Below the pieces are notes generated by a model. It was not told the DNA's origin and made no database searches. It was given only the letters and a program-made list of their open reading frames with translations. A stretch of DNA of 64,000 bases, from assembly GCF_019797745.1 (NCBI RefSeq), contig NZ_VOSI01000004.1, positions 62,001 to 126,000 of the forward strand, given 5' to 3'. The position numbers and the translations under genes are program-made. How positions within the stretch are numbered: position 1 is the first letter of the stretch; each line of letters starts with the position of its first letter. Shown here in pieces: positions 1-64,000 of this stretch. The stretch comes from Edaphocola aurantiacus. Its GTDB lineage: Bacteria; Bacteroidota; Bacteroidia; Chitinophagales; Chitinophagaceae.

Positions 1-198
1 GCATTCTACAAAGACTATGATGCCTTGTATGACAATATCGTGCAGAGCTATAAGCAGCGTCAGCTGAGCCTTGTAGAATTTATCGATTACCACCAGGCAT
101 ACCTGGATGTAATGAGCCAGAAATCCAACCTGGCCCTGCAATTGCAACTGGCCAAGGAAGAACTGAACTTCCAGTCCGGAGCGGATCTTGTTAAATAA
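1..198 (+). CDS. TolC-family outer-membrane efflux protein (3' end only)
   Basis: The window opens inside this gene; 65 codons and a TAA stop remain. The visible residues are a long amphipathic helix rich in Gln, Leu and Tyr, ending in residues LNFQSGADLVK, as in the last helix of CzcC/TolC-type outer-membrane channels. The identification rests mainly on context: a periplasmic adaptor and an RND pump follow on the same strand with a 29-base gap, the usual order in Bacteroidota heavy-metal efflux operons. The protein would form the outer-membrane exit duct of the tripartite pump. Confidence 0.75.
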   Translation, partial: AFYKDYDALYDNIVQSYKQRQLSLVEFIDYHQAYLDVMSQKSNLALQLQLAKEELNFQSGADLVK

Positions 199-227
199 TT
201 TATTTCCCCCAAAACAAAATAATAACC

Positions 228-1331
228 ATGAATTTTAAGATAAGCATTCCCGTATTATGCATGCTGGTATGGGCTACCGCCTGCGGCAGTAAAGAACAAC
301 CACAGGATAATACCAATAAAAAATACGTCATCAGTGACACGATGATGAACATGATACAGCTGGACTCCGTACGCACCAGTACGGTAGTAGATCAGCTGAC
401 CCTTACCGGTAGCGTAAGTTTCAATGAGAATAATGTAGTGAATATATTTCCCCGCAGTAGTGGACAGATCGTTTCTACTACGGTGTCTCTGGGCGATTTT
501 GTACATAGAGGCCAGGTACTGGCCGTAATCAAAAGTGCCGATGTAGCCGGTAGCTACAGTGACCTGAACAGCGCCAATGCCGATATATCGATTTCTAAAA
601 GAGAAATGGAAAGTGCAGAAAACCTGTACAAAAACGGTATCAGCAGCGAACGTGAGTATGTAGAAGCAAAGCAAAACTATCAGAAAACACTGGCACAGGC
701 CAATCGTATCAAAGCACAGATCAGCATTAATGGTGGTAGCGGTGCTACACAAAGCGGTAACTATACACTGACCTCCCCGATAGATGGTTATGTAGTGGCT
801 AAAAACGCTACCACAGGCGCTTTCATTCGTTCTGATGATGCTAAGAATATTTTCACCGTATCAAACTTGAGCAATGTTTGGGTAAATGCTAACGTGTATG
901 AGTCCGACATTCCGAAAGTAAAACAAGGCTATAGCGTAAAGATCATACCAATGTCTTACCCGGATAAAGTGTTTGAAGGCAAGATTGAAAAAGTAGGCGA
1001 TGTGCTGGACCCCGAGAATAAATCTATGGCGGTAAGAATAAGCCTGGCCAATAAAGACCTGCTGCTGAAACCGGAAATGTTTGTAAAAGTAATTGTGGAA
1101 AATACAGAAGGTAGTACGGCTACCTGTATTCCTACCAGTTCCCTGATATCTGTCGACAGTAAAAATTATGTCGTGGTATTTAATGCCAAAGATGACCTGC
1201 AGATTGTAGAAGTGCATGTGATCAAGAAGGCCGATGACCTCACATTCATCCAGGCAGAAGACCTGAAATTAGGACAGAAAGTAGTGACTAAATACCAGTC
1301 CCTCCTTTTTGAAGAACTACAGAAATATTAA
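228..1331 (+). CDS. RND efflux periplasmic adaptor subunit (CzcB/CusB family lipoprotein)
   Basis: This 367-aa membrane-fusion protein couples the inner-membrane pump to the outer-membrane channel. A lipoprotein signal peptide ends in a lipobox ATAC, with Cys19 as the lipidated residue. A biotinyl-lipoyl-like half follows (VSLGDFVHRGQVLAVIKS, about residues 85-105), then a helical hairpin rich in Lys, Glu and Asn (about 110-160). The second lipoyl half (YTLTSPIDGYVV) and beta-barrel and membrane-proximal domains follow. The length is normal for the family. It sits between a TolC-like gene and a CzcA-like gene in one operon. I see no His-rich or Met-rich metal-binding extension, so the sequence does not show which metal is exported. 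Confidence 0.92.
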   Translation: MNFKISIPVLCMLVWATACGSKEQPQDNTNKKYVISDTMMNMIQLDSVRTSTVVDQLTLTGSVSFNENNVVNIFPRSSGQIVSTTVSLGDFVHRGQVLAVIKSADVAGSYSDLNSANADISISKREMESAENLYKNGISSEREYVEAKQNYQKTLAQANRIKAQISINGGSGATQSGNYTLTSPIDGYVVAKNATTGAFIRSDDAKNIFTVSNLSNVWVNANVYESDIPKVKQGYSVKIIPMSYPDKVFEGKIEKVGDVLDPENKSMAVRISLANKDLLLKPEMFVKVIVENTEGSTATCIPTSSLISVDSKNYVVVFNAKDDLQIVEVHVIKKADDLTFIQAEDLKLGQKVVTKYQSLLFEELQKY

Positions 1332-1403
1332 GGTACCGTATCGTATCTATCACAAACAATGCCCGGTACATGAGTGCTGTGGCAGTTTAAAAATATTTTC
1401 CAC

Positions 1404-4400
1404 ATGAATAAAGTAATTAAGGGGGTCATACACTTTTCCCTCAGACACAGATACCTGGTGTTTTTCCTGACAGCTGTCATGGCTGTAATCGGGTATGTAA
1501 GTTATACCAAAACACCCATCGAGACATTTCCCGATGTAACCAATACACAGATCATTATCATCACACAGTGGCCCGGCCGCAGTGCAGAAGAAGTAGAACG
1601 CTTCGTAACCATACCGCTGGAAACACAGTTAAATTCGGTGCAGAGCAAGATCAACCTGCGTTCGACCTCTTCCTTTGGTCTGAGCTATATCCGCCTCATC
1701 TTTGATGATCATGTAGATGATGCCTTTGCCCGCCAGCAGGTTATGAGCCGCATAGGAGGGGCCGACCTTCCCGATGGTGCGTCGCCGGATGTGCAGCCAC
1801 CATATGGTCCTACCGGAGAGGTATACCGTTATATACTGAAGAGCAAGACACGCAACATCCGTGAGCTCAATACCATACAGGAGTGGGTGCTGGACCGCAA
1901 GTTCAAGTCTATACCAGGTGTTGCTGATGTAAATACATTCAGTGGCGGAGAGAAAATTTACGAAGTAAGGGTAGACCCGCAGGATATTGCCAACTATGGT
2001 TTATCGGCCCTGGACGTGTATGAAGCGGTGAATAAAAGTAATATCAATGTCGGTGGCGATGTGATCGAAAAGAACGGACAGAGCTATATCGTACGCGGTA
2101 TCGGTTTGCTGAACAATATTGATGAGATCAATAATATTATTGTCACTAAGGCTAATGGCGTACCTATCCTGGTAAAGAATGTGGCTAAAGTCGTAGAGAC
2201 CGAAAAGCCGCGCCTGGGGCAGGTTCATCTAGATAATAATGACGATGTCGTAGAAGGTATTGTTGTGATGCGTAAAGGCGAAAATGCCAAAGAGGTACTG
2301 GACCTGATCCATGCCAAAGTAGATGAACTGAATAATAATATCCTGCCCAAAGATGTAAAGATCGTACCCTTCTATGATCGTACCCATCTGATGGAGTATG
2401 CAACACATACGGTACTGCATAACCTGGTTGAGGGTATTGTGCTGGTAACGCTCATTGTACTCATCTTTATGGCTGACTGGCGCACTACGCTTATTGTGGG
2501 CATCATCGTACCGCTTTCTTTATTATTTGCGTTTATGCTCATGCGCATGCGGGGCATGTCTGCAAACTTACTATCGATGGGAGCGGTAGACTTTGGTATT
2601 ATTATCGATGGTGCCGTCGTTATGGTCGAAGGGATATTTGTAGCCCTCGATCATAAGTCGAGAGAAGTCGGCATGGAACGCTTTAATAAACTGGCTAAGC
2701 TAGGATTGTTCAAGCAGGTAGGCGCAGAAATGGGTAAGTCCATCTTCTTCTCCAAACTGATTATCATTACCTGTCTGATTCCGATTTTCGCCTTCCAGAA
2801 AGTAGAAGGTAAAATGTTCTCTCCATTAGCCTTTACACTGGGCTTTGCCTTGCTGGGAGCGCTTTTGTACACCCTTACCCTGGTGCCTGCATTGTCCAGT
2901 GTACTGCTGCGTAAGAATGTAAAAGAGAAGCATAATGTAGTCGTACATTTCTTTGAAAAATATATAGGACGTGCATTCCGCTGGACCTATTCGCATCCTA
3001 AAGTGAGCTTCCTGTCTGCACTGGTATTTATGGCCCTGTCTTTTGGTTCTGCCAAATTCCTGGGTTCTGAGTTCCTGCCGGAGCTGGATGAAGGTGCCTT
3101 GTGGGTAAAAGCGCAGTTGCCTATGAGTTCGTCATTAGATCAGAGCAATGAGGTGGCGCGTAAGATGATGGAAATTATTGAGAAATTTCCGGAAGTAAAT
3201 CATACCCTGGCACAGGTAGGCCGTACCGTAGATGGTACCGATCCCAAAGGCTTTTTCAACGTAGAGATCGCAGTTGATCTTAAACAAAAAGAAGACTGGC
3301 CTAAAGGGGTTACTACGGATAAGCTGGTAGATAAGATGAATGACCAGCTCAGCAAAATCCCCGGCGTATTATACAACTATTCTCAGCCGATCCGTGATAA
3401 CGTAGATGAGGCAGTAGCGGGTGTTCCGGCTTCTCTCGCGGTTAAAATATTCGGTCAGGATTTTAATACACTCGACTCCTTATCCAACAAGGTAATGGAT
3501 CAGTTAAAGAAAGTACAGGGTATAGAAGACCTGGGTGTATTGCGTAACCTCGGACAGCCCGAGTATCGCATCGAACTGGATCAGCAAAAAATGGCCATGT
3601 ATGGTGTGAATATCCAGGATGCCAACTCGGTGATTGAAATGGCAATCGGGGGTAAGGCCGCTACCCAGCTGTATGAGGGAGAACGTAAGTTTGATATACG
3701 GGTACGTTATGCCAAAGAGTTCCGTGATGCAGATGATAAAATTGCCCGCCTGATGGTACCGACACAGGATGGTGCCAAGATTCCGATCAGCGAGATCAGT
3801 ACCTCCAAATCCTTGATTGGTGCGAGTTTCGTGTATCGGGATAATAACTCCCGCTATATCCCGGTTAAGTTCTCTATCCGTGGTCGTGATCTGGGTAGTA
3901 CGATTAAAGAAGCACAGGCACTTGTGGCTAAAAACATTAAACTGCCACAGGGCTATACAATGACCTGGAATGGTGAATTTGAAAATGCACAAAGAGCCAG
4001 CAATACATTGAGTAATGTGGTACCGCTTTGCTTACTGGGTATTTTTATGATCCTGTTCGTTACTTTCGGTAATGCAAAAGATGCCTTGCTGACGATTATG
4101 AATGTACCGTTCGCATTGATCGGAGGTATACTGGCCTTGCATGTTACCCATATGAACTTCAGTATCTCCGCTGGTATCGGTTTCATTGCCCTGTTTGGGG
4201 TATGTATACAGAACGGGGTCATCCTGATTACCGAATTCCGTAAAAACCTGGAGGCTAAAATGCACCTGGATGAAGCGATACATCAGGGTGTTGTATCCCG
4301 CATTCGCCCGGTAGTAATGACTGCCCTGATGGCTGCAATTGGCCTTATTCCGGCCGCGATCAGTACTGGTGTGGGCTCTGAAACGCAGAAGCCATTGGCA

Positions 4401-4541
4401 ATTGTCGTGATCGGTGGTCTGGTGACCTCCACCATCCTTACCCTGTTGATTCTACCGATTATTTATAGCTATGCCTATAACTTAATCCATAAACGTAAGA
4501 ATCGTAAACTGCTCAAAAAAGCCGGATTGATACAGGGATAA
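1404..4541 (+). CDS. czcA: CzcA-type heavy-metal efflux RND pump
   Basis: This inner-membrane proton-driven pump of the heavy-metal RND class is 1045 aa from the chosen start. A transmembrane helix lies near the N-terminus (YLVFFLTAVMAVIGYVSY), followed by the large periplasmic loop (PIETFPDVTNTQ), TM2-6, a second loop and TM8-12. TM4 carries DFGIIIDGAVVMVE, with the first Asp at residue 396. This Asp-Asp-Glu set is the signature of the divalent-cation (Zn/Co/Ni/Cd) subgroup rather than the monovalent Cu/Ag CusA subgroup, so a CzcA-like role is inferred. An in-frame GTG at 1374 would add ten residues; ATG 1404 is preferred because MNKVIKG followed by the TM helix fits the family. It is last in the operon, before the hairpin at 4557. 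Confidence 0.93.
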   Translation: MNKVIKGVIHFSLRHRYLVFFLTAVMAVIGYVSYTKTPIETFPDVTNTQIIIITQWPGRSAEEVERFVTIPLETQLNSVQSKINLRSTSSFGLSYIRLIFDDHVDDAFARQQVMSRIGGADLPDGASPDVQPPYGPTGEVYRYILKSKTRNIRELNTIQEWVLDRKFKSIPGVADVNTFSGGEKIYEVRVDPQDIANYGLSALDVYEAVNKSNINVGGDVIEKNGQSYIVRGIGLLNNIDEINNIIVTKANGVPILVKNVAKVVETEKPRLGQVHLDNNDDVVEGIVVMRKGENAKEVLDLIHAKVDELNNNILPKDVKIVPFYDRTHLMEYATHTVLHNLVEGIVLVTLIVLIFMADWRTTLIVGIIVPLSLLFAFMLMRMRGMSANLLSMGAVDFGIIIDGAVVMVEGIFVALDHKSREVGMERFNKLAKLGLFKQVGAEMGKSIFFSKLIIITCLIPIFAFQKVEGKMFSPLAFTLGFALLGALLYTLTLVPALSSVLLRKNVKEKHNVVVHFFEKYIGRAFRWTYSHPKVSFLSALVFMALSFGSAKFLGSEFLPELDEGALWVKAQLPMSSSLDQSNEVARKMMEIIEKFPEVNHTLAQVGRTVDGTDPKGFFNVEIAVDLKQKEDWPKGVTTDKLVDKMNDQLSKIPGVLYNYSQPIRDNVDEAVAGVPASLAVKIFGQDFNTLDSLSNKVMDQLKKVQGIEDLGVLRNLGQPEYRIELDQQKMAMYGVNIQDANSVIEMAIGGKAATQLYEGERKFDIRVRYAKEFRDADDKIARLMVPTQDGAKIPISEISTSKSLIGASFVYRDNNSRYIPVKFSIRGRDLGSTIKEAQALVAKNIKLPQGYTMTWNGEFENAQRASNTLSNVVPLCLLGIFMILFVTFGNAKDALLTIMNVPFALIGGILALHVTHMNFSISAGIGFIALFGVCIQNGVILITEFRKNLEAKMHLDEAIHQGVVSRIRPVVMTALMAAIGLIPAAISTGVGSETQKPLAIVVIGGLVTSTILTLLILPIIYSYAYNLIHKRKNRKLLKKAGLIQG

Positions 4542-4556
4542 TCTGATTATAAAAGT

Positions 4557-4587
4557 AAAGGCCATGCAATGATGCATGGCCTTTTTT
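4557..4587. terminator. Intrinsic terminator between convergent efflux operon and T9SS gene
   Basis: An 8-bp stem GCCATGCA / TGCATGGC with a four-base loop is flanked by AAAG on the left and CTTTTTT on the right. It lies between a plus-strand stop (4541) and a minus-strand stop (4606), so it can serve the pump operon and perhaps both directions. Confidence 0.85.
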
Positions 4588-4605
4588 GTTTTGAATTTTA
4601 GTGGA

Positions 4606-6027
4606 TTAATCTTTAATAATCTTCAGATTCTGACCATCAGGAAGATGTACAATGTACATACCTGCAGCCAGGTGATCTGTAGACAGACGTACCTGCTCTG
4701 CTATCGTAAAGTTCAATACAGATCTGCCTTGCAGGTCACTGATCCAGGCAGTTTTGCCATTGAGTGCTGTATTGCTGTTCGTCAGCATAATGTAGTCATG
4801 AGCAGGAACCGGGCTAACGGTTAAGCTGCCTTTGCCTTCATGACGAACCAGGCGTACCGGGCTGTAAGTTGCATCAGCACCAGGTTCTGTAATGCGCAGA
4901 CGATAATAGTTAACCGGGCTTAATGGTTGTTCATCCAGGAACGAATAGCTGTTCTTGCTTTCTCCCAGACCTTGTACTGTTCCGATGCTGCTGTATGTTT
5001 TTGCATCAGCGCTACGTTCAACAGTATAGCGGGTTTGTTCCTCTTCAGAAACGGTATTCCATTCCAGCAGGCTACCTTTATCCGTTGCTTTTGCAGTGAA
5101 ATCCAGTAAGTGTACCGGCAGGGCAGTAATAGAAGTTGCGCCTAAAGTAAACGGACTCCAGGTACTTACCGGGTTACTCGTTACATTACCTGCTGTTGTA
5201 TTGCCGGTAATGTTCAGACCACCCTCATTCAGCCAGTTTGCGCCACTTTTATGTGCTACACGCAGGCTTGAAGTACTGGTGATCGTAATATTATTTACAT
5301 TATCCCAGTAAATAGTCACCGCACCAGTCGCAGTAGTCAGCGGAGTCATATCCCAGTATTCACCGGTATTGTAAACCGCCAGGGGCGTAGCATCGGAGCC
5401 TGTTGTGGTATAGTTATTACCACCGGCACTACCTGTGTTATACTTTACCCGCATACCTGTTCCGTTAGCAGAAAGGTTCAGGTCCACCTTTTGCAGGCTG
5501 GTACCGTTTCCTACCGGATAGCTGAAGGTACCTGTACCTTCTTTAACCACATAGCCATTTACGTGGCTGCTGTTAGAGGCACCGGAATAAGTACCGGTGC
5601 TGGTAAAGGTTACTGGCGTAGTTGTACTGGCTGCAACGATATCACCAGAGGTAAAGGTCATATTACCCGATACTACCAGTGGCGTATTCAGGGTTACCCC
5701 TGCAGGGTTATTGATTACCACATCTTTGGCCAGGTAGGGTGCACTTCCGTTTACCGTTTGTGCGCCGGTACCATTAAAGGTAAGTGTACCTGTAGTTGGT
5801 GCAGCCATTGTCTGGTTATTGGTCAGGATACCAGTTACGGTAACCGTACCGTTGTTGGTAAATGTACTGCCGCTGGCATTGGTCATATCACCGTTTACCT
5901 GCATGGTACCACCGGTGTTGACGAATATTTCCGCACCATTGTTATAGAACACCTGGGCTGATGCAGAAAGTGCCATACATACACCCGTAAGGCCAAGGCC
6001 CAATGTTTTTATAGATTTGAAGCTCAT
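4606..6027 (-). CDS. T9SS type A sorting-domain surface protein, beta-solenoid-like
   Basis: A 473-aa secreted protein of unknown binding target. A Sec signal peptide covers about residues 1-24 (ending SASAQ). Residues 25-130 are Asn/Gly/Thr-rich with repeated short strands such as GTVTVTGILTNNQT, suggesting a beta-helical stalk. The middle is an all-beta region. Residues from about 310 (ALPVHLLDFTAKATDKGSLLEWNT) match the Fn3-like segment that commonly precedes type A sorting domains. The last 75 residues (SPVPAHDYIMLTN ... GMYIVHLPDGQNLKIIKD) are a T9SS type A domain, so it should be exported by T9SS and anchored or released at the cell surface. It lies 18 bases downstream of a collar-domain gene and is probably cotranscribed with it. 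Confidence 0.85.
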   Translation of the reverse strand: MSFKSIKTLGLGLTGVCMALSASAQVFYNNGAEIFVNTGGTMQVNGDMTNASGSTFTNNGTVTVTGILTNNQTMAAPTTGTLTFNGTGAQTVNGSAPYLAKDVVINNPAGVTLNTPLVVSGNMTFTSGDIVAASTTTPVTFTSTGTYSGASNSSHVNGYVVKEGTGTFSYPVGNGTSLQKVDLNLSANGTGMRVKYNTGSAGGNNYTTTGSDATPLAVYNTGEYWDMTPLTTATGAVTIYWDNVNNITITSTSSLRVAHKSGANWLNEGGLNITGNTTAGNVTSNPVSTWSPFTLGATSITALPVHLLDFTAKATDKGSLLEWNTVSEEEQTRYTVERSADAKTYSSIGTVQGLGESKNSYSFLDEQPLSPVNYYRLRITEPGADATYSPVRLVRHEGKGSLTVSPVPAHDYIMLTNSNTALNGKTAWISDLQGRSVLNFTIAEQVRLSTDHLAAGMYIVHLPDGQNLKIIKD

Positions 6028-6800
6028 AAGTTCTTTTTTTAAAGGTTATCGACCTGTAGGGATTTTAGATGGGTTATTCAGATTAGGCAGAGCAAAAGTA
6101 GTTTGTCCGTTACCACCATAAGTGGTACCCAGGATAGAGAACAGTGCTGTATTCTGTGCAATGCTCAGGGTCTGTCCGTTACAAGGTAACCAACTACCGG
6201 TGCTGTTAAAGCTGCCGCCATGCATGATGATTTGACCTATGGAATGAGATTCTCCGCCCAGGTGATCATAGCTTGGGAAAATACCAGCTACACAAATGTA
6301 GAATCTAACACCCTCAGTAGCTACAGCATTCTGCCAGCTTGCATTGGCGCCATCTGTTTTCAGTACTTTGCCGGCATTACCTGTTTGAGAAGGCAGGGTA
6401 TAAGTACTCAGAGAAATCCAGCTACCGCCGTTGTAGAAATAAAAGCCTGCAGTACCATCGGTCTGATATACCATCAATCCGGTTGCCGGACTGCTGATAG
6501 CGACTCTTTGTGCAGAAGTCATGCGTGGAATCAGCATTCCTTGTGTGGTACTATTTACTTCCAGCTTCGCACTGCTTGCCGGACTTGTGGTACCGATACC
6601 AACGTTATCTTGTGCCTGGATGGTCCATGCGCTCAGCATAAATACCAGGGTGCAGATTATCTGCTTGATGAGCGTATTTGTTTTGTTCATTTTGTTTTAA
6701 GTTTAATTAGTGAAAAAGACCTGATGAAGATGGACAAGCGCTGAATTATACGAAACAGTTGCTTTGATGATGCCTGTAAAACCTAACCTGCAATGGTTGT
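6003..6800 (-). repeat. Tandem duplication, copy B (approximate limits)
   Basis: This segment repeats the block at about 6842-7640 with an offset of 839 bases. The start codons of the two collar genes (6690 and 7529), their stops (6046 and 6885) and the following ATG codons (6027 and 6866) all differ by exactly 839. The outer limits are estimated by eye, because similarity fades inside the neighbouring genes. Confidence 0.75.
6046..6690 (-). CDS. Secreted protein with phage tail-collar domain (copy B)
   Basis: This 214-aa protein has a Sec signal peptide (residues 1-26, ending TIQAQ). A shared surface module follows (GIGTTSPASSAKLEVNSTTQ, then RMTSAQR, SPATGLMVYQTD and FYFYNGGSW, about residues 31-95), then a linker. 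The C-terminal domain at about 150-214 (IGQIIMHGGSF, LPCNGQTLSI, ALFSILGTTYGGNGQTTFALPNL) matches the phage tail-collar family (PF07484, also called microcystin-dependent protein). Collar domains usually tip phage tail fibres; here one is carried by a secreted chromosomal protein with no phage genes nearby. The protein stops soon after the ALPNL motif (SKIPTGR), as some short collar proteins do. It is a close copy of the gene at 6885-7529, created by a tandem duplication. The function is unknown; surface adhesion is a guess. Confidence 0.82.
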   Translation of the reverse strand: MNKTNTLIKQIICTLVFMLSAWTIQAQDNVGIGTTSPASSAKLEVNSTTQGMLIPRMTSAQRVAISSPATGLMVYQTDGTAGFYFYNGGSWISLSTYTLPSQTGNAGKVLKTDGANASWQNAVATEGVRFYICVAGIFPSYDHLGGESHSIGQIIMHGGSFNSTGSWLPCNGQTLSIAQNTALFSILGTTYGGNGQTTFALPNLNNPSKIPTGR

Positions 6801-6866
6801 AATTGTATAGGCAATACCCGCACCGACAATACTAAGGTCCAGCGTTTGTTTAGAATTGAAATTCAT
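6783..6866 (-). pseudogene. Chimeric scar ORF at a tandem-duplication junction
   Basis: A 27-codon ORF begins 18 bases after the stop of the upstream collar gene, exactly as the T9SS gene at 6027 begins 18 bases after its own collar gene. Its first bases and the preceding spacer align with the start of that T9SS gene (MNFNSKQTLDL against MSFKSIKTLGL). Its tail, and the bases beyond its stop read in another frame (GFTGIIKATVS against GSTGITKTIVS), align with the last codons of the Gly-rich gene at 7579. It is therefore the start of one gene joined to the end of another, as a tandem duplication with those breakpoints would leave. It is probably not functional. Confidence 0.7.
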
Positions 6867-7640
6867 AGGTTCTTTTGTATAAGGTTAGCGACCAGTAGGG
6901 ATCTTAGATGGGTTATTCAGATTAGGCAGGGCAAAAGTAGTTTGTCCGTTACCACCATATGTTGTACCCAGGATAGCAAACAGTGCTGAATTCTGTGCAA
7001 TGCTCAGGATCTGTCCGTTACAAGGCAACCAGCTTCCGCTGCTGTTAAAGCTGCCGCCATGCATAATAATTTCACCCATAGAATGATATTCATAACCCAG
7101 GTCGTCATAAGAAGGGAAAATTCCTGCTACACAAATGTAAAATCGTACTGCTTCTGTAGTTACAGCATCCTGCCAGCTTGCATTGGCACCATCTGTTTTC
7201 AGTACTTTGCCGGTATTGCCTGTTTGAGAAGGCAGTGTATAACTGCTTAGAGAAACCCAGCTACCACCGTTGTAGAAATAAAATCCTGCAGTACCATCGG
7301 TCTGGTACACCATCAGGCCGGTTGCCGGACTGCTGATAGCGACTCTTTGTGCAGAAGTCATGCGTGGGATCAGCATACCTTGTGTGGTACTGTTTACTTC
7401 CAGTTTAGCACTGCTGGATGGGCTGGTAGTACCAATACCCACATTGTTTTGTGCCTGGATGGTCCATGCGCTCAGCATTAATACCAGGGTGCAGATCGAT
7501 TGTTTGATCAGAGTAACTGTTTTGTTCATTTTGTTTTTATGTTTAATAGTGAAAAAGACTGAGTTGTGAATCGCTGGATTAATAGAGATTCTCCGGGCTG
7601 GCAGAAACAATAGTTTTGGTGATACCAGTAGATCCTGCAG
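6842..7640 (-). repeat. Tandem duplication, copy A (approximate limits)
   Basis: Partner of the block at about 6003-6800. It contains the second collar gene, the last codons of the Gly-rich gene and the first codons of a T9SS gene copy. Differences between the copies are mostly silent third-position changes, with a few amino-acid changes in the linker and near the collar domain. Confidence 0.75.
6885..7529 (-). CDS. Secreted protein with phage tail-collar domain (copy A)
   Basis: This 214-aa protein is nearly identical to the collar protein at 6046. A signal peptide (MNKTVTLIKQ ... TIQAQ) is followed by the shared module (GIGTTSPSSSAKLEVNSTTQ, RMTSAQR, FYFYNGGSW) and a C-terminal tail-collar domain (MGEIIMHGGSF, LPCNGQILSI, LGTTYGGNGQTTFALPNL). 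An upstream in-frame ATG at 7610 would prepend 27 residues before the signal peptide and overlap the previous gene; 7529 is chosen because it matches the paralogue exactly. It lies 49 bases downstream of the Gly-rich gene. The function is unknown; a collar domain on a host-secreted, module-sharing protein suggests a surface appendage or adhesin rather than a virion part. Confidence 0.82.
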   Translation of the reverse strand: MNKTVTLIKQSICTLVLMLSAWTIQAQNNVGIGTTSPSSSAKLEVNSTTQGMLIPRMTSAQRVAISSPATGLMVYQTDGTAGFYFYNGGSWVSLSSYTLPSQTGNTGKVLKTDGANASWQDAVTTEAVRFYICVAGIFPSYDDLGYEYHSMGEIIMHGGSFNSSGSWLPCNGQILSIAQNSALFAILGTTYGGNGQTTFALPNLNNPSKIPTGR

Positions 7641-8775
7641 TGGCCGGGCTTGTATTGGCTATGCCGCCTACACCACCGTTACCACCAGATGCACCACCAG
7701 CACCTCCGAAGCTGCCAGCAGAGGTACCAGTAGTAGTATTAGCTCCGATAGCTCCACCGTTTACCTGTAAGGTTCCGGTTATACTAGGCGTAGCAGAAGC
7801 TGCCATGATAATGATACCACCGCCACCGCCGCCACCGCCTGCACGGTAACTACCCGTTACGGTAGCTGCATCACTTCCGTTACCTCCGTTGGCTCTTACG
7901 GTTCCTGCTATACTCATAGCGCCTTTGGACATTAATACAATAAGTCCGCCGCCACCGCCACCGGCACCGGCATTATTTGCGGCCGCATCGGCAAGTATAG
8001 CGTTGGCTCCGTTGGCCGCAACTACCCCACCTGCACTTACGGTTATGGTTCCTTTGGCGTAGATCGCAAACGATCCGCCACCGCCACCACCGGTACTGGT
8101 ACCACTACTGGCACCGGCACCGCTACCGCCGCCGTATACAGGAATATTGATCAGGCTGGGAATAGATGCAGTACGCACACCCTGTGGTACATAGGTATTG
8201 GTACTGAATACAGCTATCGTATGCGCAATACCTTTGTCACCAACAGTGGCAAAGTTTGTGTTGCCAGCAGGTAACACCGTAATGGTTCCGGTAATAGAAA
8301 CGTTACCGCTACAGTGTATTTTGGTACCACTGGGTACAATCAGGGTGCCTGCAATCGTAATACTGGAAAATTGAAAATTCAGATCAGAAGGAGGTGATGC
8401 AGACCAGTCAACAGTGTTACCAACAGTTACGCTAAGCGCACCGGTTGCACCATTACCATAGATATCGGCACCAGAGCTGCTGCTGCCAGATGAGCTTACT
8501 GCCTGCCAGGCAGAGCCCGTGTAGTAATAGAAACCAGGAGTATTATTGGTCTGGAAGATCATAAGTCCAGTAGCAGGGCTGCTGATGGCATCACGCTCGC
8601 CCTGTGTCATTCTGGGCATAAGCAAGCCTTGTGTGGTACTGCTTACATCCAGTTTTGCACTGGCGCTGGGACTGGCAGTACCTATACCGAGGTTATTCTG
8701 GGCGTATAGGGTACTACCCGCTACAAGCACTGATACTGCAAGTAACAATCGTTTAATATGTATAGTTGAGAACAT
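7579..8775 (-). CDS. Secreted Gly-rich surface protein sharing the GIGTxSP module
   Basis: This 398-aa protein has a signal peptide (to about residue 26, STLYAQ) and the shared N-terminal module (NNLGIGTASPSASAKLDVSS, RMTQGERDAISSPATG, GFYYYTGSAW, about 27-95). A beta-strand region follows (FSSITIAGTLIVPSGTKIHC). About 170 residues are then dominated by Gly runs up to eight long, alternating with strands such as FAIYAKGTITVSAGG and GIIIMAASATPSITG, which resembles a Gly-rich beta-solenoid. No T9SS C-terminal domain is visible, so its export beyond the periplasm is uncertain. The last codons are the source of one half of the scar ORF at 6783. A surface structural or adhesive role is inferred only. 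Confidence 0.75.
   Translation of the reverse strand: MFSTIHIKRLLLAVSVLVAGSTLYAQNNLGIGTASPSASAKLDVSSTTQGLLMPRMTQGERDAISSPATGLMIFQTNNTPGFYYYTGSAWQAVSSSGSSSSGADIYGNGATGALSVTVGNTVDWSASPPSDLNFQFSSITIAGTLIVPSGTKIHCSGNVSITGTITVLPAGNTNFATVGDKGIAHTIAVFSTNTYVPQGVRTASIPSLINIPVYGGGSGAGASSGTSTGGGGGGSFAIYAKGTITVSAGGVVAANGANAILADAAANNAGAGGGGGGLIVLMSKGAMSIAGTVRANGGNGSDAATVTGSYRAGGGGGGGGIIIMAASATPSITGTLQVNGGAIGANTTTGTSAGSFGGAGGASGGNGGVGGIANTSPATAGSTGITKTIVSASPENLY
8619..8704. repeat. 86-bp identical direct repeat, copy 1
   Basis: Identical base for base with 9401-9486 (offset 782). It encodes the start of the shared module, from the end of the signal peptide through DVSSTTQGLL, in the Gly-rich gene. The surrounding sequence is only moderately similar, which points to gene conversion or recent exchange. 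Confidence 0.9.
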
Positions 8776-8810
8776 AGTAGTTGATTATATGGTTATGAGT
8801 ATTTATTATT

Positions 8811-9560
8811 TTAGATAGGCGTAGCCATAAGGAAACTTCCCTCTCTCACGATAAAATCAAGTGTGGTATTTGTTGTTGTCCTTGCGGTCTGGATCGTAAA
8901 TGTACCTCCCGTGGTGGTTTTTATGATCAGGTCGGCAGTATATCGGATACCCACTGTCGCAGTCGCAGAGTTGCCAAAACCAGCTGCTTCAAGATCATGC
9001 GTTCCCGTGCTGTTAAATACCGTACCGGGAATCAGAGAACCGGAATAGCTAACCCCAAAAGTGGTCGTTGCATTGCCAGAATAAGTATACCGTACCGTCA
9101 TCGGCGCATTGGTACCGCCTGCCCTTTGACCGTAGATCATACCTGTAATACGGTACGTTTTGTTGGCCTCCAGCGTTAAGCTTACCACATTGGAATAAGT
9201 AGGAGAACTGGTGCTTACAGTAAACTGAGCAGCCAGCTCACTGTAAAGAATGTTACTGGAACTACTGCCCCCACTACCACTCAATGCGGTCCAGGCTCCA
9301 TTATAAAAGTAAAATCCCGGTGTATTATCCGTCTGATAGATCAGTAAACCGGTAGCTGGAGAGGATATTGCGTTACGCTGTGCCTGCGTCATACGCGGAG
9401 TAAGCAAGCCTTGTGTGGTACTGCTTACATCCAGTTTTGCACTGGCGCTGGGACTGGCAGTACCTATACCGAGGTTATTCTGGGCGGTCAGGGTATGACA
9501 ACCAAAGATGAATGTACAGACGGAAATCGCCTTACACCATCCGGAGTAAAAATGTTTCAT
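8811..9560 (-). CDS. Secreted protein with GIGTxSP module and beta-sandwich-like C-terminus
   Basis: A 249-aa protein with a signal peptide (about residues 1-26, HTLTAQ) and the shared module (NNLGIGTASPSASAKLDVSS, RMTQAQRNAISSPATG, GFYFYNGAW). After a Gly/Ser linker, residues 107-249 are unique in this window: alternating strands such as TVSTSSPTYSNVVSLTLEAN and YRITGMIYGQR, ending FIVREGSFLMATPI. The pattern looks like a beta-sandwich or jelly roll of the kind found on tail-fibre tips, but I cannot name the family. It is the first gene of the minus-strand surface cluster and faces an outer-membrane barrel gene across a 297-base divergent region. Confidence 0.72.
   Translation of the reverse strand: MKHFYSGWCKAISVCTFIFGCHTLTAQNNLGIGTASPSASAKLDVSSTTQGLLTPRMTQAQRNAISSPATGLLIYQTDNTPGFYFYNGAWTALSGSGGSSSSNILYSELAAQFTVSTSSPTYSNVVSLTLEANKTYRITGMIYGQRAGGTNAPMTVRYTYSGNATTTFGVSYSGSLIPGTVFNSTGTHDLEAAGFGNSATATVGIRYTADLIIKTTTGGTFTIQTARTTTNTTLDFIVREGSFLMATPI
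9401..9486. repeat. 86-bp identical direct repeat, copy 2
   Basis: Partner of 8619-8704, in the same position of the shared module of the gene at 8811. Both copies lie in the same orientation, so recombination between them would delete about 780 bases and fuse the N-terminus of this gene to the Gly-rich gene. Confidence 0.9.
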
Positions 9561-9771
9561 GTAATACAGTAATTTGAGGAGTGAATAGAAGTGTTTTTAT
9601 ATATAGTTGATTGTGTTAATGTAAATGTACTTGAATACGTTAATGTAAAGCTAAATGTTTTTTATTCTAATCATATAATTCAATGCTATTTAATTGTAAA
9701 AAAAGGGGATTTTTCCCCTAAATTAAAGGGTAGCAAGGTTTTGTGATGGTTAGACTTTAACAATATATTAG

Positions 9772-9788
9772 TTCGACAAATTGTCGAA
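9772..9788. promoter_or_regulatory. Perfect 17-bp palindrome, operator candidate
   Basis: TTCGACAA, a central A, then TTGTCGAA: 8-bp arms with no mismatch, 69 bases before the ATG of the outer-membrane barrel gene at 9858. No T-tract follows, so it is not a terminator. Arm length and spacing suit a dimeric transcription factor. The region also holds a near-match to the -7 box, TAATTTG at 9816-9822. The regulator is unknown. Confidence 0.5.
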
Positions 9789-9857
9789 AAATGTCAAAAT
9801 ATTGAAATTAATGAGTAATTTGCGCCACTTTTTACAATCAAATAATCACTTTGTTTT

Positions 9858-10622
9858 ATGAAAAAATTAATGACAATTGTTGGTCTGTCTGTATTTGCAC
9901 TGGCTGCTAACGCACAAGAAGAAAGAGGTATTTACTCTGGTCGTGATGGAAAACGCTTCAGAAACATGGGCGGCGAAAATGCTGAGCATGAATTCCTGAA
10001 ACCACACGCTGGTAATGTAACTGCTGAGTTAGGTTTAACAGGTGGTTTAGGTAATACAGGTTTAAGCCTGAACAACAATGCAGGTATGCTGCGTTTCCGT
10101 TATTTCGTTACTAACGACTGGGCTGTAAGACTGGGTGCTAACATCACTAACGAGTTTGAAAGAACTAATGCTTACGGTACTGGTAGCGCAGAAGGTTTCG
10201 TAAAAGAGCGTAACACAACTGTATTGTTCAACATCGGTGCTGAAAAACACTTCATGGGTACAAGAAGACTGTCTCCTTATGTAGCTGCTGATTTCATCAT
10301 TGGTAACATGAGTGCACACGCTAATGGCGAAGATGCTACTCAGAATGGTACATACATGTCTGGTTACTCTTTCGATTCTAAAAGCATGAACAACACTGTA
10401 TGGGGTGTGCGTGCGATGGTTGGTGCTGATTACTACATCGCTAAGAACGTATACCTGGGTGTTGAAGCTGGTTTAGGATACACTTCTACTACAATGGGTG
10501 AAACTGAATTGACTCAAACATTCAACAACGTAACTACTACAGTTACTAACAAATCTGCTGGTAAATCAGCTACATTTACTCCTGGTATCGTTACTGGTAT
10601 CAGATTAGGTTTCGCTTTCTAA
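9858..10622 (+). CDS. Outer-membrane beta-barrel protein
   Basis: A 254-aa protein with a signal peptide (MKKLMTIVGLSVFALAANAQ) followed by alternating hydrophobic strands typical of a small barrel: GMLRFRYFVTNDWAVRLGANI, LFNIGAEKHFM, SPYVAADFIIG, VWGVRAMVGADYYI, NVYLGVEAGLGYTS. It ends in GIVTGIRLGFAF, with a terminal aromatic residue as outer-membrane barrels need for assembly. Codon use is strongly biased (GCT, GGT, AAC, CTG, AAA, GTA) compared with neighbours, suggesting high expression. The palindrome at 9772 lies just upstream and a strong terminator just downstream, so it is probably monocistronic. It belongs to the general outer-membrane beta-barrel (OmpA-barrel-like) group; no peptidoglycan-binding domain is present. 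Confidence 0.8.
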   Translation: MKKLMTIVGLSVFALAANAQEERGIYSGRDGKRFRNMGGENAEHEFLKPHAGNVTAELGLTGGLGNTGLSLNNNAGMLRFRYFVTNDWAVRLGANITNEFERTNAYGTGSAEGFVKERNTTVLFNIGAEKHFMGTRRLSPYVAADFIIGNMSAHANGEDATQNGTYMSGYSFDSKSMNNTVWGVRAMVGADYYIAKNVYLGVEAGLGYTSTTMGETELTQTFNNVTTTVTNKSAGKSATFTPGIVTGIRLGFAF

Positions 10623-10641
10623 TGTGAAGCAAACCAGATAC

Positions 10642-10676
10642 AAAAAGAGTGCTGTTATGATACAGCACTCTTTTTT
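10642..10676 (+). terminator. Intrinsic terminator after the barrel gene
   Basis: AAAAAGAGTGCTGT pairs perfectly with ACAGCACTCTTTTT around a six-base loop, 20 bases after the stop at 10622. Confidence 0.9.
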
Positions 10677-10699
10677 AATGTCATAGATTTTTGTATATA

Positions 10700-11350
10700 C
10701 TATTCTTTCCAGAGGAAAGGAAACAGGATCACCCCGATCCCTAAAATAAGGAAATTCATACCCAGCATTACCAGCAACAGCATCATCCAGCCCTCCTGCA
10801 GCACATTCGATAAAGCCGCATTAGACAGTTTGCTCAGCATCATCAGCATCACAATAGCAATAGGGAAGCCCATAATAGCCATCAGGGCCGCATTCTGCTT
10901 AGCCTGTGCAGCGATAGCAGATAAGAAGGTAAAGAGCACTGCCATGCAACTTGCACCCAGGCATACGACAGATACAAACATTCCGGGACGCAGCAGGGGG
11001 TAGCCCAGCAGTAAGGAAAATAAGCCCAGGGTAAGCAGAGAGATGATCAGCATCATGACTACACTATAGATCATTTTAGCCAGCAGGTATTGTACCGGTG
11101 GCACAATGGTAAAGTAGTACCGGTTACGGGCAGTATTCTCCTGCAGGAAACTTTTAGCTACCGTATTTACCGTGATGAACAGTTGTGCGATCCAGAATAA
11201 AGCGTTCCAGATTTTAGTCTCGGGTTGTGCCGCCATCATATAGATCACAAACACCGTACAGCTGACATACAGCAATACACTGAAGAATGTATGTTTCTGA
11301 CGCCATTCCAGCAGGATGTCTTTCTTGATAAGAGTTAATACGGTATTCAC
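10700..11350 (-). CDS. ccmB: Heme exporter CcmB-like ABC permease
   Basis: An integral membrane protein of 216 aa with about six hydrophobic helices, starting VNTVLTLIKKDILLEWRQKHTF. This is the classic CcmB start, a cytosolic KKDxxxEWRQK helix. CcmB is the permease of the CcmABC system I cytochrome c maturation complex in the inner membrane; no ccmA or ccmC is in the window. The open frame extends 26 codons further upstream, but that part would overlap the terminator at 11390 and an exact -7 box at 11375-11382. GTG at 11350 is therefore chosen, just downstream of that box, and the resulting length fits the family. Confidence 0.82.
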   Translation of the reverse strand: MNTVLTLIKKDILLEWRQKHTFFSVLLYVSCTVFVIYMMAAQPETKIWNALFWIAQLFITVNTVAKSFLQENTARNRYYFTIVPPVQYLLAKMIYSVVMMLIISLLTLGLFSLLLGYPLLRPGMFVSVVCLGASCMAVLFTFLSAIAAQAKQNAALMAIMGFPIAIVMLMMLSKLSNAALSNVLQEGWMMLLLVMLGMNFLILGIGVILFPFLWKE

Positions 11351-11374
11351 GTGCGATCTGTTTTTCCTGGATTG

Positions 11375-11382
11375 CAAAAATA
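11375..11382 (-). promoter_or_regulatory. -7 promoter box for ccmB
   Basis: TATTTTTG on the minus strand (TAnnTTTG), 24 bases before the GTG start. It supports independent transcription of ccmB and rules out the longer start. Confidence 0.6.
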
Positions 11383-11389
11383 GGTAATT

Positions 11390-11425
11390 CAAAAGAAAAG
11401 GGCCGCTTCTGCAGCAGCCCTTTAT
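11390..11425 (-). terminator. Intrinsic terminator after rseP
   Basis: On the minus strand, AAAGGGC TGCT and AGCG GCCCTTT form an 11-bp stem with one G-T pair, followed by TCTTTT, directly after the stop at 11432. Confidence 0.8.
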
Positions 11426-11431
11426 CATGTA

Positions 11432-12802
11432 TTATTTAAAGTATTTCAGAATGTCATTGGCGTTGACCGCTACCATAAGGATCAGCAGGAGCACCAGGCC
11501 TATGGTCGTGACGATCTCCATAAACTTCTCATTCGGTTTGCGACCCGTAATCATTTCCCATAAGGTAAACATTACATAGCCACCATCCAATCCCGGGATA
11601 GGCAACAGGTTCATTACCGCCAATGCCAGGGAGATAAAGGCAGTGATATTCCAGAACGACTGCCAGTGCCACTCTTCAGGGAAGATCTTACGCATGGAAT
11701 CGAAACCACCCACACCTTTATAGGCACCGGTTTTAGGATTGAAAATCAGTTTAAACTGGCCTAAGTACTGACCAATTTTATCTTTGGCCATAGTCATACC
11801 GGCAGGCAGTGCCTGGATGAAAGTGTATTTTTTCACTTCCATATTGACCTTAGCCATTTCAGCCAGCTCGTCATTATTTTCAGGCAGTCTTAATTCAATA
11901 CCGATAGTACCGTCTTCTAATACTGCTGTGTTTACTGTAGTCAGTGTACCATTGCGGGATACCGATACAGGTATGGTAGTACCTTTATGCTGCAATAATG
12001 CATTTTTGAATTGCATTAAAGTTGATGCAGGTTGGCCGTTTACTGCTACGATCACATCTTTGGCCATGATACCGGCTTGTGCAGCAGGTTTATCTTTGGT
12101 CACCCCTTTTACTACAGCAGGGAATGGTACGGTAAATAACAGTTTACTCTTATTATCTACTAATTGCTCCACAAAGTTAACCGGCAGGGTAAACGTGGTG
12201 TCTTTGCCGTTACGGGTCACTGTAACATTGTGTGCATACAGCATTTTCGGCATCAGATCGTTATAGTAAACCAGTGTTTCACCGTTCACCTTTTTTACCT
12301 GGTCGCCATCTTTAAAGCCCAGCTTATAACCAAGGCTATCAGCTACTTCGATACCTGATTTCAGCTCAGCCATCGGTAATTTTTTTTCTCCCCATACAAA
12401 GAGGATCATAGCATAAATTACAAATGCAGTAAGTATATTAACGATAATCCCGCCCAGCATGATCAGCAGACGCTGCCAGGGTTTCTTGCTGCGGAACTCC
12501 CATGGCTCTGGTGGCTTGGCTAATTGCTCTTTGTCCATGCTCTCGTCCACCATGCCGGCGATCTTTACATAACCACCTAAGGGAAACCAGCCGATACCAT
12601 ATTCAGTATCACCTTTTTTCTTTTTCCATAAAGAGAAAGGCAGGATATTGCTGAAAGGGAAGAGAAAGTCAAAGAAAAGATAGAACTTTTCTACCCTTGT
12701 TTTGAACAGGCGTGCAAAGAAAAAGTGCCCTCCCTCGTGTAAAACGATCAGCAAGGAAAGTGCTACGAAAAATTGTGCAATCTGCACCCAAAGTCCACTC
12801 AT
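11432..12802 (-). CDS. rseP: RIP metalloprotease RseP (site-2 protease)
   Basis: This 456-aa inner-membrane zinc protease makes the intramembrane cut in regulated intramembrane proteolysis, releasing ECF sigma factors from anti-sigma factors, and clears signal-peptide remnants. The HEGGH zinc motif is at residues 22-26 in the first membrane helix. A conserved GGYVKIAGM segment follows, then a TM helix near 115-135, one clear PDZ-like domain (FPAVVKGVTKDKPAAQAGIMAKDVIVAVNG) after a divergent one, and near the C-terminus NLLPIPGLDGGYV, which carries the third zinc ligand (LDG motif). The length is typical of RseP. It lies 27 bases downstream of dxr and is probably cotranscribed, a common rseP-dxr pairing in bacteria. 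Confidence 0.95.
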   Translation of the reverse strand: MSGLWVQIAQFFVALSLLIVLHEGGHFFFARLFKTRVEKFYLFFDFLFPFSNILPFSLWKKKKGDTEYGIGWFPLGGYVKIAGMVDESMDKEQLAKPPEPWEFRSKKPWQRLLIMLGGIIVNILTAFVIYAMILFVWGEKKLPMAELKSGIEVADSLGYKLGFKDGDQVKKVNGETLVYYNDLMPKMLYAHNVTVTRNGKDTTFTLPVNFVEQLVDNKSKLLFTVPFPAVVKGVTKDKPAAQAGIMAKDVIVAVNGQPASTLMQFKNALLQHKGTTIPVSVSRNGTLTTVNTAVLEDGTIGIELRLPENNDELAEMAKVNMEVKKYTFIQALPAGMTMAKDKIGQYLGQFKLIFNPKTGAYKGVGGFDSMRKIFPEEWHWQSFWNITAFISLALAVMNLLPIPGLDGGYVMFTLWEMITGRKPNEKFMEIVTTIGLVLLLILMVAVNANDILKYFK

Positions 12803-12829
12803 GAGAAATTCTGATGTATTAATAGGTTT

Positions 12830-13996
12830 TTAGTAATCATTGTTTTGTAATAACTGCTCCGCGTATGCACGGGCTTCAGTATCAGAGGCTATCAGTTCTT
12901 CCATATTCGGTTTTTCGATAAACGGAAGTTGTTCCATGGTCTGCTCGATAATATCGCTCATTTCCAGGAAGCCTACTTTATTATTGATAAATGCGTTAAC
13001 CACTACTTCATTGGCAGCATTCAGTACGCAAGGCATATTGCCACTTTTGTACATTGCCTGTGTCGCCAGTTGCAGGTTACGGAAGGTTTTGATATCGGGA
13101 TCTTCGAAGGTCAGTGTGCCATAGTTCTTGAACTGAAACCTCGGGAAATCATTCTGAATACGCTGAGGGAATGCCATCGCGTATTGTATAGGTAGTTTCA
13201 TATCCGGCAGGCCCATCTGTGCTTTGATAGATCCGTCGGTAAACTGTACCAGGGAGTGAACGATAGACTGGGGGTGTATCACCACTTCGATCTGCTCATT
13301 CTGCAATCCGAAAAGCCATTTCGCCTCTATCATCTCCAGGCCTTTATTCATCAGTGTCGCAGAATCAATAGAGATTTTAGCCCCCATAGACCAGTTCGGA
13401 TGTTGCAAGGCATGCGCTTTCTTAACATTAACCAGGAAGTTAGGTTTCTTGCCCAGGAAAGGGCCACCGCTGGCCGTAAGGATGATCTTTTCGATCGTAT
13501 CCATACGTTCGCCTGCAAGACACTGGAATATAGCAGAATGCTCACTGTCAACCGGAATAATTGGTACCCTTTTCTCTGCAGCTTTCTGCATCACCAGTTC
13601 GCCCGCTACAACAAGGGTTTCCTTATTGGCCAGACCAATGGTTTTGCCCGCTTCAATGGCAGAAAGGGTAGAGTGGAGGCCGGCATAGCCGACAATAGCA
13701 CCGAGTACAAAATCTACGGTATCCCATTGTACCACCTCGTTCAGGGCATTATGTCCCTCAAATACTTTTACATTCGATCCGGATAAAGCCTGCTTTACCG
13801 TTTCGTATGCCTTCGCATCCGTAACCACTACTGCATTGGGCTGGTACTTACCGGCCTGTTCGATCAGCAGCGCTGCATTGGAATGAGCACTCAGTATCTC
13901 TACCGAAAATAATTGCGGATGAGCATCGACGATAGCCAATGCCTGTGTACCGATAGAGCCTGTTGAGCCGAGTATTGCTAACCTTTTCTGAGCCAT
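12830..13996 (-). CDS. dxr: 1-deoxy-D-xylulose-5-phosphate reductoisomerase
   Basis: This 388-aa enzyme converts DXP to MEP with NADPH, the committed step of the non-mevalonate isoprenoid pathway in the cytosol. Visible signatures are the nucleotide-binding GSTGSIGTQAL near residue 9, LANKETLV, the metal and substrate region VDSEHSAIFQCL, TASGGPFL, and MNKGLEMIEAKWLF with its conserved Glu residues. The length is normal. The ATG at 13996 lies 26 bases after an exact -7 box, giving a short leader. rseP follows immediately. Confidence 0.96.
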   Translation of the reverse strand: MAQKRLAILGSTGSIGTQALAIVDAHPQLFSVEILSAHSNAALLIEQAGKYQPNAVVVTDAKAYETVKQALSGSNVKVFEGHNALNEVVQWDTVDFVLGAIVGYAGLHSTLSAIEAGKTIGLANKETLVVAGELVMQKAAEKRVPIIPVDSEHSAIFQCLAGERMDTIEKIILTASGGPFLGKKPNFLVNVKKAHALQHPNWSMGAKISIDSATLMNKGLEMIEAKWLFGLQNEQIEVVIHPQSIVHSLVQFTDGSIKAQMGLPDMKLPIQYAMAFPQRIQNDFPRFQFKNYGTLTFEDPDIKTFRNLQLATQAMYKSGNMPCVLNAANEVVVNAFINNKVGFLEMSDIIEQTMEQLPFIEKPNMEELIASDTEARAYAEQLLQNNDY

Positions 13997-14022
13997 TTTG
14001 TCTGCTTTTGGGGGGATGTTCG

Positions 14023-14030
14023 CAAATATA
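14023..14030 (-). promoter_or_regulatory. -7 promoter box for dxr-rseP
   Basis: TATATTTG on the minus strand between the glycosyltransferase stop (14047) and the dxr start; no clear -33 element. Confidence 0.6.
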
Positions 14031-14046
14031 ATGATCTAAAAGGATG

Positions 14047-14994
14047 TTAAAGTCCTAATTTTTCGTCAATATAATAATGATTACGCTCCGGCGCGTTACG
14101 AACAATGAGTTCGGCAAGGTAACCAGAGAGGAAGAACATCGTTCCCATCAGTATGAGCGTCAATGAGATATAGAAAGGCGGTCTGTTGACAATACCATAA
14201 GCATCCCACCAGATCAGCTTACAGATAACCATGTAAGACACAAAAATAAAGCCGATAAAAAACAGGAAGGCTCCCAGCAGTCCGAAGAAGTGCATAGGTC
14301 TTTTGGCAAATTGCCCGATGAACTGTACGGTGAGCAGATCCAGGAAGCCATTGACAAAGCGGTTCCAGCCAAACTTGGACACCCCATATTTACGGGCCTG
14401 GTGCTGTACCACTTTCTCGCCGATCTTTTTAAATCCGGCATTCTTAGCCAGAACAGGGATATAGCGGTGCATTTCACCATATATCTCCACACTCTTGACT
14501 ACTTTATAATTATACGCTTTCAGTCCGCAGTTAAAGTCATGCAGTTTGATGCCTGACATGCGGCTGGTTACACCATTGAAGAATTTAGAAGGCAGGTTTT
14601 TGGTAATTCTATTATCAAAACGCTTCTTTTTCCAGCCACTCACCAGATTGAATTTTTCTTCACGGATCATGTGCATCAATTCCGGGATCTCATCAGGGCT
14701 ATCCTGAAGGTCAGCATCCATAGTGATCACAACATATCCGTTAGTCGCTTTAAAGCCTTCATTCAGTGCGGCACTCTTGCCATAGTTACGCTGGAATTTA
14801 ATGCCTTTGATATTCGGATTGGCGCTGCGTAATTTTTGTATTACATCCCAGCTGTCATCTGTACTGCCATCATCCACGAAAATGATTTCATAGCTGTACT
14901 GATGTGCCTGTGCGACACGATCTATCCACGCAGCCAGTTCCGGCAGCGATTCTTCTTCGTTCAATAAAGGTATTACTACAGATAAATCTAACAC
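14047..14994 (-). CDS. Membrane glycosyltransferase family 2, polyprenyl-phosphate type
   Basis: A 315-aa GT-A glycosyltransferase of the DPM1/GtrB group that loads a sugar from a nucleotide donor onto polyprenyl phosphate at the cytosolic face. The N-terminal catalytic domain shows VVIPLLNEEESLPEL, FVDDGSTDDSW, FQRNYGKSAALNEGF and the metal-binding MDADLQDSPDEI. The C-terminus has two membrane helices (FGLLGAFLFFIGFIFVSYMV and FYISLTLILMGTMFFLSGYL). It follows a DUF4199 gene with a 13-base gap and probably shares its transcript. The donor sugar cannot be told from sequence. Confidence 0.9.
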   Translation of the reverse strand: MLDLSVVIPLLNEEESLPELAAWIDRVAQAHQYSYEIIFVDDGSTDDSWDVIQKLRSANPNIKGIKFQRNYGKSAALNEGFKATNGYVVITMDADLQDSPDEIPELMHMIREEKFNLVSGWKKKRFDNRITKNLPSKFFNGVTSRMSGIKLHDFNCGLKAYNYKVVKSVEIYGEMHRYIPVLAKNAGFKKIGEKVVQHQARKYGVSKFGWNRFVNGFLDLLTVQFIGQFAKRPMHFFGLLGAFLFFIGFIFVSYMVICKLIWWDAYGIVNRPPFYISLTLILMGTMFFLSGYLAELIVRNAPERNHYYIDEKLGL

Positions 14995-15007
14995 TTGTTT
15001 GTCGGGT

Positions 15008-15568
15008 TTAAAGTTCTTGTTTGGACATATGCATATCCATCAGTTGCTGCGGTGTTTTTTTACGCAGCAGGAAGGCAATCATCAGTCCGAAAATACTATC
15101 TACCACTACCCAGCGGGCCAGCAGGTTCTTGGCTAATCCCCAGAAATCCTTACTGGATTTGGCCTGTCCCCTCACCATTTCTATCTGCTCCTTGATTTTT
15201 TCCGCACTCATTTTATTCTTATGCGCAAAAGCATCCATTGACTGCTCGTAGGTCTGGAAGAATGTAGGGTTGAAATAATTCAGGTAAAAATAAGTAAATA
15301 AAAGATATGCCACCTCTGCAAAGATGATCGCGATAAATATAGGCTGGAACAGATCTTTAATCTCTGCATATCCACCTAAACTACTGCGCTTTTGCGTACC
15401 GGTGATCACCAATGCAGCGATAATAATAAAGTAAGAAATAAAGCTACCCAGGTAAAATGCAAAAGGATTATAGCTTAGAAAGCTAAATTTGATCCACAGC
15501 ATCAGCACATACAATGCTGCAATAATCAGTCCGGCTTTGATACCGAAGGCAATATTTTTTTTCTTCAT
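15008..15568 (-). CDS. DUF4199-type membrane protein
   Basis: A 186-aa protein with four predicted membrane helices: ALYVLMLWIKFSFL, FISYFIIIAALVITG, AIIFAEVAYLLFTYFYL and WVVVDSIFGLMIAFLL. The GGYAEIKDLFQPIF stretch and overall layout match the Bacteroidota-specific DUF4199 family, whose function is unknown. It has a 6-base gap from the dihydroorotase-like gene and a 13-base gap to the glycosyltransferase, so the three probably form one operon. In many Bacteroidota DUF4199 sits just before a DPM1-like glycosyltransferase, as here. Confidence 0.8.
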   Translation of the reverse strand: MKKKNIAFGIKAGLIIAALYVLMLWIKFSFLSYNPFAFYLGSFISYFIIIAALVITGTQKRSSLGGYAEIKDLFQPIFIAIIFAEVAYLLFTYFYLNYFNPTFFQTYEQSMDAFAHKNKMSAEKIKEQIEMVRGQAKSSKDFWGLAKNLLARWVVVDSIFGLMIAFLLRKKTPQQLMDMHMSKQEL

Positions 15569-15574
15569 AATAAA

Positions 15575-16810
15575 CTAGAGAATTTGGGCTTTTCCGGTAA
15601 GTGTTTCGTTCAGCAATGGCGTGTTAAAGGCAAGGCTGGCTTTGTTTTCCGGTGTCAGCATCCATTCCGTATCATAGTCAAACAGGGTGAAGTCCGCAAT
15701 GGAACCTTCTGTAACAGAAGCCGTTTCCAGTCCGAATATGGTTGCGATGTTCTGAGATAGCAGGGCAGCCCAGCGTTCTGCAGTAACATGCGGAGCCGCT
15801 TTACGCAGCATAGGCCAGCAGCTCTCCAGTGTAGCCATACCGGATTGGGTGTATTCGAATTCTTTAACTTTCGAATCCCAGTCCTGCGGCTTATGGTGTG
15901 TTGCAATAGCATCAATAGTACCATCTTCCAGCGCCTTGATCAGCGCTTTGCGGTCTTTTTCGCTTCTCAGCGGGGGATTTACTTTGTATAAGCTGTTGTA
16001 GGTCGACAGGCTGTCGTCTGTAAACAGCAGGTGATATGGCGTTACCGAACAGGTTACGGCTACACCATCTTTTTTAGCTTTTTTGATCAGGTTCAGGCTT
16101 TCGGCGGTACTTACACCGGAGAGGTGCAGTTTAGAACCTGTATAGCGGGCCAGTTCAATGTCGCGGTTTACCAGTAAAGTCTCTGCGATAACCGGTATGC
16201 CCGGCATACCCAGTTGTACAGAATTAGGTCCTTCATTCATCAGTCCGTCCGATAGCTCGGCCATAACCGGAATCTGTACCACTGTACCATTAAATGCTTT
16301 CACATACTCCAGTGCTTTCTGCATCAGTCCTGCATGCTGCAAAGGCTTCCAGCCGTCGGTAAAGGCAATAGCCCCTCCATGATACATTTCCAGCATTTCG
16401 GCCAGATTTTTACCTTCCAGCTGCTGCGATACAGCACCCATTACTTTCAACTGTACACGATGCCCTTTGGCGCTCTGCTGTACAAAGCTCACAGAACTTT
16501 TTGTAGCCAGTGCCGGATTGGTATTCGGAACAACGATAACTTGTGTAAAACCACCTTGTGCAGCGGCATTAAGGCCGCTTTCAATCGTTTCTTTATGCTC
16601 ATATCCCGGTTCGGCAAAATCAGTCATTAAGCTGATCCATCCCGGGGCTATAAATCTGCCCTTTCCTTCGATGGTCTGTTTGGCCGTTACTTTAAGCGAT
16701 TTTCCAATCTGGGTAACCTGGCCCTTTTCAATGAGTATATCTACAGTTTTGCCGTTGTGCGCAGAGGTCACATCGGCAACCTGAATGTTTTTGATAAGAA
16801 CGGATGACAT
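15575..16810 (-). CDS. Dihydroorotase-like amidohydrolase lacking metal ligands
   Basis: An amidohydrolase-fold protein of 411 aa related to PyrC (third step of pyrimidine synthesis). The fold is clear: VLIKNIQVADV, GRFIAPGWISL, TDFAEPGYEHKET, GVSTAESLNLI, CSVTPYHLLF, NPPLRSEKDR and FGLETASVTEGSIADFTLFD. The metal-binding HxH normally preceding REPG is replaced by MTD, and the catalytic Asp of the usual ATDHAP motif is His (ATHHKP). It may be a non-catalytic DHOase-like subunit or a divergent enzyme; automated annotation will call it dihydroorotase. A start at 16819 would overlap the promoter box, so ATG 16810 is chosen, which makes the mRNA nearly leaderless. Confidence 0.82.
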   Translation of the reverse strand: MSSVLIKNIQVADVTSAHNGKTVDILIEKGQVTQIGKSLKVTAKQTIEGKGRFIAPGWISLMTDFAEPGYEHKETIESGLNAAAQGGFTQVIVVPNTNPALATKSSVSFVQQSAKGHRVQLKVMGAVSQQLEGKNLAEMLEMYHGGAIAFTDGWKPLQHAGLMQKALEYVKAFNGTVVQIPVMAELSDGLMNEGPNSVQLGMPGIPVIAETLLVNRDIELARYTGSKLHLSGVSTAESLNLIKKAKKDGVAVTCSVTPYHLLFTDDSLSTYNSLYKVNPPLRSEKDRKALIKALEDGTIDAIATHHKPQDWDSKVKEFEYTQSGMATLESCWPMLRKAAPHVTAERWAALLSQNIATIFGLETASVTEGSIADFTLFDYDTEWMLTPENKASLAFNTPLLNETLTGKAQIL

Positions 16811-16816
16811 AATGCG

Positions 16817-16824
16817 CAAAGATA
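16817..16824 (-). promoter_or_regulatory. -7 promoter box for the dihydroorotase-like operon
   Basis: TATCTTTG on the minus strand. Only six bases separate its last G from the ATG at 16810, so transcription should start at or next to the start codon. Confidence 0.6.
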
Positions 16825-16845
16825 AACCTTTTGGTAATAAGTGAA

Positions 16846-17778
16846 TTAAAAAACTAATGCTGCGGCACCCAGTATCGCTGCGTTTTTATGTTGCAGCGCC
16901 GATACCAGGAATTGTGGTTTGCGCTCTTTATAAACAAACAATAATTCTTCCTCAAATGCCTTTTGCGTAGGAACCAGCAAGTACTCTCTGGCATTAGCCA
17001 GTCCGCCGAAGAAAATAATTGCTTCCGGAGAAATGACTGTATGCACATGAGCCAGTATCTTACCCAGCACTTTACCGGTCTGGTTAAAGATTTCCATCGC
17101 CATAGGGTTGCCCATCATGGCGGCATCTGTAATCTCCTGCGAGGTTTCAAAAGGGATCAGTTTATTGGCCAGCATGATTTTCTGGGCAGTCACCAGTATA
17201 CCGGTCGCGGAAGCATAAGTCTCCAGGCAGCCTTTACGGCCGCAGCCACAGGGACGACCATTCGGCTTGGCTATAATATGACCTACCTCACCCGCCATGC
17301 CATCATGTCCATAGATCAGTTGCCCGTTAGATACGATACCACTGCCGATACCGGTACCCAGGGTGATGACCATAAAGTCCTTCATGCCTTTGGCCACGCC
17401 AAACTGCATTTCCCCCAAAGCCGCAGCCTTGGCATCATTGGTTACTACGGTATGCATGCCGACCATCTGTGCTGCAACCATATCCCTCAGCGGAATGTAG
17501 GTGCGCCAGGGCAGGTTGGCTGAACCGTTAATAACCCCGGTATGATAATTGGCACTCGGCGCACCGATGCCGATACCCCGTATCGGGCTTCTTTCTTTAT
17601 GCTGGTCCAGGATAGATTGCAGATGCAGGCAAAGGCCCTGAACAAAATCCTCCGGTGTGGAAAAGCTGTCCGTACGGATTCTTTGTTCTCTGGTGATATT
17701 ACCTGCTTCATCAACAAGCGCGAATTTGGTATAGGTGCCACCAATATCCACTCCTATGGCATATTTTTTATCGTTCAT
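16846..17778 (-). CDS. ROK-family sugar kinase (glucokinase-like)
   Basis: A 310-aa cytosolic ROK protein that phosphorylates a hexose, most likely glucose or another aldose, with ATP. The N-terminal phosphate-binding loop is GVDIGGTYTKFALVD. The middle holds a TLGTGIGSGIV loop and GEVGHI, with the catalytic-region Glu-His pair. The zinc site is CGCGRKGCLETYAS. There is no N-terminal DNA-binding domain, so it is a kinase rather than a ROK repressor. It is transcribed divergently from a sugar MFS transporter 51 bases away, consistent with uptake and phosphorylation of one sugar. Confidence 0.9.
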   Translation of the reverse strand: MNDKKYAIGVDIGGTYTKFALVDEAGNITREQRIRTDSFSTPEDFVQGLCLHLQSILDQHKERSPIRGIGIGAPSANYHTGVINGSANLPWRTYIPLRDMVAAQMVGMHTVVTNDAKAAALGEMQFGVAKGMKDFMVITLGTGIGSGIVSNGQLIYGHDGMAGEVGHIIAKPNGRPCGCGRKGCLETYASATGILVTAQKIMLANKLIPFETSQEITDAAMMGNPMAMEIFNQTGKVLGKILAHVHTVISPEAIIFFGGLANAREYLLVPTQKAFEEELLFVYKERKPQFLVSALQHKNAAILGAAALVF

Positions 17779-17814
17779 ATCTTAACTTAACAACAATAAT
17801 TGTACTTTAGACGC

Positions 17815-17822
17815 CAAAAATA
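17815..17822 (-). promoter_or_regulatory. -7 promoter box for the ROK kinase
   Basis: TATTTTTG on the minus strand, in the 51-base divergent region shared with the MFS gene; 36 bases before the ROK ATG. Confidence 0.55.
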
Positions 17823-17829
17823 TATATAA

Positions 17830-19152
17830 ATGCAGGATAATAATAAAAATAATTACGGCTTTGCATTGTTGATTATCGGGCTGCTCTTTTTCATCTTCGG
17901 TTTTATCACCTGGGCCAACAGCCAGCTGATTCCTTACCTGAAGCTTGCCTGTCAGCTGACGACTACCCAATCATATTATGTAGCCACTGCATTCTTTGCG
18001 GCATACTTTGTCATGTCCATACCCTCTTCCTATGTACTAAAAGCTACCGGCTTCAAGAAAGGAATGTCCCTGGGCCTGTTCATTATGGCTATTGGTGCCC
18101 TTATATTTATTCCTGCAGCCAATGCCCGCAGCTTCCCCCTGTTCCTGACCGGTCTGTTTATCATTGGCACGGGACTGGCACTGCTGCAAACCGCTTCCAA
18201 CCCTTATGCTGCAGCCATCGGACCTAAGGAAAGTGCTGCCCGTAGGATCAGTATTATGGGCGTATGTAATAAAATTGCGGGAATTATAGCCATATATACG
18301 CTGGGCGGCATCATTCTGAAAGATGGAGATGCCCTGGAGCAGCAACTCACTACAATGGATCCGGTAATGAAGGCGCAAACGCTGGATGCCCTGGCACAGA
18401 AAGTAATTACCCCATATACCTGGATTGCGGTTGCCTTTGCTGTTGTTGGTTTACTCCTGTTTTTTACCCACCTTCCTGAGATTCCGGATGAGGATAATGC
18501 ACCGGAAGTGCAAAATGCTACTGCTGTTCAGAAATCAAGCGTACTGGAGTTCCCGCACCTGGTGATCGGTGTGCTGGCCTTATTCCTGTATGTAGGGGTA
18601 GAGGTAATCAGTTATGATACCTTTACCGGCTTTGGTAAATACCTGGGTTATTCTCTGGATGTATCCAAACACCTGGCTACCTATACCGGTTATACCTTAT
18701 TACTGGGTTATGGGATCGGTATCTGGGCTATTCCCAAATATATCAGTCAGCGCAAAGCACTGGCGGTTGCCTGTATATTAAGCATGTTACTGGTAGTATT
18801 ATCGGTAACGACTAATGGAGAAGCTGGCCTGAAAACCTTTACCCTTATGGGGCAGGAGCTGAGCATACCAACGCATCCTGCGGTATGGTTCTTTGCCCTG
18901 TTAGGCTTTTCCAATTCGGTGATGTGGCCTGCGATCTTCCCTATGGCGATAGATGGCCTGGGTCGTTTTACCAAAATGGGTTCTGCACTGCTGATTATGG
19001 CCATTGTAGGCGGCGCAATTTTACCACCATTATATGGCCGCATATCTGAACTGAATGGCATCAATGTACAGACCGCTTATTATATGATGATTCCTGCATA
19101 TCTCTTTATCTTGTACTTCGCATTGAAAGGATACCGCATGGGAAAAAGATAA
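17830..19152 (+). CDS. Sugar MFS transporter (FucP/GluP-like)
   Basis: A 440-aa inner-membrane protein of about 12 helices, in the sugar:proton symporter group typified by FucP and Brucella GluP. Diagnostic stretches are LFFIFGFITWANSQLIPYLK in TM1, FFAAYFVMSIPSSYVLK in TM2, LLQTASNPYAAAIGP and SNSVMWPAIFPMAIDGLG in TM10. The substrate is probably glucose, galactose or fucose. The facing ROK kinase favours a hexose that needs phosphorylation after entry. The C-terminus GYRMGKR is short and cytosolic. A strong terminator follows, so it is monocistronic. Confidence 0.92.
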   Translation: MQDNNKNNYGFALLIIGLLFFIFGFITWANSQLIPYLKLACQLTTTQSYYVATAFFAAYFVMSIPSSYVLKATGFKKGMSLGLFIMAIGALIFIPAANARSFPLFLTGLFIIGTGLALLQTASNPYAAAIGPKESAARRISIMGVCNKIAGIIAIYTLGGIILKDGDALEQQLTTMDPVMKAQTLDALAQKVITPYTWIAVAFAVVGLLLFFTHLPEIPDEDNAPEVQNATAVQKSSVLEFPHLVIGVLALFLYVGVEVISYDTFTGFGKYLGYSLDVSKHLATYTGYTLLLGYGIGIWAIPKYISQRKALAVACILSMLLVVLSVTTNGEAGLKTFTLMGQELSIPTHPAVWFFALLGFSNSVMWPAIFPMAIDGLGRFTKMGSALLIMAIVGGAILPPLYGRISELNGINVQTAYYMMIPAYLFILYFALKGYRMGKR

Positions 19153-19171
19153 GTGGAAAGTGATATTAAAT

Positions 19172-19202
19172 AAAAAAGCCTGCACAAAGTGCAGGCTTTT
19201 TT
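19172..19202. terminator. Bidirectional terminator between MFS and PAP2-like genes
   Basis: AAAAAAGCCTGCAC pairs perfectly with GTGCAGGCTTTTTT around a three-base loop (14-bp stem). It lies between convergent stops at 19152 and 19223. Confidence 0.92.
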
Positions 19203-19222
19203 AGGGACAATTATGTAATGAA

Positions 19223-19924
19223 TTAATCAAAAATATTGATCAGACGGGTGATGTAGAAATAAGAAGCCAGCTGTGCCAGAATACCCAGGATATAACCCAG
19301 GCCTATCTCCCCATTGGTGTGTGCACGTAAAACCAGTCTTGCAGAACCGATGATACCGGCGATCAGCAGAGAGATCATCAGCGGCATAAACAGGTTGACA
19401 CGGCTTACGATCATGGCTACGATCAGGATACCAATCATTCCACCTGCGGCAGCGGCATGCATGCTCACTTTTTTAAAGATATTGACCATGAAAATGGCAA
19501 TGATACCCCAGAAATTACCCAGCAGGAAGATACGCAGTACCTGCGGTGCTACTTCCGGTTGTTTCATGTTCTTGAACACCATATACGCCCAGAAATAGAA
19601 GATCATGGTGGCGATCAGGGGAATAATTCTGTCTTTGGAATTATTCAGTTTGATGCTTTCAATGAAGTTTAAGCGCTTCAGCAGGAAAATAGTGACCAGA
19701 GGGAAAAAGATTGTATTCAGTGCGAGAATACCCGTCCAGCTATACATCGTTTTCATGGTAATATTACCAAAACTTACCCTGTTGATGCCATACAGCACAA
19801 AGGTCATAATAACCGGCATAAAGACCGGGTGGCACACAACAGAAACGATATTGGCCAGTATGCGCAATGGTTTCTTATGGTCGAGTGTATTGATTTTTAA
19901 ATGCGATTGAGGCATAAAAGGCAA
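19223..19924 (-). CDS. PAP2-like integral membrane protein
   Basis: A 233-aa protein with about six or seven membrane helices. It looks like a divergent PAP2 phosphatase: motif 1 is degenerate (NNSKDRIIPL), motif 2 may be KVSMHAAAAGG in place of PSGH, and motif 3 is SARLVLRAHTNGE in place of SRx5Hx3D. Key His residues of motifs 2 and 3 are present, while the Arg and Asp contexts are altered. Such proteins are common in Bacteroidota and are usually called hypothetical. It may act on lipid or isoprenoid phosphates, but activity is uncertain. A TATCTTCG box, one base off consensus, lies at 19937-19944 on the minus strand. Confidence 0.65.
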   Translation of the reverse strand: MPFMPQSHLKINTLDHKKPLRILANIVSVVCHPVFMPVIMTFVLYGINRVSFGNITMKTMYSWTGILALNTIFFPLVTIFLLKRLNFIESIKLNNSKDRIIPLIATMIFYFWAYMVFKNMKQPEVAPQVLRIFLLGNFWGIIAIFMVNIFKKVSMHAAAAGGMIGILIVAMIVSRVNLFMPLMISLLIAGIIGSARLVLRAHTNGEIGLGYILGILAQLASYFYITRLINIFD

Positions 19925-20000
19925 TAAATTTGGCTGCGAAGATAAAGTTATTTGACGGTTTTGCGGCCGCTAATATATTTAACGCCACATTATTAACAGC

Positions 20001-20034
20001 TTGAAGCAAACATTATGAAATTGTTGTATTTTTG
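20001..20034 (+). promoter_or_regulatory. Promoter of the 3-hydroxyacyl-CoA dehydrogenase gene
   Basis: TTG at 20001-20003 and an exact -7 box TATTTTTG at 20027-20034, 23 bases apart. The box lies inside the longest open frame, which proves that the ATG at 20015 is not the start. Confidence 0.65.
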
Positions 20035-20056
20035 TATGTTCTCAAAAAAATTAATA

Positions 20057-21022
20057 ATGTCAGAAACAGCAATTAAGGATATGGCAGAAGCAACCACAGT
20101 TATCAGCAATATTCAGCAAATTAAAACAGTATCTGTAATCGGTGCAGGTACTATGGGAAATGGTATCGTGCATGTATTTGCCCAAAACGGGTATAAAGTA
20201 CAAATGATCGATATCGCTCAGCCGGCCCTGGATAAGGCCCTGGCTAATATCGGTAAAAATATGGACCGCCAGATCACTAAAGGCAGTATTACCGAAGAGC
20301 AGAAAAATGCCGCCCTGGCAAACATCACTACCCATATCGATATGGAAGGCGGCCTGAGCGGCGCTGACCTGGTAGTGGAAGCAGCTACAGAAAATGTAGA
20401 CCTGAAACTGAAAATCTTTAAAGACATCGATCGTTTAGCTCCGGCTCATGCGATCCTGGCTACCAATACTTCTTCTATCTCTATTACCCGCATCGCTGCT
20501 GTAACGTCAAGACCAGCACAGGTTGTAGGTATGCACTTCATGAACCCGGTTCCGGTAATGAAGCTGGTAGAAATCATCAATGGTTATGCGACTACAAAAG
20601 AAGTTACACAAGTAATTTACGATCTGTCTGTACACATTGGTAAAGTACCTTGCGTAGTAAATGACTATCCTGGTTTTATCGCTAACCGCATCCTGATGCC
20701 AATGATCAATGAAGCGATCATCAGCCTGCAGGAAGGTGTAGCTGGTGTAGAAGAGATCGATACGATTATGAAATTAGGTATGGCTCATCCGATGGGACCA
20801 CTGCAACTGGCAGACTTTATCGGTCTGGATACCTGCCTGTCTATCCTGAACGTACTGCATAACGGTTTCGGTAATCCTAAATATGCTCCTGCTGCTTTAC
20901 TGACCAATATGGTACAGGCGGGCCGTCTGGGTGCTAAATCCGGAGAAGGTTTCTACAAATACACTTCAGGTAGCAAAGAACTGGTGGTAAGCGATAGCTT
21001 TGCCGGTAATCAATGGAAGTAA
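20057..21022 (+). CDS. 3-hydroxyacyl-CoA (3-hydroxybutyryl-CoA) dehydrogenase
   Basis: A 321-aa soluble enzyme oxidising 3-hydroxyacyl-CoA to 3-ketoacyl-CoA with NAD. The Rossmann motif is VIGAGTMGNGIVHVFAQNG. The catalytic region contains ATNTSSISITRIA and GMHFMNPVPVMKLVEII, with the active-site His in HFMNP, and the C-terminal dimerisation domain contains NDYPGFIANRILMPMINEA and GMAHPMGPLQLADFIGLD. It is the short, single-domain type, as in butyrate and PHB metabolism, with about 28 extra N-terminal residues. The start at 20057 is set by the promoter box upstream. A second ATG at 20081 is possible. Its codon bias suggests high expression. Confidence 0.93.
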   Translation: MSETAIKDMAEATTVISNIQQIKTVSVIGAGTMGNGIVHVFAQNGYKVQMIDIAQPALDKALANIGKNMDRQITKGSITEEQKNAALANITTHIDMEGGLSGADLVVEAATENVDLKLKIFKDIDRLAPAHAILATNTSSISITRIAAVTSRPAQVVGMHFMNPVPVMKLVEIINGYATTKEVTQVIYDLSVHIGKVPCVVNDYPGFIANRILMPMINEAIISLQEGVAGVEEIDTIMKLGMAHPMGPLQLADFIGLDTCLSILNVLHNGFGNPKYAPAALLTNMVQAGRLGAKSGEGFYKYTSGSKELVVSDSFAGNQWK

Positions 21023-21055
21023 TAATATAGCACAGGCAACCTGTTGCTGCATTTG

Positions 21056-21101
21056 CATAAAAAGGAACGGGCCGATATATATCGGCCCGTTCCTTTTTAT
21101 G
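21056..21101. terminator. 46-nt perfect palindrome, bidirectional terminator
   Basis: A perfect palindrome with centre GATATATATC and arms CATAAAAAGGAACGGGCC / GGCCCGTTCCTTTTTATG. It lies between convergent genes ending at 21022 and 21135, with a T5 run in each direction, so it should stop both transcripts. Confidence 0.9.
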
Positions 21102-21134
21102 TTTAAGGTTTCTTTGTAGAACCTTGGGGAAAAT

Positions 21135-21659
21135 TTAGTCTAAAGTCTTTATCCAGGATGCCAGGCTATCATATTGCTCATCGATCCATTCATTAGGCAG
21201 TTCCTGTGCCGGCTGGGTAGTATGCAGGAATACCGTTTTCATACCCATGCTTCTGCCAAATTTCATATCACTGTAATTATTGCCGATCATAACCGATCGG
21301 GCAAAATCTATATCTTTAAAATCTTCCTGGGCCTTCAATGCCATACCTGTATTTGGTTTGCGCATCAGGTCATCACTATGCAATGCCGGAGCATGATAAA
21401 AGCAGTCGATGTGGCCCTGGTGTGGCGTTAATGCCTCTTGTATACTTTGGTGAATCTCTTCCAGGTCCTGGCTTGTCATCAAGCCTTTGCCGATACCCCT
21501 CTGGTTGGTCACCACCAGCACCAGGTCAAAGTATTTGCGGGCACGGGCAATCGCTTCCAGCGCGCCTTCATAAAAATGTAATTCTGAAGGATTGAAAATA
21601 TAACTTCCTTCTTTTTCAATGTTGATCACCCCATCGCGATCCAGGAATAATGCTCTCAT
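21135..21659 (-). CDS. gmhB: HAD phosphatase, GmhB-like (heptose bisphosphate phosphatase)
   Basis: A 174-aa histidinol-phosphatase-type HAD protein. Motif I is FLDRDGVINIE with the nucleophile Asp, motif II is VVTNQRGIGKG, then RKPNTGMALKA with the motif III Lys, and IGNNYSDMKFGRSMGMKTVFL with the acidic motif IV. These match GmhB, which removes the C7 phosphate from D-glycero-D-manno-heptose 1,7-bisphosphate. The zinc loop of standard GmhB (CxH followed by CxC) is reduced to CFYHAP with no CxC, so it is a zinc-less variant. It is the last gene of the seven-gene operon, three bases after the nucleotidyltransferase, and the gmhA neighbour supports a heptose role. Confidence 0.85.
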   Translation of the reverse strand: MRALFLDRDGVINIEKEGSYIFNPSELHFYEGALEAIARARKYFDLVLVVTNQRGIGKGLMTSQDLEEIHQSIQEALTPHQGHIDCFYHAPALHSDDLMRKPNTGMALKAQEDFKDIDFARSVMIGNNYSDMKFGRSMGMKTVFLHTTQPAQELPNEWIDEQYDSLASWIKTLD

Positions 21660-21662
21660 GTT

Positions 21663-22355
21663 TTACTGTCCGATCTCTTTTTGCGCCCGTAAGTAATCTT
21701 CCTCCACGCCTATGTCTATAAAATATCCTTCATTAATATATCCCTTCAGGCTATGCTTATCTGCTTCCGGTTCAAAGAATTCTTTTTCCAGGGAGAAGCG
21801 GTCCTGCATATCCTTAAGTAGGGTAGTGGTATGGTTCAGCAGGTAAATGCCACCGTTGATGAGGCCCTTGTCGCAGGCCTGCTTTTCGCGGAAGCCGGTA
21901 ATGTATTGGTCTTCGTCCAGGATAACCGTACCATAACGCTCAAATTGTTGCATCGGCTTTAAGGCAATCACTGCTTTGACCTCGTCGTTGAGTCCTTCGC
22001 TCATTTCCCTCAGGGGGATGTCGAACAACGTATCACCATTGAGTACAAAACACTGATCAGAATGGCATTTCAGCAAAGCCCTTTTCAATCCGCCGCCCGT
22101 GCCCAGGGGTTCTTTCTCAATCACCCAACTGATCTTGAACGTAAAGGCTTTGGTTTTGAGCCATTCCAGTACCATCTCATATTTATAACCCAGAGATAAG
22201 ATCACATGATCGCAATATTGCTGCTCCAGGTAGTGAAACAGGTGTGCGAGGAAAGGCTGACCATTGACTGGTGCCAGGCATTTAGGTACATCCGGTACGA
22301 TGTGTTGTAAACGGGTGCCCAGGCCGCCCGCCAGTACGATACATTCCATACTCAT
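21663..22355 (-). CDS. Heptose-1-phosphate nucleotidyltransferase (HddC-like)
   Basis: A 230-aa sugar-nucleotide pyrophosphorylase with the GT-A-like fold. The start CIVLAGGLGTRLQHIVPDVPK carries the nucleotide loop and catalytic Lys of LAGGxGTRL...PK enzymes. GTGGGLKRAL, NGDTLFDIP and the C-terminal GYFIDIGVEEDYLRAQ complete the family pattern. Between gmhA-like and gmhB-like genes it most likely makes GDP-D-glycero-alpha-D-manno-heptose (HddC role); a different NDP-sugar cannot be excluded. The gaps to its neighbours are 6 and 3 bases. No sugar kinase (HddA) is encoded in the operon, although the GDP route needs one. Confidence 0.85.
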   Translation of the reverse strand: MSMECIVLAGGLGTRLQHIVPDVPKCLAPVNGQPFLAHLFHYLEQQYCDHVILSLGYKYEMVLEWLKTKAFTFKISWVIEKEPLGTGGGLKRALLKCHSDQCFVLNGDTLFDIPLREMSEGLNDEVKAVIALKPMQQFERYGTVILDEDQYITGFREKQACDKGLINGGIYLLNHTTTLLKDMQDRFSLEKEFFEPEADKHSLKGYINEGYFIDIGVEEDYLRAQKEIGQ

Positions 22356-22361
22356 ATCTTT

Positions 22362-22940
22362 TTAGCCTTTGAATAATGCTGCTTCAACCAACTGACAGGC
22401 GATATGCCCCAGGGTAATATGGCACTCCTGGATACGTGGCGTATCATCAGAAGGAATATTGATCAGTATATCAGAGAGGTCTTTCATCGCCCCGCCGGTA
22501 CTGCCGGTAAAGGCCACTGTAATGATGCCCATTTCCCGTGCCTGTTCAAATGCTTTTACTATATTGGTAGAATTACCGGAAGTGCTCAGTCCTATAAGGA
22601 CATCGCCCTTCTTGCCGGAGCCTTTCAGTAAGCGGCTGTATACCATATCATACCCGTAATCATTGGCTACAGCTGTCAGGTAAGAAGTATTGCAGTGCAG
22701 TGCTTCGCTGGGCAGGGGATCGCGGTCTGTGTAGAAACGACCGGAAAACTCTGCTGCCAGGTGCTGTGCGTCTGCTGCCGAGCCGCCATTGCCGCAGAAC
22801 AGGACTTTACCTCCATTACGGAAGGTTTCTGTGATCTGTTCTGTCAATGATTGTACACGGGCAATCAGTTCCTGGTCTTCCAGGATTTGTTGCTTTACGT
22901 CTATAGAACGTTGAAGTATTGCTTGAATTGAAGAGGTCAT
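22362..22940 (-). CDS. gmhA: Sedoheptulose-7-phosphate isomerase (SIS domain)
   Basis: A 192-aa cytosolic enzyme turning sedoheptulose 7-phosphate into D-glycero-D-manno-heptose 7-phosphate, the first step of nucleotide-heptose synthesis. The SIS core shows FCGNGGSAADAQHLAAEFSGRF, with the His and Glu of the metal site in HLAAEF, and GLSTSGNSTNIVKAF. The second metal and active-site segment is IQECHITLGHIACQLVE. The length is typical of GmhA. Its ATG overlaps the ketosynthase stop by four bases (ATGA-type overlap), so translation is coupled to the upstream acyl-chain genes. Confidence 0.93.
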   Translation of the reverse strand: MTSSIQAILQRSIDVKQQILEDQELIARVQSLTEQITETFRNGGKVLFCGNGGSAADAQHLAAEFSGRFYTDRDPLPSEALHCNTSYLTAVANDYGYDMVYSRLLKGSGKKGDVLIGLSTSGNSTNIVKAFEQAREMGIITVAFTGSTGGAMKDLSDILINIPSDDTPRIQECHITLGHIACQLVEAALFKG

Positions 22941-24064
22941 TGTTTTACTTTTTTAGACCATACCAGTGCCGCATTACAGCCACCGAATCCGGCAGCAGTT
23001 TTTGCAAAATGCGCGACAGGCTGATGGCCGATCGAGGTAATAACGTGTAAAGGTACGCTGGTATTGCTTTCCTGGAAGCCCGGTACCGGAATCAGGGTAT
23101 CCTGTTCCATAGCTTTAAGGCTGATGATACTTTCCAGCAGGCCCGAGGCACCCAGTGTATGCCCGAAATAAGGTTTAAGGCTGTGTACCGGTACTGCCGA
23201 CAGAGCAGCATGACCAATAGCCTTAGCTTCCATTTCATCATTATAATTAGTTGCCGTTCCGTGTGCAGAAATGAAACCGATATTCTGTGGTTCAAGCTGT
23301 GCTTCAGCAAGGCTCTGGCTGATGGCCATGCCCAGTTCTGCTCCCGTTTTGGACGGGCCGGAGAGGTGGTTGGCATCATTGCTGATGCTGCCGCCGCTGA
23401 GTACCGCAGTGTGGCTGCTATATTGTATATCAGTACTCAATACAATACAGGCCGCAGCTTCACCCAGGTTCAATCCTTTTCTTTCCGCATCGAAGGGACG
23501 GCACTGCTCATCTGAAAGTGCCTGGAAAGAATTGAAGCCGGCAAGCACGAAATCGCTGATTACATCACAACCTGCTACAACAGCATGTTTGTACAGACCA
23601 GCCTCCAGCATACGTCTGGCGGTGATCTGGGCAGCTGCCCCGGAGATACAGGCTACCGATACATTAATAACCGGGTTGGGGTGTTTGAAATAAGCAGCAA
23701 TGCGTTGAGCCGCAGCGGGAATAGATGCCAGTGCTTTGCGCTCCGGATCATTGATCCATTCTATATTTCCTTTGGTCGTAGATAAGATCAGTACGGTATC
23801 AGGATCTGTCAGGCTGATGGCTGTTGCAGATAAGGCCTGTTGTATCGCCGCAATACACATCTGCTCAAAACGGCTGTAACCGTTTAGTGCTGCTGTGTTG
23901 AGTGCATCATATTGTGCCTCCTGCATTTTGCCCAGCATAAAAGTATTGCCGTCGGGAAAAGACACCGGACGAATGGCGCTTGTGCCATTTAGTACCGCCT
24001 CGTATACCGAGTCGGTATCAAAGCCCAGGGGGCTGATTATAGCGTCGGAAACATGGTAAATCAT
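22937..24064 (-). CDS. Beta-ketoacyl-ACP synthase (FabF-like, specialised)
   Basis: A 375-aa ketosynthase that condenses an ACP-bound extender with an acyl chain. The catalytic triad is complete: Cys139 in NVSVACISGAAAQ, His268 in ISAHGTATNYNDEMEA and His302 in LKPYFGHTLGASG. It is shorter than housekeeping FabF (about 410 aa), as are the accessory ketosynthases of aryl-polyene, flexirubin and related clusters. The C-terminus AAGFGGCNAALVWSK is normal. It lies two bases after the dehydratase-like gene and overlaps gmhA. The acyl product is unknown. Confidence 0.88.
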   Translation of the reverse strand: MIYHVSDAIISPLGFDTDSVYEAVLNGTSAIRPVSFPDGNTFMLGKMQEAQYDALNTAALNGYSRFEQMCIAAIQQALSATAISLTDPDTVLILSTTKGNIEWINDPERKALASIPAAAQRIAAYFKHPNPVINVSVACISGAAAQITARRMLEAGLYKHAVVAGCDVISDFVLAGFNSFQALSDEQCRPFDAERKGLNLGEAAACIVLSTDIQYSSHTAVLSGGSISNDANHLSGPSKTGAELGMAISQSLAEAQLEPQNIGFISAHGTATNYNDEMEAKAIGHAALSAVPVHSLKPYFGHTLGASGLLESIISLKAMEQDTLIPVPGFQESNTSVPLHVITSIGHQPVAHFAKTAAGFGGCNAALVWSKKVKQ

Positions 24065-24066
24065 AT

Positions 24067-24471
24067 TTACTTGTTTTCCTCCTGTAAAAATATTTTGTAT
24101 TCTGCGCGGGCAATCAGTTTATCTCCCGAATGAATGATCCCGTTAACGATAAAGGCATTCATCACCTGCTGTACATTGGTTGTAGTCGTGGTGATCTGCT
24201 CACCCACTTTAGGCAATGCATGTATCTCCAGTTGTTTTACCTGCCCTATAAAACCCACAGGCGGAGCCGCATGATGCTGTGCCGCCATATATCCCGTACC
24301 CGCAGCAGCGGTCTGGGCCATGTTTTCAATAAGGCCGGGTTCCGTAAAATATCCTTCCGATACAAACAGATGCTCTTCAGGTATGCGAAAAGTAGTAGTA
24401 GTCTGCTGCTCATTTGCTTCTGTGATCTCGTCGATCATGACAAAAGGAGCAGCCTGAGGTATATATTGCAC
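24067..24471 (-). CDS. Hotdog-fold dehydratase-like protein (FabZ/ApeP-like)
   Basis: A 134-aa single hotdog domain. PQAAPFVMIDEI at the N-terminus and GLIENMAQTAAAGTGY with the central hotdog helix match 3-hydroxyacyl-ACP dehydratases, including those of aryl-polyene clusters. The conserved Glu is present in GLIENMAQ, but the HFPG stretch carrying the FabZ catalytic His is replaced by EGYFTEPG, so ordinary dehydratase chemistry is doubtful. It may be a thioesterase-like, non-catalytic or altered enzyme. It sits between the acyltransferase (42-base gap) and the ketosynthase (2-base gap). Confidence 0.72.
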   Translation of the reverse strand: MQYIPQAAPFVMIDEITEANEQQTTTTFRIPEEHLFVSEGYFTEPGLIENMAQTAAAGTGYMAAQHHAAPPVGFIGQVKQLEIHALPKVGEQITTTTTNVQQVMNAFIVNGIIHSGDKLIARAEYKIFLQEENK

Positions 24472-24513
24472 AATCGTTTGCTGTTGATACTTAAGGCGTG
24501 AAGTTACGATAAT

Positions 24514-25401
24514 TTACGCTTTCTGCTCTTCCCAAAAATCGAAGTAGTTAAACCACTGATCCGGGTATTGCTGTACTTTTTCTTCCAGCGCAGCCACATA
24601 ATCTTCCAGCATACGCTCGGCGCCCAGCATGCCACGTCCTTCGTAGACCTGTGGTACCGTTGCCGTAAAATGATAATGCAGATCGGCCAGTTTCAGCGTA
24701 AATACGATACTTACCGGTGCGCGCAGCTTGCTTGCGAGAATGAACGGACCTAATGGGAAAAGGGCTTCCTTGCCCAGGAAATCATGCTTAATTGTACGTG
24801 TGCCAGGCACATAACGATCGGCATGGAGGCATATCAGCTCATTACGGCTAAGGGCCGCTGACATCTCATATATATGCGACATGTCATCTTTGATGAAAAT
24901 AATATTGAAGGTTTTCTTATCCGCAACCTTATCCAGGTATTGTTTGATCTGGGTGTCTTCGCCATCGTACATTACGATATTGATCACCGTTTCCAGTCGC
25001 TCCAGCAGCTGACCGGCCAGTTCATAATTGCCCAGGTGCGCACTCACGATAATGCCGCCTTTACCGGCATCAACCATATCATTCAGGTTACGCTCTCCTT
25101 CCCGTGTAATGGTAAACGGATTTTTGCGCGTACTGAACAGATATATTTTATCGAGAATAGTCTGCCCAAAACGGATAATGTTTTTACGGATCAATTTACG
25201 GGCAGCATGGGAGTCCATGCCCAGGCGTTCCTGGTACAGGTATTTTAGGGGACGGGTAGCAGCCGGTACAAAGAAAATGTAATACCAGCCTACTATATAC
25301 AGTAACGCATAGGCTGGTTTGAGACCACCTATGCGTAACAGGAAGATAAATATTTTATATCCTAATGCGGATCCTTGAGATTTTCCACTCCACTGAGCCA
25401 T
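24514..25401 (-). CDS. LpxL/HtrB-like lysophospholipid acyltransferase
   Basis: A 295-aa membrane-anchored acyltransferase. The catalytic HX4E motif is at His122-Glu127 (VSAHLGNYELAG), followed by a substrate region (LHADRYVPGTRTIKHDFLGK and APVSIVFTLK) typical of the lipid A secondary acyltransferase family. An N-terminal hydrophobic helix (YALLYIVGWYYIFFV) anchors it to the inner membrane. In flexirubin and aryl-polyene clusters, such enzymes attach the ACP-borne chain to a lipid or headgroup. Here it follows an ACP gene by 22 bases, so it probably transfers the chain made by this operon. Classical lipid A acylation is the alternative. Confidence 0.85.
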   Translation of the reverse strand: MAQWSGKSQGSALGYKIFIFLLRIGGLKPAYALLYIVGWYYIFFVPAATRPLKYLYQERLGMDSHAARKLIRKNIIRFGQTILDKIYLFSTRKNPFTITREGERNLNDMVDAGKGGIIVSAHLGNYELAGQLLERLETVINIVMYDGEDTQIKQYLDKVADKKTFNIIFIKDDMSHIYEMSAALSRNELICLHADRYVPGTRTIKHDFLGKEALFPLGPFILASKLRAPVSIVFTLKLADLHYHFTATVPQVYEGRGMLGAERMLEDYVAALEEKVQQYPDQWFNYFDFWEEQKA

Positions 25402-25423
25402 AATAAGGGCAATAGTTCTGGTA

Positions 25424-25672
25424 CTAAGCGGCTACCAGACGCTTTTCAACATAATTGTAAAAATCTTCGATTGTCTCCATGGTCTGGAAATCTTCCGGTT
25501 TTACTTTAAATCCGAAATTATTTTCAATCACAACAATTAAGTCAATATAATCAAGGCTATCCAGGTCCAGGGTCTCTTTCAGCTTAGACTCCGGCTGAAT
25601 ATCTTCTGCCTCAACTTCAAAATCTTCAACCAAAAAGTGGTTGATTTTGGCAATCATTTCTGCTTTTTCCAT
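25424..25672 (-). CDS. Acyl carrier protein
   Basis: An 82-aa acidic helical ACP. The phosphopantetheine Ser39 lies in TLDLDSLDYIDLIVVIE, the usual DSL motif. It is the first gene of the operon and probably a dedicated carrier distinct from the housekeeping fatty-acid ACP. The open frame extends 16 codons upstream to 25720, but those residues (Ser, Gly and Pro rich) do not fit an ACP; ATG 25672 is chosen. An exact -7 box at 25731-25738 on the minus strand would drive the operon. Confidence 0.92.
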   Translation of the reverse strand: MEKAEMIAKINHFLVEDFEVEAEDIQPESKLKETLDLDSLDYIDLIVVIENNFGFKVKPEDFQTMETIEDFYNYVEKRLVAA

Positions 25673-25730
25673 TACTTTATTAGGGATTTTTGGGTTCGGG
25701 GAACCTCCTGAGAGGCTCAAAAATCGGTCG

Positions 25731-25738
25731 CAAAACTA
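25731..25738 (-). promoter_or_regulatory. -7 promoter box of the ACP-heptose operon
   Basis: TAGTTTTG on the minus strand, 58 bases before the ACP start. It is the only exact box seen ahead of the seven genes, whose gaps are all 42 bases or less. Confidence 0.55.
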
Positions 25739-25885
25739 CAATTATTTTATTAAATATTAAACATTTTGAGAATTAGAATGTGATTTTTTATATTTAATGT
25801 ATTGTATATGTGTCAACGGTGTATTACGACCCTTAATCATTTGACCAGATGCAGGGATTTAGGTTTAATGATCAGGTACAGTACT

Positions 25886-25925
25886 AAAAAGATCAGGCGG
25901 CCGTTTCCAGCCGCCTGATCTTTTT
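25886..25925 (-). terminator. Terminator after recQ
   Basis: AAAAAGATCAGGCGGC pairs perfectly with GCCGCCTGATCTTTTT around an eight-base loop (16-bp stem), just past the recQ stop at 25938. T5 runs occur in both directions. Confidence 0.92.
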
Positions 25926-25937
25926 GTATATCTATAA

Positions 25938-28145
25938 TTAGTTTGCGTAATCGCTCATAAACTTAATGCGCATCAGCTGTAATTGTTCAATAGATACGTC
26001 GCTGTCTCTGAACTCTTCATAAGCTGCGTTCAGATCATCATCTTCCGCTTCTTTAAAATAATCAAAGATCTCTGCCTGCTCATTATCATCCAGTTCCTCA
26101 TCTATACAATAACCGATATTCAAACGGGTGCCGCTGGCTACGATGGTTTCCATCGCATGCAACAGTTCGTGAACCGACAGGTCTTTGTTTTTGGCAATCG
26201 TTTCCAGCGGAATCTTTTTATCGATATTCTGGATGATAAATACCTTAAGACCGCTCTTGTTCACCACGTTTTTCATCACAAAGTCGTCCGGCTTTTCGAT
26301 TTCATGCTCCTCAACATAGGCAGCAATCAATTCAATAAACTTCTTACCGAACTTCAGTGCCTTCCCTTTACTTACACCCTGGATTTTTTCCAGTTCTGCC
26401 ATAGTAGTAGGGTAGCTCAGTGCCATGTCTTCCAGAGAATTCTCCAGGAAGATTACGAACGGAGGTAATTTTTTCTCTTTAGCCACCTGCTTGCGCAGGT
26501 CCATCAGCATTTCCAGCAGTACAGTGTCAGCTGCACCGGTACCTCCGGATTGTGTATCTTCTTCCTCTTCCTCCATATCCTCAAAACGATGATTCAATGG
26601 TACTTTGATCGGGAATATTTTCTTCAGGAATTTACGGCCGTTTTCTGTAATCTTCAGCAAGCCGTATTCCTCAATGTCTTTACGGATAAAGTCCTCCAGC
26701 ATCATCTGGCGAATCAGGGAGTACCAGAAGTTGTCATCCATCTCCATGATCAGACCGGCACCGTAAGACGATAATTTGTTATGTTTGAATGTAGTGATCT
26801 GAGGGTTTTTCTTACCCAGTACCAGGTCCACCACATAATCAATACCAAAGCGTTCGTCCAGTTGGTCGATCGCATCCAGTATGATCTTAACGCTGTCTTT
26901 TACATCCAGCTTCTCTTTAGGATTACAACAGTTGTCACAGTTACCGCAATTCTCGATACGATCAATCTCACCGAAATAGTGCAGCAATTGTCTTCTGCGA
27001 CAAGCCCCGCTTTCTACATAAGCAACCGTTTCAGCAATCAGCTGAGCACCCATTTCGCGTTCACTCAAAGGCTTGTCCCTCATCAGGTGCTCCAGTTTCT
27101 GAACATCCTTATGAGAGTAGTATAAAATACACCTTCCTTCCAGTCCGTCCCTTCCGGCACGACCGGTTTCCTGGTAGTAGTTTTCGATTGATTTAGGAAT
27201 GTTGTAGTGCATTACAAAACGCACATCCGGTTTGTCGATACCCATACCGAAAGCGATAGTGGCTACAATAACCTCCACCTCTTCATGCAGGAACATATCC
27301 TGTCGCTGCGCACGGGTCGCTGCATCCAGACCAGCATGATAGGCAACCGATTTGATGCCATTGGCGACCAGTGTACTGGCCAGCTCTTCTGTCGTCTTAC
27401 GGTTAAGGGTATAAATAATACCGCTCTTACCTTTATGCTGGGAGATAAACCGTACAATATGTTTCAATACCTGGTTTTTGGAACCCTTAGGTACTACTTC
27501 ATAATACAGGTTTGGCCTGTTAAAGGAAGAAATAAATACCTCAGGGCCTCTCAGCTCCAGGTTTTTAACGATATCGTCCTGTACTTTAGGAGTAGCGGTA
27601 GCGGTCAGGGCAATAATCGGCAGATCAGGGTTGATCTCTTTGATCATAGCGCTGAGTTTACGGTATTCCGGGCGGAAATCATGTCCCCACTCAGAGATAC
27701 AGTGCGCTTCATCCACTGCTACAAATGAAATAGTAATATCGGAAAAGAAATCAATATTCTCCTGTTTGGTCAGTGTTTCCGGTGCTACATACAAAAGCTT
27801 AGTCTTGCCGGATACCAGATCTTCCTTTACTTTACGTTGTTGTACTTTGCTCAGGCTCGAGTTCAGGAAGTGTGCCACATTATCATCATCACTATATCCC
27901 CTGATCAGGTCTACCTGGTTTTTCATTAAAGCGATCAACGGAGAAACCACAAGTGCCACCCCTTCACTCAACAGTGCCGGTAACTGGTAACACAGCGATT
28001 TACCACCGCCGGTAGGCATAATTACAAAGGTGTCTTTGCCGCCCAGAATGCTGTTGATAATCGCCTCCTGTTCTCCCTTAAAATTATCGAAACCAAAGTA
28101 CTTCTGTAATTCTTTTTTTAAGTTTCTTTTATTTTTTACAGCCAT
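25938..28145 (-). CDS. recQ: ATP-dependent DNA helicase RecQ
   Basis: A 735-aa 3'-5' DNA helicase for recombination repair and replication-fork processing. Motif I PTGGGKS is at residues 44-50 and the DEAH box at 145-148 (AVDEAHCISEWGHDFRPEY). Motif VI is QETGRAGRDG. The zinc site is CRRRQLLHYFGE...CGNCDNC, followed by a winged-helix domain. A single HRDC domain follows (LPPFVIFLENSLEDMA ... IQGVSKGKALKFGKKFIELI). The C-terminal 120 residues are acidic (DYFKEAEDDDLNAAYEEF) with a helix-turn-helix-like stretch, typical of Bacteroidota RecQ. It appears monocistronic. Confidence 0.96.
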   Translation of the reverse strand: MAVKNKRNLKKELQKYFGFDNFKGEQEAIINSILGGKDTFVIMPTGGGKSLCYQLPALLSEGVALVVSPLIALMKNQVDLIRGYSDDDNVAHFLNSSLSKVQQRKVKEDLVSGKTKLLYVAPETLTKQENIDFFSDITISFVAVDEAHCISEWGHDFRPEYRKLSAMIKEINPDLPIIALTATATPKVQDDIVKNLELRGPEVFISSFNRPNLYYEVVPKGSKNQVLKHIVRFISQHKGKSGIIYTLNRKTTEELASTLVANGIKSVAYHAGLDAATRAQRQDMFLHEEVEVIVATIAFGMGIDKPDVRFVMHYNIPKSIENYYQETGRAGRDGLEGRCILYYSHKDVQKLEHLMRDKPLSEREMGAQLIAETVAYVESGACRRRQLLHYFGEIDRIENCGNCDNCCNPKEKLDVKDSVKIILDAIDQLDERFGIDYVVDLVLGKKNPQITTFKHNKLSSYGAGLIMEMDDNFWYSLIRQMMLEDFIRKDIEEYGLLKITENGRKFLKKIFPIKVPLNHRFEDMEEEEEDTQSGGTGAADTVLLEMLMDLRKQVAKEKKLPPFVIFLENSLEDMALSYPTTMAELEKIQGVSKGKALKFGKKFIELIAAYVEEHEIEKPDDFVMKNVVNKSGLKVFIIQNIDKKIPLETIAKNKDLSVHELLHAMETIVASGTRLNIGYCIDEELDDNEQAEIFDYFKEAEDDDLNAAYEEFRDSDVSIEQLQLMRIKFMSDYAN

Positions 28146-28784
28146 TTCTACAATAATATTATGAACGCATTTTATCGATTGTTTGTCCGGTAAAGGGTAT
28201 ATAAATATAAGCTTTTTCCGGAATATTTTCTTATCAATTTGCTAAAATCAACAGCGATAAAAAAGCGAAACCCGTAATAGAGTTCCGCCGGGAGATACCT
28301 TAAAAAACTGTTTTTTGCCAGCAAAGTGAATCTAGTAAAGTGTTTTGTCGATCTGTAATACGATAAAGCACTAAGATGTACTTTTTGAGCGCGCAAAGAT
28401 AGTTCTTTTCAGTTTAATATGTTTCATAAACTTTCTGTAAAATAAGGAAAACCAAGAACGTATGGCTGTTAGTATTGCCTGTATTGCTTCTGCGTTTTTT
28501 TCTGCTGTTTCCCGGCAGCTATTGAGCTGTTAAGGTCTGGTTATTGGATTGGTTATATTTTTTCGCACGAGAAGGGTATTTTACTTTAGTACTCGGATAC
28601 TAATATATCTATTTGAAAAAAATGCAATTCTGATCAAGACAGTGGGATTTTTCCTGAGCTAACTGTATTTGCCGGCAATTGGATACAACCATACCCTATT
28701 GAGTTAAAATAATGATTTCCTGCAGCCTTTTCTGGCTGTTGGGATGATAGAGCTGTATTACCCATTTTTAATTTATAAGATGTT
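28146..28784. other. 639-base intergenic region, no gene found
   Basis: An AT-rich divergent region between recQ and a T9SS gene. The short frames in it lack features of real genes. No exact TAnnTTTG box is seen on the plus strand. A small inverted repeat TTAGTA / TACTAA with a six-base spacer is at 28586-28603. Both promoters presumably lie here. Confidence 0.6.
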
Positions 28785-29972
28785 ATGAAGAGAACATTAC
28801 CAAACCTTTGCGGGATTCCTATGTCCCGGAAATGGAAACTATTTTCCATATTGACCATATGCACTTTGAGTGCAACTGCCGATGCGCGGGCACAAACCTG
28901 GAACCAGGTAGACCTGATTGATTTCAATAGCCTGACTTATGAAAGTGATTATACGGACAATGGCAGTGCATATTATGAAAATGCGGCGTCGCCTTCCTCC
29001 GGCCCGAGAAATGGCCTGATCAATGGTAGCTGGGAGGTGAGCAATACCAATATAGGAGCAACCCAAAGCCCGAACAATGCTTCCGGAGGCCGTTTTCTGA
29101 TGTATTGGACAGATAACCTGTTTTCTGCATCCGCATCTGCGGGTGTCGTCTTCAGCAAAACATACCTTGGTCTTACCATTGGCCGTACGTACCGCTTTTC
29201 TTTTAAATATGGTTTCTTGCTGCAAACAGGTGGTTCCGTATCTGGTGCGCCTACTTTTACTATTTTGCGGGATGGAGGGAATAGTCAGAGTGTGACCACA
29301 GCAACCACAAGCTGGGCTACGGCCACAGTAACTTTTGTGGCTACCGCAACGAGCCATACCCTGGCAATCAATAATGCCCAGACTGCTGTCAATGGGAATG
29401 ATTTTGGCTTGGATGATATTAAGCTGGAAGTATTCCAGGCCGCTTTACCTATTACCCTGAGTTACTTTAATGCCGGTATCGGCGCAGAAGGTGCAGACCT
29501 GCAATGGGAAACCCGTATGGTGAAACAGGCCAAAGGTTTTGAAATCGAGCGCAGCGCTGATGGCAAAAACTGGAATACTATAAATGTTGTACCGGTATAC
29601 AAGGCAAACAGTAATGAAGCAGAGCGATATAGTTACCATGATCCATATGTTGCAGCCGGATCTGCGTACTACCGTCTTAAACTGGTAGATGCGGACAATA
29701 GTTTTGAATATAGCCTGGTGCGCAGGATAGAGCGGGCCGTCGGCCGGCAATTGAATGCATTTCCTAACCCTGTATCCGGTGAATTGACGATTGCGGGCAT
29801 CAGTGAAGGGGAGGAGATCGCAGTTTATGATATTACCGGAAAAACATTATTGCAGCAAACCGCTACCACAACGCAGATACAGGTCAATACGACTGATTGG
29901 AATGCGGGCTGGTATCTGCTGAAAGTATCTGGAAAGGGACAAATACAGCAGCTGAAGCTGGTCAAAAAATAA
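28785..29972 (+). CDS. T9SS type A sorting-domain surface protein
   Basis: A 395-aa secreted protein. The signal peptide ends ATADARAQ near residue 37 if the first ATG is used; ATG at 28821 (MSRKWKLF) would give a normal 25-residue signal peptide and is equally plausible. Residues 38-230 form a beta-sandwich-like region (LIDFNSLTYESDYTD, GRFLMYWTDNLFSASAS, YRFSFKYGFLLQTGG) resembling carbohydrate-binding or lectin-like modules. An Fn3-like segment follows (ALPITLSYFNAGIGAEGADLQWET). The C-terminal type A sorting domain is NAFPNPVSGELTIAG ... GWYLLKVSGKGQIQQLKLVKK. The binding target is unknown. A 48-nt palindrome follows the stop. Confidence 0.82.
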   Translation: MKRTLPNLCGIPMSRKWKLFSILTICTLSATADARAQTWNQVDLIDFNSLTYESDYTDNGSAYYENAASPSSGPRNGLINGSWEVSNTNIGATQSPNNASGGRFLMYWTDNLFSASASAGVVFSKTYLGLTIGRTYRFSFKYGFLLQTGGSVSGAPTFTILRDGGNSQSVTTATTSWATATVTFVATATSHTLAINNAQTAVNGNDFGLDDIKLEVFQAALPITLSYFNAGIGAEGADLQWETRMVKQAKGFEIERSADGKNWNTINVVPVYKANSNEAERYSYHDPYVAAGSAYYRLKLVDADNSFEYSLVRRIERAVGRQLNAFPNPVSGELTIAGISEGEEIAVYDITGKTLLQQTATTTQIQVNTTDWNAGWYLLKVSGKGQIQQLKLVKK

Positions 29973-29992
29973 ACATTCTTATATTAATTGTT

Positions 29993-30040
29993 CTGTATAT
30001 CATTATGGCCGGTGCATGCACCGGCCATAATGATATACAG
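29993..30040. terminator. 48-nt perfect palindrome after the T9SS gene
   Basis: Perfect self-complementarity with arms CTGTATATCATTATGGCC and GGCCATAATGATATACAG and centre GGTGCATGCACC. It lies 20 bases after a stop. No T-run follows, so if it terminates transcription it does not use the classical mechanism. Confidence 0.6.
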
Positions 30041-30163
30041 CCGGATCTTTAACAATACAATTGTAATATATTAAGAATTTCTTTTAAACTTAATGGCTAG
30101 CTTTATATCTATTAATTATTAACCAAATTCAAGATTGCACAATTGAAAAACAAAGGAACTTTT

Positions 30164-30478
30164 ATGCCATGGGCACGTTTACGCAGATTTTATGGCTTAT
30201 TTAAAAAGCGTAATATCATTCTGCCGATGTTCCGTGAGGTTTTTGCCGGAACTTATAAGATGCCGGTACTGACTTTATTGTTGTTTATCGCATCCTTTTT
30301 CTACATCCTTTCTCCGGTAGATATTATACCCGACTGGATTGTGGTACTGGGCTGGATAGATGATCTGATCTTGTTTTCTTATGCTTCTAAATTCCTGGAA
30401 AAAGAGCTGGTACGCTACCAGCAAACTAAAGACTATATATCAGGAAAGCCGGTAGTACTCAATACCAAGTGGAAGTAA
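30164..30478 (+). CDS. DUF1232 (YkvA-like) membrane protein
   Basis: A 104-aa protein. The diagnostic segment is FIASFFYILSPVDIIPDWIVVLGWIDDLILF, a helix-turn with SPVDIIPD as in the DUF1232/YkvA family, whose function is unknown. The N-terminus is basic (RLRRFYGLFKKRN) and should be cytosolic. A TTG at 30143 could add seven residues; ATG 30164 is preferred. A terminator hairpin at 30491 lies 12 bases past the stop. Confidence 0.82.
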   Translation: MPWARLRRFYGLFKKRNIILPMFREVFAGTYKMPVLTLLLFIASFFYILSPVDIIPDWIVVLGWIDDLILFSYASKFLEKELVRYQQTKDYISGKPVVLNTKWK

Positions 30479-30483
30479 ACAAC

Positions 30484-30491
30484 TACATTTG
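30484..30491 (+). promoter_or_regulatory. -7 promoter box overlapping the DUF1232 terminator
   Basis: TACATTTG. Its last G is the first base of the terminator stem that follows, so the promoter for the FAD oxidoreductase gene and the terminator of the previous gene share sequence. Confidence 0.6.
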
Positions 30492-30516
30492 CCAGCGCAA
30501 CAACGCTGGCTTTTTT
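30491..30516 (+). terminator. Terminator hairpin directly before the oxidoreductase ATG
   Basis: GCCAGCG / CGCTGGC with a six-base loop and T6, ending one base before the ATG at 30517. An RNA starting about seven bases after the -7 box would lack the 5' arm and so could not form this hairpin. Confidence 0.8.
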
Positions 30517-31524
30517 ATGCATATTCATCATCCCGTGCTTATTGTCGGACAAGGTATCGCAGGAACTTTACTGAGTTTTATGTTATACCGCAGGAATATT
30601 CCTTTTATGGTAATAGATATGCCGGCACCCAACCCGACAAGTTATACTTCCGGAGCGGTATTGAATCCCTATTCCGGTAAGACCAGGCCCGGTGTCCAGC
30701 GCCGGAGTGTTATGTATGATACAGCTATCGGGATATACCAGGAGATGCAATCCTTTTTGGGTATACCCCTGGTTAGTGATGGGAGCCTGGTATTTTTTGA
30801 TTCAGATCGTGAGCCACAGCCGGAGCAGGCGGAGTCGTTTCGCGACTTTTTTCAGCATTTTGAAATAGTACATGTTTGTGATCCGGTGGCCATGGTGCAC
30901 AATGAAGTACTGCTGAAGGCATGGAACGCCTTCCTCAAAGAAAAAGGGCTTTTGATGGAAGCGGTTTTTGAGGAGCAATTATTGATTCCGGGAGAGGATG
31001 CTGTGGCATATAAAGGAGCATACTGGCATGCGGTAGTGTACTGTAATGGTGTAGCCGCAAGAGATTCGAGCTATTTCAGTCCCTTGCGCTTTACCCGTAA
31101 CCGTGGAGAAGTATTATACCTGCACATAAACGGCCTGCCGGAACAGGTCATTTTTAATAAAGGTAAAACACGCCTTATCCCGAAAGGCAATGGCCTCTAC
31201 TGGTGTGGCAGTAATTATAACTGGGATTTTGAAGATATGATTCCCGATGAACACTGGAAAGCAGAAACGATTGCTTTGCTGCAATCCTGGATGAAACTGC
31301 CTTTCGAGGTGCTGGAGCATACCTGTGCAGAACGCCCCACGACAGTAGGGCAGATACCCTTTATCGGTTGGCATCCGTTATATAAAAGGATTGGGATCTG
31401 TAACGGATTGGGCACAAAAGGATTCAGTGCGGGTCCATTATGGATTACCGATTTTGTTGCAAATATGATGCGGGAAGAAGGACGCACACAATACCAGTCC
31501 GTGCTGGATAAGTTCTTATCGTAA
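30517..31524 (+). CDS. FAD-dependent oxidoreductase (DAO family)
   Basis: A 335-aa flavoprotein. The FAD-binding loop at the N-terminus is VLIVGQGIAGTLLSFMLYRR, followed by VIDMPAPNPTSYTSGAVLNPYSG, which resembles the DAO family and the C-terminal oxidase half of MnmC. The C-terminal FAD loop is PFIGWHPLYKRIGICNGLGTKGFSAGP. The substrate is unknown; a tRNA-modification oxidase and an amine or amino-acid oxidase are both possible. ATG 30517 is chosen because the longer frame from 30469 crosses the terminator and promoter box. Confidence 0.82.
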   Translation: MHIHHPVLIVGQGIAGTLLSFMLYRRNIPFMVIDMPAPNPTSYTSGAVLNPYSGKTRPGVQRRSVMYDTAIGIYQEMQSFLGIPLVSDGSLVFFDSDREPQPEQAESFRDFFQHFEIVHVCDPVAMVHNEVLLKAWNAFLKEKGLLMEAVFEEQLLIPGEDAVAYKGAYWHAVVYCNGVAARDSSYFSPLRFTRNRGEVLYLHINGLPEQVIFNKGKTRLIPKGNGLYWCGSNYNWDFEDMIPDEHWKAETIALLQSWMKLPFEVLEHTCAERPTTVGQIPFIGWHPLYKRIGICNGLGTKGFSAGPLWITDFVANMMREEGRTQYQSVLDKFLS

Positions 31525-31563
31525 ATAGCCTGGCTATTTCCCGGCATTAAGATGTAAAACAAT

Positions 31564-31571
31564 TATATTTG
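31564..31571 (+). promoter_or_regulatory. -7 promoter box for the YfaP/TPR gene
   Basis: TATATTTG, 28 bases before the ATG at 31600. The downstream DUF4175 and AsmA-like genes may be served by the same transcript. Confidence 0.6.
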
Positions 31572-31599
31572 ACTTTGGAATAAAAAATCTGCGTTTTAG

Positions 31600-32763
31600 A
31601 TGATTAATATTAAACCATACCTGTTGCCGCTTTTATTACTGACCGGCTATACTGGTTGGACACAAAATAGCAAAACCATAAAAGTGCTTGATGCTACCGT
31701 AAAAGATGCCGTAGTAAGTGGTGCAGAAATCTATATACAGAAAAATGGCCGCCAGAGCGTTGTCGGTACGACCAATGGCAATGGCGAGATACAGACTGAC
31801 CGCAACTTTGATGATGATGAACAAACTATGCTCATTATCAAGAAAAATGGTTATTCCACACTGGTGGTAAAATGTCCCTGTCAGGGATATACCTATGCCC
31901 TTAGTCCCTCTTTGAAAGACAATCAGGCGATAAGGGTAGTACTTAGCTGGGGCTGGAAGCCTGCAGATCTGGACATACATGCGATCTATGGCACCAATCA
32001 TGTCTATTACGGTAAGCAGAACGGACCGGGGGCTAACCTGGATGTGGATGACCGTAACGGATATGGCCCGGAAACGATTACTGTTGCGGAACGCGATGCC
32101 GATGAGTACACCTTCTGGGTAAGGGATTATACCAATAAAAAATACCGCACTGATGAGCTGAGCCGGAGCAATGCAAAAGTATTTGTATACCGTGGTGATG
32201 AACTGGTGAAAACCTATTATCTGCCCGGACAGCAGGAAGGTAATCTCTGGAAAGTCTTCAGCATAGACCGGAGTAACCGCATTACCGATTATAACGAGCT
32301 GAGCTATACCGGCTATTTCGGCACCGATTATGATGATATCTCTGCAGCCACTGAGGCGGAAGCTGTTGCTGACGTCGCTGCGGCAACCGCAGCTCCGGAT
32401 TACCTGCAACAGGGCGAGGAAGCTTATGCCCGCAAAGATTATGAAGCCGCAGTACGTCTGTATATGCAGGCCCTGAGACAGAGTGCTGCTCCGGAGCAAC
32501 CGCATATTGTGAATAACATTGCGCTGGCCGCACTGCGCATGGGTAAATATGCAGAATGTATCGAAGCGAGCAATAAGGTAGCCAGCTTCCCCGGAGTGAC
32601 CAGCCAGGAAAAAGCCAATGCCCATTACAATGCCGGCATGGCTTATGAAAAAATGGGACAATACCGCGATGCTGCACAACAGTATCAAAAGGCCGCTAAT
32701 ACCGTAAGTAACAATACCGCCTATCTTTCAGCATTGAAACGGGTGCGCAAACAAATTAAATAG
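31600..32763 (+). CDS. Secreted YfaP/DUF2135-like protein with TPR repeats
   Basis: A 387-aa protein with a signal peptide (to about residue 21, GYTGWTQ). Residues 25-105 are a carboxypeptidase-regulatory-like beta domain (ATVKDAVVSGAEIYIQKNGR). Residues 108-220 match the YfaP/DUF2135 fold: VVLSWGWKPADLDIHAIYG ... NLDVDDRNGYGPETITV ... YTFWVRDYT. The C-terminal 130 residues are TPR-like (YLQQGEEAYARKDYEAAVRLY, HYNAGMAYEKMGQYRDAAQQYQKA). TPRs imply protein partners in the periplasm. It has a 12-base gap to the DUF4175 gene, so the two probably act together, but the function is not known. Confidence 0.78.
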   Translation: MINIKPYLLPLLLLTGYTGWTQNSKTIKVLDATVKDAVVSGAEIYIQKNGRQSVVGTTNGNGEIQTDRNFDDDEQTMLIIKKNGYSTLVVKCPCQGYTYALSPSLKDNQAIRVVLSWGWKPADLDIHAIYGTNHVYYGKQNGPGANLDVDDRNGYGPETITVAERDADEYTFWVRDYTNKKYRTDELSRSNAKVFVYRGDELVKTYYLPGQQEGNLWKVFSIDRSNRITDYNELSYTGYFGTDYDDISAATEAEAVADVAAATAAPDYLQQGEEAYARKDYEAAVRLYMQALRQSAAPEQPHIVNNIALAALRMGKYAECIEASNKVASFPGVTSQEKANAHYNAGMAYEKMGQYRDAAQQYQKAANTVSNNTAYLSALKRVRKQIK

Positions 32764-32775
32764 GAATACCAGACA

Positions 32776-35700
32776 ATGAGCCATTACGATCTGCTACTGA
32801 AGAAGCTGGATGCATTCATTCGTAAGTACTACGCCAACCAACTGTTGCGCGGAGGGCTCATCTTTGCAGCCTGTTTACTGATCTATCTTTTACTGATCAC
32901 TATAGGTGAATATTTTTTCTACTTTTCGATACAGGTAAAATGGACCCTATTGGTCTTCCTGCTCAGTGTGGGCTTGCTTTCCCTGGTATTCTGGGTTATT
33001 ATACCCCTGCTGAAAATGCAGCAACTGGGCAAGGTGATTAATCATGAGCAGGCAGCAACCATTGTCGGTAATTTCTTTCCTGAAGTAAAGGACAAATTGC
33101 TGAATGTATTGCAGCTGAAAGAGCAGAGCAGCGAAAGCGAGGCCAGTAATGAACTGATTGCCGCAAGCATAGACCAGAAAGCGGGTAAAATAAGTGTACT
33201 GCCTTTTGGAGCTGCGATTGATATGCGCAAAAACAAACGGTATTTGCCATTCCTGTTTTTGCCGGTTATTGCAGCCGCACTGATTTTTGTAATTGCCCCA
33301 AAGGTATTTACAGAAGGAGGTTATCGCTTATCGCAACCATCTGTTTTCTTTGCGAAGCCGGCTCCCTTTACTTTTTATGTCGACCCTAAACAGTTGAGGG
33401 TAGTACAAGGACAAGCATTCACCCTTACCGCTTCTGTGCAGGGAGAGAAATTGCCAGAGCGCCTTTTCCTCGTATTGGGTAGCGAGCAGGTCGAAATGAA
33501 ATCTATCGGCAATCATAAATTTACCTATACCTTTCCCAAGGTCAGCGATGCATTGTCTTTCCGCCTCACCGCGGTCGATTACTATTCGCAGCCCTATAAG
33601 CTATCTGTATTATTTCAACCGGAGCTGGAGCAGATGCGCATGACCCTGACTTATCCTGCATATACGGGAAAGAAAAGTGAGACCATGCAGGGATTGTCAG
33701 ATGTTACTGTACCTGTAGGTACCACCATACACTGGGAGCTAGGTGCAGCCCATACCGATGAGGTACAGGTACAAGCCGGTAATGTGCAGCAGCCTATGAG
33801 CCGCGAGGGCAAACGCTTCAGCACCGCCGTTCGCTTCATGGCCTCTATGCCTTACCAGTTATGGCTTAAAAATAATGCACAGGCTACAACCGATACGCTT
33901 CAATACCAGGTACAGGTTATAGACGATCAGTACCCGCAGGTGAGTATAGATGCACATAAGGATACCACATTTGCCCAGCAGGTGCTGGTGACCGGTACTG
34001 CCGGCGATGATTACGCTTTGCGCCAGGTATCATTTGTATACCAGGTACTCGATCCGCAGAATAAAGTGGTAAGCATAAAAGCGGTACCGTTGAAGAGCGG
34101 GGGGCAGGTGGTACAATTCTCCCATTATTTTGATATTGCTACTTTAAAATTACAGCCGGGCTACCAGGTAAATTATTACGTTGAAGCCTGGGATAATGAT
34201 GCCGTTAACGGAAGTAAGAGCAGTAAAAGTTCTGTAATGTCCTGGAAGGCGCCGGATATGAAGCAGCTGGATAAAGTGATGGAGGAGAATGCGGAGAAAA
34301 TGAACTCCAGTATGAGCAGCAGTGCCGCACAGGCAGAGCAGTTGAACGAAGAGTTTAAGAACATGCAGAAAGAAATGCTGGAATCGGGAGAGAGCAGCTG
34401 GGAGCGCAATCAGAAAATGCAATCGCTGCTGGACAAAAATCTGCAACTGAAAGCTAACCTGGAGAACCTTAAAAAGAGATTTGAAGAACAACGCAAGCAA
34501 AGCGATGCCAAAAGCCTGAGTCCTGAATTGAAAGAAAAACAGGAGGCCATAAAGGATCAGATCGATAACCTGAAAGATAAGCAGCTGGAAGAGCAGATCA
34601 AAAAACTGCAGGAGTTGCTGGAGAAAAGAGATCAGCGCAATGCAATGGAACAATTGCAACAGATGGAACAGAATAATAAACTGTTCAATATGGATATGGA
34701 GCGGATGCAGGAGCTGATGAAGCGCCTGGAGATGCAGATGAAAATGGAGGGCCTGGCACAGAAAATGGAAGAACTGTCGAAGAAAGAAGCAGCCCTGGAA
34801 CAGAAAACTGAAACCGGTGCACAAAGTAATGAAGCGCTGCGTAAAGAACAGGAACAGATCAAACAGGAGCTGGACAAGGCGATGAAGGAAGACATGAAAG
34901 CCATTGAACAGCAGAATAATCAACTGCAACAACCGCAGCAACTGGATAAAGCCCAGGATGCCGGTAAAGAGGCAGAATCGGAAATGAATAAAAGTAGTGA
35001 ACAGCTACAGCAGAATAATCAGAAGAATGCAAAGCAATCGCAGCAGAATGCGAAAAACAAACTGGAGGAAATGAGCCAGAGCCTGAAGCAGATGGCTTCG
35101 GGTATGGATATGGAACAGCTGGATATTGATATCAAAGCCACAAGACAGTTGCTGACCAATCTTATCCGTTTCTCCTTCGACCAGGAAAAGCTGATGAATG
35201 CACTGCGTACCACCAGTGTGAGCAGTCCGGCTTACCTGCTGCTGACCAAAGAGCAGAACCGACTGAAGAATAATACTAAAATGATCAAGGACAGCCTGTA
35301 CGTGCTGAGCAAAAGAATCTTCAGTATTGCCGCAACGGTGAACAAAGAAACTTCGGATCTGGACCAGAATATTGCACGTACTTTAGACGCTTTTGAACAG
35401 CGCAATATTGGTGAGATTCTGCCCCGTCAGCAATATGCAATGACAGCGGCCAATAACCTGGCATTACTGCTGAACGAATTGCTGAGTAACCTCATGCAAT
35501 CTCAGCAAGGCGGCGCCAGTGGCAGCGGGCAAAGCAAACCTAAAAAAGGTAAAGGCCAGGGCAGTGGATCAGGCATGATGAAAGATATTATTACCGGCCA
35601 GCAACAGATGGGGCAGGGCATGCAGCAGATGAAGGAAGGCCAGTCCGGAAATAAACCCGGCCAATCGGGTCAGGGACAGAGCGGACAGGGTGGCCAGAAC

Positions 35701-36171
35701 TCTGGAGGGCAGCAAAATGGAGGCAGCCAGGGTAATGCAGAGCAGGTCGCGCGCCTGGCACAGCAGCAGGCGATGTTGCGTAAACAGATGCAGGAATTGC
35801 TGGATGTACTGAACAGTAACGGCCAGGGGGGCAGCAAACTGACTAATGAGATACGGGCCATACAGGCAGAACTGGATAAACAGGAAACTGACCTGGTATT
35901 CCGTAAAGATATCAGCCAACTGATACAACGAAATAAAGAGATTCTTACCCGCATGCTGGAAGCCGAAAAGGCAATACAAGAGCAGGAAGAAGATAATAAA
36001 CGCAGTGCAGAGGCCGGCAAAGACGCCCCGAGACCAATGCCTGGAGAACTCTCAGATTACCTGAAGCAACAGCAGATGCTATTTGAGCGTTACCGTACAA
36101 CCGCACCGGTATTAAAACCCTTCTATCAGAAAATGTCGGAGGAATACCTGAAAAAAGTTCAGGGACAATAG
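32776..36171 (+). CDS. DUF4175 family large membrane/coiled-coil protein
   Basis: A 1131-aa protein. Membrane helices lie at about residues 22-45, 52-77 and 155-175. Beta-rich, presumably periplasmic, domains follow to about 480. About 400 residues of Gln/Lys/Glu/Met-rich coiled coil come next (KMNSSMSSSAAQAEQLNEEF onward), then a Gly/Gln-rich linker near 905-985 (QSGQGQSGQGGQ), and a final helical segment. The architecture matches DUF4175, found in Bacteroidota and Alphaproteobacteria and of unknown function. It lies between a TPR protein and an AsmA-like protein, suggesting a cell-envelope complex. The long minus-strand frames opposite it are by-products of its CAG/GAA-rich codons. Confidence 0.85.
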   Translation: MSHYDLLLKKLDAFIRKYYANQLLRGGLIFAACLLIYLLLITIGEYFFYFSIQVKWTLLVFLLSVGLLSLVFWVIIPLLKMQQLGKVINHEQAATIVGNFFPEVKDKLLNVLQLKEQSSESEASNELIAASIDQKAGKISVLPFGAAIDMRKNKRYLPFLFLPVIAAALIFVIAPKVFTEGGYRLSQPSVFFAKPAPFTFYVDPKQLRVVQGQAFTLTASVQGEKLPERLFLVLGSEQVEMKSIGNHKFTYTFPKVSDALSFRLTAVDYYSQPYKLSVLFQPELEQMRMTLTYPAYTGKKSETMQGLSDVTVPVGTTIHWELGAAHTDEVQVQAGNVQQPMSREGKRFSTAVRFMASMPYQLWLKNNAQATTDTLQYQVQVIDDQYPQVSIDAHKDTTFAQQVLVTGTAGDDYALRQVSFVYQVLDPQNKVVSIKAVPLKSGGQVVQFSHYFDIATLKLQPGYQVNYYVEAWDNDAVNGSKSSKSSVMSWKAPDMKQLDKVMEENAEKMNSSMSSSAAQAEQLNEEFKNMQKEMLESGESSWERNQKMQSLLDKNLQLKANLENLKKRFEEQRKQSDAKSLSPELKEKQEAIKDQIDNLKDKQLEEQIKKLQELLEKRDQRNAMEQLQQMEQNNKLFNMDMERMQELMKRLEMQMKMEGLAQKMEELSKKEAALEQKTETGAQSNEALRKEQEQIKQELDKAMKEDMKAIEQQNNQLQQPQQLDKAQDAGKEAESEMNKSSEQLQQNNQKNAKQSQQNAKNKLEEMSQSLKQMASGMDMEQLDIDIKATRQLLTNLIRFSFDQEKLMNALRTTSVSSPAYLLLTKEQNRLKNNTKMIKDSLYVLSKRIFSIAATVNKETSDLDQNIARTLDAFEQRNIGEILPRQQYAMTAANNLALLLNELLSNLMQSQQGGASGSGQSKPKKGKGQGSGSGMMKDIITGQQQMGQGMQQMKEGQSGNKPGQSGQGQSGQGGQNSGGQQNGGSQGNAEQVARLAQQQAMLRKQMQELLDVLNSNGQGGSKLTNEIRAIQAELDKQETDLVFRKDISQLIQRNKEILTRMLEAEKAIQEQEEDNKRSAEAGKDAPRPMPGELSDYLKQQQMLFERYRTTAPVLKPFYQKMSEEYLKKVQGQ

Positions 36172-36224
36172 AGAAATATACAGTATATTTAAAGCAATAA
36201 GAATCAAACTGTACCCACCTATCT

Positions 36225-38669
36225 ATGCGTAAAAAATGGATTAAAAAAATACTGTACGTACTGGCAGCATTATTTTTACTGTTGCTGATACTCTGGGGTG
36301 TACTATACTGGTATGTACAGACCCATAAAAAAGAACTGCTTTCCCGCCTCGAAAAAGCAGCCGGAGAGCGTATTGAAGGACAGTTACATATAGAGGACAT
36401 CAGTCCCGAACTGTTCCGCACTTTTCCGAATATATCGATCCGCATGGATGGTATATCGCTACAGGACAGCCTTTATGAACAACACCATCAGAAACTTATC
36501 GATCTGAAGCATGCCTACGTGCGCCTGAATATCTTCTCTTTACTGACCGGTAAACCCAGGATATCTAAGATCATTGCTGATGAGGGTTCCTTTCACATCT
36601 TTATTGATCAGAACGGCTATTCAAACAACTATTTACTCAAGCCCCGGGTGCCGAAGGTTAAGGCTAAAAAAAGCAAGATTGAGGTAGAAAATATAGAAGT
36701 CAATAATGTAGCTTTTGTGATTGATAATGTTCCTATGAACAAACGCTTCCACATGCAGCTGCGGACGATCAATGCGACCGTACATAGCGTAGACAGCTTT
36801 ATGAAAATTAGAGCGGATGTCAATATACTGATGGGTGGCCTGGGCTTTAAACTGTCCAAAGGTTCTTTCCTGAAAAATGCAGAGATCAAAGGAACACTGC
36901 ATTTTGACTACAATACCATCACCCGGCTCGGTGTAGTACAGGAGCGCGATATTGAAATAGATAATGAAAAGCTGAAACTGAAGGCCTGGATGCGTTTTGG
37001 CGGACCAAAGGTTTTGCCATTCCAGATCAACCTGGAGGGAAAGAAGATTACCTATAATGTGGCCGTAAAATGGCTTTCGGAAAACATCTTTAATAAGCTC
37101 TCCAAATTCGATTTCGCCAAAACACTTGAAGTGGCTGCGGTCATTCGTGGCGACATGCTCGAGCGCGGAACCAATCCGTACCTGGACATCAATTTCAAGA
37201 CAGAGAAAAATACGGTAAGTATGCTCGGATCTACCTTTACCGATGTATACTTCAAAGGCAAATTTTACAATCATGTAAACGAAGCCAAAGGCCGGCACGA
37301 CAGTAACTCGGTGGTGTTGCTGGATAGTGTACACGCCTCCTATAACGGACTGCCCGTGTCGGGTCGTGATGTGGTGATCATGAACTTTGTTCGCCCTTAT
37401 GTGATCGCTTATCTTAAAGAGCAGTTTGATGCCACAGCGCTGAACAATACATTCGGCGATCAGTTTACCTTTACTAGAGGTACCTGTAGCTATGACCTGA
37501 AGTATAATGGCACCTTATTTGCCAACTCTCTGATCCCGGATGAAATATACGGTGCCATTGACCTGAAGAATTTTGACTTTGTCTATAATTCCCGCAACCT
37601 CAAATTCCATAACGGCAATGCCAGTCTCGGGTTTAACGGACCGGACCTGCTGCTGAATAAAGTGCAGATCTTTGCGCAGAACAGCGATATCTCCATTAAT
37701 GGGGTCTCGAAAGACTTTCTGAAAAGCTTCGTGGAAATACCCGGAAAGGCTACAATGAACCTGCACCTGCTCAGTAATAATATTGACCTGGGCGCATTCA
37801 TGACCTATTTCGTACAGAAAAGAAGCGCAGGCAAACGCAGTAAAGTTTCTGCTTCCGAGCGCCTGGATGCCTTCCTTACCAATAGTGATATTGCTATGGA
37901 TATGCGCATCAATAAAGCGGTGTACCGCAAGATGGTGGCTACAAATGTAGTTTCCTCTATGTCCTTCGCCAATTCCGGTCTTACCATACATAATCTGCAC
38001 CTCAACCATGCCCAGGGGGCTATTGACCTCAGTGGTAAGGTAAACCAGCAGGCGGTAAATAATCCGTTCAACCTGCAGTTTAGTGTGGCAAATGTGCAGG
38101 TCAGCCAGCTGTTTTATGCCATGAACAATTTCGGCTTTAAAAGCCTGACCGATAAAAATGTGAGTGGCAATGTGTCCCTGAACGGAAGCCTGAATGGAAA
38201 TGTGACCGATAAAGGCGTACTGCTGGCCGAACGCTTGAACGGCATCATAAAATATGATCTGAATAAAGCATCCTTAAAGAATTTTGCCTTATTCGATAAA
38301 GTACAGAAATGGTTTAAAAACCGGCGCCTGGACAATATCGAGATAGAACGTTTTATCGGCAATTTCGATATTCGCAGCGGCAGTATTTTTATTCCTAAAA
38401 CAGAACTGCATACCAGTGCGCTGAACCTGTCCTTTGCCGGGGTGTATGGACTGGCACCGGGTAAGCCCACCAATATAGACTTCCGTGTGCCGCTGCGTAA
38501 TCCGCAGGTCGATAAAGACCGCCAGGAAAGAGGCCTGAGCAGAAGGAAAGGCGAAGGGCTGGTCATCAACCTGAACGCGCACTCTGATGCATCCGGCAAA
38601 ATCGTTATCGGAGTGGGTAAGGGCTATGAGAAGGATAATGGTAAAGTTGTAGATGAAGACGAGGAATAA
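36225..38669 (+). CDS. AsmA-like envelope protein
   Basis: An 814-aa protein with an N-terminal membrane anchor (ILYVLAALFLLLLILWGVLYWYV, residues 10-32), then the AsmA start LSRLEKAAGERIEGQLHIEDISPELFRTFPNISIRMDGISL. A long periplasmic beta region follows, ending in an AsmA C-terminal domain (GNVSLNGSLNGNVTDKG ... FDIRSGSIFIPKTELHTSALNLSFAGVYGL). AsmA-clan proteins bridge the periplasm and are implicated in phospholipid movement to the outer membrane. It is third in the YfaP/DUF4175 gene string with a 53-base gap. It ends 21 bases before tsaD, whose promoter is in that gap. Confidence 0.85.
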   Translation: MRKKWIKKILYVLAALFLLLLILWGVLYWYVQTHKKELLSRLEKAAGERIEGQLHIEDISPELFRTFPNISIRMDGISLQDSLYEQHHQKLIDLKHAYVRLNIFSLLTGKPRISKIIADEGSFHIFIDQNGYSNNYLLKPRVPKVKAKKSKIEVENIEVNNVAFVIDNVPMNKRFHMQLRTINATVHSVDSFMKIRADVNILMGGLGFKLSKGSFLKNAEIKGTLHFDYNTITRLGVVQERDIEIDNEKLKLKAWMRFGGPKVLPFQINLEGKKITYNVAVKWLSENIFNKLSKFDFAKTLEVAAVIRGDMLERGTNPYLDINFKTEKNTVSMLGSTFTDVYFKGKFYNHVNEAKGRHDSNSVVLLDSVHASYNGLPVSGRDVVIMNFVRPYVIAYLKEQFDATALNNTFGDQFTFTRGTCSYDLKYNGTLFANSLIPDEIYGAIDLKNFDFVYNSRNLKFHNGNASLGFNGPDLLLNKVQIFAQNSDISINGVSKDFLKSFVEIPGKATMNLHLLSNNIDLGAFMTYFVQKRSAGKRSKVSASERLDAFLTNSDIAMDMRINKAVYRKMVATNVVSSMSFANSGLTIHNLHLNHAQGAIDLSGKVNQQAVNNPFNLQFSVANVQVSQLFYAMNNFGFKSLTDKNVSGNVSLNGSLNGNVTDKGVLLAERLNGIIKYDLNKASLKNFALFDKVQKWFKNRRLDNIEIERFIGNFDIRSGSIFIPKTELHTSALNLSFAGVYGLAPGKPTNIDFRVPLRNPQVDKDRQERGLSRRKGEGLVINLNAHSDASGKIVIGVGKGYEKDNGKVVDEDEE

Positions 38670-38675
38670 ATCCCG

Positions 38676-38683
38676 TATTTTTG
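38676..38683 (+). promoter_or_regulatory. -7 promoter box of tsaD
   Basis: TATTTTTG, seven bases before the tsaD ATG, so the transcript should start at or next to the start codon (leaderless). Confidence 0.6.
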
Positions 38684-38690
38684 CAGCGAA

Positions 38691-39710
38691 ATGGAAGTAC
38701 CACAGCATCAGATTATCCTGGCTATTGAAAGCTCCTGCGATGAAACCGCAGCTTCAGTAATCAAAGACGGACAAGTATTAAGCAATATTATTGCCACGCA
38801 GACAGTGCATGAGCAATATGGAGGCGTTGTGCCCGAAATTGCGTCCAGGACCCATCTGCAGCATATTGTCCCTGTCGTGGACCAGGCATTGAAGACCGCT
38901 GGTATTTCCAAAGAATCCTTACAGGCCATTGCGTTTACACAGGCTCCGGGATTACTGGGCTCTTTACTGGTGGGCAGCAGCTTCGCCAAAGGGATGGCGC
39001 AGGCCCTGAATATTCCCCTCATCGGGGTACACCATATGCAGGCGCATGTACTGGCTCATTTTATTGAGGACCCTAAACCTGCATTTCCTTTTTTGTGCCT
39101 TACCGTTTCGGGAGGTCATACACAGATTGTGCTCTGCCATAGTCCGCTGGATATGGAGATACTGGGCGAGACCATTGATGATGCGGCCGGAGAGGCTTTT
39201 GACAAGATTGCTAAAATGCTCGAACTGCCTTATCCGGGTGGCCCGCTGATCGATCGTTATGCACAGCAGGGCAATCCTAAGGCATTCCCTTTCCCGATTC
39301 CCAGCCTGGAAGGCTTGAATTATAGTTTCAGCGGGATCAAAACCGCCGTTTTATATTTCCTTCAGAAGCAAAAAGCAATAGACCCGGATTTTGTGCAGAA
39401 AAATATAGCGGATATCTGCGCTTCTGTACAATATACCATTGTCACTGCTTTGCTGAAAAAGTTTGAAAAAGCGGCTAAACAATATAAGGTACGCCATATA
39501 GGTGTAGCAGGAGGTGTATCGGCCAATAGCGGCCTGCGTACGGCCTTGACCGAACTGGGTAAGAAACTGCGGATTGAAGTGTACCTGCCCAAGTTTGAAT
39601 ATTGTACCGATAATGCAGCGATGATCGCCGTTACGGCGCATTATAAAATGCAGCGTAAAGAATTTACCGATCTGCTGGCAGTGCCTACTGCAAGAGCTGC
39701 CTGGAAATAA
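38691..39710 (+). CDS. tsaD: tRNA N6-threonylcarbamoyladenosine transferase TsaD
   Basis: A 339-aa ASKHA-fold enzyme that moves the threonylcarbamoyl group onto A37 of ANN-decoding tRNAs. The N-terminal ATPase motif is LAIESSCDETAASVIKDG. The metal ligands His115 and His119 lie in GVHHMQAHVLAHF. LTVSGGHTQIV, DDAAGEAFDKIAKML and YPGGPLIDR follow, and the C-terminal GVAGGVSANSGLR and CTDNAAMIAVTAHY complete the family pattern. The length is normal. A TsaC/Sua5-type protein, which makes its substrate, is encoded at 50335. Confidence 0.97.
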   Translation: MEVPQHQIILAIESSCDETAASVIKDGQVLSNIIATQTVHEQYGGVVPEIASRTHLQHIVPVVDQALKTAGISKESLQAIAFTQAPGLLGSLLVGSSFAKGMAQALNIPLIGVHHMQAHVLAHFIEDPKPAFPFLCLTVSGGHTQIVLCHSPLDMEILGETIDDAAGEAFDKIAKMLELPYPGGPLIDRYAQQGNPKAFPFPIPSLEGLNYSFSGIKTAVLYFLQKQKAIDPDFVQKNIADICASVQYTIVTALLKKFEKAAKQYKVRHIGVAGGVSANSGLRTALTELGKKLRIEVYLPKFEYCTDNAAMIAVTAHYKMQRKEFTDLLAVPTARAAWK

Positions 39711-39716
39711 TTATCT

Positions 39717-40442
39717 ATGCCTAACGCGTATTTCGACTTCAAACAGTTTCGTATAGCACAGGATCGTTGTGCGATGAAAGTGAGTACAGATGCCTGTATA
39801 CAAGGGGCCTGGCTGGCTACTGTGTTTAGACAGTACAATCCTGCGACTATACTGGATATTGGTGCCGGTACCGGATTGCTGAGCCTGATGCTGGCACAGG
39901 AAATACCCCATGCCCTGATTACTGCTGTTGAAATTAATGAAGACGCCTGTGCACAGGCTGCCGAAAATGTGCGTAACAGCCCTTGGCCCGAGCGGGTACG
40001 GGTCTGCGGCAAAGCCTTGCAGGATATGGATGATACTTCATTGTATGATGCCATTATCTGTAATCCGCCCTTCTTTCACAATCATCTCGAGAGCCAGGAT
40101 AGCCATCGGAGCATGGCAAGGCATAGCCATACTTTAAGTAAAGAAGTGCTGGCCGAAAAAGTAGCACAGCTCCTGTCTGCCGATGGTAAAGCTGGTATAT
40201 TATACCCTGCATCTGAATGGGATGCCTGGATACGCATTGCCCGCAAGGCCGGCCTGCATGTACAAAGCCAATTACTGATCAGACCGCATCTCCATAAAGC
40301 GCCCAACAGGGTAGTAGGACTGATGAGCAGGCAGGTACATCCGCAAACGGAAACAACCGGATTATGCATTTACGAAGCGGGTTCCCGCACCTATACCCCT
40401 GAGTTTATAGATTTGTTAAACCCCTACTATCTGCATTTGTAA
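39717..40442 (+). CDS. trmN6: tRNA1(Val) (adenine(37)-N6)-methyltransferase, TrmN6-like
   Basis: A 241-aa SAM-dependent methyltransferase. Motif I is ILDIGAGTGLLSLMLAQ, motif II region ITAVEINEDACAQAAEN, and the catalytic N-methyltransferase motif IV is NPPFF in YDAIICNPPFFHN, as in TrmN6 (YfiC). The N-terminus FDFKQFRIAQDRCAMKVSTDA matches the family start (KQF.i.q...aMKv.tDg). It follows tsaD after six bases and is probably cotranscribed; both act at A37 of tRNAs. Confidence 0.92.
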   Translation: MPNAYFDFKQFRIAQDRCAMKVSTDACIQGAWLATVFRQYNPATILDIGAGTGLLSLMLAQEIPHALITAVEINEDACAQAAENVRNSPWPERVRVCGKALQDMDDTSLYDAIICNPPFFHNHLESQDSHRSMARHSHTLSKEVLAEKVAQLLSADGKAGILYPASEWDAWIRIARKAGLHVQSQLLIRPHLHKAPNRVVGLMSRQVHPQTETTGLCIYEAGSRTYTPEFIDLLNPYYLHL

Positions 40443-40476
40443 GTTAAGTGCCTTATCTGTTGTATGAAATATTTAA

Positions 40477-40484
40477 TACATTTG
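40477..40484 (+). promoter_or_regulatory. -7 promoter box of gldB
   Basis: TACATTTG, 19 bases before the proposed TTG start at 40504; supports that start because no ATG occurs between. Confidence 0.6.
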
Positions 40485-40503
40485 CAGGCAAAAAACTATA
40501 AAA

Positions 40504-41535
40504 TTGCGTATACTTTCTACTATAGGAACCGGTCTGGCCTGTATCCTTTTGAACATATTTGTTTCCTGCGGCCCTGGTGCCGGAGATGTTGATGTCAGTA
40601 AAGTAGCTGTAAAGCTGGATTACGTTGACTTCTATAAAGATTTTTCTGCCATTGACAGTAATGCTGTTCCAGAAGGCTTGCAGCAGTTACAGCAGAAGTA
40701 TCCGACTTTTCTTCCCTTTTATCTGGATACCTTACTGCCTTTCGGTCATATAGAACAGCCGTATACCAATGCCGAACATATAGTTCCGGTACGCACGGTT
40801 TTTGTTCACCCTGATTTCAAAGCATTAAACGATACGGTCAATAAAGTATTTACAGATACCCGTAAGTACAACGAGGCTATACTGGATGCCTTCAAACACA
40901 TCAAGTATTATCTGCCAAATGTACCCTTGCCGACCAAGGTGTATTATTTTACTTCCTGCCTGAACAAATGGACTTCATTTACCCATAATGATCAATTAGG
41001 TATTGGTCTGGATATGTTCCTGGGCAAGAGTTTTCTCCCTTACCAGGCCATAGGTATACCAGATTATGCACTCATCAACCACACCCCTGAGAATATTCCG
41101 ATGTGGGCAGCCAAAGCAGTGTATAACAGTGTGTACGAACATGATAATTTCAATAAATCACTGCTGGACCTGATGCTGCTGAATGGTAAGGAGGTGTATT
41201 ACCTGCACAAGGTATTGCCGCAGATGCCTTTGAACCTTATATTAGGCTATACTCCCGAGCAGATGAAATGGTGTGAGGCTAATGAACCACTGATTTATAA
41301 CTTCTTCCTGAAAGATAACCTGCTGTACAGTAAAAATTACCAGCAGATCATGCGCTATGCTACGCCGGCGCCTAATTCTGCAGGTTTCCCTGCCGAAGCT
41401 CCGGGCAATGTTAGTGCCTTTATCGGATACCGTATTGTTGAGGCCTATGCGCAAAAAAGCGGCAAAGACCTGCAGCAGATCCTGAACGAACAGGATAATA
41501 CCGCCACTTTCCAGGCGTCAAAATATAAACCTTAA
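40504..41535 (+). CDS. gldB: Gliding motility lipoprotein GldB
   Basis: A 343-aa lipoprotein. The signal ends IFVSCGPG, with a lipobox Cys at residue 22. The mature part (AVKLDYVDFYKDFSAIDSN ... QLQQKYPTFLPFYLDTLLPFG, and ALINHTPENIPMWAAKAVYNSV) matches the GldB family, needed for gliding and T9SS function in Flavobacterium. The reading frame can only start at TTG 40504 if the signal peptide is kept; the -7 box 19 bases upstream agrees. The usual partner gldC does not follow; DUF3078 genes do. Confidence 0.85.
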   Translation: MRILSTIGTGLACILLNIFVSCGPGAGDVDVSKVAVKLDYVDFYKDFSAIDSNAVPEGLQQLQQKYPTFLPFYLDTLLPFGHIEQPYTNAEHIVPVRTVFVHPDFKALNDTVNKVFTDTRKYNEAILDAFKHIKYYLPNVPLPTKVYYFTSCLNKWTSFTHNDQLGIGLDMFLGKSFLPYQAIGIPDYALINHTPENIPMWAAKAVYNSVYEHDNFNKSLLDLMLLNGKEVYYLHKVLPQMPLNLILGYTPEQMKWCEANEPLIYNFFLKDNLLYSKNYQQIMRYATPAPNSAGFPAEAPGNVSAFIGYRIVEAYAQKSGKDLQQILNEQDNTATFQASKYKP

Positions 41536-41588
41536 CACAGACATTATTAATATTTTAAGCACCAACAATTCACAATTCTAATTGTACA

Positions 41589-42605
41589 ATGAAAAAAGTA
41601 TTGCTGTTAGTCGGAGCTGCCGCACTATCCTTAAGCAGCCGGGCGCAACTCAGTAAAGTAGATGAAATCTATGCGCAAAGAGTAGAGGGTCAAAATGTAG
41701 ATACCGTAGCATGGATTAAAAATGCCAATTTTTACCTTGGGGGTAACCAGGGCTTGCTGCATAACTGGTCCGCGGGAGGAGAATTGGCCTCCCTTGCTGT
41801 CAATGTGGTATTGAATGGTAATATCGTTCGTTATTACAACCGGCATGTATGGACTAATACCGTAGATGCTAATTATGCACTGTTTTACGCCTACTCTAAT
41901 AGTTTCCAACCGCGTAAAACGGATGACCGCCTGGATTATACGTCCAAATATGGCTACAGGTTGGGAGACAAAAACTCACACTTTTATATTTCCGGCTTAC
42001 TGAATGCCAAAACACAGTTCAGTAAAGGATATAACTATGACCTTCCGAATTGGAGAGACAGCAGCACTTCTGGCTTTCTTTCACCTTTATATGTACTGGT
42101 TTCTCCGGGTATAGAATACCGTAGAGGTTCTATGCTGAGCGTATTCTTGTCGCCGGCTGCCATGCGTATGACTTTTGTGTCTAAAGAGTATACCAGCCGT
42201 AGCGATGTGGGCGCCTTCGGGGTGCCTTATAATAAAAACCTGCGCATGGAGGTGGGTGCTTATATGTCGGCAAGGTACCAGAAAGACATTACGAAGAACA
42301 TTACCTACCGCAGCCGCTTAGATTTGTATTCTAACTACCTGGCCAAAAATACGTACGACATTAACGGAAATGTGATTAAAAAGGACAATCCGGGTAATAT
42401 TGATATCCTGTTCGACCATTTTATTGCCTTTAAATTCTTTAAATACTTCTCTGCCAATTTTGGGTTGACGGCTATTTATGATAACGATGTGCCTTTTATT
42501 CCCACAAAAGATGCAAATGGCAACCCGATAAAAGAACCCATCGGCGGATTAGGATGGTGGCAGATCAAACAGACCTTTACGGTAGGATTTACCTATAAAT
42601 TTTAA
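41589..42605 (+). CDS. DUF3078 outer-membrane protein, copy 1
   Basis: A 338-aa protein with a signal peptide (MKKVLLLVGAAALSLSSRAQ). The mature part contains VAWIKNANFYLGGNQGLLHNWSAGGELASL, the hallmark start of DUF3078 proteins, then alternating amphipathic strands (YALFYAYSNSFQPRKTDDRLDY, FYISGLLNAKTQF, ITYRSRLDLYSNYL). It ends in IKQTFTVGFTYKF, with a terminal Phe as in outer-membrane barrels. The function of DUF3078 is unknown. A closely similar copy of identical length follows at 42828. Confidence 0.85.
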   Translation: MKKVLLLVGAAALSLSSRAQLSKVDEIYAQRVEGQNVDTVAWIKNANFYLGGNQGLLHNWSAGGELASLAVNVVLNGNIVRYYNRHVWTNTVDANYALFYAYSNSFQPRKTDDRLDYTSKYGYRLGDKNSHFYISGLLNAKTQFSKGYNYDLPNWRDSSTSGFLSPLYVLVSPGIEYRRGSMLSVFLSPAAMRMTFVSKEYTSRSDVGAFGVPYNKNLRMEVGAYMSARYQKDITKNITYRSRLDLYSNYLAKNTYDINGNVIKKDNPGNIDILFDHFIAFKFFKYFSANFGLTAIYDNDVPFIPTKDANGNPIKEPIGGLGWWQIKQTFTVGFTYKF

Positions 42606-42638
42606 AGCCTGACCGTATAATACTGATAAATAATACAT

Positions 42639-42680
42639 AAAAGAGCCATGAAGTAATACCTATGCTTCTTGGCTCTTTTT
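42639..42680 (+). terminator. Terminator after DUF3078 copy 1
   Basis: AAAAGAGCC / GGCTCTTTT, with further pairing of ATGAAG and CTTCTT around the loop and T5. It separates the two DUF3078 genes into different transcripts. Confidence 0.8.
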
Positions 42681-42762
42681 ATGTTTTATAATATTTGTGA
42701 TTTAATAATAAGTATAACATGGTATTAACCGGAATGAGTAGTACTTACTTGATTGATGATAC

Positions 42763-42770
42763 TACTTTTG
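42763..42770 (+). promoter_or_regulatory. -7 promoter box of DUF3078 copy 2
   Basis: TACTTTTG, 57 bases before the ATG at 42828. Confidence 0.5.
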
Positions 42771-42827
42771 TCATTCTTGAAAGAAAATAAACTACAACTA
42801 TTAAATAACAACTACAATTCCAAAACA

Positions 42828-43844
42828 ATGAAGAAAAGATTACTGTTACTTGGGGCTACTTTATTATCCTTAAGCAGCCAGGCACAACTTACTAATGTAG
42901 ATGAGATCTCTGCCCAAAAAATGGAAGATCAAAATATAGATACCGTAGCTTGGATCAGGAATGCCAATATATATCTTGGCGGAAATCAGGGCATGCTACA
43001 TAACTGGGCTGCAGGGGGCGAATTGGCATCCCTCACCGTCAATGGCGTATTTAATGGTAATATTATCCGCTATTATAACCGGCATATATGGACCAATACC
43101 CTGGATGCCAACTATGGATTGTTCTATGCTTATTCCAATAGTTTTCAGCCACGTAAAACAGATGACCGCCTGGATTATACATCCAAATATGGTTATAGGT
43201 TAGGAGGCAATAACACAAATTTTTATATTTCCGGTCTGTTGAATGCTAAGACACAATTCAGTAAAGGTTATAATTACGACTTGCCTAACTGGAGGGATAG
43301 CAGTACCTCCGGGTTCCTTTCACCCCTGTATGTACTTGTATCTCCCGGTATCGAATACCGTAAAGGATCTATGTTTAGTGTATTCGTGTCGCCGGCCGCC
43401 ATGCGTATGACTTTTGTGTCTAAAGAGTACACCGGCAGAAGTAGTGTCGGCGCTTTTGGTGTGCCTTATAATAAGACCCTGCGCATGGAATTAGGGGCAT
43501 ATTTGTCAGCGCGTTTTCAGAAGGATCTGAGCAAAACAATAACGTACAGGGGAAGATTAGACTTATACTCTAATTACCTGGCCAAAAATACCTATGATGA
43601 GACCGGAAACCTGATTAAAAAAGATAACCCGGGCAATATCGATATCCTGGTAGACAACTTTATCGCGTTTAAGTTCTTTAAGTATTTTTCTGCCAACTTC
43701 GGATTGACTGCCATCTATGACAATGATGTGCCATTTGTATCTTCAAAAGATGCTAGCGGTAACCAGAGTCAGGATCCGCTGCGCGGACTGGGCTGGTGGC
43801 AGATCAAGCAAACCTTCTCCCTGAGCTTTAATTATAAGTTCTAA
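42828..43844 (+). CDS. DUF3078 outer-membrane protein, copy 2
   Basis: A 338-aa protein, the same length as copy 1 and alike over most of its sequence (VAWIRNANIYLGGNQGMLHNWAAGGELASL, and an identical DLPNWRDSSTSGFLSPLYVL). It ends IKQTFSLSFNYKF. The open frame extends back to 42753, but those 25 residues would precede the signal peptide (MKKRLLLLGATLLSLSSQAQ); ATG 42828 matches copy 1. Many third positions differ between copies, so the duplication is not very recent. Each copy has its own terminator, and copy 2 has its own promoter box. Confidence 0.85.
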   Translation: MKKRLLLLGATLLSLSSQAQLTNVDEISAQKMEDQNIDTVAWIRNANIYLGGNQGMLHNWAAGGELASLTVNGVFNGNIIRYYNRHIWTNTLDANYGLFYAYSNSFQPRKTDDRLDYTSKYGYRLGGNNTNFYISGLLNAKTQFSKGYNYDLPNWRDSSTSGFLSPLYVLVSPGIEYRKGSMFSVFVSPAAMRMTFVSKEYTGRSSVGAFGVPYNKTLRMELGAYLSARFQKDLSKTITYRGRLDLYSNYLAKNTYDETGNLIKKDNPGNIDILVDNFIAFKFFKYFSANFGLTAIYDNDVPFVSSKDASGNQSQDPLRGLGWWQIKQTFSLSFNYKF

Positions 43845-43855
43845 AGCAATTTACA

Positions 43856-43914
43856 TAAGTACGCTTAATGCATAAAAGGAGCCACTGGCTCCTTTTATGC
43901 ATTAAGCGTACTTA
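43856..43914. terminator. 59-nt near-palindrome with a 29-bp perfect stem
   Basis: The arm from TAAGTACGCTT at 43856 to GGAGCCA at 43884 pairs without mismatch with 43886-43914 around a single C. It follows the DUF3078 stop by 11 bases and precedes the Bax-inhibitor promoter box at 43939. No T-run follows the stem. Confidence 0.7.
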
Positions 43915-43938
43915 CAATCAGAATCGCAGGGAATTCGT

Positions 43939-43946
43939 TATATTTG
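43939..43946 (+). promoter_or_regulatory. -7 promoter box of the Bax-inhibitor-like gene
   Basis: TATATTTG, 21 bases before the ATG at 43968. It overlaps the TTG at 43944 that would start a longer frame, ruling that start out. Confidence 0.65.
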
Positions 43947-43967
43947 TACTATTCAAAAGCTATTATT

Positions 43968-44690
43968 ATGGATTACAATCAAAATGATTACAACAATGAT
44001 TCTCTTATGGATGGAGAATATAAAGTAATTGACCAGAACTATGTGGCCAAGTATATTACTAAAGTATATGGCTGGATGTTCTTAGCGCTGACTATTACGG
44101 CGGCCGTGGCATTCTTTACGGTGAACAATCCTACTATTTTATCGGCCTTAATTGCAAATCCGTTTATCTTCTTCGGACTCTTTTTAGGACAGATATTACT
44201 GGTGGGCTACTTAAGCCTGCGCATACATAAAATGAGTGTCGGTACCGCAACGTTTGTCTTCCTGGTATATGCAGCGCTTACAGGGCTTACGTTCTCCACC
44301 ATATTGTTACGATACAGCGGAGCTACGCTGATGTCTGCTTTTGGGACTACAGCAGTTACCTTCGGTATCATGAGCCTGATCGGTTATTTTACCAAGCAGG
44401 ACCTTACCTCTTTCGGCCGTATAATGCTCATGGCATTGGTGGGTGTGATTATTGCTTCTATTGTAAATATTTTCCTGGGCAGCAGCATGCTGTACTGGAT
44501 TATCTCTTATGTAGGTGTAGCCGTATTTGTGGGCCTGATTGCATATGACACGCAGAAAATCAAAGCATTAGCATTGCTGGACAGCGAAGAAGCCCGCCAG
44601 AAAGGGGCTATTATGGGGGCATTAACCCTGTATCTCGATTTCATAAACCTGTTCCTGATGCTGTTGCGCATTTTTGGAAGAAGAGATTAA
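43968..44690 (+). CDS. Bax inhibitor-1/YccA family membrane protein
   Basis: A 240-aa protein with seven membrane helices after a hydrophilic Asn/Asp-rich N-terminus (MDYNQNDYNNDSLMDG). VYGWMFLALTITAAVAFFTV, YAALTGLTFSTILLRYSG and GLIAYDTQKIKALAL match the BI-1/YccA family, with the conserved Asp of the pH-sensing pair in YDTQ. Bacterial members leak calcium or interact with FtsH (YccA), but the role here is not shown. The chosen start is set by the promoter box. Confidence 0.9.
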   Translation: MDYNQNDYNNDSLMDGEYKVIDQNYVAKYITKVYGWMFLALTITAAVAFFTVNNPTILSALIANPFIFFGLFLGQILLVGYLSLRIHKMSVGTATFVFLVYAALTGLTFSTILLRYSGATLMSAFGTTAVTFGIMSLIGYFTKQDLTSFGRIMLMALVGVIIASIVNIFLGSSMLYWIISYVGVAVFVGLIAYDTQKIKALALLDSEEARQKGAIMGALTLYLDFINLFLMLLRIFGRRD

Positions 44691-44704
44691 TTTTCGTATA
44701 TTTG
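44673..44704 (+). promoter_or_regulatory. Full promoter of the L,D-transpeptidase gene
   Basis: TTTG at 44673-44676, 20 bases, then TATATTTG at 44697-44704: both the -33 and -7 elements of the Bacteroidota promoter, the -33 element lying inside the 3' end of the previous gene. Confidence 0.75.
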
Positions 44705-44710
44705 TTTGAT

Positions 44711-44738
44711 AAGCAGCCTTGCTGGCTGCTTATTTTTT
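44711..44738 (+). terminator. Hairpin with T-run at the predicted transcription start
   Basis: AAGCAGCC / GGCTGCTT with a five-base loop, followed by ATTTTTT. It lies 20 bases past the Bax-inhibitor stop and begins six bases after the next gene's -7 box. Confidence 0.75.
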
Positions 44739-44764
44739 GTAAAACAATTATTCTGTTTTGTACA

Positions 44765-45466
44765 ATGAAGTTATTGAAAAAGAGCTTACTTATACTTACC
44801 GCAATATTAGGTATCGCAGGCAGCGGAAGGGTATGGGCACAGACTGAGGAGAAAGATGTACCAAAGACAATAACTGTGTTGGAAGAGCGCAAAGATGCAC
44901 ATGGCAATATCGTCCGTAAAATCCAGTATTTTAAGGATGGTATGCGCGTAACGCAAACGACGATCTCTCCGCCAATGCCCAGTTTTAAGGATAGGAAACC
45001 TTTTAATGTGGATACTATGAACAGGGACTCCCTGTTGGTCTATGTAGACAAGACCAATTACCTGGTAGCCCTGATTTACAAAAAGAAACGCATTCGCCAA
45101 TACCGTGCCGTATTTGGTCCGGACAGGCTTAAGGATAAGTTATGTGAGGGTGATCGTGCAACACCCGAAGGCTGGTTCAAAATTATCAGTGTGCGCGACA
45201 ATGCAAACTGGGGCAAATTTATCCAGCTGAATTACCCGAACGAAGAGTCCTATAAAAAGCACCAGGCGGCAAAAGCCCAGGGGCTTATCTCACCTCAGGT
45301 AGGTGTGGGCAGTGCGATAGGTATTCACGGTACCTACCCAACCGGTGCTAAAATGGTAGAAATGGGTCTGGGCTGGACAGATGGCTGTGTGTCGATGACT
45401 ACAGATGATATCATGGACTTTTACAAGTTTGTACGCCCGGGAGTAAGGGTATATATAAAGAAATAA
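44765..45466 (+). CDS. L,D-transpeptidase (YkuD domain)
   Basis: A 233-aa exported protein with a signal peptide (to about residue 26, GRVWAQ). The YkuD catalytic domain lies in the C-terminal half: NYLVALIYKKKRIRQYRAVFG, EGDRATPEGWFKI, GIHGTYPTG and GWTDGCVSMTTDDI with catalytic Cys208. Such enzymes make 3-3 peptidoglycan cross-links or anchor proteins to the wall. The motif normally reads SHGC; here it is TDGC, so the His beside the catalytic Cys is Asp while the earlier His of IHGT is kept. Activity may be altered. ATG 44765 is chosen because longer frames cross the promoter. Confidence 0.85.
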   Translation: MKLLKKSLLILTAILGIAGSGRVWAQTEEKDVPKTITVLEERKDAHGNIVRKIQYFKDGMRVTQTTISPPMPSFKDRKPFNVDTMNRDSLLVYVDKTNYLVALIYKKKRIRQYRAVFGPDRLKDKLCEGDRATPEGWFKIISVRDNANWGKFIQLNYPNEESYKKHQAAKAQGLISPQVGVGSAIGIHGTYPTGAKMVEMGLGWTDGCVSMTTDDIMDFYKFVRPGVRVYIKK

Positions 45467-45485
45467 GATAAGCTATACAGTAAGT

Positions 45486-45541
45486 ACAGGCATATAAAAA
45501 GAGCGCAACCAATACCGGTTGCGCTCTTTTTATATGCCTGT
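45486..45541. terminator. Terminator with 25-bp perfect stem
   Basis: ACAGGCATATAAAAAGAGCG continuing to CAACC pairs perfectly with the sequence ending TATATGCCTGT, around a six-base loop. It lies 20 bases after the L,D-transpeptidase stop. An internal T5 follows the GC-rich core. Confidence 0.88.
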
Positions 45542-45820
45542 TTCTAAGGCGCAAAATCTGGAATGTATATAAGAGATTTGCTTTCTGATATTTGGTACTC
45601 AGTGAATAATATATGGTTATTTTATATAAATACAGTACAAATGTATGGGCCTGGATAGGTATGCCTGTCCGGGTTAGACAAAAACAGTACATAAGTTAGC
45701 TCCTGGGTTTTGACTGGGATTTTCTATTGTGGGAATTTTGCATTGGGACTCAATGTCATATGATTTTATGGCGTCCTCGATAGTAAATAAACACAATAGT
45801 TAACCTTAAAAATAACAGAT
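45542..45820. other. Rest of a 354-base intergenic region, no gene found
   Basis: After the long terminator, 279 AT-rich bases lead to the large surface-protein gene. No gene and no exact -7 box are visible; the promoter of that gene should be here. Confidence 0.5.
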
Positions 45821-48118
45821 ATGAGCTTAACATTACAACAGAGATTCACCAGAGCTGGACTATGCGCACTGGTATTACTCGCAGGATCAAATTATGCAGC
45901 CCGGGCGCAAAGCTTACAGGATGCGACCAGCTCCGGTACCAGCGTTACTGTAGACACCTCAGGGCTGGGGACCAGTATATCAGGCAGCAACCTGGTCAAT
46001 AACAACCCTTCGAATTTTATATTGCTGAACAGCAATGGTACCGCCACCATCGACCTTGGTAGTGCACAGATCATTAAAGGCTATAGTCTCACGAATGATC
46101 CTGCTAATGCCAGCTTTAACCCGGCCAGCTGGACCCTGCAGGGATCCAATACTGCAGGCAGCGGTTATGTAAACCTGGACTCCCGCACGGCTAATACCTG
46201 GGAGATGCAGGGATCAAGAAAATTTTTTGCAGCCACTAACAGTACGGCCTATCGCTACTACCGCCTGGTCAATAACGGCGGCATAGCAATGCACATAGCA
46301 GAGGCAGAGCTGTTTCTTGATTTCAGCATTAGCGGTTCTGTTTTCCAGGATTTTAACCTGAATAATATCAAAGATGGCGCAGAACCTGCTGTGGCAGGAA
46401 CAAAAGTTTGGCTTAAGCAGCTTACCGTGAGCACTCCGATCGCCACTATACTTACCGATGCAAACGGTGCTTACCAGTTTACCAGCGCCCAGCTCGATGG
46501 CCTGGAACGATTCTCTGTGATCGTGCAGCCACAGGGTAGCCTGCAACCCAGAACAGAAAAGCTGGCCTTTGCCTATCCTTCAACAAGTGCCGATGGGGCT
46601 TACTTATTTGGTAATACATCTTCACTGCAGGTACCTAGTCCCTATAGCCAGAATGGTGTATTGGATTTTGGTTTTTTGCCGCCCAAGACCTCTGCTGCAA
46701 TTGATACAGCGGTTACCTTAAATCCCAATCTCCTCACTAATGAATTTGGAGGTACTTTCGGTACTACAGACTCCATGGGCAATAACTTTCTCTTAGCCCA
46801 TGCCAATGGACATATTTATAACCTTTCAGCTCCTCATCCGGAATTGTATTTTCCGACCACAAATTATGCCTGGGGAACGAATTATACTTTTAGTAACACC
46901 CACGTTTCGGGCGGTAGCGGAGTGTTGCAAAATGACGGAACATATGCCATCTGTGATTTTTTAAGTTCAACCTATATCGAAACGGGGTTTAATGGTGATG
47001 GTAAGCTGTACGTTAAATCACCATTTAGTTTTTATAGCTGGGGTTGGCGGTATACTACCGGTGCCACTACCGGGGCATGGAATGATCGCTATATGGCCAT
47101 AAACGGTGCGAGTGTGCAAGATACCTCTACAAACTCTACCATTTTTACAGATACCATAACCTTGTCTGCCAATAATAATTATTCTATCGGTGTATATGGT
47201 AAGGCGGCCAATAAATGGCAACAAGGCAGTCAGTATGCCGTACCTACCAAATTGAAATATTTTGTAAGAAATCTGGGTACAGGTGATACAGCTGCTATAG
47301 GATATCTGGTGGTACAACCGACTATAGGTAACCAGACCGATAGTGTTAATCTGGGCTGGAATAAAGTAACTATAAGTTTTAACGCGGCTACTTCGGGTAC
47401 TTACGGGGTATATTATTTAACGACTTCCTCCGCGCAAAATGGTAATGATGCGTACCTGGACAATTTCTTCCTGCGCAAGTCTTCTTATATGATCAGCGGC
47501 ACCATTTATAATGATGCGAATGGGCTGAATAACGGATTGGTGGACGGAACACCGATCAATAACCTGAGCGGCGCCCCTTTATTTGCTTACTTGATAGACC
47601 CTGTTACCAATCAGGTTACGGGAATCTCGCCGGTAGCTGCAGATGGTACATTTAGTCTGGCCGCACCAGAATTTAAAACTTATAAAGTTGTAACCAGTAC
47701 ACAGGTATTAAACGCGGGAGATGTGTATAATCCTGCGGCTTCGCTTGCCGGGTGGGCGACTACCGGTAGCAATACAGGGCTTAACAATACCTCGGGTAAC
47801 AACCTTACTAATACGGATATGGAGGTTACAGTATATCCGACAAATCCTACAGATGATGTTACGAATGTAAACTTTGGCTACGAACGTCTGCCGGAAAGTT
47901 ACGATGCCACTAAAACCGTTACCGGACCTCCTGTTATTGGTGTACCCATCACACTGTCTGATGTACCGATGCAGGGTTCCGATCCTGAAGATAATGGTGG
48001 TGTACAAGCCCCTCTGAGCGGCAAACCGGTTATTGTAACGGCCACACCTACCAATGGTTTTGTCCTGAAATATAATGGAGTAACGATCAATCCCGGAGAT
48101 ACAATCCCGCTTTACTGA
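45821..48118 (+). CDS. Large T9SS surface protein, N-terminal part (frameshifted)
   Basis: A 765-aa frame with a signal peptide (to about residue 29, NYAARAQ). A discoidin/F5-8-like beta domain follows (SGSNLVNNNPSNFILLNSNGTATIDLG ... YRYYRLVNNGG), then an SdrD-B-like domain (ISGSVFQDFNLNNIKDGAEPAVAGTKVWLKQ ... DANGAYQFTS). A lectin-like central region and a second SdrD-like unit (ISGTIYNDANGLNNGLVDGTPI) come next. It runs into TGA at 48116 in the middle of a strand-rich domain. The adjoining frame continues at once with LTITATASTPLG and reaches a T9SS sorting domain at 48765. A one-base loss near 48112 explains the break, so this is half of a gene of about 981 codons. Confidence 0.78.
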   Translation: MSLTLQQRFTRAGLCALVLLAGSNYAARAQSLQDATSSGTSVTVDTSGLGTSISGSNLVNNNPSNFILLNSNGTATIDLGSAQIIKGYSLTNDPANASFNPASWTLQGSNTAGSGYVNLDSRTANTWEMQGSRKFFAATNSTAYRYYRLVNNGGIAMHIAEAELFLDFSISGSVFQDFNLNNIKDGAEPAVAGTKVWLKQLTVSTPIATILTDANGAYQFTSAQLDGLERFSVIVQPQGSLQPRTEKLAFAYPSTSADGAYLFGNTSSLQVPSPYSQNGVLDFGFLPPKTSAAIDTAVTLNPNLLTNEFGGTFGTTDSMGNNFLLAHANGHIYNLSAPHPELYFPTTNYAWGTNYTFSNTHVSGGSGVLQNDGTYAICDFLSSTYIETGFNGDGKLYVKSPFSFYSWGWRYTTGATTGAWNDRYMAINGASVQDTSTNSTIFTDTITLSANNNYSIGVYGKAANKWQQGSQYAVPTKLKYFVRNLGTGDTAAIGYLVVQPTIGNQTDSVNLGWNKVTISFNAATSGTYGVYYLTTSSAQNGNDAYLDNFFLRKSSYMISGTIYNDANGLNNGLVDGTPINNLSGAPLFAYLIDPVTNQVTGISPVAADGTFSLAAPEFKTYKVVTSTQVLNAGDVYNPAASLAGWATTGSNTGLNNTSGNNLTNTDMEVTVYPTNPTDDVTNVNFGYERLPESYDATKTVTGPPVIGVPITLSDVPMQGSDPEDNGGVQAPLSGKPVIVTATPTNGFVLKYNGVTINPGDTIPLY

Positions 48119-48225
48119 CAATAACGGCAACAGCAAGTACGCCTTTAGGTACAACAACAACCAGCTTCCAGTTTACTTCAATAGACCAGGCAGGTAAAGC
48201 AGACCCGAGTCCTGCAACCTATACC

Positions 48226-48765
48226 GTGAACTTCAGTCAGCCCTTGCCGGTAACCTTAGGTGCATTCACAGCTGTAGTAGATGACCACTGTGCGGTACGC
48301 CTGGACTGGACAACATTGAAAGAAGAGCAACTGAAAAACATACAGGTAGAGCGTAGTGAGCAAGGCAAGGCATTTAGCCCTATAGCTTCGATCACAGCAC
48401 GCGGCGCAGGCTTTGCCTACAGTTATACCGACCAGGCACTGGCAAAAGGGCGTTATACCTACCGTTTAAGATTTAATGATCATGATACGCGTTATAGTTA
48501 CAGTGGAGTACAGCTGGTAGCTATATCCTGTGCAGCCGATATACAGGTATTCCCAACAGAAACTATGGATAAGGTAATGATCCAGGGTATTAGCGATCAG
48601 ACAACTGTTACGGTTAGCGATGTGAGTGGTAGAAAAGTACTGGAAACTACGGGTAATGGTCCGCAAATGACCCTGTCGCTGGAAACACTGACCCCCGCGG
48701 TTTATTTCATCACCGTATATACTGGCACCACACCGGTTGCACAGATTAAAGTAGTGAAACAGTAA
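48226..48765 (+). CDS. C-terminal part of the frameshifted surface protein, with T9SS domain
   Basis: The 3' part of the gene starting at 45821, now in another frame. Coding similarity runs from about 48112, before any start codon. The frame can be read independently only from ATT, GTG or ATG codons, such as the one giving MNFSQPLPVTLGAFTAVV. It contains the Fn3-like segment CAVRLDWTTLKEEQLKNIQVERS and a type A sorting domain (IQVFPTETMDKVMIQG ... AVYFITVYTGTTPVAQIKVVKQ). Without a signal peptide it cannot be exported by itself, so it is probably non-functional unless the frame is restored. Confidence 0.7.
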   Translation: MNFSQPLPVTLGAFTAVVDDHCAVRLDWTTLKEEQLKNIQVERSEQGKAFSPIASITARGAGFAYSYTDQALAKGRYTYRLRFNDHDTRYSYSGVQLVAISCAADIQVFPTETMDKVMIQGISDQTTVTVSDVSGRKVLETTGNGPQMTLSLETLTPAVYFITVYTGTTPVAQIKVVKQ

Positions 48766-48790
48766 ACAATAGCTTTCCTCATTTAACCAC

Positions 48791-48845
48791 ATAAAAATCC
48801 CCCGCAGGGTAGTATTGGTCTCAATACCCTGCGGGGGATTTTTAT
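48791..48845. terminator. Bidirectional terminator with 21-bp perfect stem
   Basis: ATAAAAATCCCCCGCAGGGTA pairs with TACCCTGCGGGGGATTTTTAT between convergent stops at 48765 and 48858. A T5 run occurs in each direction. Confidence 0.92.
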
Positions 48846-48857
48846 ATTTGGCTGATC

Positions 48858-49868
48858 TTATATGTTTACTTTCTTGAGCTCGTTGAACAGGCGTAATTCA
48901 TCATGCCCGATCTGGTGCAGCATATCGGAAAGGTCATTATAGCTGACCAGGTCAGATTTTCGGGCCTTGCAGATGCGGGCTGCGCTGTAGGCAAAATTCC
49001 GCCACTGGTCGCCAATAGCCGTCATGCGTTGAGAAAACTCTTTTAATTCCGGTTTACCCAGTATTTCTGCGGCTTCCTGTAAGAACGCTGCATACAGAAA
49101 ACGGAAACCACCACCACCAGTACCGATCTCCTCCTGCATACGTATGATATTACCTACGTACAGAACAGCCTGCCTGTCGGTAAGTTTATCGGGGTATGTT
49201 TTGATCTTTCTCGCCAGGGTATGTATCGCTTTATTTCCGAAAATACCGATTGGCGGAGAGGTATACAGCCATATATTCTTTTTGATTCCTTTTTTGATGG
49301 CCTGCTCCATATCCAGTTGTTGCGGTACACCGGTAATGTAGTATAGCTTGCCCTTAGGCTCAGGAAAGCCCTTGGCGAAACGTGCTTTCTGCATATCCTC
49401 GGGAGCGATCTCGTGCAGCCCTTCCAGGGTAGGATCACTGATCAGGTAAGTGCCATCCTCTTTCCGGCCATAGGCAACCAGGTTGTGCGCATTGAACTGG
49501 AAGCGATAGGCCTCGGGCATATAAGTAAGGTAGAAGATGCCGGAGAGCATACCTACCGGTATACCCTGGTCCAGCAGCTGGTCCAGTGCCTGTTTTCCTT
49601 TGGCTTCATTGCTGCCGAATTGCTGCATGGTATAATCAATATGCAGCGACTTCATCAGGGTTTTAAAGATGGTGCCGGGATAGCTGCGGTAGCTGGTGCC
49701 GGGCACACCGTTTACTTTAATAAAAGGAATATGACTGAAGAACAGTCCGGCGCCGATACCGAAAGCCAGGGGCTCGGTCATGGGTACACCGTAATGTCTT
49801 AATAAATTGGTTGTTGCACCACTCTCACAGTGGGCATGCATCTGGTGCTTAAAATCTATAACAGGCAA
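48858..49868 (-). CDS. BtrH N-terminal/DUF4872 family protein
   Basis: A 336-aa soluble protein. The N-terminus FKHQMHAHCESGATTNLLRHYG, with a Cys and the following GxGxGLFFSHIPFIK segment (written here GIGAGLFF), matches the BtrH N-terminal papain-like fold. This fold is named after the butirosin enzyme that transfers a gamma-Glu-aminohydroxybutyryl chain from an ACP. GIPVGMLSGIFYLTYMPEAYRF and HNLVAYGRKEDGTYLISDP, with a candidate catalytic His and Asp, agree. The C-terminal helical half fits DUF4872. The acyl donor and acceptor are unknown. A small HTH-like gene lies 27 bases upstream on the same strand. Confidence 0.8.
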   Translation of the reverse strand: MPVIDFKHQMHAHCESGATTNLLRHYGVPMTEPLAFGIGAGLFFSHIPFIKVNGVPGTSYRSYPGTIFKTLMKSLHIDYTMQQFGSNEAKGKQALDQLLDQGIPVGMLSGIFYLTYMPEAYRFQFNAHNLVAYGRKEDGTYLISDPTLEGLHEIAPEDMQKARFAKGFPEPKGKLYYITGVPQQLDMEQAIKKGIKKNIWLYTSPPIGIFGNKAIHTLARKIKTYPDKLTDRQAVLYVGNIIRMQEEIGTGGGGFRFLYAAFLQEAAEILGKPELKEFSQRMTAIGDQWRNFAYSAARICKARKSDLVSYNDLSDMLHQIGHDELRLFNELKKVNI

Positions 49869-49895
49869 AATATGATCTGGAATTATAAGTGATGA

Positions 49896-50318
49896 TTAAT
49901 GCTGCTCAGCAGTATCGGGATTGAAGTTACGGATGTCTGCAACCGTTATATTGAATGTGGTTGCATAGCGTTGCAGCATACTTTCCGGTAGCCCGGCAAA
50001 TACTCTGGCTTTCAGGTGGCGTTTTACCTGCCAGCCCCATTTACCTACATGGCGGGCAAGTATACCGGTATCCATCAGGTTCTTCTTCATGAAATAGGCG
50101 AGTGGACTTAATGCTCCCTTACGAATACCATCCAGTACCTCTTCCAGTTCCAGTTTAGCCTGGTCCCAGGCCTGAATTGTGGCCAGGTGTTCTACCTCCC
50201 AGCCATCACTGTTTACCGTAGTATATTCGCCTTTTTCATCTGTCGCATATACCACTTTCCGGCTCTGGTCCCTGTTTTTATAATTACCCTTGTCCTGGGG
50301 TACTTCATTCGTTTTCAT
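49896..50318 (-). CDS. Small protein with C-terminal HTH-like segment, BtrH partner
   Basis: A 140-aa hydrophilic protein of no family I can name. Residues 45-85 are a helical segment (WDQAKLELEEVLDGIRKGALSPLAYFM). Residues 88-132 (MDTGILARHVGKWGWQVKRH ... LQRYATTFNITVADI) have the layout of an XRE-like helix-turn-helix. It is cotranscribed with the BtrH-like gene, so it may regulate that gene or help it bind a partner. An exact -7 box lies 14 bases upstream of the ATG. Confidence 0.65.
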   Translation of the reverse strand: MKTNEVPQDKGNYKNRDQSRKVVYATDEKGEYTTVNSDGWEVEHLATIQAWDQAKLELEEVLDGIRKGALSPLAYFMKKNLMDTGILARHVGKWGWQVKRHLKARVFAGLPESMLQRYATTFNITVADIRNFNPDTAEQH

Positions 50319-50332
50319 AAAGCAAAAGTAAA

Positions 50333-50340
50333 TTTTATAT
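50333..50340 (-). promoter_or_regulatory. -7 promoter box of the BtrH-like operon
   Basis: TACTTTTG on the minus strand, overlapping the last codons of the TsaC-like gene (stop at 50335) and giving a leader of roughly eight bases. Confidence 0.55.
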
Positions 50341-50946
50341 TTCGAAAGGTCCTGCCCCCTGGCGGATCAGCTCAGGATAGTCATCAACCAGACTGATTAC
50401 AGTAGATACCTGTATATTACCTATACCGCCATCTATGACCATGTCTACCAGGTGGCCGAAATCCTCGTGAATAACCTCAGGGTCCGTGTAGTGCTCTACA
50501 TCAGCTTCCTGTGGTAAAGAGGTACTCATGATCGGGTTACCTAAAGCCTCGGCTATGGCATGCGTTATTTTATGGTCCGGAACACGGATACCCACAGTGT
50601 CCTTTTTCGTCTTCAGCAGTTTGGGTACCAGTTTAGTCGCATTCAGGATAAATGTATATGGCCCCGGAATACAGCTTTTCAGAAAACGGAATGTCGGGTT
50701 ACTCATATTGGCTGCATAAGTACTGAGTTCGCTCAGATCTTTACAGATAAAAGAGAATTGCGCCTGCTTGGGATTGATATTTTTGATACGGCATACCTTT
50801 TCAATAGCCTGCTGGTTATTGATATCGCAGCCAATACCATATATGGTATCAGTAGGGTAGATAATAACCCCACCTTTTTTCAGTACATCGGCGATTTGCT
50901 TCAGTACACGTTCTTGCGGATTGTCAGGATGTAGATGTACAAGCAT
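50335..50946 (-). CDS. L-threonylcarbamoyladenylate synthase (TsaC/Sua5/YciO family)
   Basis: A 203-aa YrdC-fold protein. The ATP and threonine site shows GGVIIYPTDTIYGIGCDINN, KNINPKQAQFSFICKDLSEL, PGPYTFILNAT and VGIRVPDHKITHAIAEALG. It makes threonylcarbamoyl-AMP from Thr, bicarbonate and ATP for the t6A modification completed by TsaD (38691). The sequence reads slightly closer to the YciO branch (KNINPKQAQFSF), so the main TsaC could be another gene. An exact -7 box precedes it at 50980. Confidence 0.88.
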   Translation of the reverse strand: MLVHLHPDNPQERVLKQIADVLKKGGVIIYPTDTIYGIGCDINNQQAIEKVCRIKNINPKQAQFSFICKDLSELSTYAANMSNPTFRFLKSCIPGPYTFILNATKLVPKLLKTKKDTVGIRVPDHKITHAIAEALGNPIMSTSLPQEADVEHYTDPEVIHEDFGHLVDMVIDGGIGNIQVSTVISLVDDYPELIRQGAGPFEI

Positions 50947-50979
50947 ATTGAATTTTTATATATAGTGATTGTATGTATA

Positions 50980-50987
50980 CAAAAATA
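50980..50987 (-). promoter_or_regulatory. -7 promoter box of the TsaC-like gene
   Basis: TATTTTTG on the minus strand, just downstream of the GNAT stop (50990) and 33 bases before the ATG at 50946. Confidence 0.6.
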
Positions 50988-50989
50988 CA

Positions 50990-51487
50990 CTAAAATAAGT
51001 ACTGCATTACATAATCATTCATGTAGTAGCCATTGCCTATATTGATATCTTCTTCACGAAGCACGGTAAAGCCATGCTTCTGGTAAAAGTTAAGCGCCGG
51101 ATTATAACGGTTTACATTCAGGGTAAGCACTGTTTGTGCACCGGCGGCGGCAACCGATTTGATGTGGTTCAGCAATTGAAGGCCCATATGTTTGCCCTGG
51201 GCTTCTGGCAGTACATATATCTTATGAAGCTTAGCTTCAGCGCCGTTTATATTCAGTTCTACTTCGGCAAAGCCCATAGGTACCTCCAGCTCATCATAGA
51301 TCAGGTAGAATAAATTACCCTTTTCGAGTCTTTGCAGCAGTACAGCCGGCGCATACATTTCTTCCAGCATATAGCTAACCTGTTCCGGACTCAGGATGTC
51401 TTTATAAGCAACCTTCCAGGTACGGGCGGCAATATCAGTAATATAATGCAGGGCTTTTGGAGAGACAATAGTAATATGATGAGGCAC
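50990..51487 (-). CDS. GNAT family N-acetyltransferase
   Basis: A 165-aa acetyltransferase. The acetyl-CoA loop is LHKIYVLPEAQGKHMGLQLLNHI (Q-G-K-H-M-G in place of Q/RxxGxG/A), followed by LTLNVNRYNPALNFYQKHGFTVLREEDINIGNGYYMNDYVM, a standard GNAT end. The substrate (protein, small amine or drug) cannot be predicted. It is transcribed away from the PorW/SprE-like gene. Confidence 0.88.
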   Translation of the reverse strand: MPHHITIVSPKALHYITDIAARTWKVAYKDILSPEQVSYMLEEMYAPAVLLQRLEKGNLFYLIYDELEVPMGFAEVELNINGAEAKLHKIYVLPEAQGKHMGLQLLNHIKSVAAAGAQTVLTLNVNRYNPALNFYQKHGFTVLREEDINIGNGYYMNDYVMQYLF

Positions 51488-51572
51488 GATTGGATGTTTT
51501 TAACTGCAAAAATGCAGAGAAAGCGCAAAAAAAATTGAAAAATGAGCAATATTTTATTATTAAAGTAGTTAT

Positions 51573-51580
51573 TATTTTTG
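51573..51580 (+). promoter_or_regulatory. -7 promoter box of the PorW/SprE-like gene
   Basis: TATTTTTG, 27 bases before the proposed TTG start at 51608. It supports that start, since no ATG precedes the signal peptide. Confidence 0.6.
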
Positions 51581-51607
51581 TAACATCGCACAGTTAAGAC
51601 CCGAAAA

Positions 51608-54600
51608 TTGAAAAAATACAGATATATATATAGTTTTTTGTTCCTGCTTGTTGCATTTTGTATACAACAAATGTATGCTCAGCAACAGCAAAGGCAGCAA
51701 AATCCTCAAAAAGTCACTTCACCTGCCGATACAACCCGTAAGGTTGTCTACGAAGCGAGCCAGTTAAAGCCTGGTTCTAAAGAGTATATCGACAGTATGA
51801 AGCAGGCCCGGCAGCGCTATGTAGATAGTATGAAGACTGCACGCACCCGTGAGCTGGATAGCATGCGGGCGGCGCAGAAACGTATTACAGACAGCACAGC
51901 CGCGGCCAATAAACATTACCGGGATAGCCTGAATACCGTACTGGAAGCACAGCGTGCGGCCCGTATGCGCATATCCGATAGTTTGAAGGTAATACAGCAG
52001 CGTCGCTCCGATAGCCTGGTCAAAGCCAAAGCATACCGGGAAAGCAAGGCCTATAAAGACAGCCTAGCCCGGATGAAACAGGCCCGCCTAGATAGTCTGG
52101 CTACCTTAAGAGAAAAGCGCAATGAGCAGATGGCTGCAGAGCGTAAGCGTATGCAGGATAGCCTGGCGGCTGTCCGGAAGCAGTATAACGATAGTCTGCA
52201 GGCGGTTATAGCTGCCCAGACGGCGCGTAACAAGGTTATTAAAGACAGTATAGCTGCGGTAAGAGCAGTACGCACCGATAGTCTGGCAAAGGCGAAAGTT
52301 GAGCGCGAGGCCTTAAGCAAGAAGAGGGCAAAAGACAGGGAGAAAAAGGCGAATGCCAAAGAAAGGGCCAAAGAGCAGAAGAAAAGAGATGCCTATTCCA
52401 ACGAGCAGATGCGTAAAAAGAAATGGGGTTTTGTGCGGCAGGTATTTCATAATACCACCACACGGTATAACTACTATTATAATGCCAATCTGAATATGGA
52501 TAAGATGGAGCAGAATATGCTCAAGCTGGCCAATAATAATTACGATTCCCTGTTGCCTTTATATCCTTTCGATCCGGACAAGGATTCCACAAGGTTTGCC
52601 AGTGATATGGACTCCCTCATCAGAAGAGCAGGAGTAGGTATACAGATTCACGATCCGCGCAGCAAATGGCAGGATAATATGTACCTGCTGGTGGGCAAGG
52701 CATATTACTACAAAGGAGATTATACCAATGCTGCTAATGCATTCAAATATATCGTAGCCACTGCAGAAGCAGAGAAGCGTCAGAAAGAAAAAGAAAAGAG
52801 TCAGAAAAAAGGAAATACCAAAACTAAATCTGCAGAAGGTAATGACCTGGCAGAGGAAGAAAAGAAGAATATATTCACCCACCTCTCCTCTAAGAACGAT
52901 GCGATGCTCTGGCTGGCCCGAACGCTGGCACAGGACAGTCAGGTCAATATGGCTCAGACGGTATTGAATATGGTGCGCAGCAGCAAGCAGTTTAATGAAG
53001 ACCTGCAAGGTCGATTCTCTGCCGCTCAGGCATTCGTTGACCTTAAAAAGTTTGAATATGCCGAGTCTACCGACGACCTGGCTAAGATATACGATGATGA
53101 AAAGATGCCTAAATGGCTAAGAGAGCGGGCAGCCTACCTTAGGGGGCAGATTCTGCAAAGAGAAAATAACCTCCTTGCATCTGATTCTGCATTTGCCAAA
53201 GTAGTAGACCTGAAGCCTGCTATGGAGATGGATTTTAATGCCCGTATTCACCTGGTCAATAACAGTATTAATGCCGGTAGGGGAGATGCACAACAATTGA
53301 TGCAGAGCCTCAGTGCAATGAGTCGCGAAGCGAAGTACAAATCGTTTTACGATAAGATCTATTTCACTATGGCTAAAGTGGCCGAGCGCAATAAAGATGT
53401 GCCCGGAGCCATTGCCAATTACCGTAAGAGTATTCAGCAAAGTACTACTAACCCAACGCAGAAAGGATTGTCCTTTGCGGCAATGGGGGCCTTGTATTAT
53501 GACCAGAATAAGTACAATGAAGCTAAAATATCTTATGACAGTGCCCTGCTCTTCCTGACCGAAGCGAATAAGCCGGAACATCCGGTGGCATTGCAGCGCT
53601 CACAGGCATTGGACAAAGTAGCTGCACCTGGTAATGAAGTAAGATACCTGGATAGTTTACTGACACTCAGCGGCCTCTCCGAAAAAGAGCAAAGAGCTAT
53701 AGCCCGCAGGTACATCAAAGACCTGGAAAAAAGAATCAATGATAGTATATACCTGGCCAAAAATCCTTCAGCAGCAGGGAATAACCCTGTACTTGCCGGA
53801 CCGGTATCTTTAGGCGGAGGGTCGACTTTTTACTTCGCCAATCCTTCTATGGTACAGCAGGGTATCAACACCTTTAAACAGAAATGGGGTGAACGTACCT
53901 TAAAAGACAGTTGGAACAGGAGTAATAACTTTAAATCCGGTGGTGGTAGTACTGCAGGTGCCGAGGAAGAAGAGGAAGAAACTGATCCGCTGAAAAGCCT
54001 GCCTACAGAAGAGGATCTGCTGGCCAGAATACCCAAGACAGAGAAAGATATCAGGGAGATGAAAGGCCGACTGCAGCAATCCCTTTTTGAGCTGGGTACA
54101 GCATATTATAAGAATATGGAAGATATTCCAATGGCGATTAAAACGTATGATGACCTGGACAAACGCTTCCCGGAACATCCTAACCGTGCCGAGGAATTAT
54201 ATAACCGTTATCGTATGGCGCTGGCCAAATCATCCGTAACCGATGCAGATGCTTATGCGCAAACACTGAAAAGTAAATACGCAGACTCTAAATGGGCCGG
54301 ACTGATGACTACTAATGCTGCGCAGGTACAGGAACAAAGCAGTCAGGAAGATATTGCCGCACATTATGAGCGTACCTATAATGCACTGATGAGCCAGGAT
54401 TACCAACTGGCAATGAGCAATGCCGACAGTGCACAATCCCTGTATCCTAATGCTTATGCACCATTTGCTAATCGTTATACACTGGTGCGTATCGCATCAA
54501 TAGCCGGTAAGGGAGATTATAAAACAGCCGACTCCTTACTGACCGGATTTATTGCACAGCACCCTAACGATGAGACTGCTGGCTGGGCTAAATCCCTGCA

Positions 54601-55066
54601 ACAGTATGTGAAGAAGGCAATGTCGCAGCAACCTGCAGCATCGGCAAGTAATGGTGCCAATGGCCCGCAGGTTATGGCCGGAGCCAATGTACCTGCTGCG
54701 TATAGTTATACTCCTGCTAACCTGCATTATGTACTGATAGCCGCTACAGGAGATCAGAACAGATTGGTGGGCCTGCGTGCAGGACTTAAAGATTACCATC
54801 AGTCACAGAAAGGGTTGAATGAACTGACCACTTCCCTGACCCCACTTGACGGGCAGAAAAATATTGTGGTTGTAAAAGAGTTTAAGAATGCAGCAGCTGC
54901 AAAAGCATATATCAGCAACCTTAAAAAACAGGCGAACCTATTCCGTGACTTTTCGGCTAATGAGTATGAATTAATTATGGTTTCTTCGGACAATATCATC
55001 AAATTGTTTACCGATAAAGACTGGGCTAAATACCAGGAGTTTTATAAGAATAAATACCCGCAATAA
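51608..55066 (+). CDS. PorW/SprE-like TPR protein of type IX secretion
   Basis: A 1152-aa exported protein with a signal peptide MKKYRYIYSFLFLLVAFCIQ to YAQ, starting at TTG. Residues 40-270 form a long charged helix with a recurring RDSLxxxKxxRxDSL pattern (at least ten DSL/DSM units), a coiled coil not typical of the family. FHNTTTRYNYYYNANLNMDKMEQNM matches the start of PorW/SprE proteins, followed by many TPR-like helices (YLLVGKAYYYKGDYTNAANAFKYI, ALYYDQNKYNEAKISYDSAL, FELGTAYYKNMEDIPMAIKTYDDL). The C-terminal 110 residues form a small alpha/beta domain (LHYVLIAATGDQNRLVGLR). PorW/SprE is needed for T9SS, which this cell uses for several proteins here. A lipobox is not evident. Confidence 0.75.
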   Translation: MKKYRYIYSFLFLLVAFCIQQMYAQQQQRQQNPQKVTSPADTTRKVVYEASQLKPGSKEYIDSMKQARQRYVDSMKTARTRELDSMRAAQKRITDSTAAANKHYRDSLNTVLEAQRAARMRISDSLKVIQQRRSDSLVKAKAYRESKAYKDSLARMKQARLDSLATLREKRNEQMAAERKRMQDSLAAVRKQYNDSLQAVIAAQTARNKVIKDSIAAVRAVRTDSLAKAKVEREALSKKRAKDREKKANAKERAKEQKKRDAYSNEQMRKKKWGFVRQVFHNTTTRYNYYYNANLNMDKMEQNMLKLANNNYDSLLPLYPFDPDKDSTRFASDMDSLIRRAGVGIQIHDPRSKWQDNMYLLVGKAYYYKGDYTNAANAFKYIVATAEAEKRQKEKEKSQKKGNTKTKSAEGNDLAEEEKKNIFTHLSSKNDAMLWLARTLAQDSQVNMAQTVLNMVRSSKQFNEDLQGRFSAAQAFVDLKKFEYAESTDDLAKIYDDEKMPKWLRERAAYLRGQILQRENNLLASDSAFAKVVDLKPAMEMDFNARIHLVNNSINAGRGDAQQLMQSLSAMSREAKYKSFYDKIYFTMAKVAERNKDVPGAIANYRKSIQQSTTNPTQKGLSFAAMGALYYDQNKYNEAKISYDSALLFLTEANKPEHPVALQRSQALDKVAAPGNEVRYLDSLLTLSGLSEKEQRAIARRYIKDLEKRINDSIYLAKNPSAAGNNPVLAGPVSLGGGSTFYFANPSMVQQGINTFKQKWGERTLKDSWNRSNNFKSGGGSTAGAEEEEEETDPLKSLPTEEDLLARIPKTEKDIREMKGRLQQSLFELGTAYYKNMEDIPMAIKTYDDLDKRFPEHPNRAEELYNRYRMALAKSSVTDADAYAQTLKSKYADSKWAGLMTTNAAQVQEQSSQEDIAAHYERTYNALMSQDYQLAMSNADSAQSLYPNAYAPFANRYTLVRIASIAGKGDYKTADSLLTGFIAQHPNDETAGWAKSLQQYVKKAMSQQPAASASNGANGPQVMAGANVPAAYSYTPANLHYVLIAATGDQNRLVGLRAGLKDYHQSQKGLNELTTSLTPLDGQKNIVVVKEFKNAAAAKAYISNLKKQANLFRDFSANEYELIMVSSDNIIKLFTDKDWAKYQEFYKNKYPQ

Positions 55067-55089
55067 TTTTTAGATTTTTTAAAGAAAAT

Positions 55090-55120
55090 TTTGCAGAATC
55101 AAATTCGTTTTTTACCTTTG
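55090..55120 (+). promoter_or_regulatory. Promoter of the first tRNA-Asn
   Basis: TTTG at 55090-55093, 19 bases, then TACCTTTG at 55113-55120. Both elements are exact, the best promoter match in the window, 22 bases before the mature tRNA. Confidence 0.8.
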
Positions 55121-55142
55121 CAATCCCAACAGGGAAATAGAA

Positions 55143-55216
55143 TCTTCCTTAGCTCAGTTGGTTAGAGCACCTGACTGTTAATCAGGGGGTCGCTGGTTCA
55201 AGTCCAGCAGGGAGAG
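55143..55216 (+). tRNA. tRNA-Asn (GTT)
   Basis: A 74-nt cloverleaf. Acceptor TCTTCCT pairs with AGGGAGA (one T-G pair), D-arm GCTC/GAGC, anticodon arm CCTGA CTGTTAA TCAGG with anticodon GTT, variable loop GGGTC, T-arm GCTGG TTCAAGT CCAGC, discriminator G. CCA is not encoded. A terminator follows at 55226. Confidence 0.96.
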
Positions 55217-55225
55217 CTTCACTAT

Positions 55226-55260
55226 ACAGCCTTGCAGTTTTTGCAGGGCTGTTTTCTTTT
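55226..55260 (+). terminator. Terminator after the first tRNA-Asn
   Basis: ACAGCC / GGCTGT with inner TGCA / TGCA pairing, then TTTTCTTTT. Confidence 0.75.
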
Positions 55261-55545
55261 AAAGCCTTACCCATACTGCTTATTAGGCTAAAAACTTCAT
55301 GAGTTTTGATGATGCAAATCTGATTTTTTTTATTTAGTTTTTCTCGGAGTTATACCACCAAGCTTGCCTATTGCTTCTGTTGTGGCTGGTGTATAGGGTT
55401 CGAAAGGTATGGTAGCAGATCAAAGCTTAAGTGTTGGATTTATTGCTCCGAAATTGTACCGTTAAATACTATGCCCATAACAGTAACTGTTATGGTGTAT
55501 TCCTTTTTTATATCAATAAATAATTCTTTATTGTGGGTAATATTT
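55261..55545. other. Gene-free AT-rich stretch between tRNA terminator and orphan gene
   Basis: Part of a 389-base gap. No coding frame or RNA gene is recognised here. It ends at the promoter of the orphan gene. Confidence 0.5.
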
Positions 55546-55577
55546 ATTGTATTTAATATCTAATTGATGTATGTTTG
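55546..55577 (+). promoter_or_regulatory. Promoter of the orphan secreted-protein gene
   Basis: ATTG at 55546-55549, 20 bases, then TATGTTTG at 55570-55577, 28 bases before the ATG. Confidence 0.6.
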
Positions 55578-55605
55578 AGTATCATTAACATTCTAAATTC
55601 TTATT

Positions 55606-56013
55606 ATGAAAGGATTATATTCAATGCTTGTTTTAGGTATCACTTTACTGGCTACTAGCTTAACATCCAATGCTGCTACCTTGACTCGCGAAAACGTGCC
55701 TGGAGATCCATTGTATAGCTTAGGTACTTCAACCGCTTCCGTATGTACTTACACAACATGTACTGCTCTAACCAATATGACCTATGGCTCACCCTTATCA
55801 AAGTTTGGTGATGCCAATTATTTCGTAATAACCTTCGATGCTTCGTTATATCCTGGCACCCCTGTAACATTCGATCTTGGACCTTCTGAAATTGCAGCTA
55901 TCAATGCTTCATCTGGTAATTATGTCTCTTTCTCTATAAATTGCGATGTGCTGGAAATTAAGCAGGTTTCTCCGGGTAATTATGTATATCGTGTTTACTT
56001 TGTATGTCAATAG
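55606..56013 (+). CDS. Small secreted protein of unknown family
   Basis: A 135-aa protein with a signal peptide (MKGLYSMLVLGITLLATSLTSNAA). The mature part of about 110 residues has four Cys (VCTYTTCTAL, INCDVLEIKQ, VYFVCQ), suggesting two disulfides, and several beta strands (NYFVITFDASLYPGTPVTFDLG, NYVYRVYFVCQ). I recognise no family. It is isolated between two tRNA-Asn genes, AT-rich, with its own promoter, and may be lineage-specific. A short hairpin (AAGATCAC / GTGATCTT, 56028-56050) follows the stop. Confidence 0.7.
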   Translation: MKGLYSMLVLGITLLATSLTSNAATLTRENVPGDPLYSLGTSTASVCTYTTCTALTNMTYGSPLSKFGDANYFVITFDASLYPGTPVTFDLGPSEIAAINASSGNYVSFSINCDVLEIKQVSPGNYVYRVYFVCQ

Positions 56014-56050
56014 CATAACATAAATATAAGATCACCAGATAAGTGATCTT

Positions 56051-56191
56051 GTAAACGCTGTTGCATATCTATAGTGCTAACAGTTGATGACCAGGTGAAC
56101 CTATTTTCATTGTCTGTAATAAATAAAGGCCATTAAAAGCACACATTTCAGTTAGATTTTGCTACAATTAATCTAATATTTCGCCGGTTAA
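56051..56191. other. Gene-free AT-rich stretch after the orphan gene
   Basis: Part of a 336-base gap before the second tRNA-Asn. No open frame of note. It lies between a short hairpin and a 46-nt palindrome, so a small RNA ending at the palindrome is possible but unsupported. Confidence 0.4.
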
Positions 56192-56237
56192 GTACACAAA
56201 AAAGCATCAGTAAGCTTACTGATGCTTTTTTGTGTAC
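56192..56237. terminator. 46-nt perfect palindrome with T6 runs
   Basis: Arms GTACACAAAAAAGCATCAG / CTGATGCTTTTTTGTGTAC around TAAGCTTA, with no mismatch. It could terminate transcripts in both directions, yet the nearest stop (56013) is 178 bases away. Confidence 0.7.
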
Positions 56238-56330
56238 AGCAATCATTGCCAGGCCTGGGTTTGCACGAGGTTTTTTTAAAAAATCTTTTCAAATCTGTTG
56301 GAAGAATTCAAAAACTGTTTTATCTTTGCA

Positions 56331-56338
56331 ATCCCAAA
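56331..56338 (+). promoter_or_regulatory. -7 promoter box of the second tRNA-Asn
   Basis: TATCTTTG followed by CAATCCCAAACGGGGAAAG, matching the corresponding leader of the first tRNA gene almost base for base. Confidence 0.65.
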
Positions 56339-56349
56339 CGGGGAAAGAA

Positions 56350-56423
56350 TCTTCCTTAGCTCAGTTGGTTAGAGCACCTGACTGTTAATCAGGGGGTCTC
56401 AGGTTCAAGTCCTGAAGGGAGAG
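56350..56423 (+). tRNA. tRNA-Asn (GTT), second copy
   Basis: A 74-nt cloverleaf identical to the copy at 55143 from the acceptor through the variable loop. Its T-stem differs: TCAGG / CCTGA in place of GCTGG / CCAGC, with pairing preserved. CCA is not encoded. Confidence 0.96.
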
Positions 56424-56460
56424 CAAAAAAGCTTCGGTATTTTACCGGAGCTTTTTTTTA
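56424..56460 (+). terminator. Terminator after the second tRNA-Asn
   Basis: AAAAAAGCTTCGGTA / TACCGGAGCTTTTTT with one T-G pair near the middle, immediately after the tRNA. Confidence 0.88.
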
Positions 56461-57096
56461 TGTCTTTACCACTTCTGTAATCATTACAATAGCTCTTGTA
56501 CAAGATTGCTGCTACTCATTAACAGGTAATCACTATACATAGGCCGACTACCATAAATATATTAGAAATATTATCAGATTCAGTACTTAAAATAGTCTGA
56601 TCAGGTCATTGTACAAAAAGTATAATATCCTGATTTTTGTGCATGAATAGATTGTGTTTTATACATCCCTGATACAGAGAAGATCGCTATTGAAATGTAT
56701 ATGATATAGCTCGTTAAGCCGAAGCTTTGAGGAGAGCTGATGCTTCTAAATTTTATCGTTGAAGGTATGTATCATAAGTCAGCTGCACCTGTGAAAAATG
56801 ATAGCAGTGAATGATGATCTGAGGAAACAAGATAGAGGTATAGCGTCCGGTTTGGTAGTAGTAGTAGTTTATGGATGCTATATCCTTTGTCTTATAGCCG
56901 CCTGTTCAGGCAGCTTGTGAGGGTAGCTGAATTCGATTATTTGTTTGATGAAGTAAAGTTTTATGCACATATATTCCAACACCTATGGATTATAAATAAA
57001 TAGGACAATGCAGAATTCTTGCCATCGGTTTCTTTCGTTCTGAGTGATAATAATCGGTTGAGTTTATCCAAAAAATGAGCACATTTATTGGAAACG
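56461..57096. other. Gene-free 636-base region
   Basis: The longest gap apart from the recQ region. No open frame of credible length exists on either strand, and composition is AT-rich. A short inverted repeat GCCTG TT CAGGC is at 56900-56911. I see no RNA gene or mobile-element end. Confidence 0.55.
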
Positions 57097-57124
57097 AAAT
57101 TCGCGCTCCTTGGAGCGCGAATTT
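57097..57124 (-). terminator. Terminator after the Kir channel operon
   Basis: AAATTCGCGCTCC / GGAGCGCGAATTT, a 13-bp stem with a two-base loop, 22 bases past the minus-strand stop at 57146. T-rich sequence follows on both strands. Confidence 0.85.
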
Positions 57125-57145
57125 TTGTTTTGTATATCATTCTCT

Positions 57146-58102
57146 TTATATCCTGCTTTCAGGGGTCTTTGTATAATCATTTAGTTTGCTGGCATCGATA
57201 ATAGTTCCCTCTCCCTCTTCAGAATCATAATACATCGGGGTGAATTTTGTGCCATTCAGGATCTCATCGAAGGTATAGCTGGTGCGGGATATAACCGTGT
57301 TGGAGAAATCTTCATCATAAGCCTTAAGGTAGACCATAAATTCAAAATCAGCTTCCTCCAGCTCCTGCATACTCATGCCCCAGATCGGACTGTCCTCATT
57401 AATAGGATGCACAATGGTCCAGCTCAGGTACAAAGAATTGATGGTATTGAACTGCATCGGCAGGCTGTAATACTTATTGATGGTTTTCCCGTTTTCCTCA
57501 ATCATCATACTGGCCGTCAGGGTTACAACCACTTCACTCAGTCGGGCATTCTTGATTGGCAGCAGGCGAAACATCAGTCCCTTGCTGTCCCGGAAAGGAG
57601 CGATCACCGCATTGTCGCTGTAACGGATATAAGCCTTGGGCTTGACAAAACGGCCATAAAGAAGACCGGTTATAATCGCCAGGGTCAGGATGCCGATCAG
57701 GGCCTCAGTAGAGGCAATGGTATTGGTCAGTAAACCTTCCGGGCTTATACGCCCGTATCCTACCGTAGTCAGGGTCTGAGAGCTGAAGAAGTATACCTCT
57801 TCAAAGGTCTCAAAAGGAGTGCCCTTGATCAGCCCTAAAAGATGGTTCTGGCAGCCTACATAGTATATGCCCGCAAACAGTAGATTGATGAGCATATAGT
57901 ATCCGAAAATCAGCAGGATAAACTTCCAGTTAGGGATATTGATCAGGTAGTGATAAATGCTGTAGCGATCCAGGATGCCGGAGCCGCGCCATACGACATT
58001 GGGGCTACCGTCCTTATTGATAAAACGGGCATACTTGGTCGTAGCCCTGCTGTTGAGTCCGGTATTGTCAATATCTTTCTTCCCGGGCTTATGTATAGCC
58101 AT
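57146..58102 (-). CDS. Inward-rectifier (Kir-type) potassium channel
   Basis: A 318-aa inner-membrane channel like KirBac. TM1 is about residues 60-82 (KFILLIFGYYMLINLLFAGIY), the pore helix and selectivity filter FFSSQTLTTVGYG has TVGYG at 113-117, and TM2 is about 128-150. The C-terminal half is the cytosolic immunoglobulin-like domain (MFRLLPIKNARLSEVVVTLTAS, YSLPMQFNTINSLYLSWTIVHPI, FEFMVYLKAYDEDFSNTVISR). The filter predicts K+ selectivity. It is the last gene of a minus-strand string with an AI-2E transporter and a histidine kinase. Confidence 0.94.
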   Translation of the reverse strand: MAIHKPGKKDIDNTGLNSRATTKYARFINKDGSPNVVWRGSGILDRYSIYHYLINIPNWKFILLIFGYYMLINLLFAGIYYVGCQNHLLGLIKGTPFETFEEVYFFSSQTLTTVGYGRISPEGLLTNTIASTEALIGILTLAIITGLLYGRFVKPKAYIRYSDNAVIAPFRDSKGLMFRLLPIKNARLSEVVVTLTASMMIEENGKTINKYYSLPMQFNTINSLYLSWTIVHPINEDSPIWGMSMQELEEADFEFMVYLKAYDEDFSNTVISRTSYTFDEILNGTKFTPMYYDSEEGEGTIIDASKLNDYTKTPESRI

Positions 58103-58138
58103 GAATGAGATAATTAAAGGGTAAGGGGAATGTTGTGA

Positions 58139-59233
58139 TTATGCCTTCACCACGGGCTTCTTCTTGAGCTTAGGAGGCTTGGGGCGTCCGCCCAGCAAAA
58201 CTCCCCAATGATGAAGATTTGGAATTTCGTCGAAAATAACTTTAAAAATAGCTACTGTAGGTACCGCCAGGAACATACCGGGAATGCCCCATATCAGGCT
58301 ACCGATAAATACACTGACGATCGTAGCCAGCGCATTAATGCTGACTTTGTTGCCTACCAGTACCGGCAGGATTATATTGCTGTCGATCAGGTGTACAATA
58401 ATAGAAATAATGCCCACCCATATGGCCGCATGCGGAGAGTTGGTCGCAAAAGTAATGATCACACTGATGATGGCTGCCGTAATGAATCCGAGGTAGGGTA
58501 CTACATTCATCATCGCAGAAATCACCGCCAGTAAAATAGCATACTTAGCCCCCACAATCGAGAAGCCCAGGGCCAGGCAGGAAGCAACAATCAGCATTTC
58601 GATCAGCAGGCCGTTCAGATAGCCTTTGATCACATTTTGTGTCTTATTGATGATCTGCGCTACAGCACCGCCTTCCAGATGACGGAAACTGACATTCAGA
58701 AAGGTACCGATATTATCCTTATAGATCAGGATCATTAAAGTATAGATAAAGGTAAAGACACCCAGCAGCATAGAGCTGGAGAAAAATGAAATCATACTGC
58801 CCACTACATTAGGCGTTTCATTCAGTAATTTTTTCAGCAGGGGATCAATATTCTCCTGTATCACCGCTGGAGAAACATGCAGATGGTCCTGTATGAAGTT
58901 CTGGGCATCGACGATCAGTTCATTAAACTTATTCTCCAGCTGCGGAAAATCGTTCCGGAAATTGATTACCTGTGCAGAGATGAAAAGGAATACACCACTC
59001 AATATCAGCAATGCAAGAAGCAGGCATATGGTAGCAGCCCAGGAGCGGCTCAGTCCCTTCTTTTCCAGGTATCGGGTTGGGGTTGCCATAGCCAGGGCAA
59101 AAATAGTGGCCATAGCCAGGGGGAGTAATACGCTTTTGCCAAAGGTGAGCATAAGTACAATAATGCTGATGACCACCAGGCGGTAGGCCAGGAACTGCAT
59201 AATGTCTTTCTGTCTCATGTTTGGATTTTGCAT
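58139..59233 (-). CDS. AI-2E family transporter
   Basis: A 364-aa integral membrane protein of about eight helices. FGKSVLLPLAMATIFALAMATPTRYLEKKGLSR and the C-terminal part (HLIDSNIILPVLVGNKVSINALATIVSVFIGSLIWGIPGMFLAVPTVAIFKVI) are typical of the AI-2E/UPF0118 family, which includes autoinducer-2 exporters and Na+/H+ antiporters. The substrate here is unknown. A basic tail (GRPKPPKLKKKPVVKA) ends it. The start at 59233 lies five bases after the kinase stop; ATG 59218 is an alternative. Confidence 0.9.
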   Translation of the reverse strand: MQNPNMRQKDIMQFLAYRLVVISIIVLMLTFGKSVLLPLAMATIFALAMATPTRYLEKKGLSRSWAATICLLLALLILSGVFLFISAQVINFRNDFPQLENKFNELIVDAQNFIQDHLHVSPAVIQENIDPLLKKLLNETPNVVGSMISFFSSSMLLGVFTFIYTLMILIYKDNIGTFLNVSFRHLEGGAVAQIINKTQNVIKGYLNGLLIEMLIVASCLALGFSIVGAKYAILLAVISAMMNVVPYLGFITAAIISVIITFATNSPHAAIWVGIISIIVHLIDSNIILPVLVGNKVSINALATIVSVFIGSLIWGIPGMFLAVPTVAIFKVIFDEIPNLHHWGVLLGGRPKPPKLKKKPVVKA

Positions 59234-59238
59234 AGCGT

Positions 59239-60291
59239 TTAATGTTTGCCTTTGGCAAGACTGAACCCGAAGGAGGAGCCTACACCAACTTTACTTCTTA
59301 CATTAATAATCTGTCTGTGTGCTTCAATAATATGTTTTACAATAGCCAGTCCTAATCCGGTTCCCGGTATTGCACTGCTACGGCTTTTGTCGGTACGGTA
59401 AAAACGTTCGAAAATGCGGTTTAAATGCTGTTCTTCAATGCCCACACCATCATCCGATACCTCAACGTAGATCTTCTTCTGATCCAGCTCCCAGAAGCCG
59501 GTTGTTATGGTGCCATTCTGATTGCCATACTTGATCGCATTTTCAATAATGTTCACGACCACCTGGCGTATCTTTTCCCGATCGGCATGCACCAGCAGGT
59601 TTTCATCCGCATCATCTTTAAACAGCAGTTGAATGTTTTTCTCCTTGGCTTTCAGCATCAGCTCCTCGTAAGTGTCCTTAAAGAGGTTCATGATCTTAAA
59701 GTTAGAATAAATCAAAGGATTATTGCCCGCTTCCAGTGCTGAGATCTGCTCCAGGTCACTGGCCAGCTGTACCAGGCGGTCCAGGCCCTTGCTGGCATTT
59801 TTAAGAAATTTGCGGTTTACGTTTTCATCTTCAATGGCCCCGTCCAATAGGGTATGGACATAGCCCTGTACGGTAAAAATAGGCGTACGCAGTTCATGCG
59901 TCAGATTACTCAGGAATTCTTTCCGGAACTGCTCATTTACTTTCAGTAACTCAATCTCAGTACTCTTTTTCTCCGCCCATTTGGTTACATCATTCTCTAC
60001 CTGTTCTATAGTCTTTTGCGGCAGAATTTTGTCGTAGAAAAACTGTTCCTTTTTACCCGCCTTTGTATTGTAGATGAATTTGTAAATCAGCTTCAGTCTT
60101 CTGCCGATAAAGATCTGCAGGAAGTAATTATACACCAGGTAGGACAATACAAAAGAGACTCCGAAAATGATGACCGGCAGGGTCCATTCACCATCTATCG
60201 CCAGCGACAGGAGTGAAAGAGAGGAAGCCAGTATAAATGCTGCCAGCAGGCAGATCATCTTCGGAGACAGGTATTTTATAGAATTGGGCAT
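59239..60291 (-). CDS. Sensor histidine kinase (PhoR-like)
   Basis: A 350-aa membrane kinase with two N-terminal helices (about 12-32 and 37-60) and almost no periplasmic loop, so it probably senses within the membrane or cytosol. The H-box is SNLTHELRTPIFTVQGYVHTL with His132, the N-box NIIENAIKYG, and the G-boxes DDGVGI and GTGLGLAIV. No response regulator is adjacent, so its partner is elsewhere. The gap from the YghO-like gene is 15 bases and that to the AI-2E gene is 5, so they are cotranscribed. Confidence 0.92.
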   Translation of the reverse strand: MPNSIKYLSPKMICLLAAFILASSLSLLSLAIDGEWTLPVIIFGVSFVLSYLVYNYFLQIFIGRRLKLIYKFIYNTKAGKKEQFFYDKILPQKTIEQVENDVTKWAEKKSTEIELLKVNEQFRKEFLSNLTHELRTPIFTVQGYVHTLLDGAIEDENVNRKFLKNASKGLDRLVQLASDLEQISALEAGNNPLIYSNFKIMNLFKDTYEELMLKAKEKNIQLLFKDDADENLLVHADREKIRQVVVNIIENAIKYGNQNGTITTGFWELDQKKIYVEVSDDGVGIEEQHLNRIFERFYRTDKSRSSAIPGTGLGLAIVKHIIEAHRQIINVRSKVGVGSSFGFSLAKGKH

Positions 60292-60306
60292 TGGATGTGC
60301 TCTCGT

Positions 60307-61431
60307 TTATCGTAACATTTTTCTGAAGCATCGCTTGCGTTTGTGCTGCACATGCTCATAATTTTTCCAGTGATTGATTGCTTTTTCATTGGTCTCAATC
60401 ATACCGGTCGTTTCTACCCACTCCACACCATGTTCAATCATGATGTGTTGCAGTTCTGTAATCAGTAGTGCGCTTACGCCCTGTGCCTGCCAGTCCGGGT
60501 GAATGCCCGTCAGCAGCAGGTCCGCAACTTTAGGCTTTTTCAGTGCCTTCATGATGTGCACAAAGCCAAACGGGAATAGTTTTCCTTTTGCTTTCTGCAT
60601 CGCTTCGCTTAAAGAGGGTAAGCTTACAATGAAACCAATGATGTTTTTATCAGGATCTTCTACCACTTTCACGAATTTCGGATTCAGTACCTCGATGTAT
60701 TTACCGATGTAGAATTGCAGTACATCATCCGGCATTTGTACAAAGCTGAACAGTTCGTCAAAAGCTGTATTCAGCAGGTGAAACACCTGCAATGCTACGG
60801 TTTTTAACTCATCTTTATTGCTAAAGCTTCTTACCGTTAAGTTATATCTTTTCTTGATCAGATCATTCAGTTTTACGGCCTTCTCCGGGATCGCTTCCAG
60901 TACTTTCAGTTTAAACTCGACCCAGTCGATTTCCTTCTCATAACCCTGCGCCTCCATATGCTTTTTGTAATAATCCATATGGTATTCCGATGCAATAGAA
61001 GGTAATTGATCAAATCCTTCGATCAGCATAGCCTGGTGATCCAGGTTGGTGAAGCCCAGAGGCCCGTGTACACCATCCATGCCCTGATCCAGAGCCCATT
61101 GTTCCGCTGTTTTCAGTAATAAGGCAGAGACTGCAGGATTATCAATGAATTCGAGTCGGGTAATGCGACACATCTTTTCATTGAACTTTTCATTCGCAGC
61201 CGGATTAATGATCGCTCCAACACGACCTACCACTTTGCCATCATCTTCGGCCAGCCAGAAAGACGTTTTGCAGTACTTCATGGCAGGGTTGGTTTCCGGC
61301 ATCAGCGATTTTACTTCATCATCCTTTATCGGGGGAACCCAATAGCGGTTGTTTTTATAAAGATCAAAGGGGAATTGCACAAATTTCTTAATATCGGCTT
61401 TGGTATGTATCGGTCTGATCGTTATAGACAT
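60307..61431 (-). CDS. YghO-like GNAT-fold protein
   Basis: A 374-aa cytosolic protein. The N-terminus (IRPIHTKADIKKFVQFPFDLYKNNRYWVPPI) and middle (GVHGPLGFTNLDHQAMLIEGFDQLPSIASEYHMDYY) match the YghO-type family widespread in Bacteroidota, with a GNAT acetyl-CoA fold in the C-terminal part (DLLLTGIHPDWQAQGVSALLITELQHIMIEHGVEWVETTGMIETNEKAINHWKNYEHVQHKRKRCFRKML). The substrate is unknown. It heads a four-gene minus-strand operon. Confidence 0.8.
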   Translation of the reverse strand: MSITIRPIHTKADIKKFVQFPFDLYKNNRYWVPPIKDDEVKSLMPETNPAMKYCKTSFWLAEDDGKVVGRVGAIINPAANEKFNEKMCRITRLEFIDNPAVSALLLKTAEQWALDQGMDGVHGPLGFTNLDHQAMLIEGFDQLPSIASEYHMDYYKKHMEAQGYEKEIDWVEFKLKVLEAIPEKAVKLNDLIKKRYNLTVRSFSNKDELKTVALQVFHLLNTAFDELFSFVQMPDDVLQFYIGKYIEVLNPKFVKVVEDPDKNIIGFIVSLPSLSEAMQKAKGKLFPFGFVHIMKALKKPKVADLLLTGIHPDWQAQGVSALLITELQHIMIEHGVEWVETTGMIETNEKAINHWKNYEHVQHKRKRCFRKMLR

Positions 61432-61687
61432 CGTGTTTACGCGTTTTGATATATGTATATTTACCTAATGTAGCTATAAATGTATAGCATAATTGCGACA
61501 AATGTACTGTAAACGCAACAATTTCGGGCATATTTTTTGCTTCGGGGCAGGCCGTATTTACATATAAAGACTTATCTACATTTTATGCTTGTTTTGGGGA
61601 TAAGTATGGTCTTTTTTTGCTATTTAAATCGTATCTTCGCATATTAGCAAAGAAGGGCCGTTGCGGCCCGGTTTTAAGGAAATATAA

Positions 61688-63679
<1,992 letters not shown>

Positions 63680-63693
63680 TCAGATTTGATATA

Positions 63694-63742
63694 ATACAAT
63701 AAACAAGGGCTTTCCGATCTGGAAAGCCCTTGTTTATTGTAT
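63694..63742. terminator. Bidirectional terminator with 22-bp perfect stem after gyrB
   Basis: ATACAATAAACAAGGGCTTTCC pairs exactly with its complement ending TTGTTTATTGTAT around a five-base loop. It lies between gyrB and a convergent lipoprotein gene. Confidence 0.88.
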
Positions 63743-63766
63743 GAGGGTAGATAAATGAAACCAGGT

Positions 63767-64000
63767 TTAGTAGCGTGCTGCATTGCAGTACGAAGTCATA
63801 GTCCGGCCATTTACCACTACAGTGGAACCATTATTTTTAGCGCCGCAGTTAATATCAGCTTCTTTTTTAGATTTGGCCTGCGTGATAATAGCTACTGCAA
63901 TGTGTTCTGAAGCAATGGTACCATCATCATATTTATAGACACAGGTACATTCGTAGTCTTTTACACAGGAAGTGAATAGACTTGCACAAAAAAGCGTGCA
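63767..64000 (-). CDS. Small lipoprotein, 5' end missing
   Basis: The 3' part of a minus-strand gene that runs off the window end; 77 codons and a TAA stop remain. The visible start (LFCASLFTSCVKDYECTCVYK) looks like the end of a lipoprotein signal peptide with lipobox FTSC, so only a few residues are missing. The mature part of about 65 residues contains six Cys and a mid-protein segment IAVAIITQAKSKKEADINCG. I recognise no family; small lipoproteins of this kind are common in Bacteroidota. Confidence 0.7.
   Translation of the reverse strand, partial: CTLFCASLFTSCVKDYECTCVYKYDDGTIASEHIAVAIITQAKSKKEADINCGAKNNGSTVVVNGRTMTSYCNAARY

Follow-up and report, generated by a model that had tools for sequence, protein, structure and literature searches.

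The gene set described here resembles the clusters for aryl polyenes and flexirubins in one half and the pathway for GDP-D-glycero-D-manno-heptose in the other. The flexirubin (flx) cluster is known from Chitinophaga pinensis and Flavobacterium johnsoniae (PMC3992019). The anchor of the E. coli aryl polyene is still unknown and could be a glycolipid, according to PMC8253772, which also cites the X. doucetiae aryl-polyene lipid as solved. BVU_1014, an LpxL/LpxM homologue of an aryl-polyene cluster, is thought to act on a substrate other than LPS (PMC5850320). An operon that joins such an acyl set to nucleotide-heptose genes is undescribed in the titles and abstract openings of the open-access literature searched. 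The window, a 64,000-nucleotide stretch of the Edaphocola aurantiacus genome, contains one.

Organization of the locus and its genes

Seven genes run along the minus strand of the window, in the order ACP, LpxL-like acyltransferase, FabZ-like hotdog protein, ketosynthase (KS), gmhA, hddC and gmhB (Table 1). All were located as open reading frames, with the position, strand and families that the earlier note had given them. The gaps, claimed to be 42 bases or less, measure 22, 42, 2, -4, 6 and 3 bases in transcription order, and the four-base KS-gmhA overlap is an ATGA in which the gmhA ATG lies over the KS stop. Translation of the ACP probably begins with the ATG at 25672 (82 aa), not with the in-frame TTG at 25720 (98 aa); the distance from this ATG to the DSLD motif is identical in E. 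flava, G117 and G119.

Table 1. Features of the seven-gene locus, in positions of the window
Feature	Position	Strand	Details
-7 box TAGTTTTG, Bacteroidota-type promoter	25731..25738	-	66 nt upstream of ACP ATG
Acyl carrier protein (ACP)	25424..25672	-	DSL serine present; PF00550 6.8e-10; NF003757 74.3 bits, cut-off 65
LpxL-like acyltransferase	24514..25401	-	HX4E motif (by eye from translation); PF03279 3.2e-14
FabZ-like hotdog protein	24067..24471	-	GTG start; NF000582 28.8 bits, cut-off 113; profile hits FabZ, 6qsr
Beta-ketoacyl synthase (KS)	22937..24064	-	PF00109/PF02801
gmhA, sedoheptulose-7-phosphate isomerase	22362..22940	-	TIGR00441 201.2 bits, cut-off 209.45
hddC, D-glycero-D-manno-heptose-1-phosphate guanylyltransferase	21663..22355	-	NF049965 233 bits, cut-off 300
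gmhB-like HAD phosphatase	21135..21659	-	DxD motif present; NF006506 110.7 bits, cut-off 178
46-nt hairpin terminator	21056..21101	-	21-bp stem; 95-nt stretch with the hairpin folds at -41.7 kcal/mol, z -9.1

The exact -7 box reported ahead of the operon is present, and follows TAnnTTTG, which we take to be the Bacteroidota-type consensus. The exact form is found upstream of the ACP gene in four of the five genus genomes (this one, E. flava, G117 and G119, which make up two close pairs) and is absent there in G118. Exact TAnnTTTG is common, with 64 occurrences in the window when both strands are counted. The 46-nt palindrome noticed at the end of the operon is a real hairpin. Since it sits between convergent genes, it probably terminates both, and would be a bidirectional terminator common to the convergent gene at 20015-21022. 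After gmhB, inspection by eye finds hairpins of different sequence in G118 and G117, and none in G119.

In the acyl half, the KS has an intact active site (Cys139/His268/His302), and its best solved matches, 7f28_B and 6qsp_A (123 and 122 bits), are aryl-polyene ApeO-ApeC entries (PMC8358021). By its fold, the LpxL-like enzyme is a member of the family of lipid A secondary acyltransferases (LpxL), and it has the HX4E/D motif. It scores under the curated LpxL cut-offs and, in a tree drawn without canonical LpxL, groups with cassette-type enzymes, a type known from flexirubin-type and "mini" cassettes; its closest solved chains, phosphatidylinositol mannoside acyltransferases, match weakly. At E <= 1e-15, a single LpxL of this type is encoded in the genome. 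KS-like places number four at E <= 1e-20, and the one that scores next after the operon KS sits on another contig.

The hotdog protein had been labelled a dehydratase. The fold family stands, as the AlphaFold model (pLDDT 89.7) is matched by Foldseek to FabZ and to ApeI:P 6qsr. The catalytic His of FabZ is presumably in a GHFPG-type loop and the catalytic Glu in the central helix. The Glu is kept (Glu49 in 14/14 and 103/103 aligned sequences), while the His loop is missing from the profile alignment; position 34, near Glu49, is Asn in 75/103 sequences and His in 21/103. Since the protein lacks the FabZ catalytic His motif, the dehydratase label is not secure.

In the heptose half, gmhA is the only SIS_2 place over the cut-off in the genome. 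The closest solved chains of HddC are 6jq8 and 5xhw, each entered as "Putative 6-deoxy-D-mannoheptose pathway protein", and from these nearest relatives and family NF049965 the enzyme is predicted to use GTP and heptose-1-phosphate. The closest solved chains of the phosphatase are GmhB, but the paired zinc-site cysteines that E. coli GmhB presumably carries are not seen in its alignment. An HddA-like kinase gene lies at another locus of the same genome, unlinked to the operon, and thus GmhA, HddA, GmhB and HddC are all present at family level. To judge from its nearest relatives, the heptose half would be a GDP-heptose pathway. Since gmhA (narrowly), hddC, gmhB and HddA all miss the NCBIfam equivalog cut-offs, sugar and nucleotide specificity rests on these relatives. 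The genome also has an rfaE-domain-I-like kinase (315.7 bits, cut-off 345), so that ADP-heptose use is possible.

Conservation of the pairing

The unit proposed earlier, in which an acyl set related to aryl-polyene and flexirubin clusters is joined to nucleotide-heptose genes in an operon-like arrangement, is kept across the genus. The seven-gene order is identical in all five Edaphocola genomes, down to 57% protein identity, the KS-gmhA junctions being -4, -4, -1, +9 and +8 and the remaining gaps all at most 88 nt. The agreement of five genomes rules out a recent artefact or assembly join. The seven genes are under purifying selection, with dN far below dS for every one of them in the two pairs with measurable dS (dN 0-0.018 and dS 0.046-0.27 in the closest pair, 0.03-0.17 and 0.46-2.1 in G117/G119). 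The 20-kb stretches from G117 and G119 share a single orthologous block with the window, made up of recQ and the seven genes, and the genes that flank this block differ on either side. The downstream neighbours are conserved too in G118, so that part of the stability of the operon is general synteny. Since the five genomes represent a single lineage, the join was probably one event.

Outside the genus the halves lie apart in all genomes and loci read. Both are present in 99 family genomes and are on one contig in 19 of these, five of which, all Edaphocola, have them within 2 kb. Among the 94 others, 14 have both on one contig, at least 21.8 kb apart. The nearest spacings, 21.8 and 26.3 kb in two family genomes, are about at chance level by a rough estimate that expects one among 94. 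Adjacent halves are absent from the 60 genomes read of the 80 family genomes that have them on different contigs. No gmhA, hddC, gmhB or HddA was found in 65 LpxL loci from other families at a 60-bit threshold. Some of the stretches read in these two sets are short contigs. In the sister genus g2, the two halves occur at different loci, and in relatives the heptose genes adjoin HddA and glycosyltransferases. HddC is present in 30/36 KS-bearing family genomes and in 60/81 others, which is no association (Fisher p = 0.35). Constant separation of the halves in homologous genomes, which the earlier note had named as evidence against the operon, is therefore what is seen in all genomes examined outside the genus, while inside it they are always joined (5/5). 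The pairing would thus be genus-specific, being unseen in the relatives examined (the 14 other one-contig family genomes, 60/80 different-contig family genomes and 65 other-family loci).

Such a distribution, with one lineage, separate loci in the sister genus, no recurrence in the 65 loci of other families and no co-occurrence in the family, would also follow if a rearrangement in the genus ancestor had fortuitously brought two modules without any relation behind a single promoter, where they simply persist. We regard this as improbable, since the order and the short junctions survive at 57-91% protein identity (window and G118/G117), and since the operon is intact in G117 and G119 even though the genes beyond the recQ-operon block have changed.

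Possible products of the operon

We give about an even chance to the reading that two envelope modules form one operon, specific to the genus, which co-produces two envelope precursors. The genes are known to family level; enzyme substrates, co-transcription and envelope use are inferred. An acyl chain on the ACP would be extended by the KS with assistance from the hotdog protein, and the LpxL-like enzyme would move the chain onto an envelope lipid. GmhA would form heptose-7-phosphate, the unlinked HddA would phosphorylate it, GmhB would strip the 7-phosphate and HddC would add GMP; the resulting GDP-D-glycero-D-manno-heptose would go into an envelope glycan. A single transcript would supply both the acyl and the heptose precursors, which would make the operon a compact case of acyl-chain supply tied to heptose supply.

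Alternatively, the acyl module and GDP-heptose may meet in one product, an acylated heptose-containing outer-membrane glycolipid analogous to one that carries an aryl polyene. The fixed order and tight junctions throughout the genus, where outer neighbours change in G117 and G119, favour this, as do the non-LPS substrate suggested for BVU_1014, the possible glycolipid anchor in E. coli and the X. doucetiae aryl-polyene lipid, which reportedly contains a C7 sugar. We lean against it nonetheless, since the halves are not adjacent in the other family genomes read and are not associated by presence across the family, and the operon has no glycosyltransferase or exporter. Furthermore, GmhA and HddC have no second clear copy in the genome and so must supply all heptose needs of the cell; these precursors are thus not "dedicated" to one lipid, as the earlier note had it, and the fourth enzyme, HddA, is unlinked. 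The heptose-headed acyl lipid of that note is possible. A more specific proposal, which we consider rather unlikely, is an undescribed Edaphocola outer-membrane glycolipid in which the cassette-type LpxL puts a non-aryl, KS-extended acyl chain on a heptose-containing head group, the operon fusing both precursor supplies. Under this proposal, the mini cassettes of five or more other genera would make a form of that lipid without heptose. If a shared product exists, the operon would offer a genetic handle on the substrates of acyltransferases in polyene-type clusters.

Comparison with known systems

The acyl half belongs to the "mini" ACP-LpxL-hotdog-KS cassette, for which we know of no established name and which is also found in family genera g2, g21, g42, g50 and g94. 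The LpxL of this cassette and that of Edaphocola are on the same side of a 100/100 branch. Over the stretches read, mini cassettes show no heptose gene, unlike the Edaphocola operon. They have a thioesterase in 12/16 and a protein of about 210 aa in 13/16, neither of which turned up in the four Edaphocola loci that were scanned. We read the Edaphocola acyl module as a reduced ACP-LpxL-hotdog-(secreted ~210 aa)-(thioesterase)-KS cassette.

Flexirubin-type loci of the family have homologous ACP, LpxL, hotdog and KS genes in the same order as the operon. They were taken as flexirubin-type by extra KS genes, an adjoining aromatic amino acid lyase (L085) or O-methyltransferase and halogenase-like genes (L084), and the likeness is to these family loci, not to the published flx genes. 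In contrast to them, the operon has one KS, where a flexirubin or aryl-polyene cluster has at least two, and it lacks a reductase, methyltransferase, thioesterase, secreted ~210-aa protein and exporter. Among the operon genes there is likewise no aryl starter enzyme (ammonia-lyase or CoA/ACP ligase). In the tree, a branch with 100/100 support keeps the Edaphocola LpxL out of the flexirubin-type group, which sets the acyl cassette apart from clusters with which annotation would merge it. On the LpxL and KS places of the genome, a canonical flexirubin cluster split in two was rejected: there is one LpxL of this type (E <= 1e-15) and there are four KS-like places (E <= 1e-20). The KS at G000:C1:334541 has chorismate synthase, UbiA and Maf genes as its neighbours, so that no flexirubin remainder was seen at that place.

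The likeness to the ape cluster of E. coli CFT073 (PMC8253772) is in the KS, nearest to solved ApeO-ApeC, and in the hotdog fold, which is like ApeI:P. Unlike that cluster, the operon lacks a starter ligase, a second KS/chain-length factor, a reductase and transport genes. In the heptose half, three of the four genes of the GDP-D-glycero-D-manno-heptose pathway are in the operon. All four are in a row, as separate genes, in 12/18 other HddC loci, whereas in Edaphocola the HddA-like gene is elsewhere in the genome and the acyl module lies directly upstream of gmhA.

Organization and conservation of the operon

In the window the seven genes run in the order ACP, LpxL-like acyltransferase, hotdog protein, KS, gmhA, hddC and gmhB on contig 4 of a 3.69 Mb genome, with intergenic gaps of 22, 42, 2, -4, 6 and 3. 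KS is present in all five Edaphocola genomes, and the seven genes keep an identical order at all five loci (the window, L003 of E. flava, L087, L088 and L089), with KS-gmhA junctions of -4, -4, -1, +9 and +8 when the starts are chosen by script. The E. flava neighbourhood is near-identical to the window (HddC 96% identical) and syntenic on both operon flanks. Protein identities to the window are 65-91% in genome G118 and 57-85% in G117. Synteny in G118 extends from recQ to the glycosyltransferase and not upstream of recQ. In G117 and G119, orthology across the 20 kb compared is confined to one block, recQ and the seven genes. For all seven genes, dN is far below dS in the two pairs with measurable dS. 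G117 and G119 also carry a KS-like gene directly after gmhB on the opposite strand, sharing about 26% identity with the operon KS. Judged by titles and abstract openings, none of the papers examined that name Edaphocola deals with this operon.

Features of the operon and of related loci (window coordinates unless a locus handle is given)
Feature	Position	Remark
Seven-gene operon	25672 down to 21135	minus strand
-7 box		66 nt 5' of the ACP ATG
46-nt hairpin		3' of gmhB
GmhB-like phosphatase	21135-21659
Family-2 glycosyltransferase	14047-14994	about 6 kb beyond gmhB
Amidohydrolase, DUF4199 protein, ArnC-like family-2 glycosyltransferase	14047-16819	about 4-7 kb beyond gmhB
KS-like gene after gmhB	L088:12925-14217; L089:12907-14148	opposite strand
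HddC and GmhB in one reading frame	L018:1987-3333; L020:9935-11236
Protein of about 210 aa	L073:11654-12265
Stretch with the second flexirubin-related KS of the window's genome	L067:8475-13276	G000:C1:330474-335275

The two halves outside the genus

The joining of acyl and heptose genes, which the earlier note had marked for comparison across Chitinophagaceae, holds throughout Edaphocola, but no relative examined has this adjacency. Among 394 family genomes, KS was found in 124 (E <= 1e-60) and HddC (E <= 1e-38) in 99 of these (65/80 and 34/44). The two genes share a contig in 19 of the 99 and are less than 2 kb apart in five, all of them genus members; the next closest spacings are 21.8 kb (G065) and 26.3 kb (G062). 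None of 60 KS neighbourhoods, from the 80 family genomes with KS and HddC on different contigs, contains gmhA, hddC, gmhB or HddA. LpxL was found in 68 of 395 genomes of the class (E <= 1e-25); with two genus genomes and G029 (locus L206) set aside, the same four genes occur at none of the 65 loci compared, all outside the family and some of them short contigs. HddC presence is similar in KS-bearing and other genomes (30/36 versus 60/81, Fisher p = 0.35, 117-genome family sample). Taken together, the findings argue against an obligatory metabolic coupling of the two halves.

Among the 19 HddC loci collected (L003-L021), acyl genes occur only in E. flava. HddA, gmhA, hddC and gmhB stand as separate genes in a row at 12 of the other 18; the remainder lack at least one of the four, carry hddC and gmhB as a single frame, or reach a contig edge. 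A homologue of the window's family-2 glycosyltransferase, which is closest to an undecaprenyl-phosphate sugar transferase family, under that family's cut-off, lies on 12 of the 19 loci, including that of E. flava. A group-1/family-4 glycosyltransferase is located between this enzyme and HddA in the loci scanned (L005 and L077), and one of the five genus genomes has a homologue.

In L005-L010 and L012, homologues of the amidohydrolase-to-glycosyltransferase segment lie 5' of the heptose genes, with DUF4199 unmatched in L010. Many further family HddC frames have 413-480 aa, a length sufficient for an HddC-GmhB fusion. HddA adjoins hddC in L079, L081, L083, L004 and L011, stretches with no gmhA or gmhB match; a group-1 glycosyltransferase follows the pair in L081 and L083.

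Origin and enzymes of each half

A survey of 65 cassette loci from 64 family genomes, 26 of them incomplete and dropped, gave 16 mini cassettes, in which ACP, LpxL, hotdog and KS occur without other KS genes, and 23 loci with extra KS genes. The latter are probably flexirubin-type, judging from an aromatic amino acid lyase adjoining the cluster at L085 and an O-methyltransferase at L084 and L076. In the 43-row LpxL tree, a 100/100 branch splits the 23 flexirubin-type rows from the mini and genus rows, and the genus forms a single group (100/98) adjoining four mini rows of genus g2 (100/95). A thioesterase occurs at 12 of the 16 mini loci; a scan of four genus loci revealed none. A secreted-looking protein of about 210 aa, between hotdog and KS at 13 of the 16 mini loci and at many flexirubin-type loci, was not found at genus loci; neither it nor its homologues have a Pfam or NCBIfam match. 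The genus operon thus resembles a mini cassette that was pared down and acquired heptose genes at its downstream end.

The operon KS has an intact Cys-His-His triad. Its closest solved chains, with modest scores, are 7f28_B (123 bits) and 6qsp_A (122 bits), from entries that PMC8358021 identifies as the A. baumannii and X. doucetiae ApeO-ApeC enzymes; these chains keep the Cys and are thus taken as ApeO. In profile comparison as well as predicted fold, the hotdog protein resembles FabZ, and its matches include 6qsr (ApeI:P). Since the FabZ catalytic His loop was not found in the profile alignment, it is not called a dehydratase. Its Glu49 is conserved in two alignments (14/14 and 103/103), and position 34 is His in 21 and Asn in 75 of 103. 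The LpxL-like enzyme carries HX4E, as read by eye. For BVU_1014, an LpxL/LpxM homologue of an aryl-polyene cluster, PMC5850320 considers a non-LPS substrate likely. The second flexirubin-related KS of this genome, also with Cys-His-His intact, directly follows BrkB, chorismate synthase, UbiA and Maf genes.

By homology, the GDP-heptose route is predicted to be complete at family level. Scores are under the cut-offs for HddC (NF049965, 233 bits versus 300), GmhA (201.2 versus 209.45), GmhB-like (110.7 versus 178) and the single GHMP kinase matching HddA (NF049969, 393.1 versus 600), and the closest solved chains of HddC are labelled putative 6-deoxy-D-mannoheptose pathway protein. The HddA-like gene adjoins an ABC ATPase gene on a contig other than that of the operon; an rfaE-domain-I-like kinase is encoded at a separate place. 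Searches of the genome found no second clear copy of GmhA (the other SIS_2 place is below cut-off, in a 616-aa frame) or HddC (next match 1.3e-12), so the route would serve the whole cell. The zinc loop of E. coli GmhB has paired cysteines, which are absent from the GmhB-like phosphatase in all seven sequences aligned.

Products of the operon

The best-supported reading is that one transcript co-produces two envelope precursors. One would be an acyl chain that the LpxL-like enzyme transfers, the other GDP-heptose destined for a glycan. The two could also meet in a single molecule, though we consider this the less probable outcome. The earlier note had proposed a heptose-headed acyl lipid or acylated heptosyl glycan made from dedicated precursors; the product remains reasonable, while the dedicated precursor is contradicted because the heptose genes are single-copy. 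For a lipid that bears sugar, this gene family offers a precedent in the aryl-polyene lipid; that of X. doucetiae reportedly contains glucosamine and a C7 sugar. PMC8253772 cites the solved structure of the X. doucetiae lipid and suggests a glycolipid as a possible aryl-polyene anchor.
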